A stretch of 64,000 nt of DNA from positions 32,981-96,980 of the forward strand of contig NZ_JAEULM010000017.1 in the NCBI RefSeq assembly GCF_016793825.1, written 5' to 3'. How positions within the stretch are numbered: the first letter of the stretch is position 1; each line of letters begins with the position of its first letter. The notes under the pieces are model-generated. The model was not told the origin of the DNA. It made no database searches and was given only the letters and a program-made list of their open reading frames with translations. This document shows, piece by piece, positions 1 to 64,000 of the stretch. A program made the translations under genes and the position numbers. The stretch is from Sphingopyxis sp. (lineage in GTDB: Bacteria > Pseudomonadota > Alphaproteobacteria > Sphingomonadales > Sphingomonadaceae).

Positions 1-619
1 GATCATCTTTGACGTTCGCACCCATAATGGCGGCGGGCTGGCCCAGATGGACGCGATCTTTCCTTGGCTGTTCGCCAAGCCGACGCGGCTCGTCACCATG
101 GCGACGCGGGCGTCGGTTGATGCCGAGGGCGGTTCGCCGATCGACGGCATCGCCTCGATGCGGCTCGTGAAGGGCGAGGCGGGCATGGTGACGCGCGAAC
201 ATTGGGCGACGCCCAATGGCGACGCGCGACTCAAACAAGCGAAAGTCTATGTGCTGACCTCGGGCGCCAGCGCGTCGGCGGCCGAGCATTTCGCGCTGGC
301 GATGAAGCACACGGGGCGCGGCACACTGGTCGGCGCGCCGACCGCCGGTGCCAACCACTTCGGGCGCGGCGAAGATCTGGGCGGCGGCTATGCCGCGTTC
401 ATACCCGTGGGGCGGACCTATGACCCCGCGACGGGCAAGGATTGGGAAGGCGCGGGCGTCCAGCCCGATATCGCGGTGCCTCCGGCCGAGGCCCTGATCC
501 GCGTGCTGACCGATCTCGGCGTGACAGCGGCCGAAGCGAAGGCGCTGTCGGACGCGCACATGCCGCGCTGGCCAATGGAGCGGCGGAAGCCGCGGGTGCA
601 GCCGCCTTCGACGCCCTGA
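1..619 (+). CDS. S41 family peptidase, C-terminal part (5' end outside window)
   Basis: The reading frame is open from base 2 and ends at a TGA at 617-619, so only about the last 205 residues of a tail-specific (C-terminal processing) type serine peptidase are present. Seen: the family's 'FDVRTHNGGG' strand-turn at the start, then 'TSGASASAAEHF', whose serine sits where the S41 nucleophile is expected, and a downstream Lys in 'LAMKHTG'. S41 enzymes of this sort usually act in the periplasm. The start, signal peptide and any PDZ domain lie outside the window. A second S41 peptidase is encoded at 18516-19847 but is not closely similar in the parts I can compare. Confidence 0.85.
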   Translation, partial: IIFDVRTHNGGGLAQMDAIFPWLFAKPTRLVTMATRASVDAEGGSPIDGIASMRLVKGEAGMVTREHWATPNGDARLKQAKVYVLTSGASASAAEHFALAMKHTGRGTLVGAPTAGANHFGRGEDLGGGYAAFIPVGRTYDPATGKDWEGAGVQPDIAVPPAEALIRVLTDLGVTAAEAKALSDAHMPRWPMERRKPRVQPPSTP

Positions 620-669
620 CCGCGGGTTTCGCATCGACTTGCCGTCCGTCCGCCGGTCGGCATTTCATG

Positions 670-689
670 TGTGTTGGTCGAATAACACA
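670..689. promoter_or_regulatory. Inverted repeat TGTGTT-N8-AACACA
   Basis: A 20-base dyad with perfect 6-base arms and an 8-base spacer lies 96 bases upstream of the methyltransferase-like gene. The same arms with the same spacer occur at 45205-45224 in front of a GIN-domain lipoprotein gene. This suggests a shared operator, but the regulator is unknown. Confidence 0.4.
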
Positions 690-785
690 GCATGGGGCGA
701 TGAAACGCGCTTAGGCATCGCGATGCATCCAATCGCCGCGCTGCGTGCGTCTAGCCAATGTTCAAGTAAACCAAGGGAGGTTTTC

Positions 786-1538
786 ATGCCGATATCGCCA
801 TCGTTCCGCCGCGGTCCCGCTCTTCTGGCGGCCTGCGGCATCATGTTCGCCGCCGTTGCGACGATCCCCTCTGTCACCGGAGTGGCGGGAGCCGCGACAT
901 CGTCGCAACCCAATCGTCCCGCGAGCGATATCGAGCAGGATGGTCTGCGCAAACCCGGACTGATGATGCGGTTCGCCGGCATCAAGCGGGGGCAGACGGT
1001 CGTCGAGATCCTGCCGGGGGCGGGCTATTTCACGCGGGTCTTTTCGAACGCGGTGGGACCGAGCGGCAAAGTGTTTGCCGCGACCCTCAAGGATTCGGAG
1101 GATCTGAACGCGCTGAGCCGCGAGCCGGGCCATCGGAATGTCCGCGTGCACGTTGGCCCGTTCACCGAGATCGTGCCGGCCGGTTCGGCGAATGTCGTCT
1201 GGACGTCGCGCAATTATCACGACCTTAAAGGCGCAAAGGCGCCGGAGGGCGCCGCGGCCGCCGTGAACAAGGCGGCTTTTGCCGCGCTCAAGCCCGGCGG
1301 CTATTACATCGTGCTGGACCATAGCGCGGCTGCCGGCACCGGCTTTCGGGATGTCGATACGCTGCATCGCGCAGACGCCGAAGCGGTGAAAGCGGAAGTG
1401 CTGCAAGCGGGCTTTGTCTTTGATTCGGAAAGCAAGGACCTCGCCAATGCCGGCGACGACCGGACCAAGCCGGTGTTCGACCCGTCGATCCGCGGGAAGA
1501 CCGACCAGTTCGTCCTGCGCTTTCGCAAACCGAAATAG
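786..1538 (+). CDS. Exported class I methyltransferase-like protein
   Basis: 250 residues. The start chosen is the ATG at 786, preceded by AGGGAGG at good spacing; the frame stays open upstream but has no better start. Residues 1-36 form a signal peptide (charged start, hydrophobic core, Ala-rich end). The mature part resembles the predicted SAM-dependent methyltransferases found in proteobacterial periplasms: 'VVEILPGAGYFTR' (about 67-79) fits motif I, and 'ALKPGGYYIVLDH' (about 167-180) fits the later strands of the Rossmann fold. Substrate unknown. The exported location is odd for a SAM enzyme because SAM is cytoplasmic, so it may bind another ligand. It stands alone, downstream of the S41 peptidase. 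Confidence 0.8.
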   Translation: MPISPSFRRGPALLAACGIMFAAVATIPSVTGVAGAATSSQPNRPASDIEQDGLRKPGLMMRFAGIKRGQTVVEILPGAGYFTRVFSNAVGPSGKVFAATLKDSEDLNALSREPGHRNVRVHVGPFTEIVPAGSANVVWTSRNYHDLKGAKAPEGAAAAVNKAAFAALKPGGYYIVLDHSAAAGTGFRDVDTLHRADAEAVKAEVLQAGFVFDSESKDLANAGDDRTKPVFDPSIRGKTDQFVLRFRKPK

Positions 1539-1544
1539 CGCGGA

Positions 1545-2030
1545 TCAGGCGGCGCTGGCAGCCAGCCTGTCCAGCGCCGCCCCGTCGACGCGCATGACGG
1601 TCCATTCGTCCATCAACTTCGCGCCGAGGCTCTGGTAAAAGCCGATCGACGGGGTGTTCCAGTCGAGTACCCACCATTCGAGGCGCGCGCAGTCGCGTTC
1701 GACACACAACCGGGCGAGATGGGCCAGCAGCGCCTTGCCGAGACCCGAGCCGCGCGCTTCGGGCCGGACGAACAGATCCTCAAGGTAGATGCCGGGGCGC
1801 CCCTCGAACGTCGAGAAATTGTGGAAGAAGAGCGCGAAGCCCTGCGCCGCGCCGTCGATCTCCCCGATCACCACCTCCGCATAGGGACGCGGGCCGAACA
1901 GGTTGGCGGCGAGCTTTGCCTCGTCGAAGCGCACCTCATCGGCGAGCTTTTCATAGTCGGCGAGGTCGCGGATGAACTGCGTGATCAGGGGCAGGTCGGC
2001 GGGCGTGGCGGGGCGGATCGAGACGGTCAT
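1545..2030 (-). CDS. GNAT family N-acetyltransferase
   Basis: 161 residues from the ATG at 2030, which has AGGAGG 5-6 bases upstream; an in-frame GTG six bases earlier is less likely. It is a single GNAT domain: 'LEDLFVRPEARGSGLGKALL' contains the acetyl-CoA pyrophosphate-binding loop (R-x-x-G-x-G) and the C-terminal part has the 'WNTPSIGFYQSLGAK' motif typical of the family. The sequence layout resembles diamine/thialysine acetyltransferases, but the substrate cannot be called from this alone. It ends convergent with the methyltransferase-like gene, with only a few bases between them. Confidence 0.85.
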   Translation of the reverse strand: MTVSIRPATPADLPLITQFIRDLADYEKLADEVRFDEAKLAANLFGPRPYAEVVIGEIDGAAQGFALFFHNFSTFEGRPGIYLEDLFVRPEARGSGLGKALLAHLARLCVERDCARLEWWVLDWNTPSIGFYQSLGAKLMDEWTVMRVDGAALDRLAASAA

Positions 2031-2061
2031 ATCCACCTCCTGTCGCGCACCGCCGCGGCTG

Positions 2062-2481
2062 TCAAACCCGCTTTCGCACCCTCAATATCGCCAGCGCGGC
2101 GATGACGAGCGCCGGTTGGCCGATGACGGCGGGCGCGTCGGCCCAGAAGGTCGCGGGCCCGCAGATGCCGGCGGCGACCTCATAGATGTGGAGCAGGCCG
2201 TGGAAGGTGAGCCACAGGCCGCCGACGACCGCGGCGCGCCAGCGGGCGGCAGGGTTGGCGGCCGCGTAGAGAAGGATCAGTCCCGACCCGATGTAGGCAA
2301 GCCCGATGTCGCGGATGAAATGGGCGTTGGGCGGGCCGGTGGTGACCACGGTAGGCACGAACACGTACCAGTCGAGCGGCTTTGCCAGCATGAAGACGCC
2401 GTTGGCGACGGTGGTGACGGCGGCAAGGAACAGGAGAAGCTGGACGAGGCGATCGAGGGCATCGGGTTTTGCGGCGATCAT
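2062..2481 (-). CDS. Four-helix membrane protein of unknown function
   Basis: 139 residues with four likely transmembrane segments near 10-33, 57-73, 82-100 and 117-134 and a basic C-terminus (RVRKRV). No enzyme motif is seen. Its ATG overlaps the stop of the upstream membrane protein gene by 4 bases (ATGA), so the two are probably translated together. It is the last gene of the minus-strand run that begins with ispG. I do not recognise the family. Confidence 0.75.
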   Translation of the reverse strand: MIAAKPDALDRLVQLLLFLAAVTTVANGVFMLAKPLDWYVFVPTVVTTGPPNAHFIRDIGLAYIGSGLILLYAAANPAARWRAAVVGGLWLTFHGLLHIYEVAAGICGPATFWADAPAVIGQPALVIAALAILRVRKRV

Positions 2482-3203
2482 CGGGGCGTCCTTCCGTGAA
2501 AACGGTCATAGGCGACGAACATCGCCGCGCCGACCGACGAGGCCATGAGACCGACGACCAGCGCGTCGAACATCATCAGCGCCCAGACCGCGATGTCGGG
2601 CATACCGAGCGCCCATCGGTGGTTCATGCCGTGGAGCCACGACAGCGGCGCGAAGCCGAGCGGGAGTAGAAGCGCGAGTAGCAGAAGCCAGGGCCAGCTT
2701 TGCAGGATCAGCGCCTTGAGCGGCGTCGCGCGGTCGCCGAACAGGCCGGCGAGCATCACGAACAGGAAGGGCAGGGACAGCAGGCTGGCGACGATCGGGA
2801 CGGCGATCGGCGCCTTGGTCCCGGTGAACAGCGGGACAAGCTCGCCAACCGATCCGATCGCCATGAACAGCGCGAAGCCGAGCAGCAACCGGCCCCAGGC
2901 GAATTGGCGCGGATCGTACCAGCGTCCGCCATGCTTGCGGCACCACCAGAAGCGGGCCGACGCGATGAAGGCGAGGACCAGCCCGGCGATCTTGGCATAG
3001 CCGAACGCCCAGCGCAGCGGATCCTGCCCCGCGATTTTCGCCGCCGCGAGACTGTCGAACATGCCGAGGTGGATTTCGGCGATATGCTGGGCGAACTCGG
3101 GCACGACGACGAGGGCGACAACGAGGGGACCGACCAGAAACAGGCTGAACGCCAGGCGGAAATAATCGGCAATGGCACCCCCCAGCGCACGCAGAACCGT
3201 CAT
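2478..3203 (-). CDS. Six-helix membrane protein of unknown function
   Basis: 241 residues with about six hydrophobic segments (roughly 12-35, 66-84, 104-122, 131-155, 168-190, 203-228) and no recognisable catalytic motif. Its ATG overlaps the stop of the pentapeptide-like gene (ATATGA), and its own stop overlaps the next gene by 4 bases. The tight coupling on both sides suggests the three unknown proteins work together, perhaps as a membrane assembly. Function unknown. Confidence 0.75.
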   Translation of the reverse strand: MTVLRALGGAIADYFRLAFSLFLVGPLVVALVVVPEFAQHIAEIHLGMFDSLAAAKIAGQDPLRWAFGYAKIAGLVLAFIASARFWWCRKHGGRWYDPRQFAWGRLLLGFALFMAIGSVGELVPLFTGTKAPIAVPIVASLLSLPFLFVMLAGLFGDRATPLKALILQSWPWLLLLALLLPLGFAPLSWLHGMNHRWALGMPDIAVWALMMFDALVVGLMASSVGAAMFVAYDRFHGRTPR

Positions 3204-3460
3204 ATATTCTCCCGGTCAGTTCGGATGATTTTCCCCACCTCGAGTTCGTCGATCCGGAGCTTGCGGATGCGGGCCTTGCCGATACGCAGGCGGCCGATCG
3301 CGAGGGCGCCGACGGCGAAGGCACCGAGCGCGAAGGCGCCGATCGCCAGCGCGGCAACCGCGCCCGAACCCAACGCCGCGGTTCCCGTCGCCGCGGCGCC
3401 GGTCGCGACGGCCTTGCGCGCCGCCGGCGGATCGATGGCGATGTCGGTTCCGGCCGTCAC
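3200..3460 (-). CDS. Small pentapeptide-like repeat protein, coupled to ispG
   Basis: 86 residues if it starts at the GTG at 3460, which overlaps the ispG stop (GTGA). From about residue 39 the sequence falls into eight consecutive five-residue units: [40 protein letters not shown]. The alternating small/hydrophobic pattern suggests a short right-handed beta-helix like pentapeptide-repeat proteins, though it lacks their usual Asp/Asn. The first part (13-38) is Ala/Gly rich; the end is charged. No signal peptide. Function unknown. The start is inferred from the overlap; no ATG exists nearby. Confidence 0.65.
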
Positions 3461-4608
3461 GCCGCCTTGCCGTGCAGCGTGTCCATGCTGACCGCGCTGC
3501 CGGCGTCGATCTCGGCCGCCTTGGCTTCGACCAGCCGGACGATATGCGCGATCATGTCGGCGTCCTCGACATGGTGGTCGGTTACGCCAGAGAGATAGAC
3601 CATATGCTTGCCGTTGCCGCCGCCGGTGATGCCGATGTCGGTCTCGCGCGCTTCGCCCGGACCGTTGACGACGCAGCCGAGGACCGAGAGCGACATTGGG
3701 GTCTTGATGTGCTGAAGCGCGTCTTCGAGCGCCTGGACGGTGCGGATCACGTCGAAACCCTGGCGCGCGCAACTGGGGCAGGAGACGACGCGGACGCCGC
3801 GGGTGCGCAGGCCCAGCGCCTTCAGGATTTCATAGCCGACGCGCACTTCCTCTTCGGGTTCGGCCGAGAGGCTGACGCGGATCGTGTCGCCGATCCCGGC
3901 CCAGAGGAGGTTGCCGATGCCGAGCGCCGATTTGACGGTGCCGCCGATCAGGCCGCCGGCCTCGGTGATGCCGAGGTGGAGCGGGCAATCGACCGCGTCG
4001 GCAAGCTGCGCATAGGCGGCGACCGCGAGGAAGACGTCGCTGGCCTTCACCGCGACCTTATAGTCGTGAAAATCATGATCCTGGAGCAGCTTGATATGAT
4101 CGAGCGCGCTTTCGACCAGTGCCTCGGGACAGGGTTCTCCATATTTTTCGAGCAGATCCTTTTCGAGGCTGCCGGCGTTGACGCCGATGCGGATCGCGCA
4201 GCCGTTCGCCTTGGCGGCGCGGACCACTTCGCCGACCCGCTCGCTGCTGCCGATGTTGCCGGGGTTGATGCGCAGGCAGGCGGCCCCGGCGTCGGCGGCT
4301 TCGAGCGCGCGCTTGTAGTGGAAATGGATATCGGCGATGATCGGGATGCGCGCCGCCCGCACGATCTGGCCCAGCGCCGCAGTGGAATCGGTGTCGGGGC
4401 ACGACACGCGGATCAGGTCGGCGCCCGCTTCCTCGCAGCGGCGGATCTGGTCGATCGTCGCGACCGGGTCGCTGGTCAGCGTGTTCGTCATCGTCTGGAC
4501 GCTGATCGGCGCGCCGCCGCCGACGGGGACATTGCCGACCATGATCTGGCGGCAGGTCCGCCGCGCAATATCGCGCCAGGGGCGCAGGCCGGGGTTGTGA
4601 TCGCTCAT
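3457..4608 (-). CDS. ispG: 4-hydroxy-3-methylbut-2-en-1-yl diphosphate synthase (flavodoxin)
   Basis: 383 residues, the usual length for the bacterial enzyme. IspG converts 2-C-methyl-erythritol 2,4-cyclodiphosphate to HMBPP in the MEP isoprenoid pathway using a [4Fe-4S] cluster. Seen: N-terminal TIM-barrel motifs '[10 protein letters not shown]' and '[11 protein letters not shown]', and the C-terminal cluster-binding region with '[10 protein letters not shown]' and '[19 protein letters not shown]', giving the expected three cysteines. The gene heads a minus-strand run with a pentapeptide-like protein and two membrane proteins, joined by overlapping stop/start codons. That linkage is not expected from the pathway itself. 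Confidence 0.97.
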
Positions 4609-4741
4609 GAATCCGCTCGAAACAAGGGGGGTGTGCGCCGCTCTTTAGCCGCCTGCGACCGTCTTGGCAAAGCGCAACCGCTGCGACACACCCTGTGGCG
4701 CGAAAGACACAGGAAGCGCCCGATATGACCGTTTTGCGCAG

Positions 4742-4770
4742 ATTTTATTTGTGCGCCGCAAAAATTTGGG
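4742..4770 (+). promoter_or_regulatory. Leader motif shared by the two porin genes (copy 1)
   Basis: An AT-rich stretch containing ATTTGTGCGCCGCAAAAATT begins 118 bases before the first porin start codon. A near-identical stretch begins 120 bases before the second porin (5816-5846). Conservation of both sequence and distance suggests a promoter, operator or 5' leader element kept after gene duplication. Confidence 0.5.
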
Positions 4771-4864
4771 CGACTTTCCGCCGTCGGCCGTATGGCGCCC
4801 GTTTTCGAGGCGGCAATGCCGGCAGCAGGTTGGACGTGCGTTTCCATAGATAGGGGCTTCCCAG

Positions 4865-5617
4865 ATGACGTTTGCTACCAAGGCGTGCTACGGCCTGTTG
4901 CTTGCCGTTTCGGCCATGTCCACGCCGGCTTTTGCCGAGGAAGAAGAGGGCGCGAGCGGCCCGTTCACGCTCTCGGGCGGCGCCGACCTGGTTTCCGATT
5001 ACCGGTACCGCGGCATATCGTTGTCGAACGAAAAGGTGGCGGTGCAGCCCAGCCTGACGCTGACCCACGAAAGCGGCTTTTACGTCAGCGGCTGGGGATC
5101 GACCCTTCCGGACAGCCCGCTGTACGGCAAGTTCGAGCTTGACCTGATCGCGGGCTTTTCGACCGAAGTGGCGCCCGGAACGACCGTCGACCTCAACACC
5201 ACTTATTACACCTATCCCGGCCACCGCAACGGTGCCGGACCGGCGAACTATGTCGAGTTCATCGGTTCGCTTTCGCACGACATCGGTCCGGTGTCCGCGA
5301 CCGGCCTGGTCGCCTATGCGCCGAGCCAGAAGTCGCTGGGCAGCGACGACAGCGTCTATCTGAACCTGGGACTGGGTTATGCGATCGCCAATTCGCCGGT
5401 CACGCTGAACGCGGGCGTCGGTTATACCGACGGTTCGCTCGGTGTGGCGGCACCCGATGGCAATTACCTGGACTGGTCGATTGGGGCATCCTTCGCGGCG
5501 GGCCCGGCCACCCTTTCGGTCGCCTATATCGACACCGACATCAAGAAGACGGGCGTGAAAGCCGACGATACACTCTATGATCCGACCGTGGTCTTTACGC
5601 TGGGCGTCGCTTTCTGA
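4865..5617 (+). CDS. TorF family putative porin, paralog 1
   Basis: 250 residues, with a signal peptide ending at 'STPAFA' (about residue 24). The mature protein begins acidic (EEEE) and continues as an outer membrane beta-barrel: 'SGGADLVSDYRYRGISLSNEK' is the family hallmark near the N-terminus, with alternating strands throughout and a C-terminal aromatic residue ('TLGVAF'), the usual signal for outer membrane insertion. Members of this family are presumed diffusion channels; the substrate is unknown. A second copy follows at 5944 with the same N-terminal hallmark and a similar C-terminus. A strong terminator follows this gene, so the two are transcribed separately. Confidence 0.88.
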   Translation: MTFATKACYGLLLAVSAMSTPAFAEEEEGASGPFTLSGGADLVSDYRYRGISLSNEKVAVQPSLTLTHESGFYVSGWGSTLPDSPLYGKFELDLIAGFSTEVAPGTTVDLNTTYYTYPGHRNGAGPANYVEFIGSLSHDIGPVSATGLVAYAPSQKSLGSDDSVYLNLGLGYAIANSPVTLNAGVGYTDGSLGVAAPDGNYLDWSIGASFAAGPATLSVAYIDTDIKKTGVKADDTLYDPTVVFTLGVAF

Positions 5618-5649
5618 TCGCACCGGCGGGTCAGCGACCACGCGCTCGA

Positions 5650-5684
5650 GGGGGCGGCTTTCGGGGGGAAGCCGCCCCCTTTTC
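5650..5684 (+). terminator. Rho-independent terminator after porin 1
   Basis: An 11-bp perfect GC-rich stem (GGGGGCGGCTT / AAGCCGCCCCC) with an 8-base loop is followed by TTTT. The rest of the 326-base gap to the second porin holds the copy 2 leader motif; I see nothing else in it. Confidence 0.85.
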
Positions 5685-5815
5685 GTTGGGGCCGGGGCAT
5701 CCCCTCGCACCATCGCCAGCATCGACCGTGTAATATTATTCCACTCGATGCGCCTTCTGCGATGCCGGTTGTTGCGAAAAAGTCGCATACGCGCGTCTTT
5801 TGTACGCCGCCCATG

Positions 5816-5846
5816 CATTTTTCATTTGTGCGGCGCAGCAATTTGG
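5816..5846 (+). promoter_or_regulatory. Leader motif shared by the two porin genes (copy 2)
   Basis: ATTTGTGCGGCGCAGCAATT with T-rich flank, beginning 120 bases before the second porin start. It differs from copy 1 at only a few positions, while the sequence between motif and start codon has diverged. That pattern suggests selection on the motif rather than only recent duplication. Confidence 0.5.
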
Positions 5847-5943
5847 AGGACAGACATCGCACGCGGGACCAGATCAGCCCAGACAGAGGCTGACAATCCG
5901 GCGGCAGGCAGGGACGATCCATCAACCGATAAGGGATCTGTCC

Positions 5944-6675
5944 ATGAAAAATCTCTCCCGCGCGTGCCTCGGCATGCTCCTTGCGCTTTCGGCGCTTCCC
6001 ACCGCCGCCCATGCCGACGAAGAGGAATCGACCGACGGCATCACCATCACGGGCAGCGCGACCGTCGTCAGCGACTATCGCTTCCGCGGTTTCAGCCAGT
6101 CCAACGAGAAGGCCGCCATTCAGGGCGGTTTCACGATCGGCCACGACAGCGGCCTCTATGCCGGCACCTGGGGGTCGAGCATCGGCTTCAACAATGGCAC
6201 CGAAATCGACGTCTTCGCCGGTTTTGCGAAGGAAGTGACCCCGGGGCTGACCGCAGACGTCGGCGCGACATTGTATCTTTATCCGGGCGTCAACAACACG
6301 ACGGTGATCGAACCCTATGCGTCGCTGACCGGCACGGTCGGACCCGCATCGATCAAGGGCGGCATTGCCTGGGCGCCCGGCGGCCAGAATTCGCTGGGCG
6401 ATGCGAGCGCGGTCTATCTCTATTCCGATGTCGGGGTTCCCCTGGGCGACCTGCCGGTCAAGCTGAAGGGGCATTTCGGTTATGCCAAGAGCGACAGTTT
6501 CCTGGGGGGACTCGATGGCGACGTGATCGATTATTCGGTCGGCGTCGATTTCACCTGGAAGGTGCTGACGCTGGGCGTCGCCTATGTGAACACCGATGCC
6601 CCGAAGCTCGGCGGATACAAGGAAGGCGTCGGTGCCGACGGCGCGGTCGTGTTCTCGCTCGGCGCGGCTTTCTGA
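5944..6675 (+). CDS. TorF family putative porin, paralog 2
   Basis: 243 residues. Signal peptide to 'PTAAHA' (about residue 23), then an acidic mature N-terminus (DEEES) and the family hallmark 'TVVSDYRFRGFSQSNEK', closely matching paralog 1. It ends in 'FSLGAAF' with the terminal aromatic residue of outer membrane barrels. The ATG at 5944 fits the signal peptide; only a weak ribosome site (AAGGGA) precedes it. The internal strands differ clearly from paralog 1, so the duplication is not recent, and the two may serve different substrates or conditions. Confidence 0.88.
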   Translation: MKNLSRACLGMLLALSALPTAAHADEEESTDGITITGSATVVSDYRFRGFSQSNEKAAIQGGFTIGHDSGLYAGTWGSSIGFNNGTEIDVFAGFAKEVTPGLTADVGATLYLYPGVNNTTVIEPYASLTGTVGPASIKGGIAWAPGGQNSLGDASAVYLYSDVGVPLGDLPVKLKGHFGYAKSDSFLGGLDGDVIDYSVGVDFTWKVLTLGVAYVNTDAPKLGGYKEGVGADGAVVFSLGAAF

Positions 6676-6737
6676 CACGCACGCGAGGCGGTTTCCGTAG
6701 CGGGGCCGCCTCTTGTCCGGGTATCGAAAGACGAAAG

Positions 6738-6764
6738 GGGCGGCCCGTCGGGCCGCCCTTTTTT
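6738..6764 (+). terminator. Rho-independent terminator after porin 2
   Basis: A 9-bp perfect stem (GGGCGGCCC / GGGCCGCCC) with a 3-base loop is followed by six T residues. It separates the porin from creD. Confidence 0.88.
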
Positions 6765-6800
6765 GCGAGCAGGCGCTTCGTCGCAAGCCGGCTTGACGAG

Positions 6801-6829
6801 CATCGATGAACCGTGCAATTTCATCGATG
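6801..6829. promoter_or_regulatory. Dyad operator candidate in front of creD
   Basis: CATCGATGAA, nine bases, then TTCATCGATG: perfect 10-base arms centred about 40 bases before the creD start. A TTGACG at 6793-6798 could be a -35 box, which would place the dyad over the core promoter and make it a likely repressor or activator site. The -10 is weak. The binding protein is unknown. Confidence 0.5.
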
Positions 6830-6853
6830 AGTTGAATAGCTGGAGCTACCTGA

Positions 6854-8338
6854 ATGTCTCAAGCCTCTCAATCCCCCCAAAATGTTTCCGTTCCTCCCCC
6901 GGTTCCACCCGCGCGCAGCGGGGAACGGAGCCCCGGCGTGAAGCTGGTGATCGCGGTGCTGATCGCGGTCGCGCTGATGGTGCCGCTGCTCATGGTCTAT
7001 GGCCTGCTCTGGGATCGCCAGCAGCAGGCCGAAACCGCCCAAGCCTCGATCGGGCAGGGCTGGGGCGGGCAACAGACGATCGGCGGGCCGGTCATCGTCA
7101 TTCCCTATCGCGCGACCGAAACGCAGACGGTGCAGGAGAATGGCCGCGACGTGACGCGGACGGTGAACATGATCCGCAACCTTTACCTCTCTCCGCAGGC
7201 GAACAAGGCCGATGTCGTCATCAAGCCGGAGAAGCGGCGGAAGGCGATCTATGAGACCGTGGTCTATGAAAGCCAGATTTCGGGCAGCGCCGATTTCGTG
7301 CTGCCCGCCGATATCGCACGCTATGGCGTGACGCGCGAGGCGCTGATGCTCGACCGCGCCGAAGTCCGGTTGGGGATCAGCGATGCGCGGGGTCTGGTCG
7401 ACGGGAACAGCCTGTCGGTGAACGGCACGCCTGCCGCGCTCCTGCCCGGCAAGGGGCTGGCCTCGACAGGCAATTCGGGGACCTTCGCGTTCGTCGACTG
7501 GACCGGCGCGGTGCCGTTGAAGATCGATTACAAGATCGGCGTTCGCGGACTTGGCGATTTCAAGCTGATCCCGCGCGGTGTCGATACGCGCTGGACGGTG
7601 AAATCGAGCTGGCCGAATCCGAGTTTCGGCGGCGACTTCCTGCCCGCGAAACGAAATGTGTCGGGAAGCGGTTTCACCGCGACCTATGCGATCCCCAACC
7701 TCGCGCTGGGACAGGCACAGGTTCTGACCGGCGATTTGTCGCCGCCGGTGCAGACGAATTACGCCAATGGTACGCGCTATGCCGAGGCGGTCGAGGTCGC
7801 GGCGCCCGCTGCCGACAACGGCGCCATGGAAAGTTCGGGCGGCACCGCGAAGGCGGTGGCGATCAGCCTGGTCGAGCCGGTCGATCTCTACAGCCAGGTC
7901 GATCGCAGCATCAAATACGGGTTCCTGTTCATCGGCTTTACCTTCGTCGCTTTCCTGATGTTCGACATCATCGCGGGGGCGCGGGTCGCGGCGGCCGAAT
8001 ATCTGCTGACCGGTGTCGCGCTGGTGCTGTTCTTCGTGCTGCTGCTGGCCTTTGCCGAGGTGATCGGGTTCACCTTTGCCTATCTGCTCGCATCGGCGGC
8101 GATCATCGGGTTGCTTGCGTTCTATAGCGCGGCGGTGCTCAAGAGCTGGAAGCGCGCGCGCTTCCTCGCGGCGATGCTGATCGGGCTTTATGCGCTGCTC
8201 TATGTGCTGCTCAACCTCGAAGCCTATTCGCTGCTGATCGGATCGGTGCTGATGTTCTTCGCGCTGGCGGGCGTGATGTACATGACGCGCAACATCGACT
8301 GGGGCGGGCTGGGCAAGAAGGAGGCGGTTGCGGCCTAG
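6854..8338 (+). CDS. creD: CreD family inner membrane protein
   Basis: 494 residues. Seen: a Pro-rich cytoplasmic N-terminus, one transmembrane segment near 30-52, a long beta-rich periplasmic region containing 'GGPVIVIPYR', and five to six C-terminal hydrophobic segments from about 355 to 480. This layout and the terminal 'YMTRNIDW' are typical of CreD, whose role is poorly understood; in enterobacteria and Stenotrophomonas it is controlled by the CreBC system and linked to envelope integrity and beta-lactam response. No creB or creC is present here. An inverted repeat at 6801-6829 may control it. Confidence 0.9.
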   Translation: MSQASQSPQNVSVPPPVPPARSGERSPGVKLVIAVLIAVALMVPLLMVYGLLWDRQQQAETAQASIGQGWGGQQTIGGPVIVIPYRATETQTVQENGRDVTRTVNMIRNLYLSPQANKADVVIKPEKRRKAIYETVVYESQISGSADFVLPADIARYGVTREALMLDRAEVRLGISDARGLVDGNSLSVNGTPAALLPGKGLASTGNSGTFAFVDWTGAVPLKIDYKIGVRGLGDFKLIPRGVDTRWTVKSSWPNPSFGGDFLPAKRNVSGSGFTATYAIPNLALGQAQVLTGDLSPPVQTNYANGTRYAEAVEVAAPAADNGAMESSGGTAKAVAISLVEPVDLYSQVDRSIKYGFLFIGFTFVAFLMFDIIAGARVAAAEYLLTGVALVLFFVLLLAFAEVIGFTFAYLLASAAIIGLLAFYSAAVLKSWKRARFLAAMLIGLYALLYVLLNLEAYSLLIGSVLMFFALAGVMYMTRNIDWGGLGKKEAVAA

Positions 8339-8344
8339 GCTGAT

Positions 8345-8475
8345 AATCCTCCCTGTGCCGCAGGCATGCGGAGGTGGCAGCGCGAAGAGCTGACGGAGGG
8401 GCCGTTGCACAGCGCAGCAGCCCCTCCACCACCTTCGGTGGTCCCCCTCCCCACGGCTGCGCCGCAGGGAGGATT
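8345..8475. repeat. 131-bp dispersed element with AATCCTCCCT ends (copy 1)
   Basis: Begins AATCCTCCCTG and ends CAGGGAGGATT, so the ends are inverted repeats. The interior has smaller hairpins (for example CCACCTTCGGTGG). The element at 33113-33240 is the same sequence in the opposite orientation, with about three quarters of bases shared by eye. No coding capacity. It fills the gap between creD and the convergent oxidase gene. Confidence 0.75.
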
Positions 8476-8476
8476 T

Positions 8477-9625
8477 TTACCGCCAGCGTAAATTGTGGGG
8501 GCCGAGATCCGCGAGGGTTTTGGCCCCCATCAATTTCATGCCGCGTTCGATCTCGGCGCGGAGCAGGCCGACCGCGCGGCTGACGCCCTCTTCTCCTGCC
8601 GCGGCGAGCGCGTAGAGATAGAGGCGGCCGCCCGAACAGGCCTTCGCGCCGACCGACAGCGCCTTCAGCACATGGGTGCCGCGCGTGATGCCGCCGTCGC
8701 AGATCACCTCGATCCGGTCGCCGACCGCGTCGACGATCTCGGCGAGCGCGTCGAAAGGCGAAATGCTGCCGTCGAGTTGCCGCCCGCCATGGTTCGAAAC
8801 CATGATCGCGGTCGCGCCAATGTCGACCGCCCGCTTCGCATCCTCGACCGCGGCGATGCCCTTGAGGCAGAAGGGGCCGCCCCATTGCTTGCGGATCGAC
8901 TCGGCGCGTTTCCAGTCGAGGCTCTGGTCGAGCATCGTGGTGAAATATTCGGCGACCGATTTGGGCACGCTCGACCCTTCGGTGACGTGGGTCGCGAGGT
9001 TGGGCAGGCTGAATTTTTCGCGCAGGACGTAGTTGAGGCCCCAGCCGGGCTTGATCGCGTAGCTCAGCATGTTGCGCGCCGTGAAGCGCGGCGGCGAGGT
9101 GAAGCCCGAGCGCAGGCAGCGTTCGCGATTGCCGCCGACGATCGTGTCGACGGTGAGCGCGACGGCGTCGAACCTTGCCGCGCGCGCGGCGTCGAGCATG
9201 GCCTTGTTGAGACCCTCGTCATGGTGGACGTAGAGCTGGAACAGCTTGGGGCCATCGGTCAGCGCGCCCGCTTCGGCAAGCCCGATCGTCGCGAGGCTGG
9301 AAATGCCGGCGACCGTGCCCGCGTCGGCGGCGGCGCGAAGGACGGCGCGCTCGCCCTGCCAGTGGAACAGCCGCTGGAGCGCGGTCGGCGCGAGAAAGAG
9401 CGGCATCGCGATCTCGCGCCCGAAGAGCGTGGTCTTCATGTCGACGCTCTCGACCCCGGCGAGGACGCGCGGAATGAGGTCGCATCGGTCGAAGGCGGCG
9501 CGGTTGCGGCGGCGCGTGACCTCGTCGTCGGCGGCGCCGTCGATATAGTCGAACACCGGCCAGGGCAGGCGGCGCTTTGCGAGCGCCCGGAAATCGTCGA
9601 TATTATGGCAATCGGTCAGGCGCAT
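8477..9625 (-). CDS. FMN-dependent alpha-hydroxy acid oxidase/dehydrogenase (LldD-like)
   Basis: 382 residues covering one full FMN TIM-barrel domain. Seen: N-terminal 'FDYIDGAADDEVT', 'LTVDTIVGGNRER' and the catalytic 'SNHGGRQLDGS' (His is the base that abstracts the substrate proton, Arg binds the carboxylate), then the phosphate-binding 'ICDGGI'. The family oxidises L-lactate, glycolate, mandelate and similar acids. L-lactate dehydrogenase (quinone) is the commonest role in proteobacteria, but there is no lactate permease or lldR nearby, so the substrate is open. A 27-base-arm palindrome lies just upstream. Confidence 0.88.
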   Translation of the reverse strand: MRLTDCHNIDDFRALAKRRLPWPVFDYIDGAADDEVTRRRNRAAFDRCDLIPRVLAGVESVDMKTTLFGREIAMPLFLAPTALQRLFHWQGERAVLRAAADAGTVAGISSLATIGLAEAGALTDGPKLFQLYVHHDEGLNKAMLDAARAARFDAVALTVDTIVGGNRERCLRSGFTSPPRFTARNMLSYAIKPGWGLNYVLREKFSLPNLATHVTEGSSVPKSVAEYFTTMLDQSLDWKRAESIRKQWGGPFCLKGIAAVEDAKRAVDIGATAIMVSNHGGRQLDGSISPFDALAEIVDAVGDRIEVICDGGITRGTHVLKALSVGAKACSGGRLYLYALAAAGEEGVSRAVGLLRAEIERGMKLMGAKTLADLGPHNLRWR

Positions 9626-9643
9626 GCTTATCTACCCCCAAAT

Positions 9644-9721
9644 CGTCATCCCGGCGAAGGCCGGGATCTCACCCTCTCGTTCTGCTGCACCGGCGAGATC
9701 CCGGCCTTCGCCGGGATGACG
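9644..9721. repeat. CGTCATCCCGG-type palindrome, 27-bp arms
   Basis: CGTCATCCCGGCGAAGGCCG and seven further bases are repeated exactly in inverse at the other end, with a 24-base centre. It belongs to the same loose family as elements at 34989, 43186, 52452 and 63551. It lies between two minus-strand genes and may attenuate transcription or act as a REP-type site. Confidence 0.8.
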
Positions 9722-9744
9722 GAGAGGGTATGAGTTCGCCGTCG

Positions 9745-11010
9745 TCAGAACACCGTCCGCGCCGCGACGGCGCCCTTGGTCGCGTAGCTGAAGCGCGGTT
9801 CGACGGGCAAGGCGGGATCGAGGATGTGCGCGGCGACCCGTTTCCCCACGGCCGGGCCATTCTTGAACCCGTGGCCCGACCCGCCGCCCACGAGCCAGAT
9901 GCGATCCTGTCCCGGCAACCGGTCGATCAGATAGTCGCCGTTCGAGCTGTTTTCGTACTGACAGACGCGCGCGCCGATCAGCGGTGCGTCGGTGAGGCCG
10001 GGGAAGCGCTGCGCGATATAGGCGCGCGCTTCGGCAATGCCCGCCGGCGTCGGCGCGCGGTCCTGGGTGTCGGGGTCCACCACCGGGCCGTGGACGTCGA
10101 TCGCGATCTTGAACCCCGCGCCTTCGAGGTCGGGAATGCCATAGACGATGCGTCCGTTGTTGAAGTCGGCCCAGACCGGCAGTTCGGGCGGGGCGAAGCG
10201 CGTGTCGCCCTGCGGCGCGCCGAAATGATAGACTTCCTGCCGTGTCGCGACGATCTTGTTCATGAGCTGCTGCGGGAACAGCTCGGCGAGCCAGGGGCCG
10301 CAGGCATAGACGAGATGGTCCGCGGTTCCGCCGTCGGGCAGCGTGTGCTTCTTGATCTTCTTGGCGATCAGCGGCGCGGGCATGACGACGCGCTCGACCT
10401 CGATCTGGGCGTCGGCGATGACTTCCTGCACGCCGCGGCCGGCGATCAGCGCGCCGCAATCCTTTTCGAGTATCCCCGTCTCGCCCTGATAGAACTGGAT
10501 CTGGCGCCAGTTTCTTTGCAGCCAGTGAACGTCGCCATGATCGTGATCGACCCGGTTCGCCCTGAGCCAGTCGAGCGATTGCGCGGTATAGGTGTCGCCC
10601 TGTGGTGCGAACCAGAGCACCCCGGTGTTGTGAAAGATCGGCAGGCTGGCGGTGTCGGAAAGATCCTTCCAATATTCGAGCGATTCCTGCGCCATCTCCG
10701 AATAGATGCTGTCCGCGCCATATCCCATGCGGATGACGCGGCTCTCACCGCCGGACGAGGCGCGCCAATGACCAGCACCATAGGCGTCGAACAGCCGCAC
10801 TGATTTGCCAGCGCGCAGCAGGTGCCAGGCGGTCCACGCGCCGAAGACCCCTGCGCCGATGATCGCGACATCGACATGCTGGACCTTTGGCCGCGCGGGT
10901 TTGCGTTTCTTCGATTTGCGTTCCCTGCCGTCGGCGGCCGTCGCGGCGGCGGCGACCGGGAGCGCGGCAAGGCCGGTCAGGACGGCGCGGCGGGACGGGC
11001 TATCGGCCAA
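9745..11010 (-). CDS. FAD-dependent oxidoreductase (DAO / sarcosine oxidase-like), Tat-exported
   Basis: About 421 residues from the TTG at 11010, which overlaps the end of the amidohydrolase gene by 11 bases and has a GAGGG upstream. The N-terminus 'SPSRRAVLTGLAALPVAAAA' is a twin-arginine signal. After a basic stretch (SKKRKPARPK) comes 'VDVAIIGAGVFGAWTAWHLL', the FAD-binding Rossmann motif, and near the end 'WLVGGGSGHGFKNGPAVGK', the second FAD contact seen in the D-amino acid/sarcosine oxidase family. Export via Tat fits a folded flavoprotein. Substrate probably a secondary or N-methyl amine, but that is inference. Start codon is uncertain. Confidence 0.8.
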   Translation of the reverse strand: MADSPSRRAVLTGLAALPVAAAATAADGRERKSKKRKPARPKVQHVDVAIIGAGVFGAWTAWHLLRAGKSVRLFDAYGAGHWRASSGGESRVIRMGYGADSIYSEMAQESLEYWKDLSDTASLPIFHNTGVLWFAPQGDTYTAQSLDWLRANRVDHDHGDVHWLQRNWRQIQFYQGETGILEKDCGALIAGRGVQEVIADAQIEVERVVMPAPLIAKKIKKHTLPDGGTADHLVYACGPWLAELFPQQLMNKIVATRQEVYHFGAPQGDTRFAPPELPVWADFNNGRIVYGIPDLEGAGFKIAIDVHGPVVDPDTQDRAPTPAGIAEARAYIAQRFPGLTDAPLIGARVCQYENSSNGDYLIDRLPGQDRIWLVGGGSGHGFKNGPAVGKRVAAHILDPALPVEPRFSYATKGAVAARTVF

Positions 11011-12664
11011 GCGTCCCGCCCTCGCTTTTCTTGTAGTAGCGGTAGCCGCCGATCCAGGTTTCGAGCGGGGCCATCCGGCGAATCTCGTCGGGACTGGCGA
11101 GCAGCGGGTCGGCATCCAGCATCAGGAAATCGGCGCGCATCCCGGGCATCAGCGTCCCGAGCCGGTCCTCGGCGAAGGCGGCAAAGGCCGCCGTGCGCGT
11201 AAAGCCGTCGAGCGCGCTCTCGCGGCTTACCGTTTCCTCCGGATGCCAGCCGCCGATCGGCTGGCCCGCGGCGTCGGTGCGCGAAATCGCGGCGGCGATG
11301 CCGGGGAACGGATTGGCGCTTTCGACCGGTACGTCGGAACCGAAGGCAAGGCGGACGCCGGCCTTTTCCATGCTGCGCCAGGCGTAGGCGCCCTTCAGCC
11401 GGTCGGGGCCGAGCCGCGCCTCGGCCATCGTGCGGTCCGACGTCTGGTGCGTCGGCTGCATCGAGGCGATGACTTTCAGTTCGGCGAATTTCGGGATGTC
11501 GAGCGGGTCGACGATCTGCGCATGTTCGATCCGCCAGCGGCGCTCGCCCGGTAGGTCTCGGCTGAGATCGTCGATCGCCGCGAGCGCTTCGGCATTGGCG
11601 GCGTCGCCGATCGCGTGGATCGCGACCTGGAACTTGTCCATCGACGCGCGCACCATCTTGTTGCGAAGCTGCGCGGGCGTGAGCAGCGGCAGGCCTTTTT
11701 GCCCCGGCGCATCGCTGTACGGCGCCTTCAGCCAGGCGCCGCGCGACCCGAGCGCGCCGTCGAGATAGAGTTTGACCCCGACCATGCGCAGCTTGTCGTC
11801 ATAGAGCCAGGGCGTGGGTTCCGAGCCGGCGATCAGCGCCATATTGTCGATGTCGCCGCCATAGGAGAGGATACGGATCGCGAGCTGTTTCTTGTCGCCG
11901 GCGCGGCGATACGCCTGCCACTCGGCGATCGAGGTGCCCATGTCGGCGATGCTCGTGATGCCCTGTGCCATCAGTTTCTGCTGCGCGAGCAGGAAGGCGC
12001 GGTCGAGATCGCGGGCGAGCGGTTTCGGCTTGGCGCTGTCGATCAGGCCCATCGCGGCATCGACGAAGACGCCGCTCGGCTTGCCGGCGACCATTTCGAT
12101 GCGGCCGCCCTCCGGCGCCTTGGTCGTCGCGGTGATCTTGGCGGCATTCAACGCCGCCGTATTCGCCCAGCCGGCATGACCGTCGACACGTTCGAGCCAC
12201 ACCGCGCGGTCGGGAACGGCGGCGTCGAGGTCGGCGGCGGTGGGAAAGCGGCCGAGCCCCCATTTTTCCTGATTCCAGCCGAAGCCGATGATCCACGGCA
12301 TTTCGGGATTTTCGGCCGCATATTTGCGGATCGCCGCCTGCGCCTCGGCCAGCGACGCGGTGTCTGACAGGTCGAGCAGCATGAGCTGGAAGCCCAGCCC
12401 CATGACATGGCCGTGCGCATCGATCAGGCCGGGGATCAGGGTGCGACCCTTGCCGTCTTCCTTGAAATCGGGGCGTTCAGGGCGCTTGTCCTTGCGGTCG
12501 AGGAGCTGCTTGACCTTGCCTTGCGTATCGATGACGAGGCCGGTGAAGCGCACGACCTTGCCATCCTGGTCGAGCGTGATGCCGTTGACATTATCGACCA
12601 GCGTGTCGGCATGCGCGGGGGCGGCGATCGCAAGCGCCAGTAGCGCAAAGGTCAGGCGTTTCAT
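11000..12664 (-). CDS. Exported amidohydrolase (YtcJ-like, amidohydrolase 3 family)
   Basis: 554 residues with a signal peptide (1-20, ending 'APAHA'). Seen: 'IPGLIDAHGHVMG' with the metal-binding H-x-H, 'VDGHAGWAN', 'VAIHAIGDAANAEAL', 'RIEHAQIVD' and 'FGSDVPVES', the ordered metal-ligand motifs of the family, and the C-terminal 'GTLMPGMRADFLMLD'. YtcJ-like proteins hydrolyse amide or imide bonds of largely unknown natural substrates. Its ATG overlaps the stop of the dehydrogenase gene (ATGA), and its 3' end overlaps the FAD oxidoreductase start. The three genes are a single operon, probably for stepwise breakdown of a nitrogen compound. Confidence 0.9.
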   Translation of the reverse strand: MKRLTFALLALAIAAPAHADTLVDNVNGITLDQDGKVVRFTGLVIDTQGKVKQLLDRKDKRPERPDFKEDGKGRTLIPGLIDAHGHVMGLGFQLMLLDLSDTASLAEAQAAIRKYAAENPEMPWIIGFGWNQEKWGLGRFPTAADLDAAVPDRAVWLERVDGHAGWANTAALNAAKITATTKAPEGGRIEMVAGKPSGVFVDAAMGLIDSAKPKPLARDLDRAFLLAQQKLMAQGITSIADMGTSIAEWQAYRRAGDKKQLAIRILSYGGDIDNMALIAGSEPTPWLYDDKLRMVGVKLYLDGALGSRGAWLKAPYSDAPGQKGLPLLTPAQLRNKMVRASMDKFQVAIHAIGDAANAEALAAIDDLSRDLPGERRWRIEHAQIVDPLDIPKFAELKVIASMQPTHQTSDRTMAEARLGPDRLKGAYAWRSMEKAGVRLAFGSDVPVESANPFPGIAAAISRTDAAGQPIGGWHPEETVSRESALDGFTRTAAFAAFAEDRLGTLMPGMRADFLMLDADPLLASPDEIRRMAPLETWIGGYRYYKKSEGGTLGR

Positions 12665-13539
12665 TTCGGCAGTCTCGTCACCAGCGAGCTGGTATCGCGG
12701 CGGCCGTTTCCGGCCTTCTGCACATCGGCGTAGAATTGATCGACGAGGCTGGCGACCGGCAGCGTGGCGCCGTTGGTGCGCGCCTCGTCGAGCGCGAGGC
12801 CGAGATCCTTGCGCATCCAGTCCACCGCAAAGCCGAAGTCGAATTCGTCCTTCGACATCGTTGCCCAGCGATTGAGCATCTGCCAGCTTGCCGCCGCGCC
12901 GCCCGACACCGCTTCGAACACCTTGTCGGTGTCGAGCTTCGACACCTGCGCAAAGCGCAGCGCCTCGGACAGGCCCTGCAGGACGCCGGCGATTGCGATC
13001 TGGTTCACCATCTTGGTCGTCTGCCCGGCGCCGGGCCCGCCGATATGGGTGATCCGGGCGGAATAGGCGCGCATGACGGGTTCGGCGGCGGCGAAGGCAT
13101 CCTTCGTGCCGCCGCACATGGCCGAGAGCGTGCCCGCCTGCGCGCCCGATTCGCCGCCCGAGACGGGGGCATCGACGCTGAGCAGGCCCAGCCCTTCGGC
13201 CTCGACCGAGAGCTGGCGCGCGATGCGGGCAGAGACGGTCGTGTGGTCGATGAAGAGGGCACCCCGCCGCATCGCGCGAAACGCGCCGTCGCGGCCGAGC
13301 GTGACTTGCGCAAGATCGTCGTCGTTGCCGACACAGGTCAGGACCACGTCGGCGTCCTTCACGGCTTCGGCGGGTGTTGCCGCCGCGGCGCCGCCATATT
13401 GTGCGACCCAGGCGTCGGCCTTGGCCCGGGTGCGGTTATAGACGGTGAGGGCGTGGCCCGCGTTCACGAGATGCCCTGCCATCGGCCCGCCCATGACGCC
13501 GGTTCCGATGAAGCTGATGCGCAATTTCTGTTCGTCCAT
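12661..13539 (-). CDS. NAD(P)-dependent 3-hydroxyisobutyrate dehydrogenase family protein
   Basis: 292 residues from the ATG at 13539; two earlier in-frame ATGs (13551, 13557) are possible. Seen: 'ISFIGTGVMGGPMAGHL' for the dinucleotide fold, 'DAPVSGGESGAQAGTLS' for the substrate-binding signature, and 'GQTTKMVNQ' with the catalytic lysine. The family reduces or oxidises beta-hydroxy acids (3-hydroxyisobutyrate, tartronate semialdehyde and relatives); which one is not clear. First gene of a minus-strand operon with an amidohydrolase and an FAD oxidoreductase; divergent from threonine ammonia-lyase. Confidence 0.88.
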   Translation of the reverse strand: MDEQKLRISFIGTGVMGGPMAGHLVNAGHALTVYNRTRAKADAWVAQYGGAAAATPAEAVKDADVVLTCVGNDDDLAQVTLGRDGAFRAMRRGALFIDHTTVSARIARQLSVEAEGLGLLSVDAPVSGGESGAQAGTLSAMCGGTKDAFAAAEPVMRAYSARITHIGGPGAGQTTKMVNQIAIAGVLQGLSEALRFAQVSKLDTDKVFEAVSGGAAASWQMLNRWATMSKDEFDFGFAVDWMRKDLGLALDEARTNGATLPVASLVDQFYADVQKAGNGRRDTSSLVTRLPK

Positions 13540-13598
13540 GCGGCAATCCATAACCATGGTTTGCGCGGCGCGCCAGATAGGCTAGGGCGCTTGCCGTT

Positions 13599-14849
13599 AT
13601 GACCGATCAACTGACCCTGACCTCCGCCGCCGATTTTCCGGCGATCACATTGGACGATGTGCGCGCGGCGGCCGGGCGAATTAACGGCGCGGTCGTGCGG
13701 ACGCCGACGTTGAAGTCGCTGACGCTGTCCGAACTGGTCGGCGCCGAGGTCTGGCTGAAGTTCGAGAATCTGCAATTCACGGCGGCATACAAGGAGCGCG
13801 GGGCGCTCAATGCGCTGCTGCTGCTCAGCGATGAAGCGAAGGCGCGCGGGGTTATCGCGGCGTCGGCGGGCAATCATGCGCAGGGCCTTGCCTATCACGG
13901 CAAGCGGCTGGGCGTGCCCGTGACGATCGTGATGCCGAAGACGACGCCGCAGGTGAAGGTGTCGCAGACCGCGAGTCACGGTGCGGAGATCGTGCTGTTC
14001 GGCGAAAAGTTCGACGACGCCTCGGCCCATGCGCGGGTGCTGGAAAAGGAACGCGGGCTTACGTTCGTGCATCCGTTCGATCACCCCCATATCGCGGCGG
14101 GGCAGGGGACGGTCGCGCTCGAAATGCTGGAGGATGTGCCCGAACTCGACACGCTGATCGTGCCGATCGGCGGCGGCGGCCTGTTGACCGGCATGGGAAC
14201 CGCGGCGCGCGGGATCAAGAACGACATGCGCCTCGTCGGCGTGCAGGCCGAGCTCTATCCGTCGATGTATGCCCGGCTGAACGGCGTCGACATGGCGTGC
14301 GAGGGCGACACGCTGGCCGAGGGGATCGCGGTCAAGGAACCCGGCGAATATACGCGCAAGATCGTCGCGGCGCTGAACGACGACATCGTCCTTGTCGCCG
14401 AACGCCACCTGGAACGCGCCGTCAGCCTGTTGCTCCAGATCGAGAAGACGGTGGTGGAGGGAGCCGGCGCGGCCGGCCTCGCGGCGATGCTCGCGCACCC
14501 CGAAGCGTTCGCGGGGCGCAAGGTCGGGCTGGTGCTGACCGGCGGCAATATCGACACGCGGCTGCTCGCCAACGTGCTGCTGCGCGACCTTGCGCGTTCG
14601 GGCCGCATCGCGCGCCTGCGCATCCGGCTGCAGGATCGGCCCGGCGCGCTGTTCAAGGTGATGAAGCTGTTCGACGAGAAGCAGGTCAACATCATCGAAA
14701 TCTATCACCAGCGCATCTTCACGACGCTGCCCGCGAAGGGGCTGATCACCGACATCGAGTGCGAGGCGCGCGACAAGGACCATCTCGACAGCCTCGTCGC
14801 CTCGCTGCGCGATGCCGGCTATATGGTGACGACGGTGGAGCTGGCTTGA
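13599..14849 (+). CDS. ilvA: Threonine ammonia-lyase with C-terminal ACT domain
   Basis: 416 residues. A PLP fold type II enzyme that deaminates threonine to 2-oxobutyrate, the first step towards isoleucine. Seen: 'AAYKERGALNAL' with the PLP lysine K65, 'ASAGNHAQG' (phosphate/substrate loop), the glycine loop 'IGGGGLLTG' and 'TGGNID'. Residues about 335-416 form one ACT domain ('RLQDRPGALFKVMKLF'), as in the single-ACT type of the enzyme, which suggests allosteric control by an amino acid. The downstream thioesterase gene overlaps its stop (TTGA). Confidence 0.94.
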   Translation: MTDQLTLTSAADFPAITLDDVRAAAGRINGAVVRTPTLKSLTLSELVGAEVWLKFENLQFTAAYKERGALNALLLLSDEAKARGVIAASAGNHAQGLAYHGKRLGVPVTIVMPKTTPQVKVSQTASHGAEIVLFGEKFDDASAHARVLEKERGLTFVHPFDHPHIAAGQGTVALEMLEDVPELDTLIVPIGGGGLLTGMGTAARGIKNDMRLVGVQAELYPSMYARLNGVDMACEGDTLAEGIAVKEPGEYTRKIVAALNDDIVLVAERHLERAVSLLLQIEKTVVEGAGAAGLAAMLAHPEAFAGRKVGLVLTGGNIDTRLLANVLLRDLARSGRIARLRIRLQDRPGALFKVMKLFDEKQVNIIEIYHQRIFTTLPAKGLITDIECEARDKDHLDSLVASLRDAGYMVTTVELA

Positions 14850-15244
14850 GGGAATTCACTCTCGACTTCGTCGCGACGCCCGGGAGCATCGACGAACTCG
14901 GCCACGTCAACAATGCGGTGTGGGTCCAGTGGATTCAGCAGGTTGCGACGGGGCATTGGGATACCGTCGCGCCGCAGTCGCACAAGGACGCCTATGTCTG
15001 GGTCGTCGTGCGCCACGAGATCGACTATCTGCGCGCGCTTGGTCCCGGCGAGACGGTGACGGCGCGAACCTGGGTTGCCGACAGGCCGCAGGGCGCAAAG
15101 TTCGACCGCTTCATGGAATTCGTCGGAGCCGACGGGAAAGTGCACGTCCGCGCGCGCACGGTGTGGGCGCTGCTCGACAAGGCGAGCGGCCGGCCGCTGC
15201 GCGTGACCGACGCGATCGTCGCGCCGTTTCTGGGCGCCAGCTAA
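14846..15244 (+). CDS. HotDog-fold acyl-CoA thioesterase
   Basis: 132 residues if started at the TTG at 14846, which overlaps the stop of the threonine ammonia-lyase gene; no ATG or GTG is available in the right place. The N-terminal 'TPGSIDELGHVNNAVWVQWI' is the hallmark of the 4-hydroxybenzoyl-CoA thioesterase/YbgC group, with the catalytic Asp and the H-V-N-N turn. It probably hydrolyses an acyl-CoA in the cytoplasm; substrate unknown. It ends 4 bases into the 3' end of the convergent SIMPL gene. Confidence 0.85.
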   Translation: MREFTLDFVATPGSIDELGHVNNAVWVQWIQQVATGHWDTVAPQSHKDAYVWVVVRHEIDYLRALGPGETVTARTWVADRPQGAKFDRFMEFVGADGKVHVRARTVWALLDKASGRPLRVTDAIVAPFLGAS

Positions 15245-15954
15245 ATCTTCGTCAATTCGAACACGACGCCGACCGATACCATGACGTTGTCGTCGGCTGG
15301 ATCGATCCGCGTCGGCGACGACGCCGCCACGTTCATGACCGTGGGGCGGGGTGCGCGATAGCCCGAACTGTCATTGATCGACACGATACGGCGAATCTTC
15401 ATGCCCAGTGTCCTGGCATATATGTTCGCGCGATCCATGGCGTCGGTTACGGCAGCCTTGCGGGCGCGGGCGGCCGATGCCGGATCGGCGTCCCAGGTCA
15501 TTATCGGTCCACGAATATTGGTGGCGCCTGCATCGACAAGGCGGTCGATGATCATACCGGCGTCCTCGGGCTTGCGAAACGTGATCGACAGCGAGTGCGA
15601 GACCTGAAAGCCTTCGATACTTTCGCCCCTCTCATGCTTTCGCGTCGGCGACAGGGTCAGAGCGGACGTCGAGAAATCCTTTTCCGTGACACCATATCGT
15701 TTGAGGGTACGCCGCATCTGATCAAGATTGTCGGCATTGCGGCGTACCGCGTCCGATGCCCGCGGCGCGAATTCCTCGACACCGGCCATGATCTGAAGGG
15801 AGGCGGCAGGCTGGCTGTCGAACCCCTGGCCGGTGATCGAGAGCCTGGTGGAGGTGTCGTCGATACCGTCCCCCGCGGTCGCCCCCCACAGGAGAGGCGT
15901 GGCGCCGATAACGGCAGCGGCGGCGAGCAATCTGTAGTGATTTTTCCCGAGCAT
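15241..15954 (-). CDS. SIMPL domain (DUF541) periplasmic protein
   Basis: 237 residues from the ATG at 15954, which has AGGAGGG upstream. Signal peptide about 1-27. The mature part carries the SIMPL pattern: 'LSITGQGFDSQPA' at the start, 'YGVTEKDFSTSALTLSPTRKH' in the middle, 'IIDRLVDAGATNIRGPIMTWD', and the C-terminal 'KAAVTDAMDRANIYARTLGMKI'. Family members are oxidative-stress linked in enterobacteria and interact with the envelope, but their molecular role is unclear. No operon partner is evident. Confidence 0.88.
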   Translation of the reverse strand: MLGKNHYRLLAAAAVIGATPLLWGATAGDGIDDTSTRLSITGQGFDSQPAASLQIMAGVEEFAPRASDAVRRNADNLDQMRRTLKRYGVTEKDFSTSALTLSPTRKHERGESIEGFQVSHSLSITFRKPEDAGMIIDRLVDAGATNIRGPIMTWDADPASAARARKAAVTDAMDRANIYARTLGMKIRRIVSINDSSGYRAPRPTVMNVAASSPTRIDPADDNVMVSVGVVFELTKI

Positions 15955-16060
15955 ATGTCCCTCCTGCTTTGATATCGTTCGATACTTGTCCGTAGTTAAG
16001 GAATGTCGAATCCACGAAAGGCGAGTTGAACCGGCGGCAAATGCCCGCATATGATGCGGC

Positions 16061-16549
16061 ATGCGGATCCGGGCTGCCAATCATGACGATGCCGCTGCCA
16101 TCTGGGCGATCATCGAACCGGTGATCCGGGCGGGCGAGACCTATGCGCTCGACCGCGACATGGGCCGGGCGGATGCGCTTGCCTATTGGTTCGGCGCGGA
16201 CAAGGAGGTGTTCGTCGCCGAAGAGGATGGCGTCCCGCTTGGCACCTATTATCTGCGCGCCAATCAGGCCGGCGGCGGAGCCCATGTCTGCAACGCCGGC
16301 TATATGACAGCGGCGGCGGCGACGGGGCGCGGGGTTGCGCGGGCCATGGCCCGGCATTCGATCGACCTTGCAACAGAGCGCGGGTTTCGCGCGATGCAGT
16401 ATAATTTCGTGGTGAGTTCGAACGAACGGGCGGTGCGGCTATGGCAGGCGCTGGGGTTCGAAATCGTCGGGCGTTTGCCGCAGGCTTTCGATCATCCGGC
16501 GCTGGGGCTTGTCGATGCGCTGGTGATGGTTCGTCAGCTCCAGCCCTAG
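16061..16549 (+). CDS. GNAT family N-acetyltransferase
   Basis: 162 residues, single GNAT domain. Seen: 'GETYALDRDM' near the start, 'AAATGRGVARAMARHSI' as the acetyl-CoA-binding loop (with a slightly unusual first glycine region) and 'SNERAVRLWQALGFEIVGRL' as the C-terminal motif. The order and wording resemble phosphinothricin- or methionine-sulfone-type acetyltransferases, though the N-terminal substrate motif is not conclusive. Lone gene between the divergent SIMPL gene and the convergent sulfatase-fold enzyme. Confidence 0.85.
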   Translation: MRIRAANHDDAAAIWAIIEPVIRAGETYALDRDMGRADALAYWFGADKEVFVAEEDGVPLGTYYLRANQAGGGAHVCNAGYMTAAAATGRGVARAMARHSIDLATERGFRAMQYNFVVSSNERAVRLWQALGFEIVGRLPQAFDHPALGLVDALVMVRQLQP

Positions 16550-16578
16550 GGTCCTCACACAGGCCGATCGATCCGCCA

Positions 16579-17949
16579 TCAGGTGTGGCTGGGCGCCCGC
16601 GTCCTGCCGGCCGGCGCCGCTCCCGTGGCGTGCCCCGCCTTGCTGCGCAGGAGGATCCACGGAACATGGCTTTCGTCGAAGCGCACGCGGCTGTCGCGAT
16701 CGAAAAGCGGCGGCATATGGTCGCCGACGATCAGGATGTCGGTCGGCGGCAGCGCGGGATCCATCGCCATCGCGTCGAGCGCCGCGGCCAGTTGATGATG
16801 AACCGAGAACAGGCGGCAAAGCTGCTGGTTCTCGGCGCTCCATTCGGCAGGTCCAAGACGGCAGCCGATCGTACCCAGCGTCTGGTCCTCGACCACCGGC
16901 ACATGCGAATTGAGCGTCAGCCAGTAGATCATCTGCGGTTCGGTGGCGTTTGCGAGCCGCCGGGCGATCAAGGCCGGTACATCCTTGTCGCAGGCTCCGG
17001 GAAACATGCCGCCACAGGGTCGCGCGCCATCCTTGATCAGGTCGGACGCAAACTCGATCCGGTCGAAATGGAGCTTGGGATACCAATGGGTGCGGTCGAA
17101 GAACTCGCCGGTAAAGCTGTGCATCGCCGTCGTCTTGTAACCGGCCTTGCGATACCGGCCGGGCAGGCAGTCCGACTTTGCGAAATCGAAGTTCATGTAG
17201 AGGCCCCACACCCCGCACAGCTCGCGGATTTCGGCGTTTGTCGTCGAGCCGTAATAGGGGACGCTGCCCTGTGAGACGTCGTACCGCGTTCGCCAACCGG
17301 GCCGGTTCCAGTCGGCGTCGAACAGGGCCTTTTCGACCCGGCTCGTCGGTCGTCCCAGTGCCTCGACCACGATGATGACGACATTGCGTTTTCCGGCGGC
17401 CGGTTCCTCCAGACCCGCCATGGTCGTCGCGGCGTGAAAGGGCTCTCCTGCTGCGGGAACCGCATGGTAGCTGTCCTTGGTGGAACGGGCGGCGACATCG
17501 TCGATCATGCTCATCGCATAGATCGACGAAATAGCGACCAGCATCGACAGCAAGGATGGAAAACGCTGGACGCGAGGCGCGTGACGGAGAGTGATCAGCA
17601 CCACGCCGAGGAATAAAAGTCCCCCCAGCAGATAGATGGACACCAGCCAGGGGCGCACTTCGACCGCAAATTCGGGCAGATACTGGATAGCCCATATCGG
17701 CAGGTTGAAGGTGAGGCAGATGTAGTAGGACATCATGGTCCCCATCATGCCGAGCAGCAAGGTCTGCTTCACCCGCTTCCAGGGAAGCTGCGACACCAGA
17801 AGACCAGAAAAACCGAACAGCTTGAGGACGTTGGTCATCGACGGGCCGCCGAGGGGCCATGTCAGGATGATGATCAGATTTGGGATCACCAGCCAGTACA
17901 ACGCCCATCGCCACGGTATCGACCGTTCGAGAAATGCTCCGATTTGCAA
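16579..17949 (-). CDS. Membrane-anchored sulfatase/phosphoethanolamine-transferase-like enzyme
   Basis: 456 residues if started at the TTG at 17949, supported by GGAGGGG at good spacing. Four to five N-terminal transmembrane segments (about 14-34, 43-55, 62-86, 98-122, 134-150) precede a periplasmic alkaline-phosphatase-superfamily domain. Seen: 'NVVIIVVEALGRP' (metal-binding strand with Glu in place of the usual Asp or Glu), 'GSTTNAEIRELCG', where a Thr is the likely nucleophile, 'WLTLNSHVPV' and 'ILIVGDHMPPLFDR', the metal-binding DH motif near the end. It could transfer phosphoethanolamine or glycerol-phosphate to an envelope glycan or lipid; the acceptor is unknown. Confidence 0.78.
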   Translation of the reverse strand: MQIGAFLERSIPWRWALYWLVIPNLIIILTWPLGGPSMTNVLKLFGFSGLLVSQLPWKRVKQTLLLGMMGTMMSYYICLTFNLPIWAIQYLPEFAVEVRPWLVSIYLLGGLLFLGVVLITLRHAPRVQRFPSLLSMLVAISSIYAMSMIDDVAARSTKDSYHAVPAAGEPFHAATTMAGLEEPAAGKRNVVIIVVEALGRPTSRVEKALFDADWNRPGWRTRYDVSQGSVPYYGSTTNAEIRELCGVWGLYMNFDFAKSDCLPGRYRKAGYKTTAMHSFTGEFFDRTHWYPKLHFDRIEFASDLIKDGARPCGGMFPGACDKDVPALIARRLANATEPQMIYWLTLNSHVPVVEDQTLGTIGCRLGPAEWSAENQQLCRLFSVHHQLAAALDAMAMDPALPPTDILIVGDHMPPLFDRDSRVRFDESHVPWILLRSKAGHATGAAPAGRTRAPSHT

Positions 17950-18055
17950 AACGAACCCCTCCGCTTCAAGGCCGACCTTAAGCAGTTTTGGTTAGCAGAC
18001 GGTAAAGGGCGTCATCGGATGTTGGCGCGGGGCTTATACGGGTGGCGCCCGTGGG

Positions 18056-18532
18056 TCAGGCGAGGTCCTGTCTCGCCCGCTCGCGAAGCGGTCGGTCGGC
18101 GAGCGCCTTCAGCGACCTCAGAATCGCGCTGTGGACATCGCCGACTTCGTCGAACAGCCGTTTGTACACGATCCCGATATCGGCGCTGTAGGTGTCGAGC
18201 CTCGCAAGCTGTGCGAGCCCTTCTTCGGTCAGGCGGAACAGCTTGCGGCGCGCATCGGCAGGATCGGGGCGCTGATCGATGAGGTTCAGCCGCAGAAGCG
18301 CCGGACATTTTTGCAGGACAAGCTGGTGCGATTGACCGAGGGCGCGCGCCAGTTCGGCTGCGGATGCTTCCCCCGCCTGTCCCAGCGCAGTGAGAAGCGA
18401 GCAGGATCGCACGGGGACGATAATGCCCGATGCGGCGAACAGATCGCGCGTCTGCTCCTCGATCGTCTGGCTCAGCAATTCGCTGAGCCGGCCGAGGAAG
18501 GAGATGTCGTTAAGGTCAGTCGAGGCGGGCAT
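18056..18532 (-). CDS. MarR-like winged-helix transcriptional regulator
   Basis: 158 residues from the ATG at 18532 (another in-frame ATG at 18550 is possible). The centre reads as a winged helix: 'VRSCSLLTALGQAGEASAAELARALGQSHQLVLQKCPALLRLNLI', followed by a wing 'DPADARRKLFRLTEEG', as in MarR. It overlaps the 3' end of the S41 peptidase gene, so the two are co-transcribed. A perfect 32-bp AT-rich palindrome in front of the peptidase is a good candidate for its own operator (autoregulation), which is inference. The ligand is unknown. Confidence 0.82.
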   Translation of the reverse strand: MPASTDLNDISFLGRLSELLSQTIEEQTRDLFAASGIIVPVRSCSLLTALGQAGEASAAELARALGQSHQLVLQKCPALLRLNLIDQRPDPADARRKLFRLTEEGLAQLARLDTYSADIGIVYKRLFDEVGDVHSAILRSLKALADRPLRERARQDLA

Positions 18533-19847
18533 AGGTCTGGCTGGTTCCATCGCGGTTTATGCGTTCGAGGGCGATGATCCTGCCCGCCTTTCGCGCGAGG
18601 CGAAAGCGGAAGTCGTCGATCCCTTCGATCGCCAGCAGATCGGCGCCGAGCGGTTCCAGTCGCAGGCGGAACCTCTCGCGCCAGGTGTAGACGAGCTTGC
18701 CGTCCGCGACGTCGATCCGGCGCCCTTCATAGCGCCCGGCAATGGCCTTCATGCGATCGGGTGGGAGAGTGACGGGGGCGGCGCGGGCCGACAGCAGGGG
18801 GGCCAGCCAGTCGGCATCGGCCTGTCGGGCCGGATCCGATCTGGCGAGATCGGCGAGTGCCAGGCGGTGCGCGAAGAGCAGGGCGTCGGCGGACGCAACC
18901 TCATGGTCGGGTTTCACGCCCTGTCCTTCGAAATCGCCGTGATCGACGGGGTCGCGTATCTGGCCGATCGGCACCTGCACGAAGAAATCGCGCCCCACCG
19001 GCTTGCGGTCGACGGGATGCGCCCCACCCGCCGTGCGTTCGCCGATCAGCGTCGCGCGGCCAAGTTTATGGAGCGAATAGGCGAACCATTCGGCAGCGGA
19101 GAAGGAGGTTGAGCCGGTGAGGACATAGACGGGTTTGCCGGTCAGCCGTTTCGCCGGAAGCGCGGGCAACACCCATTGTCCGCGCTCGACCCGGCGGCCA
19201 TCCTCGACATAATAATAATCGAACAGTTCCTGGTCCTTGTCGCCGCGAAACAACTGGCTTGCCAGAAGCTGCGCCATCTCCAGCGTTCCGCCATTGTTGT
19301 AGCGTAGGTCGTAGATGACCGCGTCGCTGTTCTCGATGAAGCGCATCGCGGCGGCAGCGGCGTCATAGCCAAGCTCCGGATCGGCAAAGTGAGACAGGCC
19401 GACATAGGCAATATTCCCGTCGAGCCGGCGGAGTTCGCTGAAGCCGAAATTGTCACGCTCCTCGGCGCGCCGTTCCTTGTCGCGGGTCGCGGCCGCGCGT
19501 GCGGGGTCGGCCTTGGCGGCATGATCGGCCGCAAATTCGGGGTCGACGCCGACAAAGAAATGAAGGTCGTTGCTGGCCGCGACCACATCGGCGGACAAGG
19601 CCTGCGCGAGCGCCTCCTTGTCGGCGGCATCGTCATAGTCCCCCTTGTCCAGATGCGCGCGCAGCGCAGCGGCGATGTTCCTCGCCTTGTCGGGGAACAC
19701 ATAATTCGCCTCGATCGTCTGGCTCAGCTGATCGACGATCGCGCGCTTGTCTTCGGCGGTCAGCGGTGCGGCGCCGCCGGCTGCGACGCACGAAAGCCAG
19801 GCGGCTGCGACGAGGAGGATCGATCCGGGGCGGTGGTAGCGTGGCAT
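18516..19847 (-). CDS. S41 family peptidase (IRBP-like), exported
   Basis: 443 residues from the ATG at 19847; an in-frame GTG at 19856 is an alternative. A signal peptide covers about 1-27. Seen: an N-terminal helical region common to retinol-binding-protein-like S41 members ('IVDQLSQTIEANYVFPDKA'), 'IYDLRYNNGGTLEMAQLLAS' and 'TGSTSFSAAEWFAYSLHKLG' with the candidate serine and lysine, then 'GERTAGGAHP'. There is no PDZ domain. It likely acts in the periplasm. Co-transcribed with the MarR-like gene downstream and preceded by a striking palindrome, so it is probably an inducible gene. Confidence 0.88.
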   Translation of the reverse strand: MPRYHRPGSILLVAAAWLSCVAAGGAAPLTAEDKRAIVDQLSQTIEANYVFPDKARNIAAALRAHLDKGDYDDAADKEALAQALSADVVAASNDLHFFVGVDPEFAADHAAKADPARAAATRDKERRAEERDNFGFSELRRLDGNIAYVGLSHFADPELGYDAAAAAMRFIENSDAVIYDLRYNNGGTLEMAQLLASQLFRGDKDQELFDYYYVEDGRRVERGQWVLPALPAKRLTGKPVYVLTGSTSFSAAEWFAYSLHKLGRATLIGERTAGGAHPVDRKPVGRDFFVQVPIGQIRDPVDHGDFEGQGVKPDHEVASADALLFAHRLALADLARSDPARQADADWLAPLLSARAAPVTLPPDRMKAIAGRYEGRRIDVADGKLVYTWRERFRLRLEPLGADLLAIEGIDDFRFRLARKAGRIIALERINRDGTSQTYARLD

Positions 19848-19867
19848 GATTTTCACCTGCGGTCTTA

Positions 19868-19899
19868 ATATACAATATATTGCGCAATATATTGTATAT
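19868..19899. promoter_or_regulatory. Perfect 32-bp AT-rich palindrome, operator candidate
   Basis: The sequence is perfectly self-complementary over 32 bases, centred at 19883/19884. It contains two copies of CAATATATTG, itself a palindrome, separated by CG and flanked by ATATA/TATAT. Two such sites 12 bases apart could bind two regulator dimers side by side. It begins 21 bases upstream of the peptidase-marR operon and stands out in a GC-rich genome. Confidence 0.75.
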
Positions 19900-19949
19900 C
19901 GGCGTGGCGCAAGATCGATTCTGCCGTTCGGTTCGCGAAATCCGATACT

Positions 19950-20285
19950 CTAGCGCGCGACGGCGCGAATATTCTGCCGTTCGACCCAGCCGTTCGCGCA
20001 GGTCGAGGCAACGCGGCCGTCGAGACCGTTCGCGGTGCCCTGACACGAATAGCGGCCGCTGCGATAATGGACCCAAAGCCAGCGGGGGTTTTCGCCGCAG
20101 ACATAAATGACCGAGCCGGCCTTCAGCTTGCCGGTCTTTCGCGCGGCGCGCGACGGAGTGCGATAGACCGAAACCTCGGCATCGCGTGGACCGCCCGCGA
20201 CGATCGCATAGGGGCAGGTCGCCGCAACGGCGGGCGCCGGGCTTTGCAGCATGATCGCCAGCACGGCGCTTGTCATCGTCAGCAT
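19950..20285 (-). CDS. Small exported SH3-like protein
   Basis: 111 residues from the ATG at 20285, which has GGAAGGA upstream. A signal peptide runs to about residue 22 ('PAVAA'). The rest reads as a single bacterial SH3-type domain: 'SVYRTPSRAARKTGKLKAGS' then 'IYVCGENPRWLWVHY' and 'GWVERQNI'. Four cysteines (two pairs) suggest disulfides. Such domains often bind cell wall or partner proteins. No catalytic domain is attached. Function unknown. Confidence 0.75.
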   Translation of the reverse strand: MLTMTSAVLAIMLQSPAPAVAATCPYAIVAGGPRDAEVSVYRTPSRAARKTGKLKAGSVIYVCGENPRWLWVHYRSGRYSCQGTANGLDGRVASTCANGWVERQNIRAVAR

Positions 20286-20327
20286 ATCAGTCCTTCCCGT
20301 GCGGCGGCGATGCGCGCTTGTGGCACA

Positions 20328-21068
20328 TCAGTCTATGTCTTCGGTTAACGCCTGGACGATCGCGGCAACCGATGTCGGTGCATAGGCGAACCCCATATGC
20401 CCGCAATCGACCTCGACCTGCCGGTCGCTTTCATGGCTTTGGCCGCGCGCGCTGTTCACCGCGACGACGCCGTCATGTTTTGACCACAGCGCGAAGGTCG
20501 GCATTGACGGGCGCGGCGCGGGGTGAAAGTCGAGCGGCGGATTGTCGACGGGGTGCCGCGCGATCAGATGATAAAGGCGCCACGCGCGATTGGCGCGGCG
20601 GCTGCCCGAAAAGGGCGAACCGAGCGTCACCACGCGGGCGACCTTGCCCGGATGATGCTTTGCGTATTCGCGCGCGTAGATGCCCCCGAGGCTCCAGCCG
20701 ACGAGCGCGGGCGCATGGCCGGTGCGGTCGATGATCCACTGCACGCGGCCATCGATCCGATCGATGATATCGGCGGTCGCGCCACGATTGAAGCCGAGGC
20801 CCCAGGCGTAACAGCGGAATCCCGAGCGGCGGAGGTCGGCGCGCAGGGCCTTCGTCGCCCAGTCGCCCGACAGGAAGCCGGGAAGCACCATGACCGGCGG
20901 ATGTGCGCTGTCGGGATTGGGTTCGGGCGGCATCGCGCGGATGCGGCCGGCCATCGCGCGCGCGAGCGCCCCGATCTCGCGCCACAACAACGAGAGCGGC
21001 GGCGGTGCGTCCGGATCGGGTATGCGCGCCGGCCATTCGGCCCGCCGGGCGAGGAAGCCGCGGATCAT
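20328..21068 (-). CDS. Alpha/beta hydrolase, lipase/PGAP1-like
   Basis: 246 residues, no signal peptide. Seen: 'PVMVLPGFLSGDWATKALRADL' (oxyanion region with H-less 'LPGF'), the nucleophile elbow 'LVGWSLGGIYAREYAK', 'LGSPFSG', and a late acidic residue and 'DCGHMGF' with the catalytic His. The pattern resembles triacylglycerol lipase or PGAP1-like esterases. Substrate unknown. Adjacent to, but not overlapping, the sugar dehydrogenase gene. Confidence 0.85.
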   Translation of the reverse strand: MIRGFLARRAEWPARIPDPDAPPPLSLLWREIGALARAMAGRIRAMPPEPNPDSAHPPVMVLPGFLSGDWATKALRADLRRSGFRCYAWGLGFNRGATADIIDRIDGRVQWIIDRTGHAPALVGWSLGGIYAREYAKHHPGKVARVVTLGSPFSGSRRANRAWRLYHLIARHPVDNPPLDFHPAPRPSMPTFALWSKHDGVVAVNSARGQSHESDRQVEVDCGHMGFAYAPTSVAAIVQALTEDID

Positions 21069-21098
21069 GAAAGGGTCAGCCCCATAAACGTCCCGACC

Positions 21099-22274
21099 CT
21101 AGCCCTTCGGTACGAGCTTCAGCAGCTTGCCGCCCGCGCCATCGGTGAGCAGCCAGACGGTGCCGTCCTCGCGTACTTCCACCTCGCGGATGCGCTGGCC
21201 GAAATCCCAGCGATCCGCCTTGTGCAAGGTGTCGCCGTCGATGGCCATGCGGATGAGCCCCTGGCCCGAGAGCGCGCCCATCAGCAGGCTGTTCTTCCAG
21301 CCGGGATAGGCATCGCCGCCGTACCAGACGAGTCCGGCGGGCGAAACCGAGGGGTTCCACCACAGTTTCGGCGCGGCGAATTCGGGGCGGGTCGGGTGGT
21401 CCGGGATATCCCGGCCGTCATAATGGTCGCCGTTCGACACGATCGGGTAGCCATAATTGGCCTTTGGTGCGACGAGATTGACCTCGTCGCCGCCCTTCGG
21501 CCCCATTTCCTGCTGCCAGAGCCGGCCACCGCCATCGAAGGCGAGGCCGAGGATGTTGCGGTGTCCGAGCGACCAGATTTGTGCAGTGACGCCGCCTTGC
21601 GACGCAAAGGGATTGTCGGCGGGGATGCTGCCGTCGGGTTTCAGGCGAAGGACTTTGCCCAGATTGGCCTTCATGTCCTGCGCGGGGTCGAACTTCTGCC
21701 GCTCGCCCGATCCGATGAAGAGATACTGGCCGTCGGGCGAGAAGGCGAGGCGGTGCGAGAAATGGCCGCGCCCGGGGACCTTGGGGTCCTGTTTCCAGAT
21801 CGTCTGCAGGCCTTCGATCCGCGGGCTGGCGCCATTCACGAATCTGGCCTTGCCGACGACGGCGCCGAAGGTATCGCCGCTGCCGGCTTCGACCCAGCTC
21901 AGGTAGATCGTGCCGCTGGTCGCGAAATCGGGCGCCAGGATCACGTCGCCGAAGCCGCCTTGACCGCCATAGGCAACCGCGGGAACGCCCGCGACATCGA
22001 GCGTCGGGCTGTCTTCTCGCCACAGTTTGAGCTTGCCCGCTCGTTCGGTGACCAGCGCCTGCCTGCCGCCCGGCAGAAAGGTCATCGCCCATGGCTCGTT
22101 GAAGCTTGCGATCTCCCGCACGGTGAACGGAGCGCTGGCGAGCGGGGCGGCGGGCTGGGCGCCCGAGGCGTCCAATCCGGCACCATCGGTGGGCGCCGCG
22201 CCGCTGGGCGAACCGGCCGAACAGGCGGCAACGATCATCGCCGTCGACAGGGCGAGGGTTGGTATCTTTCTCAT
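21099..22274 (-). CDS. PQQ-dependent soluble aldose sugar dehydrogenase family protein
   Basis: 391 residues from the ATG at 22274. The N-terminus (1-22) ends 'STAMIVAACSAG', a likely lipoprotein signal with Cys at the cleavage site. The remainder is a six-bladed propeller: 'NEPWAMTFLPGGRQALVTERAGKL' opens the domain, 'GGQGGFGDVILAPDF', 'HFSHRLAFSPDGQYLFIGSGER', 'SLGHRNILGLAF' and 'QQEMGPKGGDEVN' follow, as in Asd/YliI-type enzymes. These oxidise aldose sugars with PQQ in the periplasm. No PQQ biosynthesis genes are in the window. Confidence 0.9.
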   Translation of the reverse strand: MRKIPTLALSTAMIVAACSAGSPSGAAPTDGAGLDASGAQPAAPLASAPFTVREIASFNEPWAMTFLPGGRQALVTERAGKLKLWREDSPTLDVAGVPAVAYGGQGGFGDVILAPDFATSGTIYLSWVEAGSGDTFGAVVGKARFVNGASPRIEGLQTIWKQDPKVPGRGHFSHRLAFSPDGQYLFIGSGERQKFDPAQDMKANLGKVLRLKPDGSIPADNPFASQGGVTAQIWSLGHRNILGLAFDGGGRLWQQEMGPKGGDEVNLVAPKANYGYPIVSNGDHYDGRDIPDHPTRPEFAAPKLWWNPSVSPAGLVWYGGDAYPGWKNSLLMGALSGQGLIRMAIDGDTLHKADRWDFGQRIREVEVREDGTVWLLTDGAGGKLLKLVPKG

Positions 22275-22344
22275 TGGAAGCTCGCTTTGCTGGGGGGAAT
22301 ACCGATCATACTGACAACCCCTCTCGGCAAAGTCGAGAGGGCGA

Positions 22345-22995
22345 TCAATGGTCGGGCGCCTCGCGGCGGGCCGTGATTTCCTCGACGCTGTCCATGATCG
22401 CGTCGATCGCTTCGCTGGCGGGTGGGGCGTCGGCGCGTTTCTGGACAAACTGGCCGCTGTTCATGATCTCTTCCAGCGCGGCGCGCGCGCGAGAGACGCG
22501 GCTTTTCATGGTGCCGAGGGCGCAGTCGCAGATGTTAGCGGCTTCTTCGTAGGAAAGGCCACCGGCGCCAACAAGAATCAGGGCTTCGCGCTGGTCCTGC
22601 GGCAGTTCCATCAGCGCACGCTGGAGGTCGGCCATCTCGCCGCTTTCTTCCTGCGACGCCGGGGTCGAGAGCGTGCGTTCGACCGTCACTTCGTCATATT
22701 CGCCGTGAAACTTGTTGCGGCGCATCTGCGACAGGAACGTGTTGCGCAGGATGACGAATGTCCACGCCTTGATAGACGTGCCGCGTTCGAAGCGGTCGCG
22801 CGACGCCCATGCCTTGACCATCGTGTCCTGCGTCAGGTCGTCGGCGAGATCGGGGTTACCCGACAGGCTGCGGCCATAGGCGCGCAGATGGGGGATGACG
22901 CCCGCCAGCAGCGCCTTGAACTCGTCGTCCGGCAAGGCTTTGTCCGATCGAATCTGTTCGGCCTGCGACCGCGGCGCAGCTTGGGTATCCGCCAT
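22345..22995 (-). CDS. ecfG: General stress response sigma factor EcfG
   Basis: 216 residues. An ECF sigma factor: region 2 'PHLRAYGRSLSGNPDLADDL' with 'DTMVKAWASRDRFE' (about 36-70), region 4 'LPQDQREALILVGAGGLSYE' and the HTH 'GTMKSRVSRARAAL' (about 133-172). Similarity with the sigma-like domain of PhyR (encoded at 24553) and the upstream nepR identify it as the alphaproteobacterial general stress sigma factor, which directs transcription from GGAAC-N16/17-CGTT promoters. Its ATG overlaps the nepR stop (TAATG). An EcfG-type promoter precedes nepR, giving positive autoregulation. Confidence 0.93.
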   Translation of the reverse strand: MADTQAAPRSQAEQIRSDKALPDDEFKALLAGVIPHLRAYGRSLSGNPDLADDLTQDTMVKAWASRDRFERGTSIKAWTFVILRNTFLSQMRRNKFHGEYDEVTVERTLSTPASQEESGEMADLQRALMELPQDQREALILVGAGGLSYEEAANICDCALGTMKSRVSRARAALEEIMNSGQFVQKRADAPPASEAIDAIMDSVEEITARREAPDH

Positions 22996-23261
22996 TATTG
23001 CTTCGGGCTTTTCGATGGCGTCTTCCGGTCGAGTTCCGACAAGAGGTCGAGCATGGTGTCGGGAAGCTGTTCCGCGACGATATTGCCATAGATCATGCGC
23101 AGCTTCGCACTCACGGGTTCGGGCGACTGACGCCCGGTCAGCGTCCGGTGCCACTGGTCGCTGCCGGTGCCGGGAAAGGTTCCCTGCCGCCGCCGAGCGC
23201 CATCGCTTTCGGCGAAGGGCCGATCCTTTCCGTTGAGCCTGTTGTTGCCGTGCGTAGCCAT
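22995..23261 (-). CDS. nepR: Anti-sigma factor NepR
   Basis: 88 residues from the ATG at 23261. NepR binds EcfG in unstressed cells; phosphorylated PhyR takes NepR away by mimicking the sigma factor. Seen: a polar, disordered N-terminus and the family core near the end, 'SAKLRMIYGNIVAEQLPDTM' followed by 'LDLLSELDRK', matching the two-helix NepR motif. Its stop overlaps the ecfG start. The predicted EcfG -10 lies only about 10 bases upstream of the ATG, so the message would be nearly leaderless. Confidence 0.88.
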   Translation of the reverse strand: MATHGNNRLNGKDRPFAESDGARRRQGTFPGTGSDQWHRTLTGRQSPEPVSAKLRMIYGNIVAEQLPDTMLDLLSELDRKTPSKSPKQ

Positions 23262-23270
23262 GTCCTGAGC

Positions 23271-23295
23271 AACGAGGAAAGACGGCTGCGGTTCC
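23271..23295 (-). promoter_or_regulatory. EcfG-type promoter of nepR-ecfG
   Basis: On the minus strand GGAAC (23295-23291) is followed after exactly 16 bases by CGTT (23274-23271), matching the GGAAC-N16/17-CGTT consensus of EcfG promoters. The implied transcription start is within about 5 bases of the nepR ATG. Confidence 0.75.
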
Positions 23296-23434
23296 ACGGC
23301 TCATCGCTTTTTGCGCGGAATGCGTTGCCAAGAAACCACAGTCTTCCTAACCTGATCCCGGCGCGGACCGTCCGGCACGCGGCGAGGGGTCTGGGAGATG
23401 TCCGCCGCAAGGTGGAGCCGGGAGGGCGTGCCAC

Positions 23435-23839
23435 TTGCTGTCCGTCATCTATGTCAGTGTCGCCGACCCGCTGATCCGCGACGAGGATATCGCCGCGATC
23501 CTGCTTGCCGCGCGGCGGAACAATCGACGCGACGACCTGACCGGCGCGTTGATCTATAACGGCCATAATTTCATGCAATTGCTGGAGGGGCCGGCGAAGA
23601 AGATCGAAGCTTGCCTCGATGCGATCCGCCGCGACCCGCGGCACAGCGGCATGACCGAAGTGCGCCGGCGTAACGTCGAGACGCGCGACTTCGCCGATTG
23701 GTCGATGCTGTATAACCCCGATTTCGACGGCCACGCCGAGGATCTGGCGCGGCTTGCCGCCGACGGGCGGATCGACGCGCAGGACGAACGGATGATCGGC
23801 AATTTCATCGCCCTTGGCCGGCACCGTCCTTCCCGCTGA
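23435..23839 (+). CDS. BLUF domain blue-light photoreceptor, single domain
   Basis: 134 residues from the TTG at 23435 with GGAGGG upstream. BLUF domains bind FAD and change hydrogen bonding on blue light. All residues that matter for AppA-type photochemistry can be placed: Tyr6 ('IYVS'), Asn30 (six before the T of 'LTGAL'), Gln48 ('FMQLLEG'), Trp89 and Met91 ('FADWSM'). There is no output domain, so it would act through a partner protein. It sits between nepR-ecfG (divergent) and a second EcfG-like gene, inside the general stress response locus. Confidence 0.92.
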   Translation: MLSVIYVSVADPLIRDEDIAAILLAARRNNRRDDLTGALIYNGHNFMQLLEGPAKKIEACLDAIRRDPRHSGMTEVRRRNVETRDFADWSMLYNPDFDGHAEDLARLAADGRIDAQDERMIGNFIALGRHRPSR

Positions 23840-23972
23840 TCCGGCCGGCGCTTGCATTGAGATTTCAAGGCGCTAAGCCTGATGTAAGCTTATCGTCCGA
23901 CGCCGCAGCAAAGGCATATTTATCAGCGAAGACACACCTCAACCGCTCGACGATGCCAGCTTCAAGCAGGAA

Positions 23973-24536
23973 TTGGCGACGATGCTCCCGCACCTGCGCG
24001 CGTTCGGGCGCAGCCTTACGGGCAATGCCGATCTGGCCGACGATCTGGTCCAGGAAACGATGTTGAAGGCCTGGAAGGCGCGCGCGAGCTATATTCCCGG
24101 CCCGGCGAGCATGAAAAGCTGGGCGTTCGTTATCTTGCGCAACTGCTTCCTGTCGCAGATGCGGCGCAAGAAGTTTACCGCCGAATATGACGAACTCGCC
24201 GCCGAGCGGCTGCTCGTCGCGCCCGACGACCAGACCGACAGCCTGCACCTCGCCGATGTCCAGCGCGCGCTGCTGATGCTGCCCGTCGACCAGCGCGAGG
24301 CGTTGATCCTGATCGGCGCGGGGCAGCTTTCCTATGAAGAGGGCGCCGAGATTTGCGGCTGCGCCGTCGGCACGATGAAAAGCCGCGTGTCGCGTGCGCG
24401 GGCGGCGCTGCATGCGATCCTCGACGGCAGCGACATGCCGCTGCGGAGCACCGACCCGCTGGCGCCGAGCGATGCGTTCGCGTCGATCATGGGCAATGTC
24501 GATCGGCTGACCGGCGGCGGGCCTTCGCCCGACTGA
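23973..24536 (+). CDS. Second EcfG-like ECF sigma factor
   Basis: 187 residues from the TTG at 23973. Region 2 'PHLRAFGRSLTGNADLADDL' and region 4 'GTMKSRVSRARAALHAIL' are close to EcfG, whose gene lies 1 kb away. By alignment with EcfG, homology continues upstream ('PLDDASFKQELATM'), and the frame is open back to 23883, but it contains no ATG, GTG or TTG before 23973. The true start may be a rare codon (ATA 23916 or ATC 23922, with AAAGG just upstream), or the protein is slightly short. Multiple EcfG paralogs are known in Sphingomonadales and other alphaproteobacteria. Confidence 0.85.
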   Translation: MATMLPHLRAFGRSLTGNADLADDLVQETMLKAWKARASYIPGPASMKSWAFVILRNCFLSQMRRKKFTAEYDELAAERLLVAPDDQTDSLHLADVQRALLMLPVDQREALILIGAGQLSYEEGAEICGCAVGTMKSRVSRARAALHAILDGSDMPLRSTDPLAPSDAFASIMGNVDRLTGGGPSPD

Positions 24537-24552
24537 CGGAGTCCGGCCCCGT

Positions 24553-25344
24553 TCAGGCGGCCAGTTGCGGGGTGAACAACAGGCTCTGGCTGATCGCCGC
24601 GCGGACGGTATTTTCGCCGAAGGGCTTTGAGATCAGGAAAGTCGGTTCAACGCGATTGCCGGTGAGCAATCGTTCGGGAAACGCGGTGATGAAGATGACC
24701 GGCACCGGCGCGATCGCCAATATGTCCTGCACGGCGTCTATTCCCGATGACCCGTCGGCAAGCTGGATGTCGGCGAGGACAAGCCCGGCATCGGTGTCGC
24801 GGAACGCCGCCACGGCATCGTCGTGCGTCGTCGCGACGCCGGCGACCTCATGCCCGAGGCTGCGGACGATCTGTTCGAGATCTATCGCGATCAGCGGCTC
24901 GTCCTCGATGATCAACACCGACGTACGCGCTTCGCGATCCATCTCGCCGACGGCTTCGGCAAGCAATGTTTCGACCATGTCGCAGTGGGTACCGGTGATC
25001 GTTGCGGTTTCGGAAACCGAAAAGCCTTCGAGCGCGGTGAGCAGCAATATCTGGCGACCCAGCGGCGTGATGCGCGCGAGGCGGCGGTTGGCGGCGCGGA
25101 CGAGCGGGTCGCTCTCGTCGTCGCCCTCGCCGTCGGACAGGAAGGCGCTTTCCCAGATGCGGTGGAAATTGCGGTAAAGATCGATGCGCGTGTCGGGGCC
25201 GGTGCGGAATTCGTCGGGGGCGGCGACGATGACTTCCAGCGTCGTGTGAACGAAATTGTCGCCATGTTGCTGGCTGCCCGTCAAGGCGCGCGCATAGCGG
25301 CGCAGGAACGGCAAATGCCCGCGGATTTCTTCACCCAAGCTCAT
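24553..25344 (-). CDS. phyR: Response regulator PhyR (sigma-like domain plus receiver)
   Basis: 263 residues. The N-terminal sigma-factor-like domain (about 1-135; 'LPFLRRYARALTGSQQHGDN') mimics EcfG, and the C-terminal receiver (about 142-260) has the acidic pair E147/D148, phospho-accepting D192 ('LADIQLADGSSG'), T220 and K240. On phosphorylation PhyR sequesters NepR and frees EcfG. Divergent from an HWE kinase that may be its phosphodonor. An EcfG-type promoter with the same 16-base spacer as that of nepR lies upstream. Confidence 0.96.
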   Translation of the reverse strand: MSLGEEIRGHLPFLRRYARALTGSQQHGDNFVHTTLEVIVAAPDEFRTGPDTRIDLYRNFHRIWESAFLSDGEGDDESDPLVRAANRRLARITPLGRQILLLTALEGFSVSETATITGTHCDMVETLLAEAVGEMDREARTSVLIIEDEPLIAIDLEQIVRSLGHEVAGVATTHDDAVAAFRDTDAGLVLADIQLADGSSGIDAVQDILAIAPVPVIFITAFPERLLTGNRVEPTFLISKPFGENTVRAAISQSLLFTPQLAA

Positions 25345-25371
25345 GCGCGCTCTCCCTCTTTCAAGCTGTCA

Positions 25372-25396
25372 TACGCGGCGACGGGCGGTCGGTTCC
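25372..25396 (-). promoter_or_regulatory. EcfG-type promoter candidate of phyR
   Basis: GGAAC (25396-25392) is followed after 16 bases by CGTA (25375-25372), one mismatch from the CGTT consensus. A second overlapping GGAAC lies at 25402-25398. The implied transcript leader before the phyR ATG is about 20 bases. Confidence 0.55.
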
Positions 25397-25550
25397 GGTT
25401 CCGGTCCGAAAAAGCGGGGTTTCGGATTGCAACTGTTGTCGCCGCAGTGCGTAGAGTCAGCCGGGACGCGATCGGGCTTGCGCATAGGGGACGGATTTTA
25501 TCCATTTTCCTTCGCTGCCGGGCCACCACGCTTTTGTAGGGACCATTTTC

Positions 25551-27089
25551 ATGGCAGAGCGGCCCGCAATGAAGATCGATGCGTCGGCATCGGCAGGAGG
25601 CGAGGGGCGGATCTTGCAGGAAGGTGGCGAACGCGATCCGGTGCAGCGCGAACGCTGGCGACTGGATACGCTGCACGAATACCGGATCATGGATACGGAG
25701 CCCGAAGCAGGGTTCGACCGCGTGACCAAGCTGGTCGCCGACCTGTTCGACGTCCCCATCGCGCTTGTCTCGCTCATCGACGATTGCCGCCAGTGGTTCA
25801 AATCGGCGCACGGGCTGGATGTTCCCGAAACGACGCGCGATATCAGTTTCTGCCAGTTCGTCGTCACCGAGGAAAAGCCGATGGTGGTGGCCGACGTCCT
25901 GGGCGACGCGCGGTTCGCCGACAATCCGCTCGTCACCGGAGATCCCTTCATCCGCTTTTATGCCGGGGTTCCCCTGCGCGCCTATAATGGAGCGATCCTG
26001 GGCACGCTGTGCATCATCGACCGCAAGGAGCGCCAGTCGCCCGACGTCCGCGAGATGGAGCGGCTGGAAGACTTTGCCGCGATCATCATGGCCGAGGCGG
26101 AGCTGCGCCGGACGAGCGCCGAGCGCGATCATGCGCGCCGCGCGCTTGAACGCGCGCTGGATTTCGCGGGCATCGCCACGTGGCAATATGATCCGCGGAC
26201 CGATCGGCTGCGCACGCAGGGCGCCGGCGCCGAGCTGTGGGGGTCGGAGTTCGGGGCGACGCTTGCGACAGGCGACGGCTTTTTCGACCTGGTCCATCCC
26301 GACGACCGGGCGACGGTGCGCGCTGTCCTTCAGGAATCGGTCGCGAATGGCACGCCCTATATGGCGGAATATCGGGTTCTGAACCCCGAACGCGGCGTCC
26401 GCTGGAACGCGGTCCGCGGGGACTGGGACGTGCGGTCGAACGACGCCATGCTGACCGGCGTCAGTATCGACATCACCGAACAGAAAAGCCGGCAGGAAAA
26501 TGCCAATCTGTTGATGCGCGAGTTGCATCACCGGATGCGCAACCTTTTTGCGACGGTGAGTGCGATCATCTCGCTGACGCGCCATGCGGCGGTCGACGTC
26601 GACGATTATGTCGAGCGGATCGGCAGCCGCCTCGATGCGCTGAACCGCGCGCAGAATGTGCTGCTCAGCGCGAATTTCATGACGGGATCGATGCATGCGC
26701 TGATGCGCGAGGTCGAAGCGGCCTTTCCCCGTGTCCACTGGTCGGGTCCCGACCTTCTGCTGCCCGAGAATGCACTCGTCGCGATGGCGCTGTTTTTCAA
26801 CGAGCTCGCGACCAACGCGGCGAAACACGGGGCGCTGACCGGCGACAAGGGCCGTGTCGAGGTAAGCTGGACGCAAGAGACCGAAGGCGCGGACGATCGC
26901 ATGTTCCGTCTGACCTGGACCGAAAGCGGCGGCGACCGGACGGTGATCGCGCCCGAACGGACGAGCTTCGGCACCTTGCTGATGGAACGCAGCGTCCGCA
27001 ACAATCTGGGCGGCACGATCGAACGGCATTGGGAGCCGGCGGGATTGATCGTCGAGATTGCCCTTCCGGCGCGCTGGCGCGAGGCTTGA
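25551..27089 (+). CDS. Sensor histidine kinase, HWE family, GAF-PAS architecture
   Basis: 512 residues, no membrane segments, so a cytoplasmic sensor. A GAF domain occupies about 35-190 ('SLIDDCRQWFKSAHGLD', 'FYAGVPLRAYNGAILGTLCI'), a PAS/PAC domain about 200-312 ('VHPDDRATV', 'GVSIDITEQK'), then the kinase core: H-box 'ELHHRMRNLF' with His327 before the Arg, 'NELATNAAKHGAL' as the N-box, and 'WTESGGDRTV' giving the W-x-E of HWE kinases. HWE kinases commonly feed PhyR, and this gene is divergent from phyR, so it is the likely local input kinase. The signal is unknown; the GAF domain may bind a small ligand. Confidence 0.9.
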   Translation: MAERPAMKIDASASAGGEGRILQEGGERDPVQRERWRLDTLHEYRIMDTEPEAGFDRVTKLVADLFDVPIALVSLIDDCRQWFKSAHGLDVPETTRDISFCQFVVTEEKPMVVADVLGDARFADNPLVTGDPFIRFYAGVPLRAYNGAILGTLCIIDRKERQSPDVREMERLEDFAAIIMAEAELRRTSAERDHARRALERALDFAGIATWQYDPRTDRLRTQGAGAELWGSEFGATLATGDGFFDLVHPDDRATVRAVLQESVANGTPYMAEYRVLNPERGVRWNAVRGDWDVRSNDAMLTGVSIDITEQKSRQENANLLMRELHHRMRNLFATVSAIISLTRHAAVDVDDYVERIGSRLDALNRAQNVLLSANFMTGSMHALMREVEAAFPRVHWSGPDLLLPENALVAMALFFNELATNAAKHGALTGDKGRVEVSWTQETEGADDRMFRLTWTESGGDRTVIAPERTSFGTLLMERSVRNNLGGTIERHWEPAGLIVEIALPARWREA

Positions 27090-27106
27090 TCGCGACGGAA
27101 GTATTT

Positions 27107-27121
27107 GTTCTCTTTATGTTC
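27107..27121 (+). promoter_or_regulatory. LexA box (GTTC-N7-GTTC) before the repair operon
   Basis: GTTC TCTTTAT GTTC is an exact match to the direct-repeat SOS box used by alphaproteobacterial LexA. It ends 18 bases before the ATG of the radical SAM gene, the first gene of a four-gene DNA repair operon. The placement is what an SOS operator would need. Confidence 0.8.
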
Positions 27122-27139
27122 GCATGATAGGCAGCGGAC

Positions 27140-28390
27140 ATGGCAGCCAAACCGATTCTCGAAAAGCTGGCGGTGCTGGCCGACGCGGCCAAATATGATG
27201 CGTCATGTGCCTCGTCGGGCACCGTCAAACGCGATTCGGTCGCCAGCAAGGGGATCGGGTCGACCGAGGGAATGGGCATCTGCCACAGCTATGCGCCCGA
27301 TGGCCGGTGCATCTCGCTGCTCAAGATCCTGCTCACCAATTTCTGTATCTATGACTGCCGGTTCTGCATCAATCGCGCGTCGAGCAATGTGGAGCGGGCA
27401 CGGTTCAGCCCGCAGGAGGTCGTTCGGCTGACGCTCGATTTCTACAAGCGCAACTACATCGAAGGATTGTTCCTGTCGTCGGGCATCATCCGGTCCGAGG
27501 ATTATACGATGGAGCAGCTTGTCGAAGTCGCGCGCATCCTGCGCGAAGAGCATCGCTTTGGCGGCTATATTCATTTGAAGACGATTGCGGGCGCCGATCC
27601 GGAACTGATCGCGCTGGCGGGTCTGTATGCCGATCGCCTGTCGACCAATGTCGAACTGCCGACCGCAGCGGGATTGGAGAGCTTCGCGCCCGAGAAAAGG
27701 CCCGAGACGATCCGCAAGACGATGGCATCGGTGCGCGTCGGTACCGAGGATGCGATCGACGCGGCGAAGAGTCGGCTGATCGGCAAGGCGAAGCCGCCGC
27801 GTTTCGCGCCCGCCGGACAATCGACGCAGATGATCGTCGGCGCCGATGCGGCGCGCGACGACGACATTCTGGAATCCGCGACGAGCCTCTATTCGGGGTA
27901 CCGGCTTCGCCGCGTCTATTATTCGGCGTACAGTCCGATCCCCGACGCGAGCAGCGACCTGCCGCCTGTGCGGCCGCCCCTGATGCGCGAGCACAGATTG
28001 TATCAGGCCGACTGGTTGCTGCGCTTCTATGGGTTCGAACGCGCGGAGATCATGGAGGGCGCGCGTGGGGGAATGCTCGATCTTGCGATCGATCCGAAGC
28101 TCGCCTGGGCGCTCCAGCGGCGCGAGGTCTTTCCGGTCGATATCAATCGTGCGCCGCGCGAAATGCTGCTGCGCGTGCCGGGGCTCGGGACACGCGCGGT
28201 CGACCGTATCATCGCGGCGCGGCGTCTTGGCAGGCTGCGGCTCGGCGATCTGGCGAAGGTGACCGCAACGGTGAAGAAGCTGCTGCCCTTCATCGTCACC
28301 CCAGACTGGCGGCCGGGTAACCTGACCGACAGCGCCGGCCTTCGCGCGCGCTTCGCACCGCCGGCCGAACAACTGGCGCTCGCGCTGTGA
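27140..28390 (+). CDS. Putative DNA modification/repair radical SAM protein
   Basis: 416 residues. Radical SAM enzyme with the 4Fe-4S motif C69-x3-C73-x2-C76 in 'NFCIYDCRFC', a barrel-like core ('LFLSSGIIRSEDYTMEQLV', 'IHLKTIAGADPELI', 'STNVELPT'), and a C-terminal helix-hairpin-helix 'VPGLGTRAVDRIIAARR' (about 352-370) suited to DNA binding. It matches the family known as putative DNA modification/repair radical SAM proteins, which occur with DUF4130 proteins. The reaction is unknown. First gene of the repair operon, behind a LexA box; its stop overlaps the next start (GTGA). Confidence 0.92.
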   Translation: MAAKPILEKLAVLADAAKYDASCASSGTVKRDSVASKGIGSTEGMGICHSYAPDGRCISLLKILLTNFCIYDCRFCINRASSNVERARFSPQEVVRLTLDFYKRNYIEGLFLSSGIIRSEDYTMEQLVEVARILREEHRFGGYIHLKTIAGADPELIALAGLYADRLSTNVELPTAAGLESFAPEKRPETIRKTMASVRVGTEDAIDAAKSRLIGKAKPPRFAPAGQSTQMIVGADAARDDDILESATSLYSGYRLRRVYYSAYSPIPDASSDLPPVRPPLMREHRLYQADWLLRFYGFERAEIMEGARGGMLDLAIDPKLAWALQRREVFPVDINRAPREMLLRVPGLGTRAVDRIIAARRLGRLRLGDLAKVTATVKKLLPFIVTPDWRPGNLTDSAGLRARFAPPAEQLALAL

Positions 28391-29814
28391 GGGAGGTGAT
28401 CCTGAAGGCGCCCGGCGATTTTGCCGAATGGCGGTGCGCGGCGCGCGGGCTGCTCGCGAGCGGCGTGACGCCCGACGAGGTAAGCTGGCGTGGCGGCGTG
28501 GAGGGGGCTTCGCTGTTCGGCGATGTAGGGTCGGGAGCGCCCGCGGGGCCGCTCAGCCTGCCGCGCGAATTGGTCGAGATTGCCGAACGGGTGATTTGTC
28601 ATCGCGACCCCGAGGTGCCAGCGCGACTTTACCGGATCGTCTGGCGCGGGGCGCGCGACCGGCAACTTCTCGCGCGGACGACAGACCGCGAAGTCGCCTG
28701 GCTGCGCAGCGCCGACAAGGCGATCCGCCGCGACGTGCATAAGATGCATGCGTTCGTGCGTTTTCGGCGGCTGGGCGAGGAAGCGGGGCGCGAGAGTTTC
28801 GCGGCGTGGTTCGAGCCATCGCATCGCATCCTGCGGCTGACCGCGCCTTTCTTCCAGCGGCGCTTCTACGGCATGGACTGGGCGATCGTGACGCCGGATG
28901 CACGTGCGATCTGGCAGGACGAAACGCTCAGCTACGGCCCCGGCGGGTCGAAGGACGAGGTGCCCGAGAGCGATATCGTCGAGGACCAGTGGCGGACCTA
29001 TTACGGCGCGATTTTCAATCCCGCGCGGGTCAAGGTCGATGCGATGCGCGCCGAGATGCCGAAGAAATATTGGAAGAATCTGCCTGAGGCGCGGGATATC
29101 GCACCGTTGCTCGCGGGGGCGGAGGCGCGGGTGGAACGCATGCGCGAAGCGGCCGTTTCCATCGCGAACCCTCTGACCGACAAATGGCGGACGCGCGTGC
29201 CCGACGAACTGCTGCTCGACGATGATGTGAAGACGCTGGACGATCTCGCGCGCGCCGTCGATCGCTGCACGCGCTGTCCGCTGCACTGCCGTGCGACGCA
29301 AGGGGTGTCGGGTGAAGGGCCGGCGGATGCGCGCATCATGGTCGTCGGCGAGCAGCCGGGCGACCAGGAGGATTTGCAGGGGCGGCCCTTTGTCGGCCCC
29401 GCCGGGCAGGTGCTGGACGCGGCGCTGGAGGAAGCGGGGATCGACCGGAGCCGGCTGTTCCTGACGAACGCGGTCAAGCATTTCAAGTTCGAGCCGCGCG
29501 GCAAACGCCGTCTCCACCAGAACCCGACGACGGGCGAGATCGACGTCTGCCGCTGGTGGCTCGACAAGGAACGGGCGTTCGTCCGGCCCGCACTGATCGT
29601 CACGCTGGGCGTGAGCGCGCTGCGCGGGGTAACGGGCAAAAGTGCGCGCATCGCGTCGATGCGTGGCGCGGTGCATGGACTGGAGGGCGGAAGCAAGTTG
29701 GTCGCGACGATTCACCCGTCCTTCCTGCTTCGCCTGCCCGACCGCGAACGCGCGGCCGAAGAGCGTAAGGCCTTCGTTGCCGACCTGATCCGCGCACGGC
29801 GGCTCGCCGCCTGA
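28387..29814 (+). CDS. DUF4130 - UdgX fusion, uracil-DNA binding/cross-linking protein
   Basis: 475 residues from the GTG at 28387. Residues about 1-250 form a DUF4130 domain, found in probable DNA-metabolism proteins next to the radical SAM family above. Residues about 285-470 form a uracil-DNA glycosylase fold of the UdgX type: 'GEQPGDQED' (motif A), 'FLTNAVKHFKF', the R-loop 'RGKRRLHQNP' with His377, and 'TIHPSFLLR'. In mycobacterial UdgX the equivalent His forms a covalent bond with the abasic site after uracil removal. Cys294, Cys297 and Cys388 are likely Fe-S ligands. The 4-base overlap with the radical SAM gene indicates joint translation. Confidence 0.93.
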   Translation: MREVILKAPGDFAEWRCAARGLLASGVTPDEVSWRGGVEGASLFGDVGSGAPAGPLSLPRELVEIAERVICHRDPEVPARLYRIVWRGARDRQLLARTTDREVAWLRSADKAIRRDVHKMHAFVRFRRLGEEAGRESFAAWFEPSHRILRLTAPFFQRRFYGMDWAIVTPDARAIWQDETLSYGPGGSKDEVPESDIVEDQWRTYYGAIFNPARVKVDAMRAEMPKKYWKNLPEARDIAPLLAGAEARVERMREAAVSIANPLTDKWRTRVPDELLLDDDVKTLDDLARAVDRCTRCPLHCRATQGVSGEGPADARIMVVGEQPGDQEDLQGRPFVGPAGQVLDAALEEAGIDRSRLFLTNAVKHFKFEPRGKRRLHQNPTTGEIDVCRWWLDKERAFVRPALIVTLGVSALRGVTGKSARIASMRGAVHGLEGGSKLVATIHPSFLLRLPDRERAAEERKAFVADLIRARRLAA

Positions 29815-30827
29815 TGGCGCAGGCGAAAACCTGGATCGAGCCGCATTCGGGCGGCATTTACGTCAAGCCTGCCGACCTGTGGATCGACCCCTCGCGCCCG
29901 GTCGAACGCGCCGCGGTGACGCACGGCCATGCCGACCATGCGCGCAGCGGCCATGGCGCGGTGTTCGCGACCCCCGAAACGCTGGCGATCATGGCCCTGC
30001 GCTATGGCGTCGATACCGAGGCGAGTCACAATCAGGCCTTCGTCTATGGCGACGGCTTCGAGCGCGGCGGGGTGCGCTTTTCCTTCCACCCCGCCGGGCA
30101 TGTCCTCGGCAGCGCGCAGATTTTGATGGAATATGCGGGCGAGCGGATCGTCGTGACCGGCGATTACAAGCGGCGTCCCGACCCGACCTGCGCGCCGTTC
30201 GAGGTCGTGCCGTGCGACATCTTCGTCACCGAGGCGACCTTTGGCCTGCCGGTGTTCCGCCATCCGCCGACGTCGGGCGAGATCGCCAAGCTGATCGGCG
30301 CGGTGCGCGCCGAGCCGGACCGTTCGGTGCTTGTCGGCGCCTATGCGCTGGGCAAGGCGCAGCGGGTTATCGCCGAACTGCGCGGCGCGGGGTGGGACGC
30401 GCCGATCTTTATCCACGGCGCGCTTGATCGCATGTGCGCGCTCTATGCGATGCACGGCGTCGACCTTGGCGAGCTGCGGCTGGTGAGCGAGGCCGACAAG
30501 GGCGAGATGGCCGGGCAGATCGTGCTGGCGCCGCCCTCCGCGCTGAACGACCGCTGGTCGCGGCGGCTGCCCGATCCGGTCACCGCGATGGCGTCGGGGT
30601 GGATGCGCGTGCGCCAGCGCGCGCGGCAGCGGATGGTCGAACTGCCGCTGGTGATTTCCGACCATGCCGACTGGGACGAACTCACCACGACGATCGCCGA
30701 GGTGAACCCGGCGGAAAGCTGGATCACCCATGGCAGCGAGGACGGGCTGCTGCGCTGGTGCGAACTCACCCAGCGCAAGGCGCGCGCGCTGCACCTTGTC
30801 GGGCGCGATCTGGAGGAAGAGGCGTGA
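29814..30827 (+). CDS. Ligase-associated DNA exonuclease (metallo-beta-lactamase fold)
   Basis: 337 residues. Seen: 'VTHGHADHARSG', the H-x-H-x-D-H metal motif, 'FHPAGHVLGSAQIL', 'VVTGDYKRRPD', and 'VISDHADWDEL' with 'WITHGSEDGL' near the end, a beta-CASP-like arrangement. It belongs to the ligase-associated exonuclease group, distantly related to SNM1/Artemis nucleases, and is encoded next to the ATP-dependent ligase it is named for. ATG overlaps the UdgX stop by one base (TGATG), and its stop overlaps the ligase GTG (GTGA). Confidence 0.92.
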   Translation: MAQAKTWIEPHSGGIYVKPADLWIDPSRPVERAAVTHGHADHARSGHGAVFATPETLAIMALRYGVDTEASHNQAFVYGDGFERGGVRFSFHPAGHVLGSAQILMEYAGERIVVTGDYKRRPDPTCAPFEVVPCDIFVTEATFGLPVFRHPPTSGEIAKLIGAVRAEPDRSVLVGAYALGKAQRVIAELRGAGWDAPIFIHGALDRMCALYAMHGVDLGELRLVSEADKGEMAGQIVLAPPSALNDRWSRRLPDPVTAMASGWMRVRQRARQRMVELPLVISDHADWDELTTTIAEVNPAESWITHGSEDGLLRWCELTQRKARALHLVGRDLEEEA

Positions 30828-32392
30828 AGCGTTTCGCGGCGCTGATCGACCGGCTGGTCTATACGCGATCGCGCAACAGCAAGCTGGCGCTGATCGTCGA
30901 TTACCTGCGTCATACGCCCGATCCCGACCGCGGCTGGGCGATCGCCGCGCTGACCGAGAGCCTCGACTTTCCGGCGGTGAAGGCGGGCACGGTGCGGGCG
31001 CTGCTGGCGACGCGGATCGACGAACAGTTGTTTCGCCTGTCGCGGCACTTCGTCGGCGATACGGCGGAGACGGCGGCGCTGCTCTGGCCCGATGCGGCCG
31101 GGCCGAAAGCCGATCTTGGCGTCACCGAAGCCGTCGAAGCCCTTTCCGCCGCGACCCGCAGCGACGCCCCTGCGATCCTCGCCGCGCTGCTCGACCGGCT
31201 CGATGCCGACGGGCGCTATGCGCTGCTCAAACTGGCCCTCGGCGGAATGCGCGTCGGGGTGTCGGCGCGGCTGGCGAAGCAGGCATTCGCGCAGGCGTTC
31301 GCCGTGCCGGTCGACGATGTCGAGGAACTGTGGCACGCGATCCCGCCGCCCTATGCGCCGCTGTTCGCGTGGGGCGAGGGGCGGGCGCCGCGGCCCGATC
31401 TTGCCGACGTCGCCTTCTTTCGCCCTTTCATGCTCGCGCATCCGCTGGAAGAAGAGAGTATCGACCTCGCCGACTATGCCGCCGAATGGAAATGGGACGG
31501 CATCCGCGTGCAAATTGTCCGCGGGGGCAGCGAGACGCGCATCTACAGTCGCGGCGGCGAGGAGATCAGCGGGGCGTTTCCCGAGCTGGTCGCGGCGTTC
31601 GATCAGGACGCGGTGATCGACGGCGAACTGCTCGTGCGCGGCGATGTGCAGGGGGGTGAGGCGGCGAGTTTCAACGCGCTCCAGCAACGCCTTGGGCGCA
31701 AGACGGTGTCGAAGAAAATGCTCGCCGATTATCCGGCCTTCGTGCGCGTTTATGACCTGCTTGCGGTTGACGGAAACGACCTGCGCGCGCTGCCGTGGAC
31801 CGACCGGCGGCGGCAACTGGAAGCTTTCGTTCCGCGCCTCGCCGACAGTCATTTCGACCTGTCGCAGGTGATCGACGCGACCGACTTCGACGACCTCGCC
31901 GAACGCCGCGCCGGAGCGCGCGATGCCGCGATCGAGGGGGTGATGCTCAAGCGTCGCGACGCGCCCTATGTCGCGGGACGCCGCGCGGGGCTGTGGTACA
32001 AGTGGAAACGCGACCCGCTCGTCGCCGATTGCGTGATGATGTATGCCCAGCGCGGCAATGGGCGCCGCGCCAGCTTCTATTCGGATTATACATTTGGTTG
32101 CTGGTCGGATGCGGGCGAACTGCTGCCGGTCGGCAAAGCCTATTCGGGCTTCACCGACGAGGAACTGAAATGGCTCGACACATTCGTGCGCGACAACACG
32201 CTGAACCGCTTCGGCCCGGTTCGCGAGGTCGAAAAGACGCTCGTGCTCGAAGTCGCGTTCGATTCGATCCATGCGTCGAAGCGCCACAAGTCGGGGCTGG
32301 CAATGCGCTTTCCGCGCATATCGCGCATCCGCCGCGACAAGCCCGCCGAAGAGGCCGACCGGATTGCGACGCTGCGCGCGATGGTGACGTGA
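30824..32392 (+). CDS. ATP-dependent DNA ligase (LigB/LigC-type)
   Basis: 522 residues from the GTG at 30824. An N-terminal helical DNA-binding domain (about 1-205) precedes the nucleotidyltransferase domain with the AMP-accepting Lys223 in 'EWKWDGIRVQ', 'RIYSRGGEEI', 'DGELLVR', 'EGVMLKRRDAPY' and 'WYKWKRDP', then an OB domain ending 'RFPRISRIRRDK', motif VI. It seals nicks using ATP, separate from the NAD-dependent replicative ligase. It commonly occurs with a large helicase and a phosphoesterase, neither of which is present here. Last gene of the LexA-box operon. Confidence 0.94.
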   Translation: MKRFAALIDRLVYTRSRNSKLALIVDYLRHTPDPDRGWAIAALTESLDFPAVKAGTVRALLATRIDEQLFRLSRHFVGDTAETAALLWPDAAGPKADLGVTEAVEALSAATRSDAPAILAALLDRLDADGRYALLKLALGGMRVGVSARLAKQAFAQAFAVPVDDVEELWHAIPPPYAPLFAWGEGRAPRPDLADVAFFRPFMLAHPLEEESIDLADYAAEWKWDGIRVQIVRGGSETRIYSRGGEEISGAFPELVAAFDQDAVIDGELLVRGDVQGGEAASFNALQQRLGRKTVSKKMLADYPAFVRVYDLLAVDGNDLRALPWTDRRRQLEAFVPRLADSHFDLSQVIDATDFDDLAERRAGARDAAIEGVMLKRRDAPYVAGRRAGLWYKWKRDPLVADCVMMYAQRGNGRRASFYSDYTFGCWSDAGELLPVGKAYSGFTDEELKWLDTFVRDNTLNRFGPVREVEKTLVLEVAFDSIHASKRHKSGLAMRFPRISRIRRDKPAEEADRIATLRAMVT

Positions 32393-32491
32393 GTTGAGGG
32401 CGAGGAAGGAAAAATTGCCGGCGTGGGGCTTGCAACCATCCGGTAGAGGGCCGAATTAAGGGGCCATCCAAACAGAATAATGGAGACTGCC

Positions 32492-33106
32492 ATGACGATC
32501 GCTTTCCCGCCGCTGCCCTACGCCCAGGATGCGCTGGCGCCGCATATTTCGGCCGACACGCTCGCGACTCATCATGGCAAGCATCACAAGGCCTATATCG
32601 ACAAGACCAATGCCGCGATCGAAGGCACCGAACTTGCCGACAAGAGCCTCGAGGAAATCATCCATCACGCCGAAGGCGCGGGCAACAAGGGGCTGTTCAA
32701 TAACAGCGCCCAGTCGTGGAACCACGCCTTTTACTGGCACAGCCTGTCGCCAACCAAAACCGCTCCGTCGGGCGACCTGGCCGCCGCGATCGATCGCGAT
32801 TTCGGCTCGCTCGACGACCTCAAGAAGAAGCTGAAGGAAACCGCGGTCAACCACTTCGCCTCGGGCTGGGCGTGGCTGGTTGCCAAGGACGGCAAGCTGT
32901 CGGTCACCGACACGCATGACGCCGGCACCGAAGTGACCGCCGGGATCAAGCCGCTCGTCGTGATCGACGTGTGGGAACATGCCTATTACATCGACCGCAA
33001 GAACCTGCGTCCGGCCTATGTCGATGCGGTGGTCGACGAACTGCTCAACTGGGATTTCGCCGCCGAGAATCTCGCGCGCGATGGCGCCTGGACCTATCCT
33101 GCGTAA
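32492..33106 (+). CDS. sodB: Superoxide dismutase, Fe-type
   Basis: 204 residues from the ATG at 32492 (GGAGA five bases upstream; an earlier in-frame ATG at 32480 lacks one). Cytoplasmic enzyme converting superoxide to peroxide and oxygen. Metal ligands seen: His27 ('THHGKHHKAYI'), His78 ('SWNHAFYW'), and the Asp/His pair in 'DVWEHAYYID'. Gln74 in 'NNSAQSWNH' at the position that in FeSOD carries the hydrogen-bonding glutamine supports Fe rather than Mn. Stand-alone gene followed by a 128-bp dispersed repeat. Confidence 0.95.
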   Translation: MTIAFPPLPYAQDALAPHISADTLATHHGKHHKAYIDKTNAAIEGTELADKSLEEIIHHAEGAGNKGLFNNSAQSWNHAFYWHSLSPTKTAPSGDLAAAIDRDFGSLDDLKKKLKETAVNHFASGWAWLVAKDGKLSVTDTHDAGTEVTAGIKPLVVIDVWEHAYYIDRKNLRPAYVDAVVDELLNWDFAAENLARDGAWTYPA

Positions 33107-33112
33107 CAAGGT

Positions 33113-33240
33113 GATCCTCCCTGCCGCGCAGCGGTGGGGAGGGGGACCGCCCGCGTAGCGGATGGTGGAGGGGCCGCGCCATGGTCCCTCCGTCAGCCCT
33201 TCGGGCCGCCACCTCCCAAGGCTTCGCCGTAGGGAGGATT
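33113..33240. repeat. 128-bp dispersed element (copy 2, inverted relative to 8345-8475)
   Basis: Begins GATCCTCCCTG and ends AGGGAGGATT. Its reverse complement lines up with the element at 8345-8475 along the full length, sharing blocks such as GAGGTGGC, GCTGACGGAGGG, GCCCCTCCACCA and GGTCCCCCTCCCCAC. No coding capacity; it could form a long branched hairpin. Likely a small non-autonomous mobile or REP-like element. Confidence 0.75.
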
Positions 33241-33314
33241 CTTATTGCGCGCCGTAACGATAATTGGCCCGTCCGGGCCTATCCCGGCGATCGCTATCCG
33301 CCTATAGCGCCGAC

Positions 33315-34694
33315 ATGACGATCAGCCTCTTCGAACTCTTCAAAATCGGTGTTGGTCCTTCGAGCTCGCATACGGTGGGCCCGATGGTCGCGGCGCGGCG
33401 TTTTGCCGTCTGGCTGGAGGAACACGGCCTGTTGACTCAGACCGCGCATGTCGAGGCCGATCTCTATGGCTCACTGGCGCTGACGGGGAAGGGGCACGCC
33501 GCCGACACGGCGGTCGTTGCGGGCTTGGCGGGGGAAATCCCGGCCTCGACCAGCTTTGCCGCGATCAAGGCGCATTGGGACCGGGCGGTCGGTGAGGGGT
33601 TCCTCTATCTGCTCGGCCGCATCCGCGTGCGGTTCCAGCCGGCGCGCGACCTGCATTTCCAGATGAAGCAGCGTCAACCTTTCCACAGCAACGCACTGTC
33701 GTTCACCGCGCGCGACGGTGGGGGAGAAATTCTCGCCAAGCGGATGTATTTCTCGATCGGTGGCGGCTTCGTCGTCGATGAGGATGAGGCGGGCCGCAAC
33801 AGCCGCGGGGCTGAGGATGAGGTCGAACTGCCTTTCGCCTATACCTCGGGCGCCGATCTGCTGAAAATGGGCGAGGCTTCGGGCAAGAGTTTCGCCGAAA
33901 TGATGCTCGAGAACGAACTGGCGCATCGCAGCCTCGCGGAAGTCGAGGCGGGGCTGGACGCAGTCGCCGAGGCGATGGATGCATCGATCGAGGCCGGCTG
34001 TTCCAGCACCGGAATCCTGCCCGGCGGCCTGAAGGTCAAGCGCCGCGCGCCGCAGATCGCGGCCGACATCCGCGAACGGCACGAGGCGAACCTGTCCGAT
34101 CCGATGGCGATGATGGACTGGATCAACCTGTGGGCGATGGCGGTGAACGAGGAAAATGCCGCGGGCGGCAAGGTCGTCACCGCGCCGACGAACGGCGCGG
34201 CGGGGATCATCCCGGCGGTGATCCGCTATTACAAGCGCAGTTATCGCGGCGATGCTGCGGGCGTGCGGACCTTCCTGCTCGCCGCGGGCGCGGTCGGCGC
34301 ATTGTACAAGCGCAACGCCAGCATCTCGGGCGCCGAGGTCGGCTGCCAGGGCGAGGTCGGCGTCGCCTGTTCGATGGCGGCGGCGGGGCTGACCGCCGCG
34401 CTCGGCGGTACCAACGCGCAGGTCGAGAATGCCGCCGAGATCGGCATGGAGCATAACCTCGGCCTCACCTGCGATCCGATCGGCGGGCTGGTGCAGATCC
34501 CGTGCATCGAGCGCAACGCGATGGGCGCGATCAAGGCGATCGACGCGAGCCGTATCGCGATGATCGGCGATGGCACGCATGTCGTCAGCCTCGACACGGT
34601 GATCGCGACGATGCTGCAGACCGGCCGCGACATGCGCGACAAATATAAGGAAACGTCGAAGGGCGGGCTGGCGGTGAGCGTGGTGGAGTGTTGA
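33315..34694 (+). CDS. sdaA: L-serine ammonia-lyase (Fe-S, single chain)
   Basis: 459 residues from the ATG at 33315. Deaminates serine to pyruvate with an oxygen-sensitive [4Fe-4S] cluster. The alpha and beta parts are fused in one chain, as in E. coli SdaA: '[16 protein letters not shown]' at the start, '[19 protein letters not shown]' in the middle, and cluster-region cysteines in '[20 protein letters not shown]' and '[14 protein letters not shown]'. It ends '[12 protein letters not shown]' with the typical terminal Cys. No serine transporter gene adjacent. Confidence 0.95.
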
Positions 34695-34714
34695 GCTAAG
34701 CCGTGGCTGCTTAA

Positions 34715-34918
34715 CTAGCCGAAAGTTACGCCCCGCCGCTGGTAAAAGCCTTCCCAATTGGCCGGCTCGGGGTTTTGTTCGGCATAACGCCGCTTTGCGT
34801 CGGCATGTTTGCGAGCGAACCAGCCATTAAATTCGACCATGTACGCTTCGCCGTCCCCCATACGCCAGCCAATAGAGCCAGCTTGAATATTAGGATGAGT
34901 TTTCCATGGCGGTATCAT
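34715..34918 (-). CDS. Conserved-looking 67-residue protein of unknown function
   Basis: 67 residues, convergent with sdaA. Rich in Trp, Tyr and Gly: 'SIGWRMGDGEAYMVEFNGWF' followed by 'YAEQNPEPANWEGFYQRR'. No signal peptide, no helix-turn-helix. The composition (several Trp, ordered P-x-x-W-x-G-F-Y end) is not what random antisense sequence gives, and I have an impression of similar small proteins in sphingomonads, but cannot confirm. The start may be elsewhere. Confidence 0.5.
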   Translation of the reverse strand: MIPPWKTHPNIQAGSIGWRMGDGEAYMVEFNGWFARKHADAKRRYAEQNPEPANWEGFYQRRGVTFG

Positions 34919-34988
34919 GGTATGGGACTAGCCCAAATCAAAGTTAGCTTGCAACTGAGGCGCAGGGAGAGCCCGACCTCACCTTCAT

Positions 34989-35061
34989 CGTCATCCCGGA
35001 CTTGATCCGGGATCCATTTCAGCGCCGAGGTCATGGACCCCGGGTCAAGCCCGGGGTGACG
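34989..35061. repeat. CGTCATCCCGG-type palindrome
   Basis: CGTCATCCCGGACTTGATCC near the left end is mirrored by an imperfect copy ending CCGGGGTGACG. Together with the tandem hairpins at 35153-35292 it accounts for most of the 390-base gap between the 67-residue gene and the LysR gene; I see no gene in the rest. Confidence 0.7.
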
Positions 35062-35152
35062 AAAGGGGCGGGCGGCAAAAGCTGCTTTCCTACATTATCC
35101 CGCTGTGCCAGCCTCCAATTTCGCTCTTTGACCAGTTTGATATTCGCGCCTT

Positions 35153-35292
35153 CGCTTAACGCGACAAAGGAGACAGTTTCACGCTGTCTGTCCGTATCTT
35201 TTGTCTCCTTAAGCGCCGACGTCCCATGCCGCTAAAGCCACAAAGGACACAGTGTCGATGCGCGCATGCGGGGCTTTTGTGGCTTTAAGCCC
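35153..35292. repeat. Two tandem copies of a ~76-bp hairpin unit
   Basis: ACAAAGGA at 35164 recurs at 35240, and CTTTTGT...TTAAGC at 35198 recurs at 35274, both at a period of 76 bases. In each copy the first block can pair with the second; the second copy gives a stem of about 13 pairs (TAAAGCCACAAAG with CTTTTGTGGCTTTA). They could be RNA hairpins or a duplicated palindromic element. Confidence 0.6.
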
Positions 35293-35308
35293 GAAATGAC
35301 GAGCACAG

Positions 35309-36199
35309 CTACGCTGCCTCACTCCGCGACAACGCCCCCGGCAATTCCTCGCGCAGCTTGTCGATCAGCAGCCGTACCTTCGGCAGCAGATGCCGGCGCT
35401 GCGGATAGACAGCCCAGATCGGTTCCTCCTGCGGGCGGAGCGGGTCGAGGAGCGAGACGAGGGCGCCGCTTTGCAGGTGCGGCATCACGTAGAAATCGGG
35501 AAGCTGGCACACGCCATGGCCAGCGAGCGCGGCTTCGGTGACCGCGGTACCGCTGTTGCAGCGCCAGCGGCCGGCGGGGCGGTGGGTGATCTCTTTGCCC
35601 TGCGACCGGAAATGCCAGGCGGGGGCGGTGCCGAGCAGGCATTCGTGGCGCGCGAGGTCGTCGATCGACGCCGGCGTTCCGGCGCGCGAAAGATAGGCGG
35701 GTGCGGCGCAGAGATAGAGGCTGCGCGAGGCGATGCGCGTCGCGACGAGCCCCGAGTCCGGCAGCGTGCCGGTGCGGATCGCGAGGTCGAACCCTTCCGC
35801 GAGCAAATCGACGACGCGGTTGGTGAGTTCAAGCGTCACCGTCACGTCGGGAAAGGCGAAGGCGTAATCGCGCGCGATCTGCGCGACGAAGCGCTCGCCC
35901 ATCGCGATCGAGCAGGTCATCCGCACCTCGCCGCGTGGCGCGCCGTCGTCGCTGACCGCCGACAGCGCATCGTTGCGCGCGGCGATGAGGCTGCGGAACT
36001 GTTCGATCAGCGTGCGGCCTGCCGGGGTCGGGACGACGCGGCGCGTCGTGCGCACGAAAATCTGCGCGCCGATGCTGTTTTCGAGGCGGATGACCGCGCG
36101 GCTGATGTGCGAGGTCGAGGTGCCGAGCCGCGCCGCCGCCGCGACGAAGCTGCCCCCGTCGGCGATCGCGACAACCTCTTCGATGCCCTCCCAGCCCAT
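35309..36199 (-). CDS. LysR family transcriptional regulator
   Basis: 296 residues. An N-terminal winged HTH (about 5-62: '[31 protein letters not shown]') and a C-terminal periplasmic-binding-like effector domain (about 90-290: '[19 protein letters not shown]', '[12 protein letters not shown]'), of the CrgA/AaeR subgroup type. Divergent from the formaldehyde dehydrogenase gene with about 100 bases between, so it may regulate that gene, which is the usual LysR arrangement. The effector is unknown. Confidence 0.9.
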
Positions 36200-36298
36200 T
36201 ATCCCTCCAGCGCAATAATATATTCCCGATTGGCCCCTTTATCGTGCTTTGGATCGGTGTACAGCGGGCGCAATCCATTTTCCGTGAGGAGCATTCCC

Positions 36299-37411
36299 AT
36301 GAAGACCCGCGCCGCCGTTGCGTTCGAAGCGAAGAAGCCGTTGGAGATCGTCGAACTCGATCTGGAAGGCCCGAAGGCGGGTGAGGTGCTGGTCGAAATC
36401 ATGGCGACGGGCATCTGCCACACCGACGCCTATACGCTCGACGGTTTCGACAGCGAGGGCATCTTCCCGAGCGTGCTGGGGCATGAGGGCGCGGGCGTCG
36501 TGCGCGAGGTCGGCGCGGGCGTCGCCAGTGTGAAGCCGGGCGACCATGTGATCCCGCTCTACACGCCGGAATGCCGCCAGTGTAAGTCGTGTCTCAGCGG
36601 CAAGACGAACCTCTGTACCGCGATCCGCGCGACGCAGGGCAAGGGGTTGATGCCCGACGGCACGACGCGGTTCAGCTACAAGGGTCAGCCGATCTTCCAT
36701 TATATGGGCTGCTCGACCTTCTCGAACTTCACCGTGCTGCCCGAGATCGCGGTCGCGAAAATCCGCGAGGACGCGCCGTTCCAGTCGAGCTGCTACATCG
36801 GCTGCGGCGTGACCACGGGGGTGGGAGCCGTCATCAACACCGCCAAGGTGCAGGTCGGCGACAATGTCGTCGTCTTCGGGCTCGGCGGTATCGGGCTCAA
36901 CGTGATCCAGGGCGCGCGGCTTGCCGGCGCGAACAAGATCATCGGTGTCGACATCAACCCCGACCGCGAGGAATGGGGCCGCAAGTTCGGCATGACCGCC
37001 TTCCTGAACTCGAAGGGCATGAGCCGCGAGGATGTCGTCGCGACGATCGTCCAGATGACCGACGGCGGCGCCGACTATACCTTCGACGCGACGGGCAACA
37101 CCGAAGTGATGCGGATCGCACTCGAAGCCTGCCACCGCGGCTGGGGAACCTCGATCATCATCGGCGTGGCCGAGGCGGGCAAGGAAATCGCGACGCGCCC
37201 GTTCCAGCTCGTCACCGGGCGCAACTGGCGCGGCACCGCCTTCGGCGGCGCGAAGGGCCGCACCGACGTGCCGAAGATCGTCGACATGTATATGACCGGC
37301 AAGATCGAGATCGACCCGATGATCACCCACGTCATGGGGCTGGAAGAGATCAACAAGGGGTTCGACCTGATGCACGCGGGTGAGAGCATCCGCAGCGTCG
37401 TCGTCTTTTGA
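36299..37411 (+). CDS. frmA: S-(hydroxymethyl)glutathione dehydrogenase / class III alcohol dehydrogenase
   Basis: 370 residues, the standard length. Oxidises the glutathione adduct of formaldehyde to S-formylglutathione with NAD. Catalytic zinc ligands Cys40 and His62 ('TGICHTD', 'LGHEGAG') and structural zinc cysteines 92, 95, 98 and 106 are present; '[19 protein letters not shown]' is the NAD fold. It begins a run of same-strand genes including formyl-THF deformylase and S-formylglutathione hydrolase, which completes the pathway to formate. Confidence 0.96.
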
Positions 37412-37500
37412 TCTAATACTTTTTTCCCTGCCCCATATGCTTGCCGCGGCGCGTGTCTTCCGCCATGCGAAGCGGCGCCACCATGGGGCGGGGGAGTGAT

Positions 37501-38364
37501 ATGTTGACCGGACCATATGTTCTGACCTTCAGCTGTGTCGACGCGGTGGGCATCGTGTCCGCCGTGACGGGGCTGCTGGCCGAACGTGACGGATTCATCC
37601 TCGACAGCCAGCAATATGCCGATCTTGGGTCGGGGCGCTTTTTCATGCGGGTCGAGTTTCGCGGCGCGGGTCAGCGCTTTCCTGAGGATTTTGCCGGCGT
37701 GCAGGAAGCGTTCGCGCCGATCGTCGCCCGCTTTGCCATGGATGCACGGATCAGCGACGGCGCCGTCAAGCCGCGCTTCGTGATCGCGGTGTCGCAGGGC
37801 AGCCATTGCCTCAACGACCTGCTCCATCGCTGGTCCACGGGGAATCTCGCGATCGATATCGTCGGCGTGGTGTCGAACCACGAGGCGCAGCGACGGCTGT
37901 CCGAATGGCATGGCGTGCCGTTCCATTATCTGCCCGTGAGCGACGCCAATCGCGCCGAACAGGAAGCGGCGATCCTTGGCGTGATGGACCGCGGCGGCGC
38001 CGAATATCTGGTGCTGGCGCGGTACATGCAGGTGCTGTCGCAGGATCTGTCGGCCAGGCTGGCCGGACGCTGCATCAACATCCACCACAGCTTTCTGCCG
38101 GGTTTCAAGGGGGCGAAACCCTATCACCGGGCGCACGAGCGCGGGGTCAAGCTGATCGGCGCGACCGCGCATTTCGTCACGAGCGATCTCGACGAAGGGC
38201 CGATCATCGAACAGGCGGTCGAGCGCGTCGATCATCGCGATTCGGTGGAAGAACTGATCCGGATCGGACGCGATACCGAGGCCCAGGTTCTGGCGCGCGC
38301 GGTGCGCTGGGTCGCCGAACAGCGTGTTTTGATCGACGGGCGCAAGGCCGTGGTCTTCCGCTGA
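37501..38364 (+). CDS. purU: Formyltetrahydrofolate deformylase
   Basis: 287 residues from the ATG at 37501. Releases formate from 10-formyl-THF, balancing the one-carbon pool. An N-terminal ACT-like domain (about 5-85: 'LTFSCVDAVGIVSAVTGLLA') precedes the formyltransferase domain with 'NIHHSFLPGFKGAKPYHRA' (catalytic Asn and His) and 'TSDLDEGPIIEQ' (catalytic Asp). Its place between frmA and the S-formylglutathione hydrolase links folate-bound and glutathione-bound one-carbon disposal. Confidence 0.95.
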   Translation: MLTGPYVLTFSCVDAVGIVSAVTGLLAERDGFILDSQQYADLGSGRFFMRVEFRGAGQRFPEDFAGVQEAFAPIVARFAMDARISDGAVKPRFVIAVSQGSHCLNDLLHRWSTGNLAIDIVGVVSNHEAQRRLSEWHGVPFHYLPVSDANRAEQEAAILGVMDRGGAEYLVLARYMQVLSQDLSARLAGRCINIHHSFLPGFKGAKPYHRAHERGVKLIGATAHFVTSDLDEGPIIEQAVERVDHRDSVEELIRIGRDTEAQVLARAVRWVAEQRVLIDGRKAVVFR

Positions 38365-38419
38365 TCGAGCGAAGAGTATAGGTAGCGATTCGCAACCAAA
38401 ACCAGAGGAGCAAAAGGCG

Positions 38420-38800
38420 ATGTACAGTCACAATATGGTCGGGTCGAACGACATCGACGCATCGAAGAAATTCTATGATGCGACGTTCCAGGCCATCGGC
38501 GGCAAGCCGGGGATCCAGGACGACAAGGGCCGCCTGATCTATATGCACAACGGCGGGCTGTTTCTGGTGACGGCGCCGATCGATGGCCAGCCGGCGACCG
38601 CCGGCAATGGCTGCACGATCGGCTTTGCCATGGAAAATCCCGAGCAGGCGAATGCCTGGCACGCGGCGGGCGTCGAAGCGGGCGGCACCTCGATCGAAGA
38701 TCCGCCGGGCGTTCGCGAAGGCGGGTTCGGGCAGCTTTACCTTGCCTATCTGCGCGATCCGTCGGGCAACAAGCTCTGCGCGCTGCATCGCGTCGCATAA
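38420..38800 (+). CDS. VOC (glyoxalase-like) family protein
   Basis: 126 residues: one vicinal-oxygen-chelate unit with two beta-alpha-beta3 repeats, 'MVGSNDIDASKKFYDATFQA' at the start and 'GQLYLAYLRDPSGNKLCAL' at the end, as in glyoxalase/bleomycin-resistance proteins. GGAG and AAGG lie upstream. The metal ligand set is partial by eye. Same strand as frmA and purU, with a 55-base gap, so possibly in the same transcript. Substrate unknown; an aldehyde adduct would suit the neighbourhood. Confidence 0.85.
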   Translation: MYSHNMVGSNDIDASKKFYDATFQAIGGKPGIQDDKGRLIYMHNGGLFLVTAPIDGQPATAGNGCTIGFAMENPEQANAWHAAGVEAGGTSIEDPPGVREGGFGQLYLAYLRDPSGNKLCALHRVA

Positions 38801-38809
38801 GGCACGAAC

Positions 38810-39313
38810 ATGCGTGGCGAAGAGGGATTGCTTGCCGATCTTGGCGTGCTTGCGATCCCCTTCGCCGCATATGAGCATGTTGCCGTCTTCACAGTCGCCG
38901 AGAGCGATGCCGTCAACGCGGCGATCCCCGGCGCGCATACCAAGAACCTGTTCCTCAAGGACAATGGCGGCGCCTTTTGGCTGGTGACGGTGCCGTCCGA
39001 CGCGCGCGTCGACCTGAAAGCGTTGCCCGCCGCCATCGGCAGCAAGCGCGTGAGCTTTGGCAAGGCCGAGGACATGCAGCGGCTGCTTGGTATCGTGCCG
39101 GGTTCGGTGACACCGCTCGCGGCGATCAACGCGCCACCGGGCAGCATAGCGGTGGTGGTCGACGAGGCGCTGGCAGCCGCCGACACCGTGAACGTCCATC
39201 CGCTTCGCAACACCGCAACGCTCGGGCTTTCGGGCGCGGCGATCCTCGATCTGTTGCGTCATTGGGGGCATCGCCCCCTTGTCGCGCCCATCCCCATGCA
39301 GGACATGCCATGA
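38810..39313 (+). CDS. YbaK/ProXp-type aminoacyl-tRNA deacylase
   Basis: 167 residues. Single YbaK-like editing domain of the freestanding prolyl-tRNA deacylase type, which clears mischarged tRNA in trans: 'GAHTKNLFLKDNGGAFWLVT' carries the conserved K in 'TKNLFLKD', 'SFGKAEDMQRLLGIVPGSVTP' and 'VVDEALAAADTVNVHPLRN' follow the family. Its stop overlaps the next ATG (ATGA). Why it is coupled to S-formylglutathione hydrolase is not clear. Confidence 0.9.
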   Translation: MRGEEGLLADLGVLAIPFAAYEHVAVFTVAESDAVNAAIPGAHTKNLFLKDNGGAFWLVTVPSDARVDLKALPAAIGSKRVSFGKAEDMQRLLGIVPGSVTPLAAINAPPGSIAVVVDEALAAADTVNVHPLRNTATLGLSGAAILDLLRHWGHRPLVAPIPMQDMP

Positions 39314-40158
39314 CCTTCGAAACCCTGTCCACGAACCGCAGCCACGGCGGCACGCAGGGCGTGTACAAGCATGCCAGCACGACCACCGGCACCCACATGA
39401 CCTTTGCGGTTTTCGTCCCCGACCATGCGCCGGGGACGAAGCTGCCCGTCCTCTGGTATCTGTCGGGACTGACCTGCACGCACGCCAATGTGATGGAAAA
39501 GGGCGAATATCGGGCGGCCTGCGCCGAACATGGCGTGATCTTCATCGCGCCCGATACCAGCCCGCGCGGGGAGGGCGTCCCCGACGATCCCGACGCAGCC
39601 TATGATTTCGGTCTGGGCGCGGGATTCTATGTCGATGCGACGGTCGATCCGTGGGCGAAGAATTATCGGATGCGCAGTTATGTCGAGGATGAACTGCCCT
39701 CGCTGGTGCTGCGCAATTTCGCGAGCGCCGACCTGTCGCGGCAGGCGATTACCGGCCATTCGATGGGCGGCCACGGCGCGCTGACGATCGGGCTCCGCAA
39801 CCCGGACCGGTTCCGTTCGGTATCGGCCTTTTCCCCCATCGTCGCGCCGTCACAATGCCCGTGGGGCGAAAAGGCGCTCGGCAATTATCTGGGCCCCGAC
39901 CGGGAGGATTGGCACGCCTATGACGCCTGCGCCCTGCTCGATCAGGGGTCGCGCGTGCCCGACCTGCTTGTCGATCAGGGCGATGCCGACAACTTTCTGG
40001 ACGAACAGCTCAAGACGCACCTGTTGCGGGAGGCGTGCGAGCGCGCTGGGCAGAAGGCCGAAATCCGCATGCAGCCGGGGTACGACCACAGCTATTATTT
40101 CATCTCCACCTTCATGGCCGGACATGTCGCCTGGCATGCCGAGCGGTTGAAGGCGTGA
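39310..40158 (+). CDS. fghA: S-formylglutathione hydrolase
   Basis: 282 residues. Esterase D family: hydrolyses S-formylglutathione to formate and glutathione. Seen: 'SGLTCTHANVMEKGEYR', the nucleophile elbow 'ITGHSMGGHGAL', 'DQGDADNFLDEQL' with the catalytic Asp, and 'QPGYDHSYYF' with the catalytic His. Translationally coupled to the deacylase gene upstream and completes the glutathione-dependent formaldehyde pathway begun by frmA. Confidence 0.96.
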   Translation: MTFETLSTNRSHGGTQGVYKHASTTTGTHMTFAVFVPDHAPGTKLPVLWYLSGLTCTHANVMEKGEYRAACAEHGVIFIAPDTSPRGEGVPDDPDAAYDFGLGAGFYVDATVDPWAKNYRMRSYVEDELPSLVLRNFASADLSRQAITGHSMGGHGALTIGLRNPDRFRSVSAFSPIVAPSQCPWGEKALGNYLGPDREDWHAYDACALLDQGSRVPDLLVDQGDADNFLDEQLKTHLLREACERAGQKAEIRMQPGYDHSYYFISTFMAGHVAWHAERLKA

Positions 40159-40187
40159 CCTCCTCCCTCCCGCAGGTGGGAGGGGAG

Positions 40188-41174
40188 CTATGCGTGTTCG
40201 GGAATGAGCAGGCTCGACCCCGTCGTGCGCCCGGCCGCGAGGTCGGCGTGCGCGCGCGCGGCATCTTCCAGCGAGTAGCGCTGGCCGACGGTGATCTTCA
40301 CGCCGCCGCTTTCGATCATGGCGAACAATCGCTCGGCCCCCGCCGCGCGCTCAGCCGGGGCGAGATAATAGTCGAACAGGGTCGGCCGGGTCACGAACTG
40401 CGATCCATGCTGCGCCAGCACGCCCAGATTGACGCCTGACACGGGTCCGCCGGCGTTGCCGTAGCTGACGATCAGGCCCCGGCGCGCCGTGGCCTTGAGC
40501 GAGGTTGCCCAGGTGGTCATGCCGATCCCGTCGAACGTCACGGGTACGCCCTGACCGTCGGTAATCTCGCGGACATGCGCGGCGACGTCGGCCTCCCTGT
40601 AGCGGATGACATGGTCGGCGCCGGCGTCGCGCGCAGCCTGTTCCTTCGCCTCGGTGCTGACGGTCCCGATCACCGTGGCGCCGATCGCCTTCAGCCACTG
40701 GACAAGGATCAGCCCGACGCCACCCGCGGCGGCATGGACGAGCACCGGCCATCCGGCCTCGACCTTTGCGCAGCGTTCGACCAGCATTTCGACTGTCGCC
40801 GCCTTGAGCAGCGCGGCGGCCGCCGTTTCGTCGTCGATCGCGGCGGGAAGCTTGAACAGCGACGCAGCCGAAACGAGGCGCGCGCTGGCATAGGCGTTGC
40901 GCTGGGGGCCGAAGGTCGCGACGCGGTCGCCGGGCTGGAAGCCGTGGACGTCCGCGCCGACTGCAATCACTTCACCCGCGGCTTCGATCCCGAGGCCGCC
41001 GGGAAGGTCGATCGGATAGGTGCCGTCGCGGTGATAGATGTCGATATAGTTGAGGCCAACCGCAGTCTGCCGCACGAGCAACTGGCCCGGACCGGGCGCG
41101 CCGAGCGTCACCTCGCGCCAGTCGATGACATCTGGCCCACCCTGTCTTTCGATGAACGCCTCGATCGCCCGCAT
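40188..41174 (-). CDS. Quinone oxidoreductase (zeta-crystallin type)
   Basis: 328 residues from the ATG at 41174, which follows AGGAGTGAGG; an earlier in-frame start has no ribosome site. Zinc-free medium-chain dehydrogenase: 'QTAVGLNYIDIYHRDGTYP', 'LGIEAAGEVIAVGADV' and 'VLVHAAAGGVGLILVQWLKA' (NADPH-binding). Likely NADPH-dependent one-electron reduction of quinones. Convergent with fghA and not obviously in an operon. Confidence 0.92.
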   Translation of the reverse strand: MRAIEAFIERQGGPDVIDWREVTLGAPGPGQLLVRQTAVGLNYIDIYHRDGTYPIDLPGGLGIEAAGEVIAVGADVHGFQPGDRVATFGPQRNAYASARLVSAASLFKLPAAIDDETAAAALLKAATVEMLVERCAKVEAGWPVLVHAAAGGVGLILVQWLKAIGATVIGTVSTEAKEQAARDAGADHVIRYREADVAAHVREITDGQGVPVTFDGIGMTTWATSLKATARRGLIVSYGNAGGPVSGVNLGVLAQHGSQFVTRPTLFDYYLAPAERAAGAERLFAMIESGGVKITVGQRYSLEDAARAHADLAAGRTTGSSLLIPEHA

Positions 41175-41270
41175 ATGCCTCACTCCTGCTGTCCGGTCCA
41201 TCTGGTGAACCGGACCGCCGGGCGCAAGGGCACGGCGTTCAACGCCGTTCGTGCGAGAGGCGCGGCGGCA

Positions 41271-43139
41271 TTATTTCGGTCGGCGTGGGCTGCGCTGGCC
41301 GTATGGTTTGGGTTTGTAACGATCGGTCTTGCTGGCAGGGCCGCGCGGGCCCGCACGATCGCCGAAACCCCGGTCGCCACCCGGTGCGCGGCTGGGCGTC
41401 GCGCGCGATGCGCCCTTGTGCCCGCTCTTGTCGTGTCCGCCCTTGCTGTATCCGCCCTTATCGCGGCGCGGGGGATAGGTCGGGCCGTCAGGGGCGGGGG
41501 TGATTGCGACGCCGCTGTCATCCTCGCCATCGGCGTTCGCGCTGCGCATGACCGCCTCGGCAAAGCGATCGGCGATCGCGCGCGGAATGTTGAACATGGT
41601 TTCCCGCGGACCGATGCGGATCGCGCCGATCTCCCCCTTCGTCACATGCCCGCGACGGCAGAGCAGCGGCAGGATCCAGCGCGGGTCGGCGTTCTGGTGG
41701 CGACCGATATTGAGACGGAACCAGACGCTGTCCTCGAACCCTTCGCGGCGGTCGGCACTGCCGCGTTCGCCCCGGTCGCCAGTCTGACGTTCAAAGCGAT
41801 CGTCCCGTTCGGGCCGCTCGCGGCCGCGCGGGCTGTTGTCGAGCAGGTCCTCGGGCGGTGGCATCAGCGCGCGGTGTGCCCGCACAAGCGACGCCGCGAT
41901 ATCTTCGGCCGAGCGCTCTGCCATCAGGCGCTGCGCGAGTTCCAGATCTTCGGGTTCATGCTCTACCGGTGCGAGCAGTTTCTCGATCAACCGTTCCTGA
42001 TCGCGCGCCCGCACGTCGGCGGCGGTCGGGGCGTCCATCCACTCCGCATTGATCCGCGCGCCGCGCAGCATGCCATCGACGCGGCGGCGGCGCGGATAGG
42101 GGACGATGAGGACCGCTGTCCCCTTTTTGCCCGCCCGGCCGGTGCGGCCCGACCGGTGCTGGAGCGCCTCCGCATCGCGCGGGATTTCGACATGGATCAC
42201 GAGGCTGAGCGTCGGCAGGTCAATGCCGCGCGCGGCGACGTCGGTCGCGACGCAGACGCGGGCGCGGCGGTCGCGCAGAGCCTGCAACGCCTGATTGCGC
42301 TCATTCTGGCTATGCTCGCCCGACAGCGCGACCGCGGCGAAGCCGCGTTCGACGAGGCTGGCGTGAAGGCGGCGGACATTGTCGCGCGTCGCGCAGAACA
42401 GCATCGCCGTCTCTGCCTCGTGAAGGCGCAGCAGGTTGATCACCGCACCTTCGATATCGGCCGGCGCGACGGTGACGGCCTGGTAGGCGATGTCGCCATG
42501 GCCGCGGTCTTCCCCGACGGTCGAGATGCGCAGGGCGTCGCGCTGGTAGCGCTTGGCAAGCTGGACGATCGGCTTCGGGATCGTTGCCGAAAACAACAGC
42601 GTCCGCCGCGTTTCGGGCGTGCCGTCGAGAATTTCCTCGAGGTCGTCGCGAAAGCCCATGTCGAGCATCTCGTCGGCCTCGTCGAGCACCGCGACGCGCA
42701 GCGCGGCAAGGTCGAGCGCGCCGCGTTCGAGATGGTCGCGAAGACGCCCCGGGGTGCCGACGACGATCTGCACGCCCTGGTTCAACGCGCGGCGCTCCTT
42801 GCTGGCGTCCATGCCGCCGATGCAGGTCGCGATGCGCGCGCCGGCCTTGGCATAGAGCCAGCCCAGTTCGCGGCTGACCTGCAGCGCGAGTTCGCGGGTC
42901 GGCGCGACGATCAGGGCGAGCGGGGAAGTCGCGAAGGGCAGGCGGCCGTCCTCGATCAGTTCGTCGGCCATGGCGAGGCCGAAGGCGACGGTCTTGCCCG
43001 ATCCGGTCTGCGCCGAGACGAGGAGGTCGCGGCCCTTGGCTTCGGCTTCGACGACGGCGGACTGGACGGGGGTGAGCGCTTCGTAGCCGCGCGCGGTAAG
43101 GGCGTCCGAAAGGACGGGCGAAAGATGATCGAAAGGCAT
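41271..43139 (-). CDS. DEAD-box RNA helicase with RNA-binding tail
   Basis: 622 residues. Helicase core: Q motif 'GYEALTPVQ', 'AQTGSGKT' (43-50), 'PTRELALQ', 'TPGRL', 'DEADEML', 'SAT', 'ATDVAARGIDLP' and 'HRSGRTGRAG'. A DbpA-type RNA-binding domain follows at about 465-545 ('FRLNIGRHQNADPRWILPLL'), then a Gly/Arg/Lys-rich disordered tail. This resembles the CsdA/DeaD group, used in ribosome assembly and cold adaptation. Monocistronic by appearance. Confidence 0.92.
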   Translation of the reverse strand: MPFDHLSPVLSDALTARGYEALTPVQSAVVEAEAKGRDLLVSAQTGSGKTVAFGLAMADELIEDGRLPFATSPLALIVAPTRELALQVSRELGWLYAKAGARIATCIGGMDASKERRALNQGVQIVVGTPGRLRDHLERGALDLAALRVAVLDEADEMLDMGFRDDLEEILDGTPETRRTLLFSATIPKPIVQLAKRYQRDALRISTVGEDRGHGDIAYQAVTVAPADIEGAVINLLRLHEAETAMLFCATRDNVRRLHASLVERGFAAVALSGEHSQNERNQALQALRDRRARVCVATDVAARGIDLPTLSLVIHVEIPRDAEALQHRSGRTGRAGKKGTAVLIVPYPRRRRVDGMLRGARINAEWMDAPTAADVRARDQERLIEKLLAPVEHEPEDLELAQRLMAERSAEDIAASLVRAHRALMPPPEDLLDNSPRGRERPERDDRFERQTGDRGERGSADRREGFEDSVWFRLNIGRHQNADPRWILPLLCRRGHVTKGEIGAIRIGPRETMFNIPRAIADRFAEAVMRSANADGEDDSGVAITPAPDGPTYPPRRDKGGYSKGGHDKSGHKGASRATPSRAPGGDRGFGDRAGPRGPASKTDRYKPKPYGQRSPRRPK

Positions 43140-43185
43140 TTTGTTCTTCTTGTCCTGTGCGGCCGTGCGCGGCCGATTCTCTGTT

Positions 43186-43266
43186 CGTCACCCCGGACTT
43201 GATCCGGGGTCCATCGCCCAAGGTTCAGCAATGGCGCGTGGATGCCGGATCGGGTCCGGCATGACG
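43186..43266. repeat. CGTCACCCCGG-type palindrome
   Basis: Begins CGTCACCCCGGACTTGATCC and ends GGGTCCGGCATGACG. Same family as elements at 9644, 34989 and 52452. Lies between the helicase gene start and the 3' end of the BaiN-like gene. Confidence 0.7.
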
Positions 43267-43285
43267 ATGGTTTTTAAGGCTTTTC

Positions 43286-44458
43286 CTAAAGGGCCTGGCC
43301 CGCCGCGTGTCCGCTGGCCCATGCCCATTGAAAATTATAACCGCCCAGCCACCCGGTGACGTCCACGGCTTCGCCGACCGCATAGAGGTTCGGGACGGTT
43401 TTGGCCATCATTGTTTGCGAGGACAGGTTCGCGGTCGAAATCCCGCCCACCGTGACTTCGGCTTTCGCGAAGCCTTCGGTCCCGTTCGGGTGGAAGGGCC
43501 AGCGCCTGAGCCGCGCCTCGGCGTCGGCGAGCTTGCGGTCGGTCTGCGCCGCAAGTTCGCCGGAGAGCGCGAGCCTGTCGGACAATGTCTGCGCCAAGCG
43601 GTCGGGCAGCGTCAGCACCGACGCGAGCGTTGCGCGCGGCTTTGCCCGCTTGGCATCGAGCAGCCAGCCCGCGGGGGCATCGGGAAGGAAATCGATCGTC
43701 ACCGGATCGCCGTGACGCCAATAGCTGCTGACCTGCAGGATCGCCGGACCGGACAGGCCACGGTGCGTGAACAGTGCAGCCTCGCGGAACGCCGCCTTGC
43801 CCGCGCGCGCCTCGACCGGGGCGGCGATGCCCGACAGTTCGCGGAACAGGACATCGTCGCCGCCGAGCGTCAACGGAACCAGCGCGGGGCGCGGTTCGAC
43901 GACTTTCAATCCGAACTGACGCGCCAGGTCATAGGCGAAACCCGTCGCCCCCATTTTCGGGATCGAGGGGCCGCCCGTCGCGATGACGAGGCTGGCGGCG
44001 GAGAAGCGTGCGTTGCCGAATTGCACGGCGAATTTGCCGTCGGCGTGGGTCACTTGCCCCACCGGCTGGCCGGTGCGGATATCGACGCCGCCCCTTGCCG
44101 CTTCGTCGATCAGCATCGTGACGATCTGCCGCGCCGAGCCGTCGCAGAAAAGCTGGCCCAGCGTCTTTTCATGGTACGCGATGCCATAGGCCTTCACCAG
44201 CGCGATGAAGTCGGCGGGCGTGTAGCGCGCCAGCGCCGATTTCGCGAAATGCGGGTTGGCCGAGAGGAAGCGGTCGGGCGCGGTGTTCACATTGGTGAAG
44301 TTGCAGCGTCCGCCGCCCGAGATCAGGATTTTCTTGCCCACCTGGTCGGCATGGTCGAGCAGCAGCACGCGCCGACCGCGTCCGCCCGCGACCGCAGCGC
44401 ACATCAGCCCGGCCGCGCCGGCGCCCAGCACGATGGCATCATAATCGCCAGCAGTCAT
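43286..44458 (-). CDS. BaiN/HI0933-family FAD oxidoreductase
   Basis: 390 residues. Flavoprotein with 'AIVLGAGAAGLMCAAVAGGRG' (FAD fold), the family signature 'LISGGGRCNFTNVN', 'LVIATGGPSIPKMGATG' and the C-terminal 'LYAVGEAVDVTGWLGGYNFQ'. Members include the bile acid enzyme BaiN, but most are uncharacterised and widely conserved; there is nothing here to indicate bile acid metabolism. Followed closely by a 59-residue protein gene on the same strand. Confidence 0.92.
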   Translation of the reverse strand: MTAGDYDAIVLGAGAAGLMCAAVAGGRGRRVLLLDHADQVGKKILISGGGRCNFTNVNTAPDRFLSANPHFAKSALARYTPADFIALVKAYGIAYHEKTLGQLFCDGSARQIVTMLIDEAARGGVDIRTGQPVGQVTHADGKFAVQFGNARFSAASLVIATGGPSIPKMGATGFAYDLARQFGLKVVEPRPALVPLTLGGDDVLFRELSGIAAPVEARAGKAAFREAALFTHRGLSGPAILQVSSYWRHGDPVTIDFLPDAPAGWLLDAKRAKPRATLASVLTLPDRLAQTLSDRLALSGELAAQTDRKLADAEARLRRWPFHPNGTEGFAKAEVTVGGISTANLSSQTMMAKTVPNLYAVGEAVDVTGWLGGYNFQWAWASGHAAGQAL

Positions 44459-44464
44459 CGACGG

Positions 44465-44644
44465 TCAGTGCAGCTTTGCAATCGAAAGGCCGTCGGCCTT
44501 GGCGCGGACTTTCACCGATTCCTCGCTTCGCGTCAGTGCCTTGGCGATCGCCTTCAGCGCCATGCCCTTTTTCGCCAGCGTGTGCAGCTTGTCGATTTCG
44601 GCCGCCGTCCATGGCTGCTTGTGCCGTTCGAACTTGTCCTTCAT
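44465..44644 (-). CDS. 59-residue SANT/HTH-like protein coupled to the GreA-like gene
   Basis: 59 residues: begins MKDKFERHKQPWTAAEIDKL and ends 'SIAKLH'. The pattern W-T-x-x-E-x-x-x-L (11-20), then 'KGMALKAIAKALTRSEESVK' reads as a short Myb/SANT-like or winged-helix DNA-binding motif. Its ATG overlaps the stop of the GreA-like gene by 4 bases (ATGA), which supports it as real. It is probably a small DNA-binding or nucleoid protein. Function unknown. Confidence 0.7.
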   Translation of the reverse strand: MKDKFERHKQPWTAAEIDKLHTLAKKGMALKAIAKALTRSEESVKVRAKADGLSIAKLH

Positions 44645-45117
44645 GCCATGACCTCCCGATCGGCCGTCGCGGCAAGGATTTCGATGGCATCCTCGCGGCC
44701 CTGAAATTCGACGAACTCGCCCGTCTCGGCACCCATCAGTGCGCGGCCGAGCGGCGCGGTAAAGGCGATCAGGCCGGCGGCCGGATCGGCTTCGTCGTGC
44801 CCGACGATCGTGATCGCGCGTTCGGTTCCGTCCATCCGGTAGCGTACATGGCTGCCGATACCGACGATGCCCGCTTCGGGCGCGGCTTGCACCTCCGCCG
44901 TTGCGTGGCGGGTGCCGGCATAGCGGAGGCGGCGCTGCAGCTTCTTGCGCGCGTCCTCGTCGGTTTCCATGGCGACAGCGGCTTCAAGGCGAACGACCTC
45001 CTCGCCGAGCAGGCGTGCTCCGCGCGGCGTCACGCGGTTCGGGCCGACGGGGATCGGCCATTCGAACGCCGGCTCCATATGCTCGTCGTCGCTCTCGCGG
45101 CGAAAGGCTACGCTCAT
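44641..45117 (-). CDS. GreA/GreB family transcription elongation factor
   Basis: 158 residues from the ATG at 45117. A likely coiled-coil N-terminus with 'RVTPRGARLLGEEVVRLEAA' and 'RKKLQRRLRYAGTR' is followed by the FKBP-like C-terminal domain ('GSHVRYRMDGTERAITIVG', 'ADPAAGLIAFTAPLGRALMG'). It is shorter in the coiled coil than classical GreA and its basic and acidic tip residues are not clear, so whether it stimulates RNA cleavage is uncertain. Coupled to the 59-residue protein gene. Divergent from the GIN lipoprotein gene. Confidence 0.85.
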   Translation of the reverse strand: MSVAFRRESDDEHMEPAFEWPIPVGPNRVTPRGARLLGEEVVRLEAAVAMETDEDARKKLQRRLRYAGTRHATAEVQAAPEAGIVGIGSHVRYRMDGTERAITIVGHDEADPAAGLIAFTAPLGRALMGAETGEFVEFQGREDAIEILAATADREVMA

Positions 45118-45204
45118 CTTCCTGCTTTCCAGTGGTGATCGCGCGCTCTGGCGTGCGAAGGTGGCGACAAGATGGCAGGGCGGGGTGGACAGGCAGTGCG
45201 CATG

Positions 45205-45224
45205 TGTGTTATGTGTGTAACACA
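45205..45224. promoter_or_regulatory. Inverted repeat TGTGTT-N8-AACACA (second copy)
   Basis: TGTGTT ATGTGTGT AACACA, 15 bases upstream of the GIN lipoprotein ATG; arms extend one more base on each side (G/C). Identical arms and spacer length to the site at 670-689. It overlaps the region expected for the promoter or ribosome site, which would suit repression. Confidence 0.45.
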
Positions 45225-45239
45225 CGAAGGAGATTCGAC

Positions 45240-45983
45240 ATGCGCAACTGGACGATGGCGGCTTTGCCGCTGGCACTCGCACTGACCGTTACCGCCTGCA
45301 GCGCCGAAGTGACGAGCGACGGCAAGCGGACCGTGGAGGCCGGCCCGACGACGACGCAGAGCTTTGACCTCAAGGGGTTCACCGGCGTCAAGGTCGCGGG
45401 GCCGGACGATGTGACCATTCGCCAGGGCGACGCCTTTTCGATCACCGCGAAGGGACCGAAGGGCGAAATCGACGAACTGGAGATCAAGCTCGACGGCGAC
45501 GTGCTGTCGATCGGACGCAAACGGTCGGGCTTCAGCTTCAACCACCATGACAGCAAGGGATTGCAGATCGAGATCACCCTGCCGAAGCTCAGCACGCTGC
45601 GGCTCACCGGATCGGGCTCCATCGATGCCGACACGGTCGATGGCGATGCGGTCGAGGCGGTCGTCACCGGATCGGGCGACCTCAAGGTAGCGAAGCTTAC
45701 GGGCAAGAGCGCCGAGCTGACGGTTTCGGGATCGGGCGACATAGAGATCGGGGCAGGGACGATCGGGACCGGCGATTACAACATCACCGGTTCGGGCAAT
45801 ATCGATGCCGACGGCCTGATTGCCGACACGCTCGACGTGTCGATCACGGGATCGGGCGATGTCGACGGGCAGGCGACCGGTGCCGCCGATATCAGCATCA
45901 TGGGGTCGGGCGACGCCACGATCAGCGGCGGCGGCAAATGCACCACCAAGGCGATGGGTTCGGGCACCGCGAACTGCAAATGA
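45240..45983 (+). CDS. GIN-domain (DUF2807) lipoprotein
   Basis: 247 residues from the ATG at 45240 (GAAGGAG upstream). A lipoprotein signal ends at 'LTVTACS', Cys20. The mature protein is a putative auto-transporter adhesin head GIN domain, a beta-helix with the recurring G-S-G turn: 'LTGSGSIDADTV', 'VTGSGDLKVAKL', 'VSGSGDIEIGAG', 'ITGSGNIDADGL', 'ITGSGDVDGQAT', 'IMGSGDATISGG', 'MGSGTANCK'. Probably faces the periplasm or surface. A second, related protein follows at 46027. Confidence 0.88.
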   Translation: MRNWTMAALPLALALTVTACSAEVTSDGKRTVEAGPTTTQSFDLKGFTGVKVAGPDDVTIRQGDAFSITAKGPKGEIDELEIKLDGDVLSIGRKRSGFSFNHHDSKGLQIEITLPKLSTLRLTGSGSIDADTVDGDAVEAVVTGSGDLKVAKLTGKSAELTVSGSGDIEIGAGTIGTGDYNITGSGNIDADGLIADTLDVSITGSGDVDGQATGAADISIMGSGDATISGGGKCTTKAMGSGTANCK

Positions 45984-46026
45984 TGCGGCTATGGTGCCGC
46001 CGCGGCGAAGCGGCTAAGGCGGCACC

Positions 46027-46740
46027 ATGACCAGCACTCTCCGTCTTGCCGCGCTTGCGGCCGTCGCCTTGCTCGCCGCCGGTCCCGCATCGGCGGCCGA
46101 GAAGCGGTTCGGTCTTTCCAGCTTCGAGGCGATCGAAGTCACCGCCGACGTCGATGTCGAAGTGATGGCGCGCGCGCCGGTGAGCGCGATCGCGAGCGGA
46201 CCGCAGGGTGCGCTCGACCGGCTTGTCCTCGAAACGCGCGACGGGCGGCTGGTGATCAGCGAAAAGAAATATGCGGGCGACGAGAATCGCTCGACTGCGC
46301 CGGGCGGGGTGACGATCCGCGTCAATGCGGCCAACCTGCAATCGGCGACGCTGGTCGGCGCGGGATCGCTACAGATCGACAAATTGAAGGGCGCGCGTGT
46401 CGCGATCGGGCTGCGCGGTCCGGGCAAGCTGGTCGTCGGTCAGGTGAACGCCGACAGGCTCGCGGTCGCGATGATCGGCAACGGGACGATGACGCTGGGC
46501 GGCACGGCGAAGCAGGGCCAGTTGACGCTGTCGGGCGCCGGCGTGGTCGATGCCGGCAAGCTGGCGATCGACGAGCTGACCAGCGACAGCGAAGGCGCCG
46601 GCGATCATCTTTTCAACGCGATCAAGAGCGCGGCGGTCACGACGCGCGGTATCGGCAAGACCGTGGTGCTGGGCCGCCCGATCTGTACGGTGCGAAACAT
46701 GGGCAGCGGCAGCGTGACCTGCGGGCCGGCGAAGAAGTGA
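46027..46740 (+). CDS. Second GIN-domain-like exported protein
   Basis: 237 residues with a Sec signal (1-23, 'GPASAAEKR'). The mature part is a degenerate relative of its neighbour: 'LSSFEAIEVTADVDVEVMAR' at the start, turns such as 'LVGAGSLQIDKL', 'LRGPGKLVVGQV', 'MIGNGTMTLGGT' and 'LSGAGVVDAGKL', and the same C-terminal 'NMGSGSVTCGP'. It lacks the lipoprotein Cys. The pair probably arose by duplication and follow each other by 43 bases. Confidence 0.82.
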   Translation: MTSTLRLAALAAVALLAAGPASAAEKRFGLSSFEAIEVTADVDVEVMARAPVSAIASGPQGALDRLVLETRDGRLVISEKKYAGDENRSTAPGGVTIRVNAANLQSATLVGAGSLQIDKLKGARVAIGLRGPGKLVVGQVNADRLAVAMIGNGTMTLGGTAKQGQLTLSGAGVVDAGKLAIDELTSDSEGAGDHLFNAIKSAAVTTRGIGKTVVLGRPICTVRNMGSGSVTCGPAKK

Positions 46741-46777
46741 AGCTGATCCTCCGCCCTCCTGCAGGGTGGAGCCCAGA

Positions 46778-47581
46778 TCAGTGTCCTGCGGTGCCCAATC
46801 CGTCGATCTTTTTCGACTGCTTTGCGATCAGCCCCGGAAAGAAGCGCGCGAGGCGGGACAGGCGTTTCGCCATCTTGCCCACGGTGACGTGGACCTTCGC
46901 CCCATGGACCGCCTCCCACGCCGCCTCGCCGACACGCTCGACCGGCACGATCTCGAACCCGCTGGCCGACAGGCGATTGCGGGCGGGTTCATTGCTGTCG
47001 GCACTGACCTGGTCGAGCAGGGGCGTGTCGATAAAGCCCGGCATCAGCGAGCGGACCTTGATGCCATATTTGGCAAATTCGATTTCAAGCGCTTCCGTCA
47101 GGCCGCGGACGGCGAACTTGGTCGCCGAATAGACCGCCAGTCCCGCGACGCCGTAGAAACCCGAGGCCGAGCCGGTGTTGAGGATCGTCGATCCCGGCGT
47201 GGCGCGAAGCAGCGGCAACCCCGAGTAAATCCCGTTGACCACGCCGCCGAAGTTGATCGCGATGATGCGATCGGCTTCCTCGGGCGGCATATCGACATAT
47301 TGGCCGCCGGTTCCGATGCCGGCGTTGTTGAAGAGCACGTCGAGCCGTCCGCCGCTCGCGAGAGCAAAGGCGTCGAGTGCCGCCTTCCACTGGTCGCGGT
47401 CGCGCACGTCCATCACATGGCGCGAGGATGCACCCTCGGGCAGCAGTGCGGCGGTTTCGTCGATGCCCTGAGCGTTGACGTCGGCGAGACCAACGAACCA
47501 GCCCTGCGCCGCGAAGTGGCGTGCTGTCGCGCGGCCGATGCCCGACCCGCCGCCGGTAATGAAAATCGCCTTCCGTGCCAC
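46778..47581 (-). CDS. Short-chain dehydrogenase/reductase
   Basis: 267 residues from the GTG at 47581, preceded by AGGGAGAG; an ATG at 47599 is possible. Rossmann motif 'FITGGGSGIGRATARHFA', 'NNAGIG', the catalytic Ser ('LNTGSASGFYG'), and 'YSATKFAVRGLTEAL' with Y-x-x-x-K. Substrate unknown. An inverted repeat TGACGT-AA-ACGTCA lies about 45 bases upstream, matching one in front of the enoyl-CoA hydratase gene, so a role in acyl-CoA or alcohol catabolism is possible. Confidence 0.9.
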   Translation of the reverse strand: MARKAIFITGGGSGIGRATARHFAAQGWFVGLADVNAQGIDETAALLPEGASSRHVMDVRDRDQWKAALDAFALASGGRLDVLFNNAGIGTGGQYVDMPPEEADRIIAINFGGVVNGIYSGLPLLRATPGSTILNTGSASGFYGVAGLAVYSATKFAVRGLTEALEIEFAKYGIKVRSLMPGFIDTPLLDQVSADSNEPARNRLSASGFEIVPVERVGEAAWEAVHGAKVHVTVGKMAKRLSRLARFFPGLIAKQSKKIDGLGTAGH

Positions 47582-47625
47582 CCGCTCTCTCCCTGACATT
47601 CTTGTCAGTGGAGAAGAGGGCAGGC

Positions 47626-47639
47626 TGACGTAAACGTCA
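47626..47639. promoter_or_regulatory. Operator candidate TGACGTAAACGTCA
   Basis: Inverted repeat TGACGT-N2-ACGTCA about 45 bases upstream of the SDR start. The reverse complement (TGACGTTTACGTCA) occurs at 63501-63514 upstream of the enoyl-CoA hydratase gene at nearly the same distance. It resembles sites of regulators of branched-chain amino acid or fatty acid catabolism (for example MerR-family LiuR), an assignment that is inference. Confidence 0.6.
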
Positions 47640-47691
47640 AGCGGCAATCGCGGCTTGGCAAGCGCCCGCGCGCATGGCTATCAGGGCGCCG

Positions 47692-48204
47692 ATGTTTCGC
47701 CTGCGCTTGTGGTTCCTCGCCCTGCTGATCTGTTGCCTCGGCGCCGGGCTTCCCGCGCGCGCGGCGGTCACCGTCAGCTTTTACAGCCACGATTTCGGCG
47801 ACCGTTTTCCGCATGCTTTCATCGTGGTGAAGGGCAAGCTCGACGGCAGCGGGCAGGCGATCGACAATAATTTCGGCTTCACGGCGAAAAACGTCAGCCC
47901 CGCGATCCTTCTCGGTTCGGTGAAGGGCTATGTCCAGACGTCGCAGCCCGACTATATTGCGAAAAGCGACCGCCAGTTCAGCGTCGTCGTCGACGATGCG
48001 ACCTATGCGCGGCTGATCGCGAAGGTTCGCGAGTGGCAGGATCGCAAGCAACCGAGCTATAGCCTGAACAAGGCGAACTGCGTTCATTTCGTGATGGAGC
48101 TGGCCGAGGTCGTCGGGCTGAAGGTCAACCGGAAGAGCAGCTATTTCAAGAAGCCGAAAACCTTCCTGCTCGAGGTGAAGGAACTGAATCCGGCGCTTGG
48201 ATAG
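47692..48204 (+). CDS. Exported protein with a permuted papain-like layout
   Basis: 170 residues from the ATG at 47692 (AGGG upstream; an ATG at 47674 is possible). Signal peptide about 1-25. Seen: 'SFYSHDFGDRFPHAFIVVKG' with a conserved-looking His, then after about 85 residues 'YSLNKANCVHFVMELA' with Cys. The His-before-Cys order and 'NC.HF' pattern resemble circularly permuted NlpC/P60-like enzymes. This is my structural inference, not a recognised family. It may act on the cell wall or on a lipid. Followed closely by the TonB_C gene. Confidence 0.6.
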   Translation: MFRLRLWFLALLICCLGAGLPARAAVTVSFYSHDFGDRFPHAFIVVKGKLDGSGQAIDNNFGFTAKNVSPAILLGSVKGYVQTSQPDYIAKSDRQFSVVVDDATYARLIAKVREWQDRKQPSYSLNKANCVHFVMELAEVVGLKVNRKSSYFKKPKTFLLEVKELNPALG

Positions 48205-48213
48205 GGAGCGGAA

Positions 48214-49218
48214 ATGACGATTGCGATGCTGATGCTGCTGATGGCGTCCGGGACGGTGCAGCCGCCGCCCGTGCCGCATGCTGACGAGCCGATAAAGCCG
48301 GTCACCAATCCGGGCAGCTGGGTCACGACTGCCGATTACCCGCCCGCGGCGCTTCGCGACAGCCTTGAAGGGACAACGGGGTTCCGGCTGACGATCGGTC
48401 CGGACGGCCTGCCGCGACGGTGCGAAGTCGTCGCGTCGAGCGGGTCGGAGGTTCTGGATACCGCAACTTGCCGCCTCATCATGGAGCGGGCGCGGTTCCA
48501 GACCCGGCGCGATGCCAACGGCGTCCGCATCGGCGGCACATACAGCAACCGCATTCGGTGGCAGATACCCGACAATTATCTGGAGCAATTGGCCCGGTCG
48601 GGTTTCCAGCTCGATACCAATCGCCCGGTCTGGCCGCGCGGACCCGTGCCCGACCCGGAGATGGTGACGCTCGATGCCGCCGCGTATTATCCGGCCGGGC
48701 CGCTGGCGGCGCGGCAGGAGGGCGACGTCGTCATGACGCTGACCGTCGATCCGCTTGGCAAGGTGACCGACTGCGCGGTGATCAATACCAGCATGGTCAA
48801 GGAACTCGATGCTGCCGCCTGCGCCTTGATGCGCGCGAGCGGCAAATTCGATCCGGCGCTCGACAGCACCGGCAAACCCGTGAAATCGGTCGTCCCCGCG
48901 ACCTTCAACTGGGTGTTGCCGCGCGCCGATGGCGCAGCGCCGCACCCGGACCCGGCGATCCGCGAATTCCCGATGAGCGAGGCGGGCATGCTCGAGGCGA
49001 CGGTACGGATCGGTACCGACGGGCGGGTGCAGGATTGTCGGTACAAGAACGCGGGCGTCGGGGCGCAGATGCCAAATCCCTGCGACACGATCGGTGGCAA
49101 GCTGCGTTATATCCCCTTCACCGACGCGAACGGGCAGCCAGTCACCAAGCGCGTCACCTTCCGGACCGAAGTGAAGGTCGAGGACGACGTATCGGCGCCG
49201 GCCGCGCCCGCCAAATGA
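48214..49218 (+). CDS. Exported protein with three TonB_C-like domains
   Basis: 334 residues. A short hydrophobic N-terminus (1-14) looks like a truncated signal. Three tandem domains each have a TonB C-terminal pattern with two Cys: 'DGLPRRCEVVASSGSEVLDT' then 'TCRLIMERARF'; 'LGKVTDCAVINTSMVKELDA' then 'ACALMRASGKF'; 'DGRVQDCRYKNAGVGAQM' then 'PCDTIGGKLRY'. It lacks the Pro-rich spacer and clear inner membrane anchor of a true TonB, so it is probably not an energy transducer but a periplasmic binding protein of that fold. Confidence 0.8.
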   Translation: MTIAMLMLLMASGTVQPPPVPHADEPIKPVTNPGSWVTTADYPPAALRDSLEGTTGFRLTIGPDGLPRRCEVVASSGSEVLDTATCRLIMERARFQTRRDANGVRIGGTYSNRIRWQIPDNYLEQLARSGFQLDTNRPVWPRGPVPDPEMVTLDAAAYYPAGPLAARQEGDVVMTLTVDPLGKVTDCAVINTSMVKELDAAACALMRASGKFDPALDSTGKPVKSVVPATFNWVLPRADGAAPHPDPAIREFPMSEAGMLEATVRIGTDGRVQDCRYKNAGVGAQMPNPCDTIGGKLRYIPFTDANGQPVTKRVTFRTEVKVEDDVSAPAAPAK

Positions 49219-49307
49219 GCAACCTCTGGACGAGGCGGCACTTTCACCCTATGTTCAGGGAACGGGGCGCAATAATCTGTACTCCGGATGTGTATTAGGG
49301 GCGATTC

Positions 49308-49577
49308 TTGCGGTTATTTCTGACCCTTTTGGCGCTGCTGACCGGTCTGGCGACAGCCGACCGGGCTGTTGCCGCGCCTGCCGTTCCGGCGGCAATGGGG
49401 TCGCTCGTCCTGCTCGCCGAAAGCGCGGGCAAGGTCGAGGCAGCCGACAACGACCGCCGTCCCACTGCCACGACACCGACCCGGCGCACGACCAGCGGCG
49501 GCAGCGGCAAGCCGCGCAAGGCGGGCCCGCCGCACCTTCCCGGCCTCCTCACCGGCAGCGACCGCGCGCTCGAATAG
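49308..49577 (+). CDS. Small exported hypothetical protein
   Basis: 89 residues from the TTG at 49308. A clear N-terminal hydrophobic segment (about 3-22, ending 'ADRAVAA') followed by a polar Thr/Arg/Gly/Pro-rich tail ('TTPTRRTTSGGSGKPRKAG'). No family recognised. A terminator follows 29 bases later, then secA. The weak start codon and low-complexity tail limit confidence. Confidence 0.45.
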   Translation: MRLFLTLLALLTGLATADRAVAAPAVPAAMGSLVLLAESAGKVEAADNDRRPTATTPTRRTTSGGSGKPRKAGPPHLPGLLTGSDRALE

Positions 49578-49605
49578 CGTCGAGCGCTGACGCCCTTTGG
49601 GGCCC

Positions 49606-49632
49606 GGCTCCCGCGCGTGCGGGGGCCTTTTT
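49606..49632 (+). terminator. Rho-independent terminator upstream of secA
   Basis: A 9-pair stem (GGCTCCCGC with GCGGGGGCC, one G-T pair) and a GCGT loop are followed by TTTTT. It separates secA from the small gene before it. Confidence 0.75.
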
Positions 49633-49692
49633 CATATCTTCCGCGCGGTGCGTCCGCCGCCCCACCTTATCGAAAATCCAAGGAACCCAGCT

Positions 49693-52428
<2,736 letters not shown>

Positions 52429-52451
52429 CGGCTGCCGGTCCTTATCCTAAT

Positions 52452-52528
52452 CGTCATTCCGGCGCAGGCCGGGATCTCGCGGGCGCTTAGGGGGCAAGGT
52501 CGAGACTCCGGCCTTTGCCGGGATGACG
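52452..52528. repeat. CGTCATTCCGG-type palindrome
   Basis: Begins CGTCATTCCGGCGCAGGCCG and ends CCTTTGCCGGGATGACG after a short GC-rich centre. Lies between secA and the TauE-like gene; same family as the elements at 9644, 34989 and 43186. Confidence 0.7.
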
Positions 52529-52543
52529 GGATAGGGGATAATC

Positions 52544-53278
52544 ATGACCAGCCTTGCCGCCCTCTTCGGATTGACCGCGCTGCTGTACGCTGCGGTCGGT
52601 TTTGGCGGCGGGTCGACCTATACTGCGCTGCTGCTTCTGGGCGGCGTCGCGGTGGGACTGGTTCCCGCGATCAGCCTTGCGTGCAACGTCATCGTCGTCA
52701 CCGGCGGCACGATCCGCTTTGCCCGCGCGGGCGTGATGCCCTGGGCGAAGGCGCTGCCACTGATCCTGGTCGCGGCGCCGCTGGCTTTCCTTGGCGGGCT
52801 GACGCCGGTCAAGCAGGGCGTGCTCGTCATCCTGCTTGGTCTGTCGCTGCTCGCCTCTGCGCTGGCGTTGATGTTCCAGCCGCAGACGGCGAAGCCGGTC
52901 AACCTGTCGCCGACGCTGTTGCTGCCGATCGCGGCCGGGCTCGGCTATCTCGCGGGCGTCGTGGGCATCGGCGGCGGTATCTTTCTCGCCCCGATCCTCC
53001 ACCTTATCCGCTGGGCGGAAGCCCGGGCCGTCGCCGCAACCGCAAGCCTGTTCATCCTCGTCAACAGTCTGTTCGGACTGACCGGCCAGCTCATTAAGGG
53101 CAAGGGCGGCGAGATGATCGCGGCGGTGGCGGGGCATTGGCCATTGCTGATCGCGGTGCTGATCGGCGGGGCGATCGGGACGCAGCTCGCGGTGAAGACC
53201 GGACCCGCGACGCTCATCCGGCGGCTCACCGCGCTGCTTGTCGGGTTTGTGGCCATCCGTCTTCTTTTTGGTTTTTAA
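52544..53278 (+). CDS. TauE/SafE family anion exporter
   Basis: 244 residues, about seven to eight transmembrane segments throughout. Two related halves each open with a family signature: 'YAAVGFGGGSTYTALLLLG' and 'GVVGIGGGIFLAPILHLI'. The family moves sulfite, sulfoacetate or related anions across the inner membrane. No sulfur metabolism genes are nearby, so the substrate is open. Confidence 0.9.
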   Translation: MTSLAALFGLTALLYAAVGFGGGSTYTALLLLGGVAVGLVPAISLACNVIVVTGGTIRFARAGVMPWAKALPLILVAAPLAFLGGLTPVKQGVLVILLGLSLLASALALMFQPQTAKPVNLSPTLLLPIAAGLGYLAGVVGIGGGIFLAPILHLIRWAEARAVAATASLFILVNSLFGLTGQLIKGKGGEMIAAVAGHWPLLIAVLIGGAIGTQLAVKTGPATLIRRLTALLVGFVAIRLLFGF

Positions 53279-53424
53279 GGGCTTTCTGCGCTCTTGCCTT
53301 CCCGCGCGGCAGTGCTAGCATCCAACTCATAAGCTTGGCGGCCGCGTAGCCAGACAAGCGACGCAGCAGGCAGGAACTATGGGGCCGCGCATTCCCGTAC
53401 GGTGAGCGCGGCAGGACCGGTGGC

Positions 53425-54864
53425 ATGTTGCGTGGAAAGGGCTGGGGCATTTCCTTTTTCGATGAAATGATCGGGCAAGACAGCGAAGTCCGTTCGCCCT
53501 ATCGCGACTATCATGACTGGTTCGAACGCGAGGACGCGGCACGCATCCAGCGCAAGGCACAGCAGGCCGAAGCCTTTTTTCGCACCACCGGCATCACCTT
53601 CAACGTTTATGGCGAGGACGAGGCCGACGAACGGCTGATCCCCTTTGACGTCGTCCCGCGCATCATTTCGGCGAGCGAGTGGCGGCGGCTGTCGCGCGGC
53701 ATCGAACAGCGCGTGCGCGCGCTCAACGCTTTCCTCCACGACATTTATCACCGGCAGGAAATCCTGCGCGCTGGCCGAGTGCCGACCGAACTGATTGCGC
53801 GCAACGAGGCTTTCCTGCCGATGATGATGGGCATGGATCCGCCCGGCGGGGTCTATACGCATATCAGCGGTATCGACATCGTCCGCACCGCTGCCAATGA
53901 ATTCTATGTCCTCGAGGATAATGCACGCACGCCGTCGGGCGTGTCGTACATGCTCGAAAACCGCGAGACGATGCTCCAGATGTTTCCTGAGCTGTTCGCG
54001 AAGATATCGGTGCGCGAAGTCGGCGACTATCCGCTCAATCTCCTGAAGTCGCTGTCGGCCTGCGCGCCGCCGCAGTGCAATGGAACGCCCACGGTCGCGG
54101 TGCTGACACCGGGCATCCACAACAGCGCCTATTTCGAACATAGCTTCATCGCCGATCAGATGGGGGCGGAACTGGTCGAGGGGCATGACCTGCGCGTCGT
54201 CGGCGGCCGGGTCGCGATGCGGACGACGCAAGGCTATACGCCGATCGACGTCCTGTACCGCCGGGTCGATGACGACTTCCTCGACCCGCTCAATTTCCGG
54301 CCGGATTCGATGCTGGGCGTTCCGGGGATCTGGGACGTCTATCGCGCCGGCGGGATCACCATCGCGAACGCGCCGGGCACGGGGATCGCCGACGACAAGG
54401 CCCTTTATTCCTATATGCCCGACATCATCGAATTCTACACGGGCGAGAAGGCGTTGCTGCCCAATGTGCCGACCTGGCGCTGCAGCGAACCGGAACATCT
54501 GAAGGAAGTGCTCGACCGCCTGCCCGAACTGGTGGTGAAGGAGGTTCACGGGTCGGGCGGCTATGGCATGCTCGTCGGTCCCGCCGCGAGCAAGAAGGAG
54601 ATCGCGGCGTTCCGCGCCAAGCTGGAAGCGAATCCGCGAGGGTATATCGCGCAGCCGACGCTTTCGCTTTCGACCGTGCCGATCTTCACCAGGGCGGGAC
54701 TGGCACCGCGCCACGTCGATTTGCGACCTTTCGTGCTGATGTCGCCGCAGGGGATCACGATCACCCCCGGCGGGTTGACACGGGTCGCGATGACCAAGGG
54801 TTCGCTGGTCGTGAATTCGAGTCAGGGCGGCGGGACGAAAGATACCTGGGTGCTGGAGGATTGA
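53425..54864 (+). CDS. Circularly permuted type 2 ATP-grasp protein
   Basis: 479 residues. Long ATP-grasp-like protein with 'FYVLEDNARTPSGVSYMLEN' and 'VVKEVHGSGGYGMLVG', the ATP-grasp core in permuted order, and a final 'SQGGGTKDTWVLED' that the family shares. It forms an operon with an alpha-E protein, a transglutaminase-like protein and Anbu. In such clusters it is thought to ligate a peptide or amino-acid tag; the product is unknown. The next gene starts 13 bases later. Confidence 0.93.
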   Translation: MLRGKGWGISFFDEMIGQDSEVRSPYRDYHDWFEREDAARIQRKAQQAEAFFRTTGITFNVYGEDEADERLIPFDVVPRIISASEWRRLSRGIEQRVRALNAFLHDIYHRQEILRAGRVPTELIARNEAFLPMMMGMDPPGGVYTHISGIDIVRTAANEFYVLEDNARTPSGVSYMLENRETMLQMFPELFAKISVREVGDYPLNLLKSLSACAPPQCNGTPTVAVLTPGIHNSAYFEHSFIADQMGAELVEGHDLRVVGGRVAMRTTQGYTPIDVLYRRVDDDFLDPLNFRPDSMLGVPGIWDVYRAGGITIANAPGTGIADDKALYSYMPDIIEFYTGEKALLPNVPTWRCSEPEHLKEVLDRLPELVVKEVHGSGGYGMLVGPAASKKEIAAFRAKLEANPRGYIAQPTLSLSTVPIFTRAGLAPRHVDLRPFVLMSPQGITITPGGLTRVAMTKGSLVVNSSQGGGTKDTWVLED

Positions 54865-54877
54865 TGGGGATGTCCTC

Positions 54878-55822
54878 ATGCTAGGCAAGACCGCAGGCAG
54901 CCTCTTCTGGATGGCGCGATACCTCGAGCGCAGCGAGAATAATGCGCGCCTGATCGATGCCGGCTTCCGGATCGCGCTGACGCGCTCCAGCACCGCGCAA
55001 TCCGAATGGCGATCGGTGCTTGTCACCGCCGGACAGGACCATGCCTTTCGGCAGGCGCACGGCGAAGACTATACCTCGCAGCGCGTGGTGGATTTCCTGC
55101 TGCGCGACCCTGCGAACCCGTCGAGCATCCTGTCGGTCGTCAAGCAGGCGCGCGACAACGCCCGCACGGCGCGGACCTATCTGACGCGCGAGGTCTGGGA
55201 GGCGGTCAATACGAGCTGGATGACGCTTGGCGGCTTGCTGAAGCGACAGGTTCGCGAGGATGACCTGCCCGACGTGCTTGCGGGAATCCGGCGGCACAGC
55301 GCGCAAGTGGCGGGTGCCTTTTCGGGGACGATGCTGCGCAACGATGGCTATAATTTCGCGCGGATCGGCACGTTCCTGGAGCGCGCCGACAACACGGCGC
55401 GCATCCTCGACGTCAAATATTACCTGCTGCTGCCGTCGGTCGCCCATATCGGGAGTTCGATCGACAATGTGCAGTGGGAAACGATCCTGCGATCCGTATC
55501 GGCGCACCGTGCTTATCATTGGCTTTACGGGACAGAGATCAGCGCGTTGAAGATCGCCGAATTCCTGATCCTGTACAAGCAGATGCCACGCAGCCTTGCC
55601 TTTTGCTGCGAGCAGATGACCGACAATCTGGACCTGCTCCGGCGCGCTTATGACGACGAGACGGAGGCGGTACGGATGGGCGGCGCGATCTGCCGCGACC
55701 GGTTGTCGCGCCCGATCCAGTCGATCTTCGACGGCGGCCTGCACGAATTCATCACCGATTTTCTTCGCGCCAATGCCGCGCTCGCGCAGCAGATCGAGCG
55801 CGATTACCGCTTCGTGGAATAG
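54878..55822 (+). CDS. Alpha-E domain protein (DUF403)
   Basis: 314 residues, mostly helical: 'LFWMARYLERSENNARLIDA' opens, 'FLERADNTARILDVKYYLLL' and 'ILRSVSAHRAYHWLYGTEIS' follow, all with the acidic and Arg residues of the alpha-E repeat. Always found next to the permuted ATP-grasp protein and probably forms a complex with it. Nine bases separate its stop from the transglutaminase gene start. Confidence 0.92.
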   Translation: MLGKTAGSLFWMARYLERSENNARLIDAGFRIALTRSSTAQSEWRSVLVTAGQDHAFRQAHGEDYTSQRVVDFLLRDPANPSSILSVVKQARDNARTARTYLTREVWEAVNTSWMTLGGLLKRQVREDDLPDVLAGIRRHSAQVAGAFSGTMLRNDGYNFARIGTFLERADNTARILDVKYYLLLPSVAHIGSSIDNVQWETILRSVSAHRAYHWLYGTEISALKIAEFLILYKQMPRSLAFCCEQMTDNLDLLRRAYDDETEAVRMGGAICRDRLSRPIQSIFDGGLHEFITDFLRANAALAQQIERDYRFVE

Positions 55823-55830
55823 GGGATCGC

Positions 55831-56634
55831 ATGCGTCTTCGCGTCGAACATACCACCCGCTATCTCTATGACAGTCCGGTCGCCTATGCCCTCCAGCAGT
55901 TGAAGCTGGAGCCAAAGGAACGGCCAGGGCAGCAGTTGATCCACGATTGGTCTATCGAGGTCGATGGCGGAGAACGGCAACTGCACTATACCGATCATCA
56001 CGGCAACGGCGTTGACCTGATCGCGGTGCAAGGCGGCGCGAAGGAACTGGTCATCCGCTGTGCGGGCGAGGTCGAACTGGTCACATGGGACGGCGTGATC
56101 GGCGCGCACCGCGGGGCGATGCCGCTGTGGACCTTTTTGCGGCCGACACCGCTGACGCGCGCATCGCGCGGCGTTCGTGCGCTGACGGCCCAGTTGGGGC
56201 GCGACTATGCATCGGACATCGAACGCGCGCATGCGCTGTCGGCGCTGATCGTCGACCGGCTACCCTATCGGATTGGCGTGACCCGGGCGGAGACAAGCGC
56301 CGAACAGGCGCTCGCGGGAGAGGGCGGGGTGTGCCAGGACCATGCGCATATCTTCATCGCCGCGATGCGGCACCTGGGCCATCCGGCGCGCTATGTCTCT
56401 GGCTATCTGATGATGAACGACCGAACGCAGCAGGACGCGACGCACGCCTGGGCCGAGGCACATTTCGAACATATCGGCTGGATCGGTTTCGACGTCAGCA
56501 ACGGCCACTCGCCCGATCAGCGCTATATTCGCGTCGCGACCGGCCTCGACTACCACGACGCCGCCCCGGTTCGCGGCATGCGTTATGGTGCAGCGCAAGA
56601 AAATCTGGTTGTCCAATTGCAGGTCCAGCAATAA
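55831..56634 (+). CDS. Transglutaminase-like cysteine protease family protein
   Basis: 267 residues. A beta-rich N-terminal domain ('LRVEHTTRYLYDSPVAYALQ') is followed by the papain-like transglutaminase core: 'LAGEGGVCQDHAHIFIAAMR' with the catalytic Cys, 'QDATHAWAEAHFEHIGWIGF' with the His, and 'DVSNGHSPDQRYIRVATGLD' with the Asp. Likely a peptidase or transamidase in the Anbu operon. No signal peptide. Confidence 0.93.
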   Translation: MRLRVEHTTRYLYDSPVAYALQQLKLEPKERPGQQLIHDWSIEVDGGERQLHYTDHHGNGVDLIAVQGGAKELVIRCAGEVELVTWDGVIGAHRGAMPLWTFLRPTPLTRASRGVRALTAQLGRDYASDIERAHALSALIVDRLPYRIGVTRAETSAEQALAGEGGVCQDHAHIFIAAMRHLGHPARYVSGYLMMNDRTQQDATHAWAEAHFEHIGWIGFDVSNGHSPDQRYIRVATGLDYHDAAPVRGMRYGAAQENLVVQLQVQQ

Positions 56635-56692
56635 GCGGAACCAACAAGCGGGCCGGGGCGAACGGATATCCGCGGCGGGGAAACGGGATTCG

Positions 56693-57424
56693 ATGACTTA
56701 TTGCGTTGGCATGCGTTTGAACAAGGGGCTGGTGTTCATGTCGGACACCCGCACCAACGCTGGCGTCGACGACATCTCGCAGGTCCGCAAGATGCGGAGC
56801 TGGCATGTACCGGGCGAGCGTGTGATCACCCTGATGTCGGCCGGCAACTTGGCGACGACGCAGGCGGTGGTGAGCCTGCTCGACGAGCGCACCAAGGCGC
56901 CCGAGGAACGCCATCCCTCTATCCTCGCGGCGCCCTCGATGTTCGCGGTGGCGACGATCATCGGGGAAACGCTGCGGCAGATCGTGATGCGCCACAATGA
57001 CGAGGGTCCGGCCGCCGAATCGCTGTTCCGCGCATCGCTGATCGTCGGCGGGCAGATCGCAGGCTCCGAACCGCGGCTGTTCCTGATCTATCCCGAAGGC
57101 AATTTCATCGAGGCGGGCGAGGACAATCCCTTCTTCCAGATCGGCGAGACGAAATATGGCCGGCCGATCATCGTGCGCTCCTATGATCCGGCGATGTCGT
57201 TCGAGGACGCGGTAAAGCTGCTCTGCGTCTCGTTCGATTCGACGATCCGTGCGAACGCCGGCGTCGACCTGCCGATCGACCTCAAGGTGCACGAACGCGA
57301 CGATTTTTCCGGCGTGCGCGAGCGCCGGTTCGAACGCAACGATCCCTATTATGAAAGCGTCGCCGACGGCTGGGCCGAGGCGCTGGGGATCGCACTGGCC
57401 GAATTGCCGGACTTTCATTTCTGA
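56693..57424 (+). CDS. Anbu, proteasome-type beta-subunit peptidase
   Basis: 243 residues from the ATG at 56693. The N-terminus MTYCVGMRLNKGLVFMSDTR places Thr2 as the N-terminal nucleophile after Met removal, with Asp18 and Arg20 as expected in the proteasome fold. 'ITLMSAGNLATTQAV' and 'NPFFQIGETKYGRPII' are typical of Anbu (ancestral beta subunit), a self-assembling ring of the HslV/20S family. It closes the ATP-grasp/alpha-E/transglutaminase operon. Substrates unknown. Confidence 0.93.
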   Translation: MTYCVGMRLNKGLVFMSDTRTNAGVDDISQVRKMRSWHVPGERVITLMSAGNLATTQAVVSLLDERTKAPEERHPSILAAPSMFAVATIIGETLRQIVMRHNDEGPAAESLFRASLIVGGQIAGSEPRLFLIYPEGNFIEAGEDNPFFQIGETKYGRPIIVRSYDPAMSFEDAVKLLCVSFDSTIRANAGVDLPIDLKVHERDDFSGVRERRFERNDPYYESVADGWAEALGIALAELPDFHF

Positions 57425-57485
57425 TCGCGCGGCGCCCGGCGAAGGCAGGGGCCTTCGCGGGAGCGACGTTTCTCCGTTTTGAGGC

Positions 57486-59453
<1,968 letters not shown>

Positions 59454-59549
59454 GGCGACTCTCCCAATAGGCTTTGCTTTGCTCTCTGGAGTCGATAACC
59501 CGCCAGCCACAAGTTGCAAGGCGCGAGGGCGCCTGTGAAGGGACGTAAT

Positions 59550-61052
59550 ATGATTGAACTGGGCCAAGAGACAGGCCGGATCCTCGATGAGCTGGGCGTC
59601 GACCGCGCGGCGTGGACTGGCGGGTCGATGCCATCGCGCTCGCCATTGACCGGCGAACAGATCGCGGCGGTCCGCACCGTCGATACCGCCGATATCGATG
59701 CCGCGCTTGGGCAGGCCACCGCCGCCTTTCGCGCCTGGCGCACCGTGCCAGCTCCGCGCCGCGGCGAACTGATCCGGCTGCTTGGCGAGGAACTGCGTGT
59801 GGCAAAGGACGATCTGGCGAAGCTGGTCACGATCGAGGCCGGGAAGATCCCGTCCGAAGGCGCGGGCGAAGTGCAGGAAATGATCGATATCTGCGATTTC
59901 GCGGTCGGGCTGTCGCGTCAGCTTTATGGCCTGACCATCGCGACCGAGCGGCCGGGGCACCGGATGATGGAGGTCTGGCATCCGCTGGGCGTCGTCGGGG
60001 TGATTTCGGCGTTCAATTTTCCGGTCGCGGTGTGGGCGTGGAACGCCGCTCTTGCGATCGTCTGCGGCAACAGCGTCGTCTGGAAGCCGTCGGAGAAGAC
60101 GCCGCTCACCGCTCTTGCGACGCAGGCGATCTTCGAGCGCGCGGCGGCGCGGTTCGGCGACGCGCCGGCGGGGCTGTCGCACGTGCTGATCGGCGGGCGC
60201 GAAGCGGGTGAGGCGCTGGTCGACGACGCGCGCGTCGCGCTTGTTTCGGCGACCGGTTCGACGCGGATGGGCCGATCGGTCGCGCCGCGGCTTGCGCAGC
60301 GTTTTGCGCGCGCGATCCTTGAACTCGGCGGGAACAACGGCGTGATCGTCGCGCCCTCGGCCGACCTCGACCTTGCGCTGCGCGGCGTGGCGTTCGGGGC
60401 GATGGGGACCGCGGGACAGCGTTGCACGACGACGCGGCGATTGTTCCTGCACGACAGCATTCATGACGGCTTCGTCGCGAAGTTGAAGGCGGCCTATGCG
60501 AGCGTGGGTGTCGGAAACCCGCTCGACGGCGATGTGCTTGTCGGACCGCTGATCGACCGTGCGGCGTTCGAGATGATGCAGGAGGCGCTGACGGCGGCGC
60601 GGGCGGCCGGTGGTGTGGTGCATGGCGGCGAGCGCGTCGGCGACGGCGCGAGTTTTTACGTGAGACCCGCGCTCGTCGAGATGCCGGGGCAGGTCGGACC
60701 CGTGCTTGAGGAGACCTTTGCGCCGATCCTGTATGTGATGCGCTATTATGACCTCGACGCCGTGATCGAATTGCACAACGACGTCGCGGCCGGCCTGTCG
60801 TCGGCGATCTTCACCACCGACATGCGCGAGGCCGAGCGTTTCCTGATCGCGAGCGATTGCGGTATCGCCAACGTCAATCTGGGCACGAGCGGCGCGGAAA
60901 TCGGCGGAGCGTTCGGCGGCGAGAAGGAAACCGGCGGCGGACGTGAAAGTGGCTCGGATGCGTGGCGGCAGTATATGCGGCGCGCGACCAATACGGTGAA
61001 TTATTCGGATGCGCTGCCGCTCGCGCAGGGGGTGAGTTTCGATCTTAGCTGA
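59550..61052 (+). CDS. ALDH7-like aldehyde dehydrogenase (aminoadipate semialdehyde type)
   Basis: 500 residues from the ATG at 59550 (GAAGGGA upstream). Full aldehyde dehydrogenase: '[20 protein letters not shown]', '[11 protein letters not shown]', catalytic Glu in '[12 protein letters not shown]', catalytic Cys in '[16 protein letters not shown]', '[11 protein letters not shown]'. The end '[20 protein letters not shown]' and '(R)[19 protein letters not shown]' is characteristic of ALDH7/L-2-aminoadipate-6-semialdehyde dehydrogenases in lysine catabolism. The neighbouring lysine genes are absent, so the physiological aldehyde is not certain. Divergent from acs. Confidence 0.92.
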
Positions 61053-61058
61053 CAACAA

Positions 61059-61156
61059 CGTCATTGCGAGCGAAGCGAAGCAATCTCCAGCTATCGGCCT
61101 TGCGCAAGGTCGATAGCTGGAGATTGCCGCGTCGCCTTCGGCCCCTCGCCATGACG
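61059..61156. repeat. CGTCATTGCGAGC-type repeat with a 48-bp hairpin
   Basis: Begins CGTCATTGCGAGCGAAGCGA and ends CCTCGCCATGACG. Inside, 61080-61127 is palindromic over 48 bases apart from one G-T position, with GCAATCTCCAGCTATCG on the left arm and a CCTTGCGCAAGG centre. It lies between the convergent aldehyde dehydrogenase and thiolase-like genes and could work as a bidirectional terminator. Confidence 0.75.
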
Positions 61157-61163
61157 AGATTTG

Positions 61164-62663
61164 TCAATTGGCTCGCCACCCATAGCCTTCGTCGAGCGCG
61201 ACGATTTGCCCGCTCGTCCCCACCGGTTCCGCCGTCCCCTCGGTCAGGAAGGCCAGCATCGCGGCGTCGCCGATATCGACATGGGCGAGCGTGCGCTGTC
61301 CGTCCGGCGTGCGCGCCACGACGACCCCGGCTTTCGGCGTGCCGTCGCGCCCGTAAAATACGGTGTAGCTTTCGATTGTCGCCGGCCCCGCATATTCCTC
61401 GACCAGTTCGGGCACGACCCCGCGCTTCTGTTCGGCTTCGACCTGATAGTCGAAATCCTGCGGAAAGTTCGCGGCGGCGATTGGCCGATTGCCCAGCACG
61501 ATGCAATGATTGTCGGTCGCGAAGCCACCGTTGGCGAAGAGGAAACCGTAGCGGCCTTCGCCGCGCAGCTTTTCGACCATAGAGACGACGGCGTGGCTCA
61601 TGTAATTGGCGATCGGGCCGCCGCCAAAGGTCAGGCCGCCGAACACCGTCGCGGGCCTGTCGGCGGGCCATCCGAGGATGCGCCGCGCCATCTTCGGTAC
61701 ACAGGGGAAGCAGCTATAAAGTTCGACGCAGTCGAAGTCGTCGACCGTCATGTCATTGAGCGCGAGCGTGCGTGTGATCGACGTTTCCATGCTGACGCTG
61801 CCGTCATAGCGGTCGCGGCGGAGGATGCTGGCCGGTTCCTTCGCCGCGGCGCCCATGCCGACATAGATCAGCCGGTCCTCGGCGATGCCGCGGCGGCGCG
61901 CTTCGGCAAGGCTGGCGACAAGAAAGCCCGCGCCCTGGTTCACCGACGAATTGGCGACCATCAGTTTCGAATAGGGAAAGGCGATCGGACGGTTGCGTTC
62001 ATCGACGCGGAGGATGTCTTCGGGCGTCGCGGGCTTGCGAATCCATGCCCCGTCGTTCGCGGTCGCCACTTCGGAAAAGCGCGACCAGATTTCGGCGCTT
62101 TCCGATTGCGCTGCGGCCAGGCTTTGGCCCCACGCGGCGCGCGTTGCGTTTTCGTAGAGCGGATAGACGTCGACGGGCGCGGCCAGACCATGCTTCTGGG
62201 CATAGTTGGGCTCGCGCCGGGTCGCGACCTGCCGGACCGCATTGTAACTCTTGTCTTCGCCGCTTGCGGCCTTGGCGGCGCGGCCGGCGGCGGTGCGCAG
62301 CGCCTCCGCACCAACGACGGCCGCGAGTTTGACTTCGCCCGCACCGATACGGTTCGCGGCTTCGTTGAGCAGCCGCACAGGCGTGTCGCCGTGCGGAGCG
62401 GCCGACTGGTAATTGATCGCGGGCGTCGCGCCGATCGCGGCGGCGAGCGGTTCGGGGAGCTTGCCAAGCTGGTGGAAGCTGATCTGGTCGACGATCGCGA
62501 GGCTGTCGATGTCGGCGAGCGGCACGCCGGCGTCATCGGCCGCGACCTTGAGCGCTGCGACCATCAGGCCGAGCGAATCGAGCCCCCGATCGGGATCGTC
62601 GGGGCGGTCATTGACCTGACCGACGCCGATGATGACGGGAATGCGTTCGGGATCGGACATCAT
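61164..62663 (-). CDS. Acetyl-CoA acetyltransferase-like (thiolase superfamily)
   Basis: 499 residues from the ATG at 62663 (an adjacent ATG at 62660 is equivalent). Seen: 'PVIIGVGQVNDRPDDPDRG' at the start, 'VVGAEALRTA', 'PYSKLMVANSSVNQGAGFL', 'DDFDCVELYSCFPCVPKMAR', 'FGGLTFGGGPIANYMSHAVV', 'LFANGGFATDN', and a C-terminal OB-like extension. The overall order is that of a large, atypical thiolase-like group; the classical first-half Cys region is not clear, so beta-ketothiolase activity is uncertain. Starts 1-2 bases after the enoyl-CoA hydratase gene stop. Confidence 0.85.
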   Translation of the reverse strand: MMSDPERIPVIIGVGQVNDRPDDPDRGLDSLGLMVAALKVAADDAGVPLADIDSLAIVDQISFHQLGKLPEPLAAAIGATPAINYQSAAPHGDTPVRLLNEAANRIGAGEVKLAAVVGAEALRTAAGRAAKAASGEDKSYNAVRQVATRREPNYAQKHGLAAPVDVYPLYENATRAAWGQSLAAAQSESAEIWSRFSEVATANDGAWIRKPATPEDILRVDERNRPIAFPYSKLMVANSSVNQGAGFLVASLAEARRRGIAEDRLIYVGMGAAAKEPASILRRDRYDGSVSMETSITRTLALNDMTVDDFDCVELYSCFPCVPKMARRILGWPADRPATVFGGLTFGGGPIANYMSHAVVSMVEKLRGEGRYGFLFANGGFATDNHCIVLGNRPIAAANFPQDFDYQVEAEQKRGVVPELVEEYAGPATIESYTVFYGRDGTPKAGVVVARTPDGQRTLAHVDIGDAAMLAFLTEGTAEPVGTSGQIVALDEGYGWRAN

Positions 62664-62664
62664 C

Positions 62665-63462
62665 CTAGCGGGCTTTCCACTCGGGCTTGCGCTTTTGGGC
62701 GAAGGCGAGGGGCCCCTCACGCGCATCCTCGCTTGCCATCAGGACCTTGCGTTCACGACTGTTGTCGGCCCAATGCGCGTCGTCGCCGGCGATCTGGCCA
62801 TCGATGATGCGCAGCGCCACCCGCTTCGATGCCTGTACCGACAGCGGCGCGTTGCCGGCGATCTTCTCGGCCAGCGCGAGAGCGGTCGGCATCAGGTCGG
62901 CGAGCGGAACGACACGGTTGGCGAAACCATAGCGCAGCGCGGTCGCGGCATCGAAGGGGTCGCCGGTCAACAGATGTTCCATCGCGACTTTCTGCGGCAA
63001 TTGCTTGACGATACGGAACGCACCGCCCGCTGCCGCGAACAGCCCGACCTTGACCTCGGGCAGGCCGAACTGCGCATTTTCGGCGGCGACGACAATGTCG
63101 CACATCAGCGCAAGTTCGCAGCCGCCGCCAAAGGCAAAGCCGTTGACCGCGCCGATGATCGGCTTTGAAATCGGGTGCGCCGCGAAACCGCCGAAGCCCC
63201 ACGCCTGCTGCGCCTTGTCGTCGGGGGCCAGTGCCCCGCCGCGCGAAAGGGCGACCAGATCGGCACCTGCGCAGAACGCCTTGTCGCCTGCACCGGTGAC
63301 GATGACGACGCGGATTTCGGGATCCGTCTCCGCCTCTTCAAGCGCGGTGCCGATGCCGACATGCACGTCCGCGTTGACGGCGTTGCGTGCCTCGGGCCGG
63401 TTGATTGTGACGATCAGGATATGGCCCTGACGTTCGGTGAGGACGGCGGCGGTGTCGGTCAT
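62665..63462 (-). CDS. Enoyl-CoA hydratase (crotonase family)
   Basis: 265 residues. Crotonase fold: 'DKAFCAGADLVAL' (oxyanion-hole Ala/Gly), 'VNGFAFGGGCELALMCDIVV' with the first catalytic Glu position, 'AQFGLPEVKVGLF' with the second. It likely hydrates trans-2-enoyl-CoA in fatty acid or amino acid breakdown. AGGGAGAG precedes the ATG at 63462. Its stop almost touches the thiolase-like gene, so the two form an operon, preceded by a TGACGTTTACGTCA operator candidate. Confidence 0.92.
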   Translation of the reverse strand: MTDTAAVLTERQGHILIVTINRPEARNAVNADVHVGIGTALEEAETDPEIRVVIVTGAGDKAFCAGADLVALSRGGALAPDDKAQQAWGFGGFAAHPISKPIIGAVNGFAFGGGCELALMCDIVVAAENAQFGLPEVKVGLFAAAGGAFRIVKQLPQKVAMEHLLTGDPFDAATALRYGFANRVVPLADLMPTALALAEKIAGNAPLSVQASKRVALRIIDGQIAGDDAHWADNSRERKVLMASEDAREGPLAFAQKRKPEWKAR

Positions 63463-63500
63463 GCGAATCTCTCCCTTTCGGCAAGAGTATCGCGGCAGGT

Positions 63501-63514
63501 TGACGTTTACGTCA
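63501..63514. promoter_or_regulatory. Operator candidate TGACGTTTACGTCA
   Basis: TGACGT-TT-ACGTCA, extended to TTGACGTTTACGTCAA with its flanks, 38 bases upstream of the enoyl-CoA hydratase start. Reverse complement of the site at 47626-47639 in front of the SDR gene. It supports a common regulator of acyl-CoA catabolism. Confidence 0.65.
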
Positions 63515-63550
63515 ACTGCTAACCATGGTTTTCCAACCGCCGTCGTTCCG

Positions 63551-63578
63551 GTGACACCCCGGCCTTCGCCGGGGTGAC
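63551..63578. terminator. GTGACACCCCGG hairpin downstream of the aldolase gene
   Basis: GTGACACCCCGGCC, a TTC loop, then GGCCGGGGTGAC-like sequence: a short form of the CGTCATCCCGG palindrome family, 19 bases beyond the 3' end of the transaldolase-like gene. No T-run follows on the minus strand, so termination is only suggested. Confidence 0.4.
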
Positions 63579-63596
63579 GGATGACAGCGGAGGGGA

Positions 63597-64000
63597 TCAG
63601 ATGGCCTGGCCGGTTTTTGCCCAGTCGGCGAGGAAGCCTTCGATGCCCTTTTCGGTGAGGATATGCTTGAACAGGCCCTTGATGACGGAGGGGGGCGCGG
63701 TCATGACATCGGCGCCGATCTTGGCGGCTTCGAGGACGTGGATGCCGTGGCGGACGCTCGCGACGAGGATTTCGGTGTCATAGGCATAATTGTCATAGAT
63801 CAGGCGGATGTCGGCGATAAGCTGCATGCCGTCGAAGCCATTGTCGTCGTGGCGGCCGACGAAGGGCGAGACGAAGGTCGCCCCCGCCTTCGCCGCGAGC
63901 AGCGCCTGCGCCGCCGAGAAGCAGAGCGTGACGTTGACCATCGTGCCGTCGCCGGTCAGCGCCTTGCAGGTCTTGAGCCCGTCGATCGTCAGCGGCACCT
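63597..64000 (-). CDS. Fructose-6-phosphate aldolase / transaldolase, C-terminal part
   Basis: The last about 134 residues of an Fsa/TalC-type aldolase; the start lies beyond the window end. Seen: '[19 protein letters not shown]' at the edge, '[20 protein letters not shown]', '[15 protein letters not shown]', and the C-terminal '[19 protein letters not shown]'. In the E. coli enzyme the Schiff-base lysine directly precedes 'VP.T', so here it would be encoded at 63999 and beyond, just out of view. Small (about 215-220 residue) family, acting as transaldolase or F6P aldolase in the cytoplasm. Confidence 0.9.

Follow-up and report, generated by a model that had tools for sequence, protein, structure and literature searches.

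A conserved LexA-type box before the radical SAM–UdgX–exonuclease–ligase operon of Sphingopyxis suggests its SOS control

Organization of the operon and its surroundings

The window, i.e., the whole 64 kb stretch of DNA analysed, carries four genes arranged in one operon and encoding a radical SAM protein, a DUF4130–UdgX fusion, a ligase-associated exonuclease and an ATP-dependent DNA ligase (Table 1). All three junctions overlap: the radical SAM stop codon (28388–28390) overlaps the UdgX gene, starting with GTG at 28387, by 4 nt, the UdgX stop codon (29812–29814) overlaps the exonuclease gene, starting with ATG at 29814, by 1 nt and the exonuclease stop codon (30825–30827) overlaps the ligase gene, starting with GTG at 30824, by 4 nt. 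Within the 50-base gap between the end of the preceding HWE kinase ORF (27089) and the radical SAM ATG (27140), two GTTC half-sites (27107–27110 and 27118–27121) flank the spacer TCTTTAT, with 18 bases between the end of this box and the ATG. The first-pass annotation had described GTTC-TCTTTAT-GTTC at this distance as a perfect match to the alphaproteobacterial GTTC-N7-GTTC operator, followed by translationally coupled genes of the DNA-repair type. The direct reading bore out the box, its distance and its exact match, the overlapping codons agreed with the coupling, and the products scored above the curated cut-offs of their families.

Table 1. Features of the operon locus in the window.
Feature	Position	Strand	Basis
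GAF/PAS HWE histidine kinase, outside the operon, syntenic left border	25551..27089	+	ORF and domain matches, synteny
Predicted core promoter overlapped by the box	27104..27133	+	Consensus of 49 Sphingopyxis loci
Putative LexA operator GTTC-TCTTTAT-GTTC	27107..27121	+	Exact GTTC-N7-GTTC, counts in the genome and in relatives
Radical SAM protein (TIGR03916)	27140..28390	+	555 bits vs cut-off 343.5
DUF4130–UdgX fusion (TIGR03915 + TIGR03914)	28387..29814	+	Above curated cut-offs
Metallo-beta-lactamase/beta-CASP-type ligase-associated exonuclease (TIGR04122)	29814..30827	+	456 bits vs cut-off 325
ATP-dependent DNA ligase (TIGR04120)	30824..32392	+	778.7 bits vs cut-off 400
Superoxide dismutase, syntenic right border	32480..33106	+	Best match iron type, below its cut-off

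The radical SAM protein belongs to a family which we take to be the same as COG4277. It contains the CX3CX2C cluster motif, with C69, C73 and C76 invariant in all 47 aligned proteins, and a helix-hairpin-helix match too weak to reach the Pfam cut-off; no solved structure related by sequence was found at E 0.01. Among the best 80 of 592 matches, it was 89–94% identical to the proteins of five named Sphingopyxis loci, with the next named loci at 73% identity or less, which places the window in a Sphingopyxis genome. In the UdgX part, residues E322, Q323, R375 and H377 were invariant in 54 of 54 aligned proteins, and motif A (GEQPG), the R-loop (KRRLH, of the KRRxH type with the crosslinking His) and motif B (HPS) were all present. 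In a wider set of 144 proteins, from which 11 further rows with an uncovered C-terminus were dropped, GEQPG was found in 139, KRR[ILMV]H in 133 and HPS-x-[LV][LV]R in 124. With these residues present, the protein is predicted to capture abasic DNA covalently after uracil removal. By sequence, the exonuclease is related to CPSF73-type nucleases and the ligase to ATP-dependent DNA ligases. A gene for the partner DEXH helicase (TIGR04121) is not adjacent to the operon; it was found on another contig (G000:C33:24907-27252).

In Sphingopyxis, the operon locus was flanked by the kinase and superoxide dismutase genes wherever the flanks could be read. The region 23973–27089 of the window encodes an ECF sigma factor, a PhyR-family anti-anti-sigma response regulator (scoring above its cut-off) and the HWE kinase directly before the operon, so that a putative general-stress locus adjoins the predicted SOS operon.

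The box, the predicted promoter and similar sites in the genome

The consensus of 49 Sphingopyxis loci revealed a -35-like TTTGTTC and a conserved -10-like TGCTA, with which TGATA (27125–27129) of the window aligns. The conservation of both elements suggests that the box overlaps the operon promoter, and a short leader is expected for the transcript. A sigma-70 consensus scan returned no site.

The bare GTTC-N7-GTTC core occurred twice in the window, with 1.74 copies expected from shuffles, and a core found at the chance rate proves nothing by itself. The second copy (60321–60335, minus strand) has a GC-rich spacer and is probably a chance match. The sequence GTTCNNNNWWTGTTC was found once versus 0.08 expected, at least one copy being present in 8 of 100 shuffles, and at the genome-wide core density about 0.001 core matches are expected, by arithmetic, in the 50-base gap before the operon. 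In the whole genome, 112 bare cores were detected versus 57 for the reversed control, and the AT-rich form GTTCNNNWWWTGTTC had 13 sites versus 0.

The genome encodes LexA and RecA, and both genes have their own exact box, 48 nt upstream of lexA and 77 nt upstream of recA. Of the 13 AT-rich sites, one is the operon box and another five could be assigned to a probable repair or SOS gene. These five stand before two ImuA-like genes (L005 and L008, both scoring under the family cut-off), before uvrA (L013, where the locus end truncates the gene), before a PA0069-type radical SAM gene (L012) and before a SRAP gene (L009). A further one (L003) lies about 300 nt before rpsB, and another (L002) about 290 nt upstream of a gene with a Peptidase S24-like domain. 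For sites L001, L004, L006, L007 and L010, no likely target gene was found. The boxed set (lexA, recA, ImuA-like and SRAP genes) overlaps with the genes reported as induced by anoxia in an RNA-seq study of Sphingopyxis granuli TFA, which include lexA, recA, two imuAB-dnaE2 operons and SRAP genes (PMC6472365). In the part of that article consulted, the operon is not named and no glycosylase, ligase, radical SAM protein or exonuclease was found; TFA may or may not carry the operon.

Conservation of the box before the radical SAM gene

The radical SAM gene scored above the cut-off in 53 of 80 Sphingopyxis genomes. The exact box was present in all 52 readable loci, the window included, in the plus orientation and 17–21 nt upstream of the gene; this count combines 51 loci with that of G119, the locus of G208 being cut by a contig edge. 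In the order-wide sample, the family was above the cut-off in 43 of 147 genomes, and 41 of 42 loci, read from -300 to +21 of the estimated start, had the exact box; these omit the window and include three Sphingopyxis loci. The reversed core was detected in 1/42, and cores with N6 and N8 spacing once each. The sole locus of this sample without the exact box (L014) has the N6 spacing instead. The exact box was also present in 72 of the 74 named alphaproteobacterial loci, five of them from Sphingopyxis, that figured among the best 80 of 592 matches; the reversed core was seen in two of the 74, and N6 or N8 spacing in at most one. Three of four further control cores were found in 0–2 of these 74 loci; the fourth, CGTT-N7-CGTT, occurred in 7/74, more often than the reversed core. 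In L105 and L162, a box departing from the exact one by a single mismatch is located at the customary position. The six xanthomonad loci among the same 80 matches, counted apart from the 74, had no box (0/6). As Sphingopyxis loci are common to several sets, the genus, order and named sets overlap and are not independent.

The first-pass annotation had predicted LexA control of the whole operon and had proposed a search for the box before the same operon in relatives; the search found it in each of the three sets, and this conservation, together with the boxed lexA and recA genes, supports the predicted control. The box could still be taken for a chance match or for the site of another regulator, given that the bare core is at the chance rate in the window and that its second copy there has a GC-rich spacer. 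Such a reading is opposed by the occurrence of the box in nearly all loci versus the rare reversed and altered-spacing controls, as well as by the same motif before lexA, recA, the ImuA-like genes and uvrA; we regard it as highly improbable. Chance in particular was rejected on the AT-rich sites (13 versus 0), the 0.08 copies expected in the window and the conservation counts relative to their controls.

In three xanthomonad genomes (L299, L300 and L304, positions 1501–1517), the radical SAM start is preceded, at a distance of 22 nt, by the palindrome GTCTCA-N5-TGAGAC. Only two to three copies of it were found per genome, and none of the reversed control. In L301 and L303, it precedes a gene for a TIGR03817-like DEAH helicase (partial in the locus), and the copies in L302 and L298 were tied to no gene. 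The palindrome possibly marks a small damage regulon under another regulator.

Box orientation and origin of the radical SAM–UdgX pair

In most relatives outside Sphingopyxis, the box is inverted (GAAC-N7-GAAC) and its commonest end point lies 2 nt before the start codon (70 boxes ending there in 116 loci). The idea that the box is conserved in one orientation or in close kin only was rejected on this reading of both strands. Sphingopyxis loci and those of a group presumed to be Hyphomonadaceae, one row of which (Pontivivens) is outside that family, have the box in the plus orientation, mostly 5–21 nt upstream.

In a phylogeny of 97 radical SAM proteins, of which 69 had an inverted box, 18 a plus box, one both and nine none within 60 nt, the plus orientation was a single change, which suggests that operator and gene have moved together. 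Sphingopyxis, the genome G065 and the Hyphomonadaceae-type rows were placed on one side of a branch with SH-aLRT 88, which was not starred. Forcing Sphingopyxis to group with the other sphingomonads made the tree 21.7 log units worse, and this arrangement was not rejected (AU p 0.166). A lateral origin of the Sphingopyxis pair is thus favoured over the vertical one, though not demonstrated at this AU p value, and the boxed pair is perhaps of Hyphomonadaceae-like origin.

Exonuclease–ligase genes behind the boxed unit in Sphingopyxis

Outside Sphingopyxis, the order-wide sample contained the radical SAM gene above the cut-off in 39 genomes, the exonuclease gene in 50 and both in 37. In none of these 37 were the two units fused, and in two they were located within 10 kb of each other. 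No box was detected within 300 bases upstream of the exonuclease gene in 49 of the 50 genomes. The sole exception was G131 (L027, L085), in which the box is shared with the divergent radical SAM gene. In this genome, one box between the divergent radical SAM–UdgX and exonuclease–ligase units could serve both, an arrangement that could represent a second route to joint control.

In Sphingopyxis, the exonuclease gene was located 1478–1534 bases behind the radical SAM match in 49 of 53 genomes. The remaining four are G205 and G219, where the two genes lie apart, G194, whose genes fall on separate contigs, and G192, which lacks an exonuclease above the cut-off. The locus of G219 (L271) reads kinase, box, radical SAM, UdgX and superoxide dismutase, with the exonuclease–ligase genes on another contig. 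In Sphingopyxis sp. PET50 (L088:7248-8671), the UdgX match is interrupted, with its two parts in different frames, which may mean that the gene is broken. The comparison of the genus with its order suggests that an enzyme pair usually outside the SOS alarm, the exonuclease and the ligase, has been brought under a LexA box in Sphingopyxis. Its joining to an SOS-type UDG unit looks new, and no earlier report of it, or of the series of loci with a LexA-type promoter retained before the two genes, was found in the searched open-access literature.

Natural variants of the locus

Twenty Sphingopyxis genomes had the exonuclease gene and no radical SAM gene above the cut-off. In eight of them (G156, G159, G166, G186, G204, G206, G212 and G215), the box was found directly before the exonuclease gene; in G215, this unit stands behind a Crp-like gene. 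A ninth case of box and exonuclease, also behind a Crp-like gene, is G205, with the boxed radical SAM–UdgX pair elsewhere in the genome. In G197 and G213 (2/20), the box is followed by a short UdgX gene, the exonuclease and the ligase, the UdgX lacking DUF4130 and keeping the UDG domain. These short free-standing proteins (L266:1216-1956 and L267:3330-4073) keep the KRRLH loop, behind the box and with no DUF4130 or radical SAM partner. Three genomes (G153, G163 and G181) also had a short UdgX gene, with no exact box upstream in the stretch read; in L259, one core match lies inside the UdgX reading frame. In five (G080, G147, G182, G190 and G209), a syntenic kinase–exonuclease–ligase arrangement without a box was observed, with the exonuclease 12–49 nt behind the kinase match. 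The last two, G088 and G158, had no syntenic neighbours and no box in the stretches read. The five loci without a box and the three with a short UdgX and no box indicate that SOS control is not universal in Sphingopyxis.

The boxed loci without the pair keep aTTTGTTC-N7-GTTC followed by TGCTA, with single departures. On an exonuclease–ligase tree of 48 rows, including 24 of the 49 fused loci and among them the window, four changes of the box–exonuclease state were forced by starred branches among the fused rows. The state is therefore not a single event, and the count cannot tell gain from loss. A Crp/FNR-type gene was noticed between the kinase and the exonuclease or short UdgX gene in L262, L268, L270 and L274, the label relying on a test for L270 and on likeness for the other three. 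This insertion possibly reflects a change of regulator.

The variants bear on the question of whether the exonuclease and ligase genes are passengers, so that only radical SAM–UdgX would be meaningfully SOS-controlled and the other two would have their main promoter elsewhere, inside UdgX or through read-through from the kinase of the general-stress locus, in which case the box would be uninformative about the ligase. The pair alone is boxed across the class and the exonuclease is nearly always box-less outside Sphingopyxis, as it is in the five kinase–exonuclease–ligase genomes, where it closely follows the kinase. A passenger status fits poorly with the overlap at every operon junction and with a box promoter standing directly before the exonuclease in nine genomes whose locus lacks the pair, as well as directly before the short UdgX–exonuclease–ligase unit in two others. 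Since the boxed loci without the pair are at scattered places in the tree, retention of the promoter would be unexpected for passengers, and we consider their being so quite unlikely.

The order of arrival at the locus could also have been different, with radical SAM–UdgX there first and exonuclease–ligase placed later behind UdgX. This would agree with G219, which has the pair without the exonuclease–ligase genes at the locus and whose radical SAM protein branches outside the rest of the genus plus G065. The fit is reduced by L258, with neither box nor pair, which leaves an unresolved fork at the genus base and suits a late entry of the pair as well; the exonuclease–ligase tree has long outgroup branches and several weak forks. 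An early pair is a real possibility, somewhat short of an even chance, and it is compatible with the preferred explanation, because either order leads to the same regulatory outcome.

Proposed regulation and function

We consider it most probable (about 0.88) that the box is a LexA operator over the operon promoter and that a pair with an older box was joined to the exonuclease–ligase genes, making them SOS genes. In the undamaged cell, LexA on the operator would block transcription of the operon. A RecA filament on single-stranded DNA would lead to self-cleavage of LexA, and the four overlapping genes would then be made together. The older SOS unit would be the radical SAM and DUF4130–UdgX genes with their own box, present across Alphaproteobacteria. 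In Sphingopyxis, the boxed pair would have been placed beside the general-stress (PhyR) genes and before exonuclease–ligase genes of which the exonuclease is nearly always box-less outside the genus, and the exonuclease and ligase would thereby have become SOS genes. LexA binding, induction by damage, lateral origin and the order of events are what we infer from the sequences compared.

The four enzymes may form one damage-response pathway. The radical SAM protein would act on a damaged base, UdgX would remove uracil and cap the abasic site covalently, the exonuclease would clear the strand and the ligase would then seal it. A more specific proposal is that Sphingopyxis has one SOS-induced pathway for a lesion ending as a protein-capped abasic site. 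The damaged base would be converted by the radical SAM protein and then excised and covalently capped by UdgX; the beta-CASP exonuclease would take away the strand bearing the cap, and the ligase would close the repaired gap. The proposal further holds that the promoter of the exonuclease–ligase module was swapped in evolution among three settings, namely the SOS system with its LexA box, the general-stress locus, where the module directly follows the HWE kinase gene, and loci in which a Crp/FNR-type gene has come to lie upstream. Taken as a whole, this proposal is tentative and rather unlikely.

To our knowledge, it is unclear what physiological role is served by UdgX, a protein that attaches itself to DNA. 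Almost every alphaproteobacterial locus examined has a LexA box before the gene of the radical SAM partner, and this points to a need for the pair after DNA damage. The series of Sphingopyxis loci, in which the genes vary while a LexA promoter often stays before exonuclease–ligase, constitutes a set of natural variants and gives a handle on which of the enzymes are required jointly and for what reason a ligase would be SOS-controlled.

Comparison with known systems

A UDG operon of a comparable kind has been placed under SOS control before: the COG1573–COG4277 operon was described as SOS-regulated in Bacteroidetes, with Verrucomicrobia and Alphaproteobacteria cited (PMC8565304). The likeness consists in a UDG-family gene and a second gene under LexA; the consulted portion of that article mentions no exonuclease or ligase, whereas the present operon has both. 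Likewise, an SOS context has been described in which DUF4130 is associated with SplB-like radical SAM proteins of the photolyase-like type and with uracil-DNA glycosylases (PMC3765255). According to the passages available, that link is by gene neighbourhood, with no tie to the exonuclease–ligase pair, and the ATP-dependent ligases there occur with Ku.

The Caulobacter LexA regulon, as far as its description was accessible, uses the same GTTC-N7-GTTC operator as the Sphingopyxis operon, mostly with one box per promoter, e.g., GTTCttgttatGTTC (PMC12700426). No glycosylase, ligase or exonuclease was found in the excerpt of that paper, and no uracil, glycosylase, ligase or radical SAM in the excerpts of two other articles on the Caulobacter SOS response (PMC13384398 and PMC12907096).

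For Mycobacterium smegmatis UdgX, residues of motif A and the R-loop were tied to the covalent capture of abasic DNA (PMC10359453); the extract consulted contains no mention of SOS or an operon. GEQPG, KRRxH and HPS are shared between this protein (PDB 6ail and kin) and that of the window, which, unlike M. smegmatis UdgX, is fused to DUF4130 and encoded in the putative LexA operon.

The last two genes of the operon resemble the ligase-associated DNA damage genes (TIGR04120, TIGR04122 and TIGR04121), of which the exonuclease and ligase families are represented here above their curated cut-offs. Unlike in that set, the helicase gene is located on another contig and the exonuclease–ligase genes stand behind UdgX under a LexA-type box.
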